Source: a virus
Direction: 5' to 3' (one strand)
IMG/VR virus record: IMGVR_UViG_3300006802_000527
Coordinates: 1-24,722 of that record
Length of the DNA stretch: 24,722 nucleotides
Shown here: piece by piece, positions 1 through 24,722 of the stretch
Layout of the letters: every line of letters begins with the position of its first letter
Numbering within the stretch: position 1 is the first letter of the stretch
The notes under the pieces: model-generated
What the model was told of the DNA's origin: nothing
The model's database searches: none
The model's input: the letters and a program-made list of their open reading frames with translations, nothing else
Made by a program: the position numbers and the translations under genes

Positions 1-28
1 CTTACATCTTCAATACAAGAGGAAGACG

Positions 29-247
29 ATGAAGTATACGAAAGCAGTTAATATCTGGGACCCGACCATTGTCCAAGCCTTAGAGCAAGGCAATTTAAAG
101 CTTCAGTGCGGCCAGTGGGTAAGGCTGGGCGACAACCCAAACCTTTCTCGGTTTGCTTACATCAAGCCCAATGGACACATCCGGGCATACCATTACCCAA
201 AGGCAGTGAGTCAGTTCCTGTCTAATCACTCAAAGAAAAAGGCTTGA
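29..247 (+). CDS. Hypothetical 72-aa protein
   Basis: I do not recognise this protein. It is 72 residues long, soluble, mildly basic, and rich in aromatic residues (Trp at about residues 10 and 30, several Tyr), with a lysine-rich C-terminus. The ATG is preceded by a GAGGA ribosome-binding site about six bases upstream, which supports this start. Its TGA stop lies inside the -35 hexamer of the next promoter, so it belongs to the transcription unit upstream of the window. Nothing in the sequence shows a function; it sits just ahead of the replication block. Confidence 0.6.
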   Translation: MKYTKAVNIWDPTIVQALEQGNLKLQCGQWVRLGDNPNLSRFAYIKPNGHIRAYHYPKAVSQFLSNHSKKKA

Positions 248-272
248 CACGCCCGTTAACCTCCTGTATAAT
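244..272 (+). promoter_or_regulatory. Perfect sigma-70 consensus promoter (P1)
   Basis: TTGACA (244-249) and TATAAT (267-272) are separated by exactly 17 bp, a full match to the sigma-70 consensus. Transcription should begin near 279-280, about 30 bases before the zinc-ribbon gene, and would drive the primase-helicase and polymerase. The stop codon of the upstream gene (245-247) lies within the -35 box. This implies use of the host RNA polymerase. Confidence 0.9.
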
Positions 273-307
273 AGTTTTTGTGGACTTACAACTTACAGGA
301 GGTTAAC
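255..307 (+). repeat. Perfect 14-bp inverted repeat spanning promoter and RBS
   Basis: GTTAACCTCCTGTA at 255-268 is the exact reverse complement of TACAGGAGGTTAAC at 294-307, with a 25-base loop. The left arm lies in the promoter spacer and the first two bases of the -10 box, upstream of the expected transcription start. The right arm contains the AGGAGG ribosome-binding site (297-302) of the gene starting at 308. In RNA read through from the left, the arms can pair and hide that site; RNA started at P1 lacks the left arm. It could instead be a protein-binding operator. A tandem ACTTACA repeat (284-297) lies between and in the arms. Confidence 0.85.
297..302 (+). promoter_or_regulatory. Ribosome-binding site AGGAGG fixing an ATT start
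   Basis: AGGAGG is five bases upstream of ATT at 308. No ATG, GTG or TTG in this frame has comparable spacing. The only upstream candidate, TTG at 278, lies at or before the expected transcription start of P1. Confidence 0.8.
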
Positions 308-499
308 ATTAGGTGTCACATATGTAATGTTGAACTGGATACAAATGAAATTCAGTTGGACCCAAGAGATGGTAAATACCTTCCATGTCCTACTTGTCAG
401 TTTGTAATTGAAGAAGCAGTAAACGAATCTGAAGAGGACAGCTCTTGGTTGGATGAACTCAAGGAGAGCTTAGATGACTTCCTCGGTGGCGATAGCTGA
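308..499 (+). CDS. Small zinc-ribbon protein (ATT start)
   Basis: This is a 63-aa acidic protein with Cys3-x2-Cys6 and Cys27-x2-Cys30, a pattern typical of a structural zinc ribbon, followed by an acidic tail. Its role is unknown. Its position between a strong promoter and the primase suggests a small regulator or a replication accessory protein; this is inference. The start is taken as ATT at 308, because AGGAGG lies five bases before it and both cysteine pairs follow it. A TTG at 278 would add ten residues but lies at the transcription start. The gene overlaps the next one by 26 bases, so the two are likely coupled. The ribosome-binding site lies in the inverted repeat at 255-307. Confidence 0.8.
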   Translation: MRCHICNVELDTNEIQLDPRDGKYLPCPTCQFVIEEAVNESEEDSSWLDELKESLDDFLGGDS

Positions 500-2075
500 A
501 CATCAACCATGTCCAATGTGTAAATCTTCAGATGCATACACATTGTATTCTGATGGACATGGTTATTGTTTTAGTTGTCAAGGTTTTAAAAAGAAGGACA
601 TAGAACCTATGAATGAAACAGTAGTGCTTAACAGACCACGCCCAAAGATTAATTTACCTGCTATGCCAGAGACCTTCTCTGCTCTGGAAGACAGGGGCAT
701 CAACCAAAAGACTGCAGAGAAGTATAAAGTTTCTTACAATGAGAATGGACCCTTTGTTCACCACTACCCGTACACAAGGAAAGGTGAGTACGTTGCTTCC
801 AAGAAGCGTAAGCGTGATACAAAAGGGTTCGCATGGGCCGGAGACACGGGGAACTTAGACCTGTTTGGTCAGGGTACCTTTCCTGCTGGGTGCGCCCCCG
901 CCATCACAATTGTTGAGGGTGAGTGTGATGCACTAGCAGCCTACCAAATGAACGGTGGGTTCCCCGTTGTCTCTGTGCAAAGTGCCTCTACAGCGGAGAG
1001 GGATGTTCGGACTAACTTCGAGTATCTCTCTTCGTTTGAGGAGATCGTTATCTGCTTTGATGCAGACGAGGCAGGATCTGAGGCAGCTATCAAGGTTGCC
1101 AATGCCCTGCCAATCGGCAAGGTACGTATTCTTTCCCTGTCTGAGCACAAGGACGCCAACGACTATCTGCAGTACGGCAAGGGGAAAAAGTTCAAGCAGG
1201 AGTGGTACAACGCTGCCAAGTACACACCTGCTACCCTCAAGACTGGTAAGCAACTCTGGGATGAGATCATCAATGTCCCTGATTATGAGACAGTCAGCTA
1301 TCCTTTTGAGGGCATAGACAAGATGACCTACGGTGTCCGGCTGTCTGAGCTTGTCATTGTCAATGCAGGTCACAAGGTAGGGAAGTCCACCTTTCTTGGT
1401 GAGATAACCCACCACATCCTGAATAACACAGATGCCGGTATTGGTCTCATGCGACTAGAGGAAAGCAACAGGGACTCAGCTCTCAACCTCATGTCTATCG
1501 AGGCAAACAAACGACTACACCTGCCTGATGTGTGGGAACAGTGTACAACGGAGGAGATCCGTGAGTACTATGACAAGACAATGAACACAGACAGGATCAT
1601 CATCTGGGATCACTTTGGATCTAACTCAATTGAGGCTGTCCTCAACCAGATCAGGAACATGGCAGCACTGGGATGTAAGTACATCATCCTTGATCACATC
1701 TCTATCATTGTCTCTGATCAGTCAGGGGACGAACGGAAACAGCTAGATGAATTAGCAACTAAGGTGAAGTCTCTTTGCATGGAGATCAATGTCTGTGTCC
1801 TTGCTGTTGTCCACCAAAACAGAGAGGGCAAGATCCGGGGCTCTGCAGGCATTGAGCAGTTAGCTAACATTGTGATCCGACTAGAACGTGACAAGGAACA
1901 TACAAATGACTTTGTACGCAACAGCACCAAGGTTGTTATCTCAGACAACAGGTTCTGTGGTGTAACAGGTCTTGCTTGCTACTTGTACTTTGATCAAGAG
2001 ACTGGTAGGATGCTTGAATACACGGAAGAGCAATTCCTTGAGTCTGCTGCTTCGGGAACCGTAGAAGGATGGTGA
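474..2075 (+). CDS. T7 gp4-like primase-helicase
   Basis: This bifunctional replication protein of 533 aa unwinds the fork and makes RNA primers. An N-terminal zinc motif is formed by Cys13, Cys16, Cys32 and Cys35. A TOPRIM primase core follows, with the VEGECDA glutamate motif near residue 147 and FDADEAG near residue 194. The C-terminal RecA-like helicase has Walker A (AGHKVGKST, about residue 299), Walker B (YIILDH) and the VVHQN motif with the downstream RGSAGIEQLA segment. AAGGAG seven bases before the ATG supports the start, which lies inside the end of the zinc-ribbon gene. T7 gp4 is 566 aa, so this protein looks full length. It is followed directly by the polymerase, the expected partner. 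Confidence 0.96.
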   Translation: MTSSVAIAEHQPCPMCKSSDAYTLYSDGHGYCFSCQGFKKKDIEPMNETVVLNRPRPKINLPAMPETFSALEDRGINQKTAEKYKVSYNENGPFVHHYPYTRKGEYVASKKRKRDTKGFAWAGDTGNLDLFGQGTFPAGCAPAITIVEGECDALAAYQMNGGFPVVSVQSASTAERDVRTNFEYLSSFEEIVICFDADEAGSEAAIKVANALPIGKVRILSLSEHKDANDYLQYGKGKKFKQEWYNAAKYTPATLKTGKQLWDEIINVPDYETVSYPFEGIDKMTYGVRLSELVIVNAGHKVGKSTFLGEITHHILNNTDAGIGLMRLEESNRDSALNLMSIEANKRLHLPDVWEQCTTEEIREYYDKTMNTDRIIIWDHFGSNSIEAVLNQIRNMAALGCKYIILDHISIIVSDQSGDERKQLDELATKVKSLCMEINVCVLAVVHQNREGKIRGSAGIEQLANIVIRLERDKEHTNDFVRNSTKVVISDNRFCGVTGLACYLYFDQETGRMLEYTEEQFLESAASGTVEGW

Positions 2076-2084
2076 ATTTGAAGG

Positions 2085-3902
2085 ATGTACTTATATGACA
2101 GACAACTCAGAAACTACTGGGCACTCGACATTGAAACCGATGCTCTTGACGCAAGTCGTATCCACGTCTGCTGTGTTGAAAACCTCTCCACCGGAGATAA
2201 AAGAACGATCACGACTGCAGAAGAGTTTAGACTTTTTAAACAATCTGGGTTTGTGTATGTTACTCATAATGGCCTTAGCTTTGATATCCCTGTGCTTAAT
2301 CGTCTATGGGATACTAAAATTAGGTTATCAAGGGTTGTCGACACTCTGGTCCTTTCTTACCTCTATAACCCGAATCTTCCACGACCCGCTGGTTATACAG
2401 GAGGGAAAGGTCCTCATTCACTCGACTGCTGGGGATACCGACTCGGAGACTACAAAATAGGTTTCCATGATTGGTCTAAACTGACAGACGAGATGATTGA
2501 GTATTGTCAACAAGATGTATCTATAACATGCGAGCTATACAGACGCCTATCACAAAAGCTTGTTGACCTTGGTTACTCAGAAGAGAGTGCCTTACTTGAG
2601 CACAAGTTCAGGACTGTCATCAATGATCAGGAGAGAAATGGTTTTAAGTTCAACCGGACAAGAGCCAACTTCCTCTACCTCAGACTTCGGAGTATGGAGT
2701 ATGAAACTCAGGCCACCATCAGAAGCTTCTTCAAGCCGAAGGAGGTTCTCAAAGGAGAATACGCCTACAGAGAAAAAGCTAATGGAGAACCCTTTGCTTC
2801 GTATCTACGGCACTGTGAAGAAAGTCCCAAGATCGTCTTTAACAAAGACAAAACCAGATACAGGACCTTCACTCTCCAAGAGTTTAACATTGGAAGTCCC
2901 GTTCAAAGACTTGAACGACTGCTCGATCTTGGATGGAAACCTAAAAAGAAAACCAAGTCAGGAAAAAACTGGGCAGTTGATGAAGAGTCCGTGGTGGAGT
3001 TTGCCACATCTTCGGGTAACAAATATGTAGGGTTGATTGCTGATTGGCTTGTCTACAATGGCAGGGCCAACATGATCAGGACTTGGCTCAACGAACTACA
3101 GGAGGATAGTTGTATTCATGGCAGCGTCTCATCGTGCGGTGCAGGGAGCAGGAGATGTACACATAGCGCACCTAACACTGCAAACATACCATCGGTTTAC
3201 GCAAGGTTTGGTGTCGAATCACGAAGTCTATGGGTTGCCAGACCTGAGAGAGTTCTGGTTGGAGCAGATGCTAGTGGACTTGAAGGGAGGGTCTTTATAC
3301 ATTATCTGGGTTCGGAGGAAGCCAAGACCTTCATGCTCGGAGACCCCCACACTGAAAACGCAAACGCTATTAGTCGAGCAGTTGGTTTTGAGGTTTCAAG
3401 ATCGTCAACTAAGAACCTTTTCTATGCAAGACTTTACGGAGCTTCCGATAAAAAGCTTGGGTCAATGCTGGGAGGCAACAGATCCTTGGGTGAAAAAGTT
3501 AGGTCTGCAATTGACACTAACATTCCCGGGTTTGAGAGTCTCGTCCAAAGCATCGGACAAGAGTACGAAAAAAATGGTGGAAGACTTCAGACGGTCGACG
3601 GAGGTTTTGTCTCCTGCCCAAGTCCTCACGCTGCCCTAAACTACAAGTTCCAGAGTTGTGGAGCACTCATCATGAAACAAGCTGCTATCCTGTTGTCTGA
3701 CAGGATACGAAAAGAAGGGCTTGACTGTCTAAAAGTTGGTGATATACACGACGAGTGGCAGTTTGATGTTGCTCCTACCCACGCAGAAAGAGTAGGAGAT
3801 TTAGCATGTAGAGCAATGACACAAGCAGGTAAGGTGTTGAACCTTAACATTAAAATTGAAGGTGAATACAAGATCGGAAGAAATTGGGCAGAAACCCATT
3901 GA
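2085..3902 (+). CDS. T7-like family A DNA polymerase
   Basis: This is the replicative DNA polymerase (605 aa; T7 gp5 is 704 aa, so it is a compact member). The 3'-5' exonuclease domain shows DIET at residues 15-18, a THNGLSFD segment, and YCQQD. The polymerase domain shows motif A (GADASGLEGRV, about residue 391), motif B (RSSTKNLFYARLYGA, about 438) and motif C (DIHDEW, about 553). The ATG at 2085 is the only usual start after an in-frame TGA at 2079. It has no well-spaced ribosome-binding site, so translation probably depends on coupling to the primase-helicase, which ends nine bases before. The TGA stop is embedded in the -35 box of the next promoter. Confidence 0.96.
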   Translation: MYLYDRQLRNYWALDIETDALDASRIHVCCVENLSTGDKRTITTAEEFRLFKQSGFVYVTHNGLSFDIPVLNRLWDTKIRLSRVVDTLVLSYLYNPNLPRPAGYTGGKGPHSLDCWGYRLGDYKIGFHDWSKLTDEMIEYCQQDVSITCELYRRLSQKLVDLGYSEESALLEHKFRTVINDQERNGFKFNRTRANFLYLRLRSMEYETQATIRSFFKPKEVLKGEYAYREKANGEPFASYLRHCEESPKIVFNKDKTRYRTFTLQEFNIGSPVQRLERLLDLGWKPKKKTKSGKNWAVDEESVVEFATSSGNKYVGLIADWLVYNGRANMIRTWLNELQEDSCIHGSVSSCGAGSRRCTHSAPNTANIPSVYARFGVESRSLWVARPERVLVGADASGLEGRVFIHYLGSEEAKTFMLGDPHTENANAISRAVGFEVSRSSTKNLFYARLYGASDKKLGSMLGGNRSLGEKVRSAIDTNIPGFESLVQSIGQEYEKNGGRLQTVDGGFVSCPSPHAALNYKFQSCGALIMKQAAILLSDRIRKEGLDCLKVGDIHDEWQFDVAPTHAERVGDLACRAMTQAGKVLNLNIKIEGEYKIGRNWAETH

Positions 3903-3927
3903 CATTGTTTTGATCGTGTGTTATAAT
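3899..3927 (+). promoter_or_regulatory. Perfect sigma-70 consensus promoter (P2)
   Basis: TTGACA (3899-3904) and TATAAT (3922-3927) are separated by exactly 17 bp. The polymerase stop codon TGA (3900-3902) lies inside the -35 hexamer, the same arrangement as P1. The promoter lies in the 60-base gap before the single-stranded DNA-binding protein gene and should give that gene and its followers extra transcription. No inverted repeat like that of P1 is visible here. Confidence 0.9.
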
Positions 3928-3962
3928 ACTAATATGTTCAGTAACTAAGGAGTCGATGAAAG

Positions 3963-4439
3963 ATGATCCTCAAAGATGTAACAGTAAATTGGTGCAAGCT
4001 TCTTGGAGCACCTCGGTTGAACTACAATGAAGACGGTCACGAATGGACGGTTGATATTGTTGTAGACAAAGACCAACAAAAAATGCTCATGAAAAACAAT
4101 GTAGGAGACTACTTCAAGACCAACGATAATGGAGAGACATTCTTCAAGTATCGTCGGAACTCAGAGAAGCCTGATGGGTCTCCTGCAGCACCAGTAGATA
4201 TCTATGATGAGTACGGAGATGCTTGGCCCCAAGACCGCCTGATTGGCAATGGTTCTAAGGCGGAAGTAAAATTACTCATGGTAGAGATGAAACGAGGCAA
4301 AAATCGTGGTAAGTTCAAGCCAATTGTTCTTGCCCTGAAGATCACTGACCACGTTTCATATAGCGATGGTGAAGGGTTTAGTTTCAAAGCTAAGACCGGA
4401 GCCATTCCACAAGAAGCGCAAGGAGATAGTGACTGGTGA
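3963..4439 (+). CDS. T7 gp2.5-like single-stranded DNA-binding protein
   Basis: This 158-aa protein resembles the phage single-stranded DNA-binding proteins that coat DNA at the fork and contact polymerase and primase-helicase. It has alternating beta-strand segments with basic and aromatic residues, as expected of an OB fold. It ends in a short acidic tail with a terminal aromatic residue (GDSDW), the hallmark of T7 gp2.5 and bacterial SSB tails. It follows the polymerase and has its own strong promoter, as would suit a protein needed in large amounts. GGAG lies about ten bases before the ATG. An out-of-frame ATG at 3956 is rejected. The sequence is too divergent to place by motif alone. Confidence 0.82.
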   Translation: MILKDVTVNWCKLLGAPRLNYNEDGHEWTVDIVVDKDQQKMLMKNNVGDYFKTNDNGETFFKYRRNSEKPDGSPAAPVDIYDEYGDAWPQDRLIGNGSKAEVKLLMVEMKRGKNRGKFKPIVLALKITDHVSYSDGEGFSFKAKTGAIPQEAQGDSDW

Positions 4440-4585
4440 TTTCGTTTCTCATAGGAGTTTGGACAGGCGGTGCCCTTCTGAACTTCTTAATCCAAAACCA
4501 TGAGAGGCCATTTGAAAGCTCTTATAGTATTTTCCAAGAGTTTTTTATCTGGCCTTACAGGGTGTACCAACTGTACAGAAAGTAA
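4436..4585 (+). CDS. Small membrane protein, 49 aa
   Basis: This is a short frame with a GTG start that overlaps the upstream stop by four bases (GTGA), with AAGGAG about ten bases ahead. The product has one N-terminal hydrophobic segment (MISFLIGVWTGGALLNFLI, residues 1-19) followed by an amphipathic, aromatic and basic tail. It probably sits in the inner membrane. It fills the whole gap between the DNA-binding protein and the nuclease, which supports a real gene. The function is unknown; a role against the host membrane or in superinfection exclusion is conceivable but not shown. Confidence 0.65.
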   Translation: MISFLIGVWTGGALLNFLIQNHERPFESSYSIFQEFFIWPYRVYQLYRK

Positions 4586-4591
4586 AATATA

Positions 4592-5431
4592 ATGATAGAC
4601 AATCTGATAGAAGACATCTACAAAAGACTTGAGACACCTCAAGAGGTGAGCGAAGAGAACATAGATATTTTCTGTGACAATCTCAAAACTCTCCTTAAGG
4701 ATCGCCTGTCTGAGGGAGAACGTTCTCCATTCCTTCGTATGTCTTCTATTGGTAAATGTTCTAGACAGGTATATTACGATCTGACAGAAGAGGAAGAGGG
4801 TGAGAAGCTTCTACCCCACACAAGGCTCAAGTTCTTGTACGGGGATCTTATTGAAGAGCTTGTCCTCTTTCTTGCCAGAGAGGCCGGTCACAAAGTTACA
4901 GACCAACAAAAAACTGTTGAGCTGGACGGAGTGGTCGGCCACATTGACGCAATCATTGACGGCAATCTTGTTGATGTTAAAAGTGCGTCTAAGTTTGCCT
5001 TCAAAAAGTTCAAAGAAGGTACCTTGGCAGAGGATGATCCTTTTGGATACGATCTTCAACTATCAGGGTACTCCGCCGCTCTTGGAGATATTGACGGTGC
5101 CTTTCTTGCAATGAACAAAGAGTCAGGAGAGCTTGCTTTACTCAAGAGATCCTCTGACTATATGAAGATGAACTTTCCTCACAAAAAGATTGAGAACCAC
5201 AAAAAGAACCTACAGTCAGATTCACCACCAGATCGTCCCTACGAACCCGTACCAGATGGTAAGAGTGGAAACATGAAACTGGGTGTCAATTGTTCTTATT
5301 GCTCTCGTAAACAAGTGTGTTGGAGTGATAGTAATGATGGCAATGGTCTTAGGAAGTTTGTTTACTCCTATGGCCCTGTCTTTCTAACCGAAGTTGCTCG
5401 AACCCCTAAAGTTCCAGAAGTGGATATGTAA
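4592..5431 (+). CDS. PD-(D/E)XK exonuclease with Fe-S cluster (Cas4/AddB-like)
   Basis: This 279-aa nuclease of the PD-(D/E)XK superfamily takes the place of the T7 gp6 exonuclease. The core shows GHID (Asp119), DVK (Asp128, Lys130) and the Q-x3-Y helix (Gln156, Tyr160). Four cysteines, one N-terminal (Cys56, in GKCSR) and three C-terminal (Cys234-x2-Cys237-x5-Cys243), match the 4Fe-4S layout of Cas4 and AddB nucleases. It probably degrades or resects DNA ends during host DNA breakdown, recombination or concatemer processing. The ATG has only a weak ribosome-binding site (AGAAAG). No helicase motif is present. No cas genes or repeats are nearby, so a CRISPR role is not suggested. Confidence 0.85.
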   Translation: MIDNLIEDIYKRLETPQEVSEENIDIFCDNLKTLLKDRLSEGERSPFLRMSSIGKCSRQVYYDLTEEEEGEKLLPHTRLKFLYGDLIEELVLFLAREAGHKVTDQQKTVELDGVVGHIDAIIDGNLVDVKSASKFAFKKFKEGTLAEDDPFGYDLQLSGYSAALGDIDGAFLAMNKESGELALLKRSSDYMKMNFPHKKIENHKKNLQSDSPPDRPYEPVPDGKSGNMKLGVNCSYCSRKQVCWSDSNDGNGLRKFVYSYGPVFLTEVARTPKVPEVDM

Positions 5432-5433
5432 TA

Positions 5434-5697
5434 ATGGATGACGATGATGATGATAACATCTTTGAGTTTCCAACTAAATCAAGCTTCAATTCCGGGATTG
5501 AGTTTGTTCAGTACCACACCATTAGATTTACAACTAAGTATGATGAAGTAGAGACAAAAGAAATGAAGGGCATCCTTGTATCAATGGGACCCTTTATTGC
5601 TATTATGTCTCACGGAGCAGAGACCCCAGAGTTTCTTGTCCCTTCCCATCGTGTTGTAGATATTAATTCAACACCAATACCGGAGATTAGCAATTAG
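5434..5697 (+). CDS. Hypothetical acidic 87-aa protein
   Basis: I do not recognise this protein. It opens with a run of aspartates (MDDDDDDN), then has a beta-rich body with hydrophobic strands (about residues 45-58) and no membrane helix. It starts two bases after the nuclease stop, and its own stop overlaps the proposed ATT start of endonuclease I by one base, so it is part of a coupled nuclease cluster. An accessory or inhibitory role towards a neighbouring nuclease is possible from position only. Confidence 0.65.
   Translation: MDDDDDDNIFEFPTKSSFNSGIEFVQYHTIRFTTKYDEVETKEMKGILVSMGPFIAIMSHGAETPEFLVPSHRVVDINSTPIPEISN
5682..5685 (+). promoter_or_regulatory. Ribosome-binding site GGAG for an ATT start
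   Basis: GGAG lies seven bases ahead of ATT at 5693. It lies in the end of the preceding gene and is the only well-spaced site that would keep the catalytic N-terminus of endonuclease I. Confidence 0.7.
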
Positions 5698-6067
5698 AAA
5701 CCACGCCAAGGCAGGGACAAAGTACAGATCTCAGTTGGAAGGCAGAATTGCTAAACGACTAAGAAACCTTAAAATGAGGTTTACTTATGAAAGTATTTCT
5801 TTTCCTTACATACTTGAGAAGGTGTACACTCCCGATTTCGAGTTAGACAACGGAATTATTTTAGAGGTGAAAGGTGTTCTTGATAGACAGTCACGAGTAA
5901 AGATGGCCGCAATCAAGAAACAATATCCAGAGAAAGACATTAGGTTTATCTTCCAAAAGCCACATAACAAAGTTCCCGGACTAAAGATGACCCACGCAGA
6001 GTGGGCAGAAAAGTATGGGTACTTGTGGTACGGAGAGAACGACTTTAAAACAAAGGACTTAACATAG
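5693..6067 (+). CDS. T7-like endonuclease I (Holliday junction resolvase), ATT start
   Basis: This enzyme of the T7 gp3 family cuts branched DNA and helps degrade host DNA. From ATT at 5693 the product is 124 aa (T7 gp3 is 149 aa). The catalytic residues Glu16 (in RSQLEGR), Asp48 (in YTPDFEL), Glu58 and Lys60 (in LEVKG) match T7 Glu20, Asp55, Glu65 and Lys67, and the Asp-Glu-Lys spacing is identical. The first usual start codon in frame is TTG at 5735, which would leave the catalytic Glu as residue 2 and remove the conserved lead-in. Upstream the frame is closed by TAG at 5657, with no ATG, GTG or TTG between. ATT with GGAG seven bases ahead is the best start. Confidence 0.88.
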   Translation: MRNHAKAGTKYRSQLEGRIAKRLRNLKMRFTYESISFPYILEKVYTPDFELDNGIILEVKGVLDRQSRVKMAAIKKQYPEKDIRFIFQKPHNKVPGLKMTHAEWAEKYGYLWYGENDFKTKDLT

Positions 6068-6069
6068 CC

Positions 6070-6246
6070 ATGATTAAAAACAAGATCCATCTTAAACTTG
6101 CATCAGACCTCCAGCACTGTGCCAAGCTCATGTACCAGATTGGGTTTGAGTATGATGCTCACACTGTTTACGGTATTGCCTCTCGTGTAGAGGAAGGACC
6201 AGAAGCAAACAAAGAGCCAGAGGAGACGGAGAAAGATGAGGAGTAA
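6070..6246 (+). CDS. Hypothetical 58-aa protein
   Basis: This small frame with an ATG start fills the gap between endonuclease I and the phosphoesterase. It starts two bases after the former and overlaps the latter by 11 bases. The N-terminal half is basic and helical (Lys-rich, LASDLQHCAKLMYQIGFEYD), and the C-terminal third is strongly acidic (many Glu). I do not recognise it. The tail sequence also supplies the GGAG ribosome-binding site of the next gene, which may explain part of its Glu-rich composition. Confidence 0.6.
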   Translation: MIKNKIHLKLASDLQHCAKLMYQIGFEYDAHTVYGIASRVEEGPEANKEPEETEKDEE

Positions 6247-6982
6247 GATACACTTAGTTATTCCTGATTCTCATGCCAGCCCGGACCACCACAATGAACG
6301 ATACACCTATCTCTCCAGACTCATCTGCGATCTCAAGCCCGATGTTGTCGTCGATATTGGAGACTGGTTCGATATGGCTAGTCTTTGTTCATACGATAAA
6401 GGCACTAGAGGCTTCCACGGACGCCGATATCAAGCTGATATTAGCGCAGGCGTCGAGGCTCAGGACAGGCTTATTACACCTCTCAGACAGCGAAAGAAGA
6501 AGCTACCTAGGTTCATTCGCTGCTTGGGTAATCATGAGAATCGAATCGTCCGAGCTATCGAAAGAGAGCCAGAGCTTCTTGAGGGCACCATTGGCCTTAA
6601 TGACCTCCAAAGTAAAGAGTATGGCTGGGAAGAGTATCCCTTTAACGAGGTTGTTAATGTGGATGGGGTTAACTACGCCCACTACTTTGTCTCGGGAGTC
6701 ATGGGACGACCAGTATCGTCTGCTCGTGCTCTCCTACAGGCACAAAATGCAAGCTGCATAATGGGCCATACCCACACCTTTGAGTACGCTACCAAAGCAA
6801 ACATCGAAGGTCGTCGGTTCCATTCCATCTTCTGTGGCGTCTACCAAGACTACACACCTGACTTTGCATCTACGTCTTCCTACTTGTGGAGACCCGGAGT
6901 ACTGGTACTCTATGGTGTAGAGAACGGAGACTTTGATATTGAGTGGGTATCAATGAGAAGGATTAAGGAAGCCTATGGATGA
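6236..6982 (+). CDS. Calcineurin-like metallophosphoesterase
   Basis: This 248-aa enzyme of the two-metal metallophosphoesterase fold carries all signature motifs in order: DSH (Asp11, His13), GDWFD (Asp43, Asp46), GNHE (Asn99, His100), a single His149, and GHTH (His178, His180). Family members hydrolyse phosphodiesters or phosphomonoesters, and the substrate cannot be read from the sequence. Such genes are common in the replication arms of marine podoviruses. The ATG has GGAG four bases upstream. It overlaps both neighbours, so it is co-translated with them. Confidence 0.92.
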   Translation: MRSKIHLVIPDSHASPDHHNERYTYLSRLICDLKPDVVVDIGDWFDMASLCSYDKGTRGFHGRRYQADISAGVEAQDRLITPLRQRKKKLPRFIRCLGNHENRIVRAIEREPELLEGTIGLNDLQSKEYGWEEYPFNEVVNVDGVNYAHYFVSGVMGRPVSSARALLQAQNASCIMGHTHTFEYATKANIEGRRFHSIFCGVYQDYTPDFASTSSYLWRPGVLVLYGVENGDFDIEWVSMRRIKEAYG

Positions 6983-7157
6983 GTTTTATGAAAAAGTAAA
7001 ACAATACTTTACACCAGCAGAGCTCATAGATTTTCTAAACCCATCTATGGATCAGGTCCTAGGGTGGGCAGAGGATCTTATCCTAGAACGATATGCAGAT
7101 CTTGTTGATGAGGTTTGTTTTGAATTTACTGTTGACGAGGAGGACGACTCTTGGTAA
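6975..7157 (+). CDS. Hypothetical acidic 60-aa protein
   Basis: This protein is acidic and mostly helical, with many Asp and Glu and several aromatic residues, ending EEDDSW. It overlaps the phosphoesterase by eight bases and the next gene by seven. No motif is recognised. The acidic, aromatic-ended tail resembles the ends of single-stranded DNA-binding proteins, but the protein is too short to call one. Confidence 0.6.
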   Translation: MDEFYEKVKQYFTPAELIDFLNPSMDQVLGWAEDLILERYADLVDEVCFEFTVDEEDDSW

Positions 7158-7372
7158 ATGTGACCAGACAAAAGCACTACGAACAATATGAAGTACAACC
7201 TATTGACTTCATTGTTCAGGTAGCTGGACCAGAGTGGTGTGCTGGAAACGTTATCAAGTATGCCTCCCGTTACAAGGAAAAGAATGGCGTAGAAGATGTC
7301 TACAAAGCAAAACACTATTGCGAGATGTTGATTAATATTTTAGAAGGACGAGGGCCAAGAGACTATGGATAA
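7151..7372 (+). CDS. DUF3310 family protein (TTG start)
   Basis: This 73-aa protein matches the widespread phage DUF3310 family, with HYEQYEVQPIDFI, the WCAGNVIKYASRYK core, and the later KAKHYCEMLI helix. The family is sometimes labelled 'nucleotide kinase', but no kinase motif is visible and the function is unknown. It often sits beside nucleotide metabolism genes, as here, where it precedes the RNR. TTG at 7151 is chosen because GAGGAGG lies seven bases upstream. A GTG at 7160 is the alternative and would lose three residues. It overlaps the RNR start by eight bases. Confidence 0.85.
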   Translation: MVNVTRQKHYEQYEVQPIDFIVQVAGPEWCAGNVIKYASRYKEKNGVEDVYKAKHYCEMLINILEGRGPRDYG

Positions 7373-8618
7373 CTACCAACGACTAATTGCTACAAGCCGA
7401 TACTCTCGGTGGATTGAAGAGGAGAACAGACGAGAGACGTGGGAAGAAGTTGTTGATCGTTTCTACTCTTACATTGAAGAACAAGTACAGGACTTTATCA
7501 CTCCCCAGCATCGTACAGAACTGGATGATGTTCTGGAAGCTGTCCCTGCTGCCATTACAAATCTTGAAGTCATGCCCTCCATGCGAGCCCTCATGACCGC
7601 AGGCCCTGCTCTTGCACGGTGTAATGTAGCAGGATACAACTGTGCCTACATTCCTGTAGACAGCCTTCGCACATTTGATGAGGCTATGTACATCCTGATG
7701 TGTGGTACAGGTGTAGGCTTTAGTGTGGAGAAAAAGAATGTGGACAAGCTCCCTGTCGTTAACGAGCACTTTGAGGTATCTGATACAGTCATTGTTGTTA
7801 AAGACAGTAAAAGTGGATGGGCACGGGCCTTTAGAGAGCTCCTGTCCCTTCTTGTCTCTGGACAGATGCCTAAGTGGGATGTATCTAATGTTAGACCCGC
7901 AGGAAGTCGCCTCAAAACTTTCGGAGGGCGAGCAAGTGGTCCTGAACCCCTCGAAGCACTCTTCAACTTTGCAACAGACATGTTCCGTAATGCTGCAGGT
8001 CGAAAGCTCAAACCAATTGAATGTCACGATCTCCTTTGCAAAATCGGAGAGGTTGTTGTGGTCGGTGGTGTTCGACGATCTGCACTTATCAGCCTCTCAG
8101 ACCTAGACGACTATGAAATGGCACGAGCTAAGTCTGGTAATTGGTGGGAGTCCCACCCTCATCGTGCCTTAGCAAACAACAGCGCGGTGTACAATGACAA
8201 ACCAAACCCCGGACAATTCATGCGAGAGTTCAAAGCCATCTATGACTCCAAGTCAGGAGAACGTGGCATCTTTAACCGCCAAGCAGTGGTTGAACAAGTT
8301 AAGCGGAATGGACGAAGAGAGTTTGAGGGCATTGATTTTGGCACAAATCCTTGCTCTGAAATCATTCTCCGGCCCCACCAATTCTGCAACCTTACTGAAG
8401 TGGTGGTACGACGCACTGACACAGTTGAAGACCTTAGACGAAAAGTCAACATCGCAGTGTTCCTTGGAACAGTCCAAAGTCGATGGACAGACTTCAAATA
8501 TCTTAGACGCATCTGGCAAAAGAACTGTGAAGAAGAACGGCTCCTCGGGGTTAGTCTTACCGGCATCTATGACAACCCGGAACTTGCGCTCAACGGACAA
8601 GTCCTGAAAGAGCTTTGA
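7365..8618 (+). CDS. nrdJ: Adenosylcobalamin-dependent ribonucleotide reductase, N-terminal part (ends at in-frame TGA)
   Basis: This part holds the catalytic barrel of a monomeric class II RNR, which makes deoxynucleotides using B12. It shows Cys86 and Cys93 (the second in GYNCAYIPVDS), the glycine-rich CGTGVGFSVE, and NPC330SE332, which holds the radical cysteine and its glutamate. Codon 418 is TGA, and the frame continues directly with DYAVAQN, the normal continuation of the family. The frame is therefore interrupted by a nonsense codon and not by a frameshift. By memory of relatives an arginine is usual here, so a single CGA-to-TGA change would explain it. Sequencing error, readthrough and a truly split enzyme all remain possible. 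B12 dependence means the host must make or import cobalamin. Confidence 0.9.
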   Translation: MDNYQRLIATSRYSRWIEEENRRETWEEVVDRFYSYIEEQVQDFITPQHRTELDDVLEAVPAAITNLEVMPSMRALMTAGPALARCNVAGYNCAYIPVDSLRTFDEAMYILMCGTGVGFSVEKKNVDKLPVVNEHFEVSDTVIVVKDSKSGWARAFRELLSLLVSGQMPKWDVSNVRPAGSRLKTFGGRASGPEPLEALFNFATDMFRNAAGRKLKPIECHDLLCKIGEVVVVGGVRRSALISLSDLDDYEMARAKSGNWWESHPHRALANNSAVYNDKPNPGQFMREFKAIYDSKSGERGIFNRQAVVEQVKRNGRREFEGIDFGTNPCSEIILRPHQFCNLTEVVVRRTDTVEDLRRKVNIAVFLGTVQSRWTDFKYLRRIWQKNCEEERLLGVSLTGIYDNPELALNGQVLKEL

Positions 8619-8642
8619 GACTATGCTGTAGCACAGAACAAA

Positions 8643-9278
8643 GTGTATGCTGAGATCTTTGATATCAATCAGTCTGTAGCAGTCACCTGTGTCAAGCCTA
8701 GCGGCACTGTCTCTCAGTTGGTTGACTCTGCTTCAGGCTTGCATCCTCGTCACAACAGTCACTACGTTCGGACAGTACGAGGAGACAACAAAGATCCTCT
8801 AACTGAGTTTCTCAAAGCATCAGGGGTTCCAGCAGAGGCAGACTTGATGAACCCTAAATCTACCACGGTCTTTTCTTTCTACATGAAGGCACCAGAGGGT
8901 TCTGTAACACGAGACAAGATCTCTGCTATTCAACACCTTGATGACTGGCTTGTCATGCAGGAGAACTGGTGTGAGCACAAGCCTAGTGTGACGGTAAACA
9001 TCAGGGAAGAAGAGTGGCCTATCTTTGGTGGCATGGTGTACGAGCACTTCGACAAGATGACAGGCATTGCCATGTTACCTTACTTTGAGCACACCTACAA
9101 ACAGGCACCTTATCAAGACATAAGTGAAGAGGAATACAATGACGGAAAACAACGAGAACCCGAAATCAACTGGGACCTCCTCCCGGACTACGAAAAAGAG
9201 GACACCACGACAGGAAGCCAAGAGCTCGCCTGCACCGGAGGCTCCTGTGAGTGGAACGGAATTGGAGAAGCCGCATAA
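8643..9278 (+). CDS. nrdJ: Ribonucleotide reductase, C-terminal part
   Basis: This is the rest of the class II RNR, in the same frame as the N-terminal part, and open from 8619 just after the TGA. It shows CVKPSGTVSQL and HNSHYVRTVRG, which belong to the substrate-binding end of the barrel. It ends in a flexible tail with CTGGSC, the cysteine pair that re-reduces the active site. As a separate gene it would start at GTG 8643, but no ribosome-binding site precedes that codon, which argues against efficient independent translation. With the TGA read as an amino acid, the whole enzyme would be 638 aa. The last 140 bases are shared with another gene in a different frame. Confidence 0.85.
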   Translation: MYAEIFDINQSVAVTCVKPSGTVSQLVDSASGLHPRHNSHYVRTVRGDNKDPLTEFLKASGVPAEADLMNPKSTTVFSFYMKAPEGSVTRDKISAIQHLDDWLVMQENWCEHKPSVTVNIREEEWPIFGGMVYEHFDKMTGIAMLPYFEHTYKQAPYQDISEEEYNDGKQREPEINWDLLPDYEKEDTTTGSQELACTGGSCEWNGIGEAA

Positions 9279-9441
9279 AGAAAAGCCCCCGAAGGTATTA
9301 ACCTTTGAGGACTTTCAGTTAAAGAAGTCTGGTTATGCGGGGTTTTGGGACTTTGTAGCTCCTAACGGAGAAGTCTTTGGCCCTTATACATCAAAGAGCA
9401 GAGCCAGACGAGCTGTGTTTGAATACATAGCTAATGCCTAG
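9139..9441 (+). CDS. Hypothetical protein overprinted on RNR tail
   Basis: This 100-aa protein is read in a different frame from the RNR and overlaps its last 140 bases. The overlapped half is disordered and rich in Lys, Pro, Thr and Glu. The free half holds a compact segment with aromatic and basic residues (GFWDFVAPNGEVFGPYTSK). The ATG has GAGG six bases upstream. An in-frame GTG at 9124 is less well placed. The domain seems to begin after the overlap, so the disordered part may have arisen by upstream extension into the RNR. The function is unknown. It is the last rightward gene before the terminator. Confidence 0.75.
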   Translation: MTENNENPKSTGTSSRTTKKRTPRQEAKSSPAPEAPVSGTELEKPHKEKPPKVLTFEDFQLKKSGYAGFWDFVAPNGEVFGPYTSKSRARRAVFEYIANA

Positions 9442-9446
9442 CAGAG

Positions 9447-9472
9447 TAGCCCCCGGAGAAATCTGGGGGTTA
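9447..9472 (+). terminator. Hairpin terminator between convergent arms
   Basis: CCCCC at 9450-9454 pairs with GGGGG at 9465-9469, with further pairs inside and outside, giving an 11-bp stem (including two G-U) closed by a GAAA tetraloop (9458-9461). On the plus strand it is followed by a T-rich stretch (TTAATCTTCTTTG), as expected of a rho-independent terminator. On the minus strand the tail is not T-rich, so termination there is less certain. The stop codon of the converging gene (9470-9472) forms part of the stem. Confidence 0.85.
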
Positions 9473-9778
9473 ATCTTCTTTGTCTTCCACCAAACGTTTG
9501 TAGCTTGTCATTTCCTGACGACGCATAATTGCTTCACGCTCTTCAGGATTTTCATCAAGGTACCGGAAAGCACGTTGGCCGGATGTCTCAGGAAGCCGTT
9601 GGTTCTTGAAGAAGTTACCGACTGACTCAGTAACTGTCTTTACAGAGCGACGCACTCCTGCTGGGATCTCATAGCCCCGGGCTTGCATATTCTCAGGAAG
9701 ACCTGCAATACGCCGCATCTGACGCCTACGACGATCTCGTGGGCTTTGCCCTTTGTTACGTCCTTCTGAAGGGATCAT
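9470..9778 (-). CDS. Hypothetical basic 102-aa protein
   Basis: This is the last gene of the leftward arm. It is arginine-rich near the N-terminus (RDRRRRQMRR) with a charged helical C-terminus. It has no signal peptide or membrane segment. It overlaps the preceding gene by four bases (ATGA). Its stop codon lies in the terminator stem. No family is recognised. The composition would suit nucleic-acid binding or a virion-associated protein, but that is inference. Confidence 0.65.
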   Translation of the reverse strand: MIPSEGRNKGQSPRDRRRRQMRRIAGLPENMQARGYEIPAGVRRSVKTVTESVGNFFKNQRLPETSGQRAFRYLDENPEEREAIMRRQEMTSYKRLVEDKED

Positions 9779-10008
9779 TGGTAGTTTCCTCCGTACCTTT
9801 TACTCATTGCCTTTTTCATTTTCTCACGGCGCTGGGTCTGTGCAACTGACATTCCAAAGTCGGTGTCCTGTTTGGCAGATGGCCGTGGGGGTTGAGGATT
9901 AGGCACAGGGCCAAAAGTCTCAAGGGCTTCACGATCTTTGGTTTCATATCCACGCATCGCTGTTCCGATAGGTCCGTTAGGAACTCGTTGTGTTCTGGGT
10001 CTAGGCAT
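9775..10008 (-). CDS. Hypothetical basic 77-aa protein
   Basis: This protein is rich in Arg, Lys, Pro and Gln, begins MPRPRTQRVPNG and ends near KKAMSKRYGG. The frame stays open upstream to 10098, but ATG at 10008 is preferred because AGGA lies eight bases ahead and the upstream extension is occupied by the 37-aa gene in another frame. One base separates it from that gene's stop. It looks disordered and nucleic-acid-friendly. The function is unknown. Confidence 0.65.
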   Translation of the reverse strand: MPRPRTQRVPNGPIGTAMRGYETKDREALETFGPVPNPQPPRPSAKQDTDFGMSVAQTQRREKMKKAMSKRYGGNYQ

Positions 10009-10009
10009 C

Positions 10010-10123
10010 TTATTTCCTTTTCTTTGCTGGTCCGTACTTCTTAGCAAGACCTTTGCTTTGCTTGTACACGTTGGCTTTTGGAGCTGCTGCTTTAGCAACC
10101 TGCTTTAACATTTTTCTAGCCAT
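10010..10123 (-). CDS. Very basic 37-aa protein
   Basis: This short frame starts MARKMLKQVAKAAAPK and ends GPAKKRK. About one third of its residues are Lys or Arg and it has no acidic residue. AGAGGA lies upstream, and the ATG overlaps the end of the holin-like gene by eight bases. It fits exactly between its two neighbours, with a one-base gap after it, which supports a real gene. It resembles small DNA-condensing or arginine/lysine-rich virion peptides in composition only. Confidence 0.6.
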   Translation of the reverse strand: MARKMLKQVAKAAAPKANVYKQSKGLAKKYGPAKKRK

Positions 10124-10421
10124 TTTTCTTGTCGTCCTCTGTTATGTCTTTAATGTCTTTGATGACTTCTGTTATGGTTTTTCCCTGAATCCGTATCAGG
10201 GTTGCAGGTCCTGTGAGAGCAGCAATAGCTGCTACAATGTAATCCCAGTCTGAGATCATTGGTGTTCTGTCAACGACAAAACCAAGGATGGAGGCAAACA
10301 GGAACGCTGCAAAAAATCCTACCACTCTTGTCTTTAAAGGAAGCTTACTCATCAGTAGAGCAGCCGCTGCAAGGCCAGCAGAGATAAACATTATCTCCAA
10401 ATTGTGTATCCATTTATCCAT
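10116..10421 (-). CDS. Putative holin (three membrane segments)
   Basis: This 101-aa membrane protein has three hydrophobic segments at about residues 10-28, 33-52 and 60-78, separated by short charged loops, and a charged cytoplasmic tail (KDIKDITEDDKKNG). Its size, topology and place directly next to the spanins and endolysin fit a holin that forms the lesion for endolysin release. It overlaps the o-spanin by eight bases. No sequence signature proves holin activity; another small lysis or membrane protein is possible. Confidence 0.7.
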   Translation of the reverse strand: MDKWIHNLEIMFISAGLAAAALLMSKLPLKTRVVGFFAAFLFASILGFVVDRTPMISDWDYIVAAIAALTGPATLIRIQGKTITEVIKDIKDITEDDKKNG

Positions 10422-10743
10422 TGTTGTTATACCACTTAACTAGTTCTTCATGTTTTAAGGCACACTTTTTGGCTTCAGCAGCCCAACTCTCTGATACGTA
10501 CTCTACAATACTTTGCACTTGTTCTTGAAGACTTAGTTGTTGCCACGCATCAGGCCCAACATCTAAGGTGTCCAGCTCTACCTTACAGGGTTCTTGTAAA
10601 GCCTCGGGTAAAGGTTTTGGTGGTTGTGGTATTTCAATTATCCGAACTTGTGGTTCTTGAGATAGTATTGAGCAACCCGACAACACTGTAGTCAAGCTGA
10701 CAAGTGGCGCTATCCACAATGATCGGCTGCTCCTTGACAACAC
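10414..10743 (-). CDS. Rz1: Outer-membrane spanin subunit (Rz1-like lipoprotein)
   Basis: This 109-aa protein begins with a signal peptide (about residues 1-23) ending in the lipobox LSGC, so the mature lipoprotein would be anchored in the outer membrane. A proline-rich segment (EIPQPPKPLPEAL) follows, as in Rz1 proteins, and then a helical part. Together with the inner spanin it fuses the two membranes at lysis. The GTG start at 10743 has GGAG seven bases upstream. The first 110 bases overlap the inner spanin gene in another frame, the classic overlapping Rz/Rz1 arrangement. It is longer than lambda Rz1. Confidence 0.88.
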   Translation of the reverse strand: MLSRSSRSLWIAPLVSLTTVLSGCSILSQEPQVRIIEIPQPPKPLPEALQEPCKVELDTLDVGPDAWQQLSLQEQVQSIVEYVSESWAAEAKKCALKHEELVKWYNNNG

Positions 10744-11044
10744 GTTCGATCTCCTGTATCACTATTTCTTTTTCAGCATTTACTTTATCAGAAAGGATCC
10801 TATTAGATGCAATCAATTCCTCAAGTTTCACCTGCTGTTGAGCAATTGCTTCACGAAGAGCTTCTTCAGCAGCGGCATCAGCTCGGGCTATCTTTGCTTC
10901 GTATCTTAACGTCGCTTTCTCATAACCTTGCTGATAGCCTGCTGAACGAAGATATAACCCTGTGGCACCCAGAGCTATCCCCAATCCTGCACCAATCCAT
11001 AACTTTGGTCCGAAATTTAGAAGAGATAGAAATACGTTTAGCAC
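10634..11044 (-). CDS. Rz: Inner-membrane spanin subunit (Rz-like)
   Basis: This protein of about 136 aa has an N-terminal membrane anchor (about residues 13-32, rich in Gly, Leu and Ala) and a periplasmic coiled coil rich in Ala, Glu and Gln up to about residue 100, as in Rz. It spans the periplasm and binds the lipoprotein subunit. Two GTG starts are possible. The one at 11044 overlaps the endolysin stop by one base and is preferred; the one at 11059 adds five residues. Neither has a strong ribosome-binding site, so coupling to the endolysin is likely. Confidence 0.85.
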   Translation of the reverse strand: MLNVFLSLLNFGPKLWIGAGLGIALGATGLYLRSAGYQQGYEKATLRYEAKIARADAAAEEALREAIAQQQVKLEELIASNRILSDKVNAEKEIVIQEIERVVKEQPIIVDSATCQLDYSVVGLLNTISRTTSSDN

Positions 11045-11469
11045 TACCAAGCACCCCACTGATATAGTGACCCATCAGCTTTCGGAGGACGACTATCAAC
11101 ATGTATAAAAGTTTTGTACCGCCCTATTGCAGTGAATCCAGTTTTAATCGCCAGATCCTCAAGCTCCCTTCCCATCTCAGTGTCATCAATGTGGATATCA
11201 AAAGCTCGACCAAATACGTGTTGACTTGTAGGACTTCCACCGACCCTAGAGTTGTGTTTTGGATCTCTGTATCCGCTATTGATGATGAGAGGTGCGTCGT
11301 AAATATCTCTAAGAGTTTGCAGCAAGATCAACGCTACCTTAGAGATCTTGAGGGAACCGTCACCCTTGGAAGCGAGCTCTTTGGGACTGAAGTTGGGAGC
11401 TAAGTCTTCCCACTCTGCAGCCTGCTCAAGACTCATCTCTGTCCAGTGAGGGGCCTCAAAGTAGTTCAT
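11044..11469 (-). CDS. Peptidase M15 endolysin
   Basis: This 141-aa zinc peptidase of the M15 (D-Ala-D-Ala carboxypeptidase-like) family cuts peptidoglycan cross-links at lysis. The zinc ligands are His84 and Asp91 in SQHVFGRAFDIHI and His123 in FIHVDSR. The preceding NSGYRDPKHN segment is typical of the family. It has no signal peptide, consistent with release through a holin. It starts at a TAATG overlap with the transglycosylase-bearing internal protein and is followed by the spanins. Confidence 0.92.
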   Translation of the reverse strand: MNYFEAPHWTEMSLEQAAEWEDLAPNFSPKELASKGDGSLKISKVALILLQTLRDIYDAPLIINSGYRDPKHNSRVGGSPTSQHVFGRAFDIHIDDTEMGRELEDLAIKTGFTAIGRYKTFIHVDSRPPKADGSLYQWGAW

Positions 11470-13928
11470 TACTTAGGACTTCCATCAGGGTTAAGACCCC
11501 AGTGGTGGTAGCGGTTCTGATAGTTTTCTAGTCCATCAATAATCAAGAACTCAGCCATTGCATCTTGCACTTGAGGGCTAAACTTTGTTGTTGAAGGGTC
11601 AAGACCAAGAGCCTCGGCAGCAAACATCATTGTATTACCTACAATCTGGTAGCGACCAATAGGAGTGGCAAGTTCTTCTGTCCCTCTCACTCGTTTAACG
11701 TAGTCTCCGTAGTCTCCACGACCCCACTGAAACAATTCACCAATGGTCATGTCAAGAACATTGACGTCTGAAAACTCATCTAGGTGAGAGTTGCCAAAGA
11801 GTGTTCGATAGTCTCGTGTACCGCCATTTTCTTTCTGGTCAATAACATTATACGTGTTATCCATAAATATTGAGACACTGGCAGGTCGTGCAGTTGCTGC
11901 CTCAAAGTCTGTACGCAATGTTTCAAGAGCGTCATTAAATGTAACTCTTGTTTGAACTTGAGCAGGAGCTTCTTCCGGTACATTAAACATAAGGTCATCT
12001 GCATTTCTGGTAGCAAGATAAACCCTCACCCCTTTTGTGTCTTGTAGCTGTTCTGGAAGATCTTCCAAAGGCATGTTATCAGACATAAAATCAATAGACC
12101 TGTTTAGGTATTCTGCACGTTTTTCAAACTCACGAAGAGATACATTACCGCCTTGGGTTCCTCCACGACGAGCAGCCCTTACTCGCTCTCTTTCAGGTCG
12201 TAAATCATTAACTTCGTAACGATCTGTCTCTTTGTTAAAGACAATCTCAAGACCAGCTCCTTGTCGGGTGTCTCTATCAGAGATAAAACGCATAGCTGCA
12301 TGAGCTCGCTCTACTGCGTTCAATTGCATCTTAAGAGCCATAGAACCCTGTGCGTTAAATTGTTCTTTGCCCATCACTGTCTGAAGAGCAATCTCATTCA
12401 TAGGACGAGCAAAGAAGTCAATAATTTCCTCTGCATTATTATTTGTAATTGTTTGAGGAGACAACTCTGAAGCAAAAATACCAAGAGCTATAGTCTGGTA
12501 CGAGTAGTCAAGAAAGGTTTGATCAGAAGGATCAACAACCCCACCACTAAGGGCAACCATACTTCCTTCTGCTCCAACTCTTGTAATGGTAAGAGCTCTG
12601 GACAGATTTTCTGGATTTATATCAGGAAGACTGAACTCTCCAAGACGAAGTTGTTGTGTTTCATTAAACAGATTTGCCGCTTGCCTTCCAGCGTCTGACG
12701 GTATTCCTCTTAGCCAACTAGAGTAATCTCCTACAACTTGCCGCACAATATCCATATTTTGAGCCGCAACTAAGTTAGCTAAACCGTCTTTACCCAAGGC
12801 ACTTTCAAGAGCAAAAAACATAGGTACAGCTTCAGCCAGATTTAACTGATTCTGGACTCTAAGATCATCTAGAAGGGCGACTCTATTAGCAGCTTGGCTC
12901 AGATCTCCAGTAAAAATCTCTTCAATGGTATTAATAATTGTATTATATTGATTTTCAACTGCTGTGATATCATCTTCAAGAGCCTCTTCAACTCTCATAG
13001 CTGAAACACTCTCAGCAGCATACGTCCTCATACTTGCAATCATCTGTCCTGCCTGAGCTCTTACATCTCCATAGTCTTCAGCAGATTCAGCTTGATTTGC
13101 TAAATTGGTGAGCTGGTTAAGCACAGGAGTGAGCCTAGAGTTTGCATGAGCTATATGCCCCAGTCTAAGATTGGCGCTGGCTCGACGTCTAAATTCAATT
13201 GCTTCTGCAGTCCCAGCCTCTAAAAGAGCTTTGGCTGTCTCAGCCTCTTGTTGCGCTCTTACAAGATTAGCATCAGCTTGAAGTCTTTCAAGACCCAAAG
13301 CAATCTGTTGTTCAACAGAAATACTCATGTCAGGAGGTATGTTTGTTATTTCTCCTGTTTCCTCATTTCTAATGGGAATAGAGGAGGTGGCATAAGTTTC
13401 AAGTGCCTTGTTTCTGAGATTTATTTGAGTGGCTAAAGTTCCTTCGTAAAGAGCTTGTTCTGCGTAAGCTTCTCTGAAGAGGATTTTATCAACGCCCTTT
13501 GACACCAAATCAGTCATAATTTCAGAACGAGCTTCTGGATACTCGTCCATAATTTGAGCGATTCTTTGATTCAAAAGAACAGCCCTAGCTACAGGACGCA
13601 TCTCTCCAGTTTGAGCTGTGCCAGCAATCTGCTCAATTTCTTGAGCTTGAGCTTGATATTCGGGACTGTTGACAACGCTTTCACCGCCACCAGTACCAGT
13701 ATAATAGTCAAATATTGCTCCTGCTGCTTCATCTCGACCCTCAGAAACCCGTCTTTTGTTTAGGAGTTCTTCTTGTTGTCTGCGTTCAGTTCTCCGATCA
13801 GAAATAAGATTAGCCGCCTGTCTGCCCAAATCAGCAAAAGCTCCAAACACATCAGGCATTGCTTTTTGCTCTGATTGTTGCATTGGAGGGACTGGAGCGC
13901 CGGGAAGTTGTTGTGTAAACTCAGCCAT
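11469..13928 (-). CDS. Internal virion protein with C-terminal lytic transglycosylase domain
   Basis: This 819-aa protein is mostly helical and polar (residues 1-680, rich in Ala, Gln and Glu), as expected of an injected core protein like T7 gp15. The last 130 residues (DNA 11469-11861) look like a GH104-type (lambda R-like) muramidase or transglycosylase. A probable catalytic Glu is near residue 700 in ENGGTRDYRTLFGN, followed by MTIGELF, TPIGRYQIVGNT and FSPQVQDAMAEFL. It would open peptidoglycan during DNA entry. In T7 this activity lies at the N-terminus of gp16, so here it has moved to the smaller partner. The start overlaps the upstream stop (TAATG). Confidence 0.85.
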   Translation of the reverse strand: MAEFTQQLPGAPVPPMQQSEQKAMPDVFGAFADLGRQAANLISDRRTERRQQEELLNKRRVSEGRDEAAGAIFDYYTGTGGGESVVNSPEYQAQAQEIEQIAGTAQTGEMRPVARAVLLNQRIAQIMDEYPEARSEIMTDLVSKGVDKILFREAYAEQALYEGTLATQINLRNKALETYATSSIPIRNEETGEITNIPPDMSISVEQQIALGLERLQADANLVRAQQEAETAKALLEAGTAEAIEFRRRASANLRLGHIAHANSRLTPVLNQLTNLANQAESAEDYGDVRAQAGQMIASMRTYAAESVSAMRVEEALEDDITAVENQYNTIINTIEEIFTGDLSQAANRVALLDDLRVQNQLNLAEAVPMFFALESALGKDGLANLVAAQNMDIVRQVVGDYSSWLRGIPSDAGRQAANLFNETQQLRLGEFSLPDINPENLSRALTITRVGAEGSMVALSGGVVDPSDQTFLDYSYQTIALGIFASELSPQTITNNNAEEIIDFFARPMNEIALQTVMGKEQFNAQGSMALKMQLNAVERAHAAMRFISDRDTRQGAGLEIVFNKETDRYEVNDLRPERERVRAARRGGTQGGNVSLREFEKRAEYLNRSIDFMSDNMPLEDLPEQLQDTKGVRVYLATRNADDLMFNVPEEAPAQVQTRVTFNDALETLRTDFEAATARPASVSIFMDNTYNVIDQKENGGTRDYRTLFGNSHLDEFSDVNVLDMTIGELFQWGRGDYGDYVKRVRGTEELATPIGRYQIVGNTMMFAAEALGLDPSTTKFSPQVQDAMAEFLIIDGLENYQNRYHHWGLNPDGSPK

Positions 13929-16900
13929 TATTTAGTTGCCTCTAGTTCAGCTTTCTTTTCTCTAACATTGCGAGAGATACTCTCATAGACAGGATCAGGA
14001 GTAAACCTATTAGCTCTCTCAAGAGCATCAAAGAGCAGTTCATCAGGTATTACTTGAGTGAAGAGATACATTTCATTTGCAATATCTCCAGTCTGAGGAT
14101 ACCGCGCTGCAAACTTTGTTCTATAGTCAATAAGAATTTGAGCTACATCTTCTACAGCTTTTTTGCGATCTCTCATCCAGTTTACTTTGGCATTAATGTC
14201 CTGTACTTCTCCCATTGGAACACCAAACAAAGAGGCAATTGCATCCGACTTGGTTCCTTCAGCGAACAGAACAGTACCAGAAGAGCTTTCAAGAGTTCCA
14301 TACTTCCACAGAGCATAAAACTTTAGAGAGTTATTGACTGTCGATATATTTCTAAATACGTTCTCTACTTGGTTTCTGGTGACAGGTCCCAGTGGTTGCC
14401 CTGCTCCAGCCTCAAGAGCCATCCACTTAAAGAGATTGCTTGTGTCTTCTGCAAAGTCACTGAAGATACTGGCAGATGCACCACCAAGAACCTCAAAGGT
14501 AGAGGCATCCCCATACCGACCAGCACCAAACAGTTCTCGTATAACGTCTGTGTGGAAGTGTCCAATACCGGCTCTCTCAGAGAACGCCAGATCGTTGCCA
14601 GTTACAACAGAGATGATAGTATCAATCAGACCTCTATCCATTACAAATTGAACAGGCTTTTCTTGCAGATTAGGAGTTTCGCCTGCCTTGCCCTTGAGAA
14701 ACTCACTGGCTTGTGCCAAAACGGGAAGACCAATTGATCCGTAAAGAATATACTGACCAGCAACCAATTGTATTTTTTCTTGTACTGTGAACTGACGACC
14801 AAATGCTGCTTCCAATACACGGTTCTGATATGCCCAGAACTGAGTAGGAATACTCAAGATCCCTTTCTGGTAGGCAGCAGAGCTGGCCTCACTCATGTTC
14901 AGTGAGAGATCCTCTGCTTCTTGGAAAACCCTTTCAAGAAACGTCTGACGATCCAAATTAGGAGAACGTTCTTTTACTCGACGCCACGCCATCTGCCAAG
15001 CAGTTGTACGGTTCCAACGTTCAGCTTCGTAGAAGAAGGTACGCCCAAGCTCCCGAGCATCAGTTCCAATGCTGCCTGTCAGGTTAAACCCAGTAGACAG
15101 GTTCATGTCGTTGATCTGTACTTGAGAAGAGTTGACATCAAGAAAACCGCCACGGCGTAGTTCTGTAGCCATGTCAATAAATTCTTCTGTTGAGTCAAAC
15201 CCAAATGTACGACCCTTCATAGCTTCTGCAAATGAATCCATGTCGTTGTACTTGGTGTTCATGACCCGAAGGAAAGGAGTAGCATACATTGCTTGCATCC
15301 CCTTCTTTGGATCAATTGATGTAGCAGCCAACATGGTTGTAATCTGCATTGGGAACTGAGCTACGTTAAAGAGGCCCAGCTTTGCATCAAAGATATAACC
15401 TCTAAGCTTTGAAGTAAAGTCTGATTCGTCTAACCAATTAACAATAGACGCTGCTTTGTTTGTCCCAACGATGTTACTTGACTCAAGATACTCAACCAAG
15501 TTACGGGTCAAGCTCTTAGCAGTCATTTGTTCTGGAGTTGTCCAGTTCAAAGTTCGCATGATGGTTTGTCTTTGCTGTTCAGCAGCATTAACAATAGGAG
15601 CAGGAGTGTCTCTCCTAAACTGCCCTTCTACAAATTGACGAGAGATGCTTTTCTTCCCAGTCACATCAAGATAATCGCCATAGGTTTTAAGCCACTTACC
15701 CATTGCCCGTTGTTTATAGACAGAGAAGCCAACAAGATTAGAGACAGAACCAAGAGCCCTATTGACGGTTTCAAATGCATCAAGGGTGGGCAGCTCTTCT
15801 CCTTGGGGATCTGTCAAGGGCTTACCTTTAGGTGAGTAGTACATCCGTCCTTGAGTTTGTACTTGAGACAGGTATCCGGGCACTCCTTCACCAGAATCTC
15901 CTACAATGGCGTTAGGGTTTTTTGCATAAGCAGAAGGAAGTTCCCTATCTCCTACCACCTCAAAGAGTTCATCTAGATTGATATAACCATCTTCTACGTC
16001 ATTCCAGAAGTCATCAGCATTATCAACAAGATCAGAAAGAGCATCCCTAGCTTGCTCTTCTGTACGCTCTCCAGCGCGATACTCTCGCATTACTTTAATG
16101 CCAAGGTTGTGCCGCTCTACCCAGTCTTCAATATCTGCTTTTTTAGTAGCACCTTTCCAAGTCTTAGCAGCCCCAAGAAACTTCTCGCCCGTATCTGCCT
16201 GACGCATAACTGATGCTTGTTTTGCAAAGTGCCGCACCTTGGGTGAGTACATGCGGTGTCCACCGGGACGATATGGTATTTGGACATTAGCTAGTGGGCT
16301 GATTGATACTTCACTTTTCCTGACAAGAACATTACTAATGTGTATATCTCCAGCTTGATACGGCACAGCCATTGTACCTTCCAGCTTGATTAATACGTAA
16401 CCCTGTTCTTCAAGTTCTTTTGGATTGTACCGTCTAAGGTCATCATCAAGATAGTGAAAACCCTTAGTCGCATTGTACGTCCGTCCTTCAGGAAGACGAG
16501 CAGGCAGAGACCTTTCTACCTTAGCGTTTCGAGCAGACATAAAGAAGCCTTCAGGGATCTCAATAGAGACTGTCTGAAGACCTTTAGCATTTGCAAGACT
16601 GAGAGCTTCGTCGTTTCTTAAGGTGTACTCCACATCGTTAAGAACTCTATACGCAGAGTATGCGTCATAGAACCGTTTAGGTGTTACACCATCCGTCAAA
16701 TTAAAACGGTCGTTGTACATAACGTCAATCTCTCTACGGGTAAGCCACTTACCTTGACGTTCACCTACTTGAATAATGTCGCTTAGAGCACGTTGTTCTC
16801 GTTTCTTAAGAGCTCTAAATATTGGAACAATTTTCTTATTGATAGTCGATATAAGACTGTTACGACGACTTGCGGACATAACAGCAAGACCAAATAGATC

Positions 16901-19621
16901 TTCGCTAGATAGTTGACGACCACCAAGAACAAACCGGCCAATGCCCCAGTTGCTCTTTACATCCGTGATTGGAGCGTAGAAACCAGCCTCTTCAATCGGA
17001 AACTCAATCTCCGCTGTCCACCCTGTACCCTCTGGAGCAGGGCTTATATCTGCTTTAACAGGATCAGCTTGAGTTCTGGAGGCTTCTAGGTCAGCTCTTT
17101 GATCTTTGAACCTACGTATATCTTTCTTAAGATCTCTTTCTTGTTGACGAAGAATCCGTGTTGCATCAAGTCGAGCCTTACCAGACAGATCTGCAACTAG
17201 AGCAAAACTTTGTTTAACTTCTTCAAGGTCTTTCTCTGCTTTAAGGATTTTACCAGAAAGAAGTTCAAGGTCTTGGTCAAGTTTGCTTGTAGGCTTTACG
17301 CCTTCTTCCATTCGCGTTTTAAACGGAGTGTCTTTAAACGTAAGCGGTTTTGTTTCACCCTTCTTCAAGAAATAAGATGAACGACCTACATCAGAAGAAG
17401 GTATCTTTAGCTCATCAATAGCGTCAGAATGTGTCATTCCATCAGGAAGAGAGATCTTATTGCCTTCTTTAGTTACAAGAATCTTAACCTCTCCAAACTG
17501 AGAGTTAGCAACAAGTCTATCAAGGGTCTCTTTAGATGGGTTTACTTTGTATCCAGATGCAGAAACAGCGTCCCCAACATTGACATTTCTCAGAAAGATA
17601 TCAATGACAGGATCTTGCTCTGGAGGTAGAGGTTTTGCGGCTCTTTTTCTGACTCTGGGCTTAGGTGCTGCTTTTCTTGTAATCAAAGTATCAGGAGCAA
17701 AATTACCAGCGACGTCCTCTGCTCCACGGAGGTACTCCACTCTAACGGGAATTGTTCCTCGCTTGCTAGCAACGGCCTCAGCAACTCTGTTGTTACCTTC
17801 CACGATAAAGGCTTGACCATCCTCGCGCACCTGAACCAAAATAGGTGAAGGCTCATAGCCTTTTTCTTCAATAGACTTTTTCAGCCTTTCAGCTTTGAAG
17901 CCTGTGCCTCTAGTCAGTTCTTCGCCCTGAGCACCCGGAAGAGCGTTGAGCCTGTTCACATCAATCTCGACGTTCGTCTTGGTGTACGCCGTAACATTTG
18001 CTGGCCCAACGGTTTTTAAATATGAACCTTCCTCGGCAGTTTCTCGAAGTTCCGCCGCTTGACGCCGCTTGCTTTCAAGCCACTCTTCATTCGGATAGTA
18101 AGTTCGCGTGACTAAATCTTCTTCTGGCTTTGCCGCCTCTCTTGGTTTTCTTGGGGGTCGCGGAGAGTCTGCACCAATCTTATTTACGTATTGAGGATCG
18201 TAACCCTGACCTCTAAGAAAACGAGTGAGGTTGTTGAGGTTAGCAAATCTACCGCCTTTAGCTGTTCCCATCTCTACAACAAGAACAGGGCTTTCAATCC
18301 CAGAGGAGTCTGTCCGAGTACGAGTACTTACATTAAGAACTCTTTTGTCCCCGAACTGGTTTCTAATGTTTTTTAGTTGTGCTTCAATTGCAGCAGAGAG
18401 CTCATCTCGACTAAGACGAGAAAGAAGAGGACGTTGTATTTCAAGAACATCAATTAATTGACGACCAGTATCGTAGCGTCGTGTGGCCTCTGCACCAACA
18501 TTAATAATGGAAGATCCAAGATCAGGATTTACAATACTGGGAAGTGTGCTATCAATAACATCATCTACAGTTTCACCAGTTGTCTTTCTAAGGGCTGACT
18601 CACCTTCATTCTCTACAATACTCAGTAGACGAGAAAGAGTTTCAGCAGACGAAGAGCGTGACCCCCCTCTAGCCAAAGTCTTTACAAGACCAAGAGCCTT
18701 ACCTGCCTTGATAGCTCCAAACAAAAACAAAGGACCATTATCAATTACATCTAATGTATTTTTAAATGTAGGATCTACACCCATCATCAGCTCACCAATA
18801 AGGGCTGCTTCATTGACGCGGTTATTGTATCCAAGTATTGTTGATGATTGCTTGAAATTATTTAGAGTATTTACAAGAAACTCTTCATTAAACTCTTCAG
18901 GACTCATCTGCCAAAATGCAGCAGTCTCTTGAAACTGAGCCCCGCCAGAAACAACATTCTGAAAGAAACCGTTAGTCACTCTGTCTGTTTCTACGTTACC
19001 AGTGGCTCCAATAGAGTTTTGAAGGGGCAACATGAACAAAGCATAATCAAGAATTGTTTTGATAAGCGGGGCGTCCCCTCGCATAGCAGTTTCTCTGGCT
19101 ACCACCTCTTGAAGCAGCGCCAACCTAGCATCAGTTTCAATCCGTTGCTCTAAGAAGTTTGGCAGTTCATATGCTCTTTCAAGAAGTCGTGCTTCTTCAG
19201 GATCAAGGTTCTGTAAGGCAAAGACGTTCTGAGTAGCGTTCTTTTGAGTTGGTTGACGTTCTTCTCTTTCTTGTTCCAAAAGATCGGCTATGATAGCAGA
19301 AGACTGGGCATAGAAGTTTGTGTCTTGTTGAATGAATGGAGCCATAGAGGCTGCATTTCTAAGACGTTCTGCTCTATTCTTTTCATAGATGTTTTTTGAC
19401 AATCCAGCTCTAAGTTGTCGATCAATCAATTGATACCTTGACCGATAAAGATCAAAGAAATCTACGTCCTCTGGAGCAGATGTAAGTTCTGCTAAGGCCG
19501 CTGTTTGAGCTTGACGAGATGTATCTCCTACAGGAGTTGTGTCCTCAGACCTAAAAAAGACCGGAGTCTCCTCTTGTGGGATAGGAGCAAAGACAGTAGA
19601 GATGTCAGAAGATTCTGTCAT
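13928..19621 (-). CDS. Giant ejection protein (gp16-like) with ParB-like domain
   Basis: This 1897-aa protein is the largest in the window; its place after gp14-like and its size suggest the ejection channel protein of the internal core (T7 gp16 is 1318 aa). Residues 1-400 are helical and polar. Residues about 545-640 (DNA 17702-17989) match a ParB/sulfiredoxin-like domain, with RLKKSIEEKGY, an ILVQV strand, and the signature VEGNNRVAEA (GNNR at 609-612). Residues about 778-850 form a charged coiled coil. The C-terminal third has amphipathic segments such as VAQFPMQITTMLAA and YILYGSIGLPVLA that could insert in membranes. It does not show a transglycosylase motif at its N-terminus. It is best viewed as a polyvalent protein delivered into the cell with the DNA. 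Confidence 0.82.
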   Translation of the reverse strand: MTESSDISTVFAPIPQEETPVFFRSEDTTPVGDTSRQAQTAALAELTSAPEDVDFFDLYRSRYQLIDRQLRAGLSKNIYEKNRAERLRNAASMAPFIQQDTNFYAQSSAIIADLLEQEREERQPTQKNATQNVFALQNLDPEEARLLERAYELPNFLEQRIETDARLALLQEVVARETAMRGDAPLIKTILDYALFMLPLQNSIGATGNVETDRVTNGFFQNVVSGGAQFQETAAFWQMSPEEFNEEFLVNTLNNFKQSSTILGYNNRVNEAALIGELMMGVDPTFKNTLDVIDNGPLFLFGAIKAGKALGLVKTLARGGSRSSSAETLSRLLSIVENEGESALRKTTGETVDDVIDSTLPSIVNPDLGSSIINVGAEATRRYDTGRQLIDVLEIQRPLLSRLSRDELSAAIEAQLKNIRNQFGDKRVLNVSTRTRTDSSGIESPVLVVEMGTAKGGRFANLNNLTRFLRGQGYDPQYVNKIGADSPRPPRKPREAAKPEEDLVTRTYYPNEEWLESKRRQAAELRETAEEGSYLKTVGPANVTAYTKTNVEIDVNRLNALPGAQGEELTRGTGFKAERLKKSIEEKGYEPSPILVQVREDGQAFIVEGNNRVAEAVASKRGTIPVRVEYLRGAEDVAGNFAPDTLITRKAAPKPRVRKRAAKPLPPEQDPVIDIFLRNVNVGDAVSASGYKVNPSKETLDRLVANSQFGEVKILVTKEGNKISLPDGMTHSDAIDELKIPSSDVGRSSYFLKKGETKPLTFKDTPFKTRMEEGVKPTSKLDQDLELLSGKILKAEKDLEEVKQSFALVADLSGKARLDATRILRQQERDLKKDIRRFKDQRADLEASRTQADPVKADISPAPEGTGWTAEIEFPIEEAGFYAPITDVKSNWGIGRFVLGGRQLSSEDLFGLAVMSASRRNSLISTINKKIVPIFRALKKREQRALSDIIQVGERQGKWLTRREIDVMYNDRFNLTDGVTPKRFYDAYSAYRVLNDVEYTLRNDEALSLANAKGLQTVSIEIPEGFFMSARNAKVERSLPARLPEGRTYNATKGFHYLDDDLRRYNPKELEEQGYVLIKLEGTMAVPYQAGDIHISNVLVRKSEVSISPLANVQIPYRPGGHRMYSPKVRHFAKQASVMRQADTGEKFLGAAKTWKGATKKADIEDWVERHNLGIKVMREYRAGERTEEQARDALSDLVDNADDFWNDVEDGYINLDELFEVVGDRELPSAYAKNPNAIVGDSGEGVPGYLSQVQTQGRMYYSPKGKPLTDPQGEELPTLDAFETVNRALGSVSNLVGFSVYKQRAMGKWLKTYGDYLDVTGKKSISRQFVEGQFRRDTPAPIVNAAEQQRQTIMRTLNWTTPEQMTAKSLTRNLVEYLESSNIVGTNKAASIVNWLDESDFTSKLRGYIFDAKLGLFNVAQFPMQITTMLAATSIDPKKGMQAMYATPFLRVMNTKYNDMDSFAEAMKGRTFGFDSTEEFIDMATELRRGGFLDVNSSQVQINDMNLSTGFNLTGSIGTDARELGRTFFYEAERWNRTTAWQMAWRRVKERSPNLDRQTFLERVFQEAEDLSLNMSEASSAAYQKGILSIPTQFWAYQNRVLEAAFGRQFTVQEKIQLVAGQYILYGSIGLPVLAQASEFLKGKAGETPNLQEKPVQFVMDRGLIDTIISVVTGNDLAFSERAGIGHFHTDVIRELFGAGRYGDASTFEVLGGASASIFSDFAEDTSNLFKWMALEAGAGQPLGPVTRNQVENVFRNISTVNNSLKFYALWKYGTLESSSGTVLFAEGTKSDAIASLFGVPMGEVQDINAKVNWMRDRKKAVEDVAQILIDYRTKFAARYPQTGDIANEMYLFTQVIPDELLFDALERANRFTPDPVYESISRNVREKKAELEATK

Positions 19622-19624
19622 AGA

Positions 19625-20089
19625 TTAACCTGTAGCGTCCGTACCTGCACCTTCAGTCTGAGACGGTTTTGTTGGAGCAAAACTAGCTGCAGCCATAGAG
19701 AAGTTTGCAATGCCACCAAACAAGTTAGAAACGTTCTGACTCATCATGGCATTACCCATACGATCTGCTGCCTGATCCCCCAAGCTTTCCATCTCTAGGC
19801 TAAATCCAAGATTGCCTCTGAGCTGACTCATTACGGAACCTACACCACCAGCAGTACCAGAGGTGTCCATAGCCCCTGTACCAGCAGCAGACGCAGAGAT
19901 ACGAGCCCGTGCAATACGTGCAGCCCTAATCTGCTCCTGCCTTTGTCGTGCAGCTTGAAGCTTTGCTCGTTTGTTCTGAGCTCTAGCAGCATCCCGTTGG
20001 GCATCAGCGGCTTCATTAGCAGCGACAAGAGATCCTGCAGTTGCAACTGTTGCGACAGTTAATGCAGCTATTGTTGTGAAAGCGCTCAT
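19625..20089 (-). CDS. T7 gp14-like internal virion protein
   Basis: This 154-aa protein has a hydrophobic N-terminus (ALTVATVATAGSLVAA, residues 9-24), then an Ala/Arg/Gln-rich helix (QAARQRQEQIRAARIARA), a small-residue patch and a helical end. This is the pattern of internal protein B (gp14) of T7-like phages, which enters the outer membrane during ejection. It stands just before the giant ejection protein, in the T7 order 13-14-15/16. The stop and next start are three bases apart. Confidence 0.85.
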   Translation of the reverse strand: MSAFTTIAALTVATVATAGSLVAANEAADAQRDAARAQNKRAKLQAARQRQEQIRAARIARARISASAAGTGAMDTSGTAGGVGSVMSQLRGNLGFSLEMESLGDQAADRMGNAMMSQNVSNLFGGIANFSMAAASFAPTKPSQTEGAGTDATG

Positions 20090-20092
20090 TGT

Positions 20093-20566
20093 CTACTTTT
20101 CCTTATACCAGAAAGTCTCGCGGGGAACGTATCCAGCTTTTGCAAACATTTTATTATATCTTTCGTTATTCTGATCTGCATAAAATAGAGAGGCCATTAC
20201 GACTCCTGAAACCCCAAGCTCTTCACCCTTTTTTTCAAAAGCTCTCAGAAGAGAAGTGCCTTGGTCTTCTGCCCACCATGCAAACTCATAAAGAACTTTA
20301 GATTTTCCAAAAACTAGTTCTGAAACCTTCCCAAGAATAAATCCTTTTGGATGAATAAGAACCACACCTTCACTACTTTTGATTAAGTTAACCACAATGT
20401 TCATAACTTTGTTGTGGTCGTAGTCTGTATCAACCCAAGGAGACATTCGGTGAAACCGGGCACAGCACTCTGCAATGTGGTTCAGATGGGCTGAACTGGT
20501 ATTTGCCTCAACTACCTTAAGGGTGGGTTTTTGACTGATAGAAGACGTGCCATCCGAGGAGCTCAA
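20093..20566 (-). CDS. GNAT-like internal virion/assembly protein (gp13-type), TTG start
   Basis: This protein of about 157 aa has a GNAT acyltransferase-like fold. An opening strand and helix (LKVVEANTSSAHL to ARFHRMSPW) is followed by a central beta sheet (GVVLIHPKGFILGKV), then a helix and the ending AGYVPRETFWYKEK. T7 gp13 is also GNAT-like and occupies the same site between gp12 and gp14. The acetyl-CoA loop is not clearly conserved, so catalysis is doubtful. The start is set at TTG 20566, with AAGGA seven bases ahead; this gives a 50-base overlap with the nozzle gene. The frame is open to a TTG at 20644 without a good ribosome-binding site. Confidence 0.78.
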   Translation of the reverse strand: MSSSDGTSSISQKPTLKVVEANTSSAHLNHIAECCARFHRMSPWVDTDYDHNKVMNIVVNLIKSSEGVVLIHPKGFILGKVSELVFGKSKVLYEFAWWAEDQGTSLLRAFEKKGEELGVSGVVMASLFYADQNNERYNKMFAKAGYVPRETFWYKEK

Positions 20567-22865
20567 AGGTTTTTCCTTCTGCACTCTCTGAGAATTTAAA
20601 TTGAATGGCCCTGCCTGATCCTCTAACCTTATTTCTTGTGACAATTACATCTACTCCGGGGTTTCCAGTCCTCGTTGATCCAACACCTGTAGCGTAGTTG
20701 CTTGGTGCATTAGGTCGTCTATAGACCTGTACATTTGAGGACCATTTCTTATCTGTTACCACGTCATTGTAGTAGTCCCAACGAGCCTGCATGAACAAGG
20801 AGCCTTCACAGTCTGGAGTGTAGACAACAGACCCGTTAGCAACCGAACTTCCTTCGTTTTCAATTGGGTTCATAAATACATTGACAATGGGGGCTTGTTT
20901 AGTTCTTGCTCCATCTCCTAGGGTTTCATAACCCGTAATAATATAGGAGTCGTATGTAGTTTTGACAAGTCCTCCACCAGACAAAGTAAGACCACTCCAG
21001 TCAGTATATGTCTTGCTTGTAAAGTTAGCAGGCTGAACAACGTACCCATTACTTGTGTCGTAAGAATGTGTCAGAAACTGCATGTACTGAAAGTCAGGTG
21101 CATCTGCAATATAGTTTAGATCAATAAAGGCAGAAGCAATATAGTAGTCTTCCTCACTTGGGGGATTAGAAGGGAAAAGATCAGGATCTGGTTGAGATAC
21201 CTTATATGGATAGAAAGCACCAAGACCAAGATCAAAAAACAACAAGTTTACATAGTACGAATCATACGTAGTGACTGTAGGCGTTGTAGAGGACGGTGGA
21301 GAGGGCTTCTGAGATCCTGAGCCTGAACCACCACCCGTAATGTTTTGTTGATACTCAGAGCCGTAGAGCCAGCAGACTTTGTTTCTTGAGGGATCATACA
21401 CCCCCATAGCTTTTCCTCTACCATCTCCAATAGCATTGTAGAAAGATTTGATTGTGTCGTCAGAAATGTTGGTGCTATCAAACTGACCGGCAATAGTTCC
21501 AAACTGCCCAATGCTCTGTTGAATAGCAAAGATACCATTCCGTGACCACCAGAAAATCTGAGATCCTGCACGAACAATTGTACGAGGCCAGTCAGTTCCT
21601 TCAGTGCTTACTTTACTGATTGAATACTCAGTTGCACTAAAACCTTGAGAGCCAGACTGAACGTACCACACACCATTGGAGGCAAAGACAAGAACACCAT
21701 CACCCTGCTCTCGAATTGCTACAATCTCTTCTGCATTAGGAATCTCAATCTGACCACCATCTGTAGCAATCAAGTCAGATATATTTTCTGAGGTAGGGTC
21801 TGCTTCCTGAAAACACTGTCCAGCACGTCTACCGTCTTCCAAGGTAGGGCTGAAAAAGACATTTGACTTGTACCCCCAGAACACTCTTCCAGAGGCAAAC
21901 TCAACGGTCCTAGGACGTGTTGTAAGAGTTTCTGCAGTTAAACCTGCAATACCTGAAACTGCCGATCTGTCCTTGTTAAAATATTCAAGAATAAAGTGTC
22001 CACGAGGAGCCCGAGTGTTTCCAAAGAACTGTTTAACAAGACCAGCAGCGTCAAAGTCACCTGTCGTAGGGTCTTTTGATACCCACCAGACTTGAGCATT
22101 TGAGGGGTACCTAGAAAACTGTGTAAAGTAGTCGTTGATTGGACCCGTTGTTGTAGGAAAATTATATGAGTATCTTTCGTTCAACAAAGAGAAAGAGTCA
22201 ATAGATGTTCCCGCACCAGTAGACTGTGGGTTTACCCAACCTTGGTTTCTTAGATTGTAGTTGTGCTCTGCAGTAAGGAATGAAGGCTCTCTGTCTACAG
22301 GGATGCTATCATCTACGCCAATAAAATCCCGGATTAGGATCTTAAGAGACGTGACAGAAATAGATGGTCCTGTAGTATCCCACACAACTCTAAGAGGTTC
22401 GCAATACTCATGGGCAATAAAGTGCTCGCCCCTACCGTGTGCAAACTCGCAGTGCCTTGAGTCTACATCAGAGTCCGCCGCACCAGAGACCTTATAACTA
22501 GACAGATCAAGAGTAACACCAGTGTCGTCGTACTGATTGCTTTCGCCAATCTGATAAAAATAAAGGACACCATCAACCCTTACAACCAACAGGTTCAAGG
22601 AGGCGTCCTTTCCTACAGATGTCCAGACATAGGTATCATAGATTGTACCCTTAGCCTGTCTTGTTGATGTAGGGCTTTGCCAAGCACCGCCAGTCTCTTC
22701 ACCTTTAAGTTCAAGACCAAATCTGCGATCTCGTCTACCGTTCTCACGGATGTCGCAGTTTACTTCATCAATTGTTGCGTTCTCTGGAAACGCAAGAGGG
22801 GTTGCCTCGGTAATTAAACCGCGACTAAAGTTATTGTAGAGTTTATTTCCTTGAGCTCTGCTCAT
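20517..22865 (-). CDS. Tail tubular protein B (nozzle, T7 gp12-like)
   Basis: This 782-aa structural protein forms the tail nozzle. The N-terminus (NKLYNNFSRGLITEATPLAFPEN and DEVNCDI, then RRDRRFGLE) is the typical opening of gp12-like nozzle proteins. The body is beta-rich and aromatic, with repeated strand-turn segments consistent with a beta-propeller platform. T7 gp12 is 794 aa. A Gly/Ser/Pro-rich linker lies near residues 505-525. The start is one base after the preceding stop. The end overlaps the GNAT-like gene by 50 bases. Confidence 0.92.
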   Translation of the reverse strand: MSRAQGNKLYNNFSRGLITEATPLAFPENATIDEVNCDIRENGRRDRRFGLELKGEETGGAWQSPTSTRQAKGTIYDTYVWTSVGKDASLNLLVVRVDGVLYFYQIGESNQYDDTGVTLDLSSYKVSGAADSDVDSRHCEFAHGRGEHFIAHEYCEPLRVVWDTTGPSISVTSLKILIRDFIGVDDSIPVDREPSFLTAEHNYNLRNQGWVNPQSTGAGTSIDSFSLLNERYSYNFPTTTGPINDYFTQFSRYPSNAQVWWVSKDPTTGDFDAAGLVKQFFGNTRAPRGHFILEYFNKDRSAVSGIAGLTAETLTTRPRTVEFASGRVFWGYKSNVFFSPTLEDGRRAGQCFQEADPTSENISDLIATDGGQIEIPNAEEIVAIREQGDGVLVFASNGVWYVQSGSQGFSATEYSISKVSTEGTDWPRTIVRAGSQIFWWSRNGIFAIQQSIGQFGTIAGQFDSTNISDDTIKSFYNAIGDGRGKAMGVYDPSRNKVCWLYGSEYQQNITGGGSGSGSQKPSPPSSTTPTVTTYDSYYVNLLFFDLGLGAFYPYKVSQPDPDLFPSNPPSEEDYYIASAFIDLNYIADAPDFQYMQFLTHSYDTSNGYVVQPANFTSKTYTDWSGLTLSGGGLVKTTYDSYIITGYETLGDGARTKQAPIVNVFMNPIENEGSSVANGSVVYTPDCEGSLFMQARWDYYNDVVTDKKWSSNVQVYRRPNAPSNYATGVGSTRTGNPGVDVIVTRNKVRGSGRAIQFKFSESAEGKTFELLGWHVFYQSKTHP
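20574..20578 (-). promoter_or_regulatory. Ribosome-binding site AAGGA for the GNAT-like gene
   Basis: AAGGA on the minus strand lies seven bases ahead of TTG at 20566. No ATG or GTG in the frame is close to the start of the conserved domain with such a site, so this decides the start. Confidence 0.65.
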
Positions 22866-22866
22866 C

Positions 22867-23250
22867 CTAGAAATCTTCTCCGAAGTGGACTCTCATGTAC
22901 TCTGTAGTCCGTTTATTCGTACAGCCGGGATAGCGACTCCATCCCATCTTGTCGTGCTTCTCAAGCCACTGTATTAGGGCTTTTTCACAATCAGAGTAGT
23001 TGGTCCACCTTCCCTGAAGGTCCTTTGCAAGCTTGCCCCCCTTGTATCTTTTAATCTTGAAGAGGGCATCTGCATCTTGCTCTATCATATACTCGGTCAT
23101 TTTTGAGCTAAGATAGACAGGCTTCTTACTATGTCTTGCCCTTTTAAATTTAGTAGGTTGGGGTTTTGACGTACTTGGTTTGTGTTGTATTCTTTTTAGG
23201 ACTTTGCGCTTACGAGCGGCCAAAATTCCTTTTAGATGCTTTGTACTCAT
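22867..23250 (-). CDS. Small basic protein between the two tail tubular genes
   Basis: This 127-aa protein has a very basic N-terminal 50 residues (many Lys, Arg and Pro) and a folded-looking C-terminal part with aromatic residues (GRWTNYSDCEKALIQWLEKH) and three cysteines in all. The ATG has AGG six bases ahead. It overlaps tail tubular protein A by 41 bases in another frame. T7 has no gene at this place. A structural or assembly role is inferred from position only. Confidence 0.7.
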   Translation of the reverse strand: MSTKHLKGILAARKRKVLKRIQHKPSTSKPQPTKFKRARHSKKPVYLSSKMTEYMIEQDADALFKIKRYKGGKLAKDLQGRWTNYSDCEKALIQWLEKHDKMGWSRYPGCTNKRTTEYMRVHFGEDF

Positions 23251-23956
23251 TATACCTGTGGCTGTTGTTTTGCAGGGTCACTTTCTGACGTCTGGAACGT
23301 TGCTCTTCTTTTGAGTTAGCTACACCCTTGTAGTTGATAAAGCAGGCACTCTTTGCTTCAGCAAGAAACATGGGGAAGTAACGATCAGGAAGGTCTGGTG
23401 TAAAGGCATCAGTAGGTGTCCAAGTAGGCCACACTTCTGCATATGCCATTGACTTTGCTTCCTGTAAGTTAGAGTCTACAGCAGAGTTAAAGGAATCAAA
23501 AACGATATTTTCGTCGTCAAATGTTGTCCAATAGACGGGATGACGGTCATTAAGGATTTTGTACGGGAGGTCCGTACTAATGTCTTTAACAAGAGTCAGG
23601 TTTCCTTGAGTTGTGTTTTGAAGGACTATTTCCAAGAACTTTTCAGGAGGCAAGTACTCTACTTCCCGATAGTCTGGAGCAGCTACAGTGCCATTGTTGT
23701 ACTTGATCCATTTGAAGTGGTCAATAGCATCAGGAACAACAAGAACATTAGGATGATTAGTTGAGTCGCCAGAAGCACTAAGTTTGACAATCTCCATACG
23801 AGAACCCATCTCCCAAGAGCCTAGGTTTTCATAGTAAGTTGTCTTTATTTCTTCTGCTACCTGTTGGCTCTCAACCGTGTCACTAATAGAAGCAACCTCT
23901 TCTGCATCCATAGCAGACAGAATGTTTTGAGTCATTTCTAAGAGTGTCATTTTCAT
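23210..23956 (-). CDS. Tail tubular protein A (adaptor, T7 gp11-like)
   Basis: This 248-aa protein joins the portal to the nozzle. The segment SAMDAEEVASISDTVESQQVA followed by EIKTTYYENL is the signature opening of gp11-like adaptors. Its order before the nozzle gene is the same as in T7. It starts three bases after the HExxH gene stop, and a second ATG two codons later is an alternative. The basic C-terminus overlaps the next gene. Confidence 0.92.
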   Translation of the reverse strand: MKMTLLEMTQNILSAMDAEEVASISDTVESQQVAEEIKTTYYENLGSWEMGSRMEIVKLSASGDSTNHPNVLVVPDAIDHFKWIKYNNGTVAAPDYREVEYLPPEKFLEIVLQNTTQGNLTLVKDISTDLPYKILNDRHPVYWTTFDDENIVFDSFNSAVDSNLQEAKSMAYAEVWPTWTPTDAFTPDLPDRYFPMFLAEAKSACFINYKGVANSKEEQRSRRQKVTLQNNSHRYNEYKASKRNFGRS

Positions 23957-23959
23957 TTG

Positions 23960-24349
23960 TTAGTCGAGCTCCAACTGGAGTTTGGTGTTGAGTGCTTTAA
24001 AGGCGTAACTAAACTTGTCCTCGTAAGTGTCTCTTTTGTACACATGTACTGACAAACCACCAGCAGCGCTTTCAACAGACCTGCCATTTTTAACACTTTC
24101 AACGTAGGCTTCTAGCTCTGTCTTAAACCTGTAGCTCTTGCTGATATTGTAAAACAATAAATGAAGACCAAAGGTTCTCCAGAACTGCTTAATGTGAACA
24201 AGTTCGTGTTTAATGGTGTGTTCTTTTACGTCAGACCTGACAAAGGTAATAAAGCCTAGTGCAAAGCCAAGAAGCCTACGAGGTTGTTTTCTGAACAGGT
24301 TCTCTGTCCATTGCTTAAATTCTACAATAGGTGTAGAACGAAAGATCAC
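23960..24349 (-). CDS. Putative zinc metalloprotein (HExxH)
   Basis: This 129-aa protein carries HELVH at residues 48-52, a zincin-type zinc motif, with Glu78 or Glu80 (in KTELEAY) as a likely third ligand. The hydrophobic stretch around residues 27-37 may be a core helix. It lies among tail genes, so it could act in assembly, be carried in the virion, or attack host proteins; none is shown. The GTG start overlaps the preceding stop by four bases (GTGA). It could be a non-catalytic zinc protein. Confidence 0.72.
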   Translation of the reverse strand: MIFRSTPIVEFKQWTENLFRKQPRRLLGFALGFITFVRSDVKEHTIKHELVHIKQFWRTFGLHLLFYNISKSYRFKTELEAYVESVKNGRSVESAAGGLSVHVYKRDTYEDKFSYAFKALNTKLQLELD

Positions 24350-24486
24350 GGCTCAACCCGATCCTTATCTTCTTTTGGTGGGACGTACTTTGTAAGAGCT
24401 TCTCGCTTACGACTACGAGCCAAGAGAGACAGAGCCACTCCAAGAAAGACAATGGAGAAACCAAATAGTACAGCAAAGTTAAGCAT
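24346..24486 (-). CDS. Small single-span membrane protein, 46 aa
   Basis: This short frame begins MLNFAVLFGFSIVFLGVAL, one clear membrane helix of about 22 residues. A basic stretch (ARSRKREALTK) and a charged tail (PPKEDKDRVEP) follow, so the C-terminus is cytoplasmic. The ATG overlaps the upstream stop (TAATG), and its stop overlaps the next start (GTGA), so it is tightly coupled. The function is unknown. Confidence 0.65.
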   Translation of the reverse strand: MLNFAVLFGFSIVFLGVALSLLARSRKREALTKYVPPKEDKDRVEP

Positions 24487-24722
24487 TACAACCAAACCCT
24501 TTCTGGTGTTACTGGGTTAACTTCATAAGCGCTCAGTGCTTCCACCTGCGCCCTTGCTACATCACCAATCAAGCGGATGTTAACGTGCCAACCGGGCTGT
24601 GCGGCCATCTCTGGATATTCGTTACCATCAGGGTCCGTCAGCATGTTGCCAGTGGCTTTGTAGATCGTGCCAACCACGTCGATGGCATAGTGATGGGTGT
24701 GCTGTACCAGATAGGGATCACC
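24486..24722 (-). CDS. Hypothetical protein, C-terminal part (cut by window edge)
   Basis: The last 78 residues of a gene that starts beyond the right edge are visible. The frame is open to the last base, so an internal GTG at 24677 need not be the start. It holds DPYLVQHTHHYAIDVVGTIYK and PGWHVNIRLIGD, with Asp/Gly turns typical of a beta-rich structural domain. GC content looks higher than in the neighbours. I do not recognise the family. Confidence 0.7.
   Translation of the reverse strand, partial: GDPYLVQHTHHYAIDVVGTIYKATGNMLTDPDGNEYPEMAAQPGWHVNIRLIGDVARAQVEALSAYEVNPVTPERVWL

Follow-up and report, generated by a model that had tools for sequence, protein, structure and literature searches.

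The window analysed here, i.e. the whole stretch of viral DNA under study (24.7 kb, IMG/VR record IMGVR_UViG_3300006802_000527), carries on its + strand an upstream ORF of 72 aa (positions 29..247) with a weak match to phrog_21585, a zinc-ribbon-like gene of 63 aa with an ATT start (308..499, motif RCxxC...CPxC) and a primase-helicase gene (474..2075, phrog_239). The last two overlap and belong to the same operon, and the primase-helicase gene has its own Shine-Dalgarno (SD) sequence, AGGAGA, before its ATG at 474. The zinc-ribbon gene is preceded by P1, a consensus sigma-70-type promoter (244..272, + strand) consisting of TTGACA (244-249), a 17-bp spacer and TATAAT (267-272), a 12/12 match, and the stop codon of the upstream ORF (245-247) lies inside its -35 box. 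Primase and DNA polymerase genes are located downstream of P1, which, judging from the sequence, is expected to be active and to start transcription at about position 280. In a terminator scan, the + strand was free of terminator-like sites as far as position 9447, and the transcript of the upstream ORF is the expected source of RNA reading through into the operon. A second 12/12 sigma-70 promoter, P2, is present at 3899-3927, 5' of the gene at 3963.

The zinc-ribbon product is small and contains two CxxC pairs; in the Pfam analysis it reached the cut-off of no family. Syntenic homologues occur in other podoviruses; those of Siovirus phages (MRCYICN..., ATG start), L411, L009, L013 and L014 are encoded immediately 5' of the primase or close to it. 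The starts of the homologues (ATG in Siovirus, TTG in L411 and L009, ATC in L013 and L014) align with the residue encoded by ATT 308, which makes both the gene and its unusual start codon credible. Weak start codons (ATT, ATC, TTG) thus recur at the same residue, i.e. at position 308 of the window, 661 of L013, 2189 of L014, 84 of L009 and 2686 of L411. ATT is also the aligned start of another gene located behind a strong promoter in contigs L010-L012, L019 and L038.

A preliminary description of this DNA had reported a perfect inverted repeat of 14 bp, whose arms lie in the promoter and over the AGGAGG site, and we confirmed it at 255-268/294-307. The 5' arm, GTTAACCTCCTGTA (255..268, + strand), is an anti-SD sequence, of which 12 bases form the 3' end of the 17-bp spacer and the remaining two begin the TATAAT box. 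It is fully complementary to the 3' arm, TACAGGAGGTTAAC (294..307, + strand), which spans the SD sequence AGGAGG (297-302), situated five bases 5' of ATT 308. The 25-nt gap (269..293, + strand), which would form the loop of a hairpin in read-through RNA, contains what remains of the -10 box, together with the position at which transcription is expected to start.

With gaps of up to 100 allowed, no perfect inverted repeat in the 24.7 kb window exceeds it in length. An arm of at least 14 was seen once in 331 Markov-shuffled windows, a figure in which the position of the repeat is not yet counted, and chance is therefore a poor explanation. The candidate role of an intrinsic terminator or attenuator was rejected, as neither position 307 on the + strand nor position 255 on the - strand is followed by a T run, and the site is absent from the terminator scan.

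Folding of the RNA from 240 to 340 gave a predicted energy of -32.3 kcal/mol (z -3.7). The predicted fold contains an additional outer helix, missing from the preliminary description, between TGACAC (245..250, + strand, inside the -35 box) and GTGTCA (313..318, + strand, codons 2-4 of the zinc-ribbon gene). No comparable structure was predicted for the RNA from 279 to 360 (z -0.5). According to equilibrium predictions, the SD sequence is practically always paired in upstream-initiated RNAs, with an opening cost of 12-17 kcal/mol, and costs about 5 kcal/mol to open in RNA starting at 280. When 32 candidate starts in the window were compared by equilibrium prediction with equal context length for all of them, this SD sequence was by far the most buried (14.0 kcal/mol versus at most 6.0 kcal/mol for the other 31).

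Based on these observations, we consider it reasonably probable that the repeat is an RNA device tying translation to promoter choice. In read-through RNA from the upstream genes both arms would be present and would form the 14-bp stem together with the 6-bp outer helix. The stem would bury AGGAGG, and the zinc-ribbon cistron, the first of the primase operon, would consequently be hardly translated. RNA initiated at P1 would have its 5' end near 280, past the 5' arm, and for this reason its AGGAGG should stay usable. We infer that read-through RNA exists and adopts this fold in the cell; an effect on timing, and with it a dependence on the stage of infection, may follow. Ribosomes terminating at 245-247 could overlay part of the 5' arm and so weaken the fold.

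A duplex of this kind might instead be an RNase III processing site, at which read-through RNA is cut between the upstream genes and the replication operon, the effect on translation being secondary. The 14-bp stem and the 6-bp outer helix, joined through an internal loop, amount to a duplex of about 20 bp, and the same RNA has a second long hairpin at 490-580, both of which agree with such a role. However, processing does not predict the exact placement of one arm on the SD sequence or of the other within the promoter, and the repeat region had no Rfam match above the gathering score; we regard this explanation as very unlikely. The 490-580 hairpin is in itself a very stable predicted structure (-36.2 kcal/mol, z -6.2, arms 499-515/554-570), which extends from the end of the zinc-ribbon gene into the first part of the primase gene and has a stronger z value than the repeat studied here.

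Silencing of read-through RNA is a mechanism of a known kind, represented by T4 e and I-TevI as well as by IS10 and IS200. The analogy with T4 gene e drawn in the preliminary description is apt and documented: in T4 genes e, soc, 49 and I-TevI, and likewise in segB and Aeh1 mobE, a hairpin in the upstream-initiated RNA hides the SD sequence (PMC3014915, PMC2988022). The 5' strand of these hairpins is encoded by promoter DNA, and the promoter-proximal RNA therefore escapes (PMC3014915, PMC2988022). As in T4 e and I-TevI, the predicted helix in the window includes the SD sequence of upstream-initiated RNA, and the 12/12 promoter lies over the 5' arm, which the proximal RNA, given its presumed start site, would lack. 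The T4 e/I-TevI type is associated with late promoters (TATAAATA, gp55) and late genes, whereas the window has a host-type sigma-70 consensus promoter, a zinc-ribbon/primase operon and an ATT start. Given the sigma-70 promoter and the primase and DNA polymerase genes, the device would work like the T4 type without being a late-gene case of the T4 kind.

In IS10 and IS200, folded read-through RNA hides the transposase start, while RNA from the element's own promoter is translated. Davis 1985 is said to deal with the protection of IS10 from external promoters, and Beuzon 1999 reportedly with the structure of the IS200 mRNA. The window resembles these elements in combining a read-through RNA structure with a sigma-70-type promoter, but its gene belongs to a phage replication operon (zinc-ribbon/primase) and does not encode a transposase, and no insertion-sequence context was found. 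Both works, Davis 1985 for IS10 and Beuzon 1999 for IS200, are cited in PMC2965389.

Relatives of the primase and of the polymerase were gathered by several scans. The locus was found only in L001 (IMGVR_UViG_3300006810_005441), a near-identical contig which is identical to window positions 194-401; as it contains no change in the region, it offers no compensatory change for comparison. In a DNA-level search of a phage collection, the best among the matches listed were all in the ribonucleotide reductase gene. Of the relatives with upstream sequence, the nearest is L411, whose primase is about 63% identical. It has TTGACA-17-TATAAT (12/12) at the same place before the TTG-started homologue, its spacer, CGTCGTAATTTTTCAGC, is without the anti-SD sequence, and its SD sequence is weaker and opens at 2.3 kcal/mol. 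L337 and L415 also keep the consensus promoter and the gene and have no pairing, and strong sigma-70-type promoters without the arm precede the homologue in L431 and L416-L418. Among 46 strong promoter-SD units in the relatives, an arm of over 6 bases occurs only in the window unit (seen as L001). Strong promoters are also found after the DNA polymerase gene of relatives, none of them with an anti-SD arm. In L445, L446, L449, L455 and L466, a separate subgroup with distant zinc-ribbon homologues, another stem (TACCC/GGGTA) is predicted over their own SD/start region, and TTGACA and TGTCAA are predicted to pair outside it, on either side of the start codon.

Conservation of the pairing in relatives, which the preliminary description had proposed to examine, was thus not found, since L411 and L337/L415 keep promoter and gene and lack the pairing, a pattern that the preliminary description had named as speaking against its reading. 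A promoter and gene without pairing in L411 indicate that the device is dispensable for the family, in which it is not conserved. Because the SD sequence of L411 is weaker as well, the lack of pairing there does not refute a function in the window lineage. With the promoter widespread in the group and the arm absent from the relatives, the pairing is an addition in the window lineage. The T4 e hairpin itself is absent from some T4 relatives (PMC3014915).

The comparison also bears on the possibility that the repeat is a DNA operator, at which a repressor, be it the zinc-ribbon protein or a different one, binds both arms near the transcription start and blocks P1. The left arm does overlap the P1 spacer and the -10 box, and the dyad centre, at about 281, is near the expected start. 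However, relatives with the same zinc-ribbon protein do not have the repeat, and as this protein is widespread without it, the earlier suggestion that the zinc-ribbon protein uses the repeat as its operator is unsupported. No further copy of the arm was found in the record at up to 2 mismatches, and P2 (3899-3927) has neither the arm sequence nor the anti-SD/SD hairpin layout. Moreover, protein binding gives no reason for the coincidence of arm and SD sequence, and in the unrelated cases described below complementarity over the SD sequence is retained while the outer arm bases differ. We therefore consider an operator improbable.

The layout was also sought outside this group. A scan of viral contigs with the pattern CCTCCT..TATAAT..AGGAGG yielded 76 non-redundant sites, whose arms pair past the fixed bases more than shuffled partners do; none of 2000 shuffles matched the inward extension. 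Such evidence is conditioned on the motifs searched for, the seeds being fixed in this first viral search. In a second search promoter-SD units were picked regardless of the spacer (83 with an ORF), and arms of at least 9 over the SD sequence were present in two of the 83, versus 0.01 expected (13 bp in L259 and 9 bp in L280). Units with an anti-SD sequence in the spacer are rare but not due to chance.

A close parallel in arrangement is L075, from a 111-kb contig of an unrelated phage, where the same layout includes a perfect stem of 14 bp (GAAAAACCTCCTGT/ACAGGAGGTTTTTC, z -6.1). It precedes an endonuclease VII gene (PF02945, E 4.5e-16), which belongs to the family of T4 gene 49. In both loci the elements follow one another in the same order and at the same distances (CCTCCTGTATAAT, 22-24 nt, AGGAGG), the arms are perfect over 14 bp and the loops are similar, but L075 differs in phage, gene and outer arm sequence and has a poor -35 box and an ATG start. 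The likeness of the loops was reached in 3 of 5000 shuffles and was the best of the 76 non-redundant sites, which is suggestive and, after correction, weak.

In bacterial genomes, the strict pattern occurred in 48 stretches, often 5' of IS200-type (Y1_Tnp) and integrase-type transposases. When four ORFs suspected to encode transposases were scanned, Y1_Tnp (IS200-like) was identified in two of them and a Mu-transposase C-terminal domain in the other two, and further bacterial matches have N-terminal sequences in common with the scanned ORFs. Since other bacterial matches precede genes of unrelated kinds (VTC domain, deaminase), the pattern by itself is no proof of a device. Among the viral matches, L048, L079 and L094 were rejected as terminators, having a T run after the stem and no start codon, and in L115, which has a related primase, the motif lies inside the coding end of the primase gene and was attributed to chance. 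In a TTGTCC promoter family (L056, L076, L082), pairing is present in only some members. The promoter TTGACACACAAAGCCTCCTAATGCTATAAT and its close variants, with AGGAGGG downstream and an anti-SD sequence in the spacer, are conserved in nine contigs (L068, L071, L089, L118, L130, L133, L140, L147 and L157).

The repeat could also be a recent by-product without any selected role, left by a template switch in which the SD region was copied into the spacer. One such step can yield a perfect repeat, and the repeat is absent in all relatives, including L411, and known in two near-identical contigs only. Yet the 12/12 promoter with its exact 17-bp spacing was left intact, the layout is above expectation in the sample unselected for the spacer, and its independent recurrence before endonuclease VII and transposase genes is left unexplained; we judge an origin of this kind, devoid of function, to be unlikely. 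The recurrence speaks for silencing of read-through RNA, as the same layout stands before genes known to need such protection.

The case for this function thus consists of the repeat, the exact coincidence of its arms with promoter and SD sequence, the predicted fold and the recurrence elsewhere. The proposal made in the preliminary description, that the repeat silences read-through translation, gains from the folding, the comparison of 32 starts and the recurrence, and loses from the lack of conservation of the pairing in relatives. It is plausible and the best supported of the explanations, lineage-specific and unproven. More tentatively, sigma-70 promoters with an anti-SD spacer may constitute a general, repeatedly evolved cassette of phages and insertion sequences, from which only promoter-proximal RNA is translated, and the window and L075, with their shared loop sequence, might then carry a transferred module; we regard this as a doubtful, though conceivable, extension.

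If silencing of read-through RNA is indeed the role of the repeat, a mechanism known from T4 would extend to the replication operon of a marine podovirus with a host-type promoter. Its DNA signature, i.e. an anti-SD sequence between the -35 and -10 boxes with the SD sequence downstream, would then serve to find those genes of phages and mobile elements that are controlled in this way. The example would also illustrate how, where a strong terminator is lacking, a phage can insulate an operon at the level of translation.
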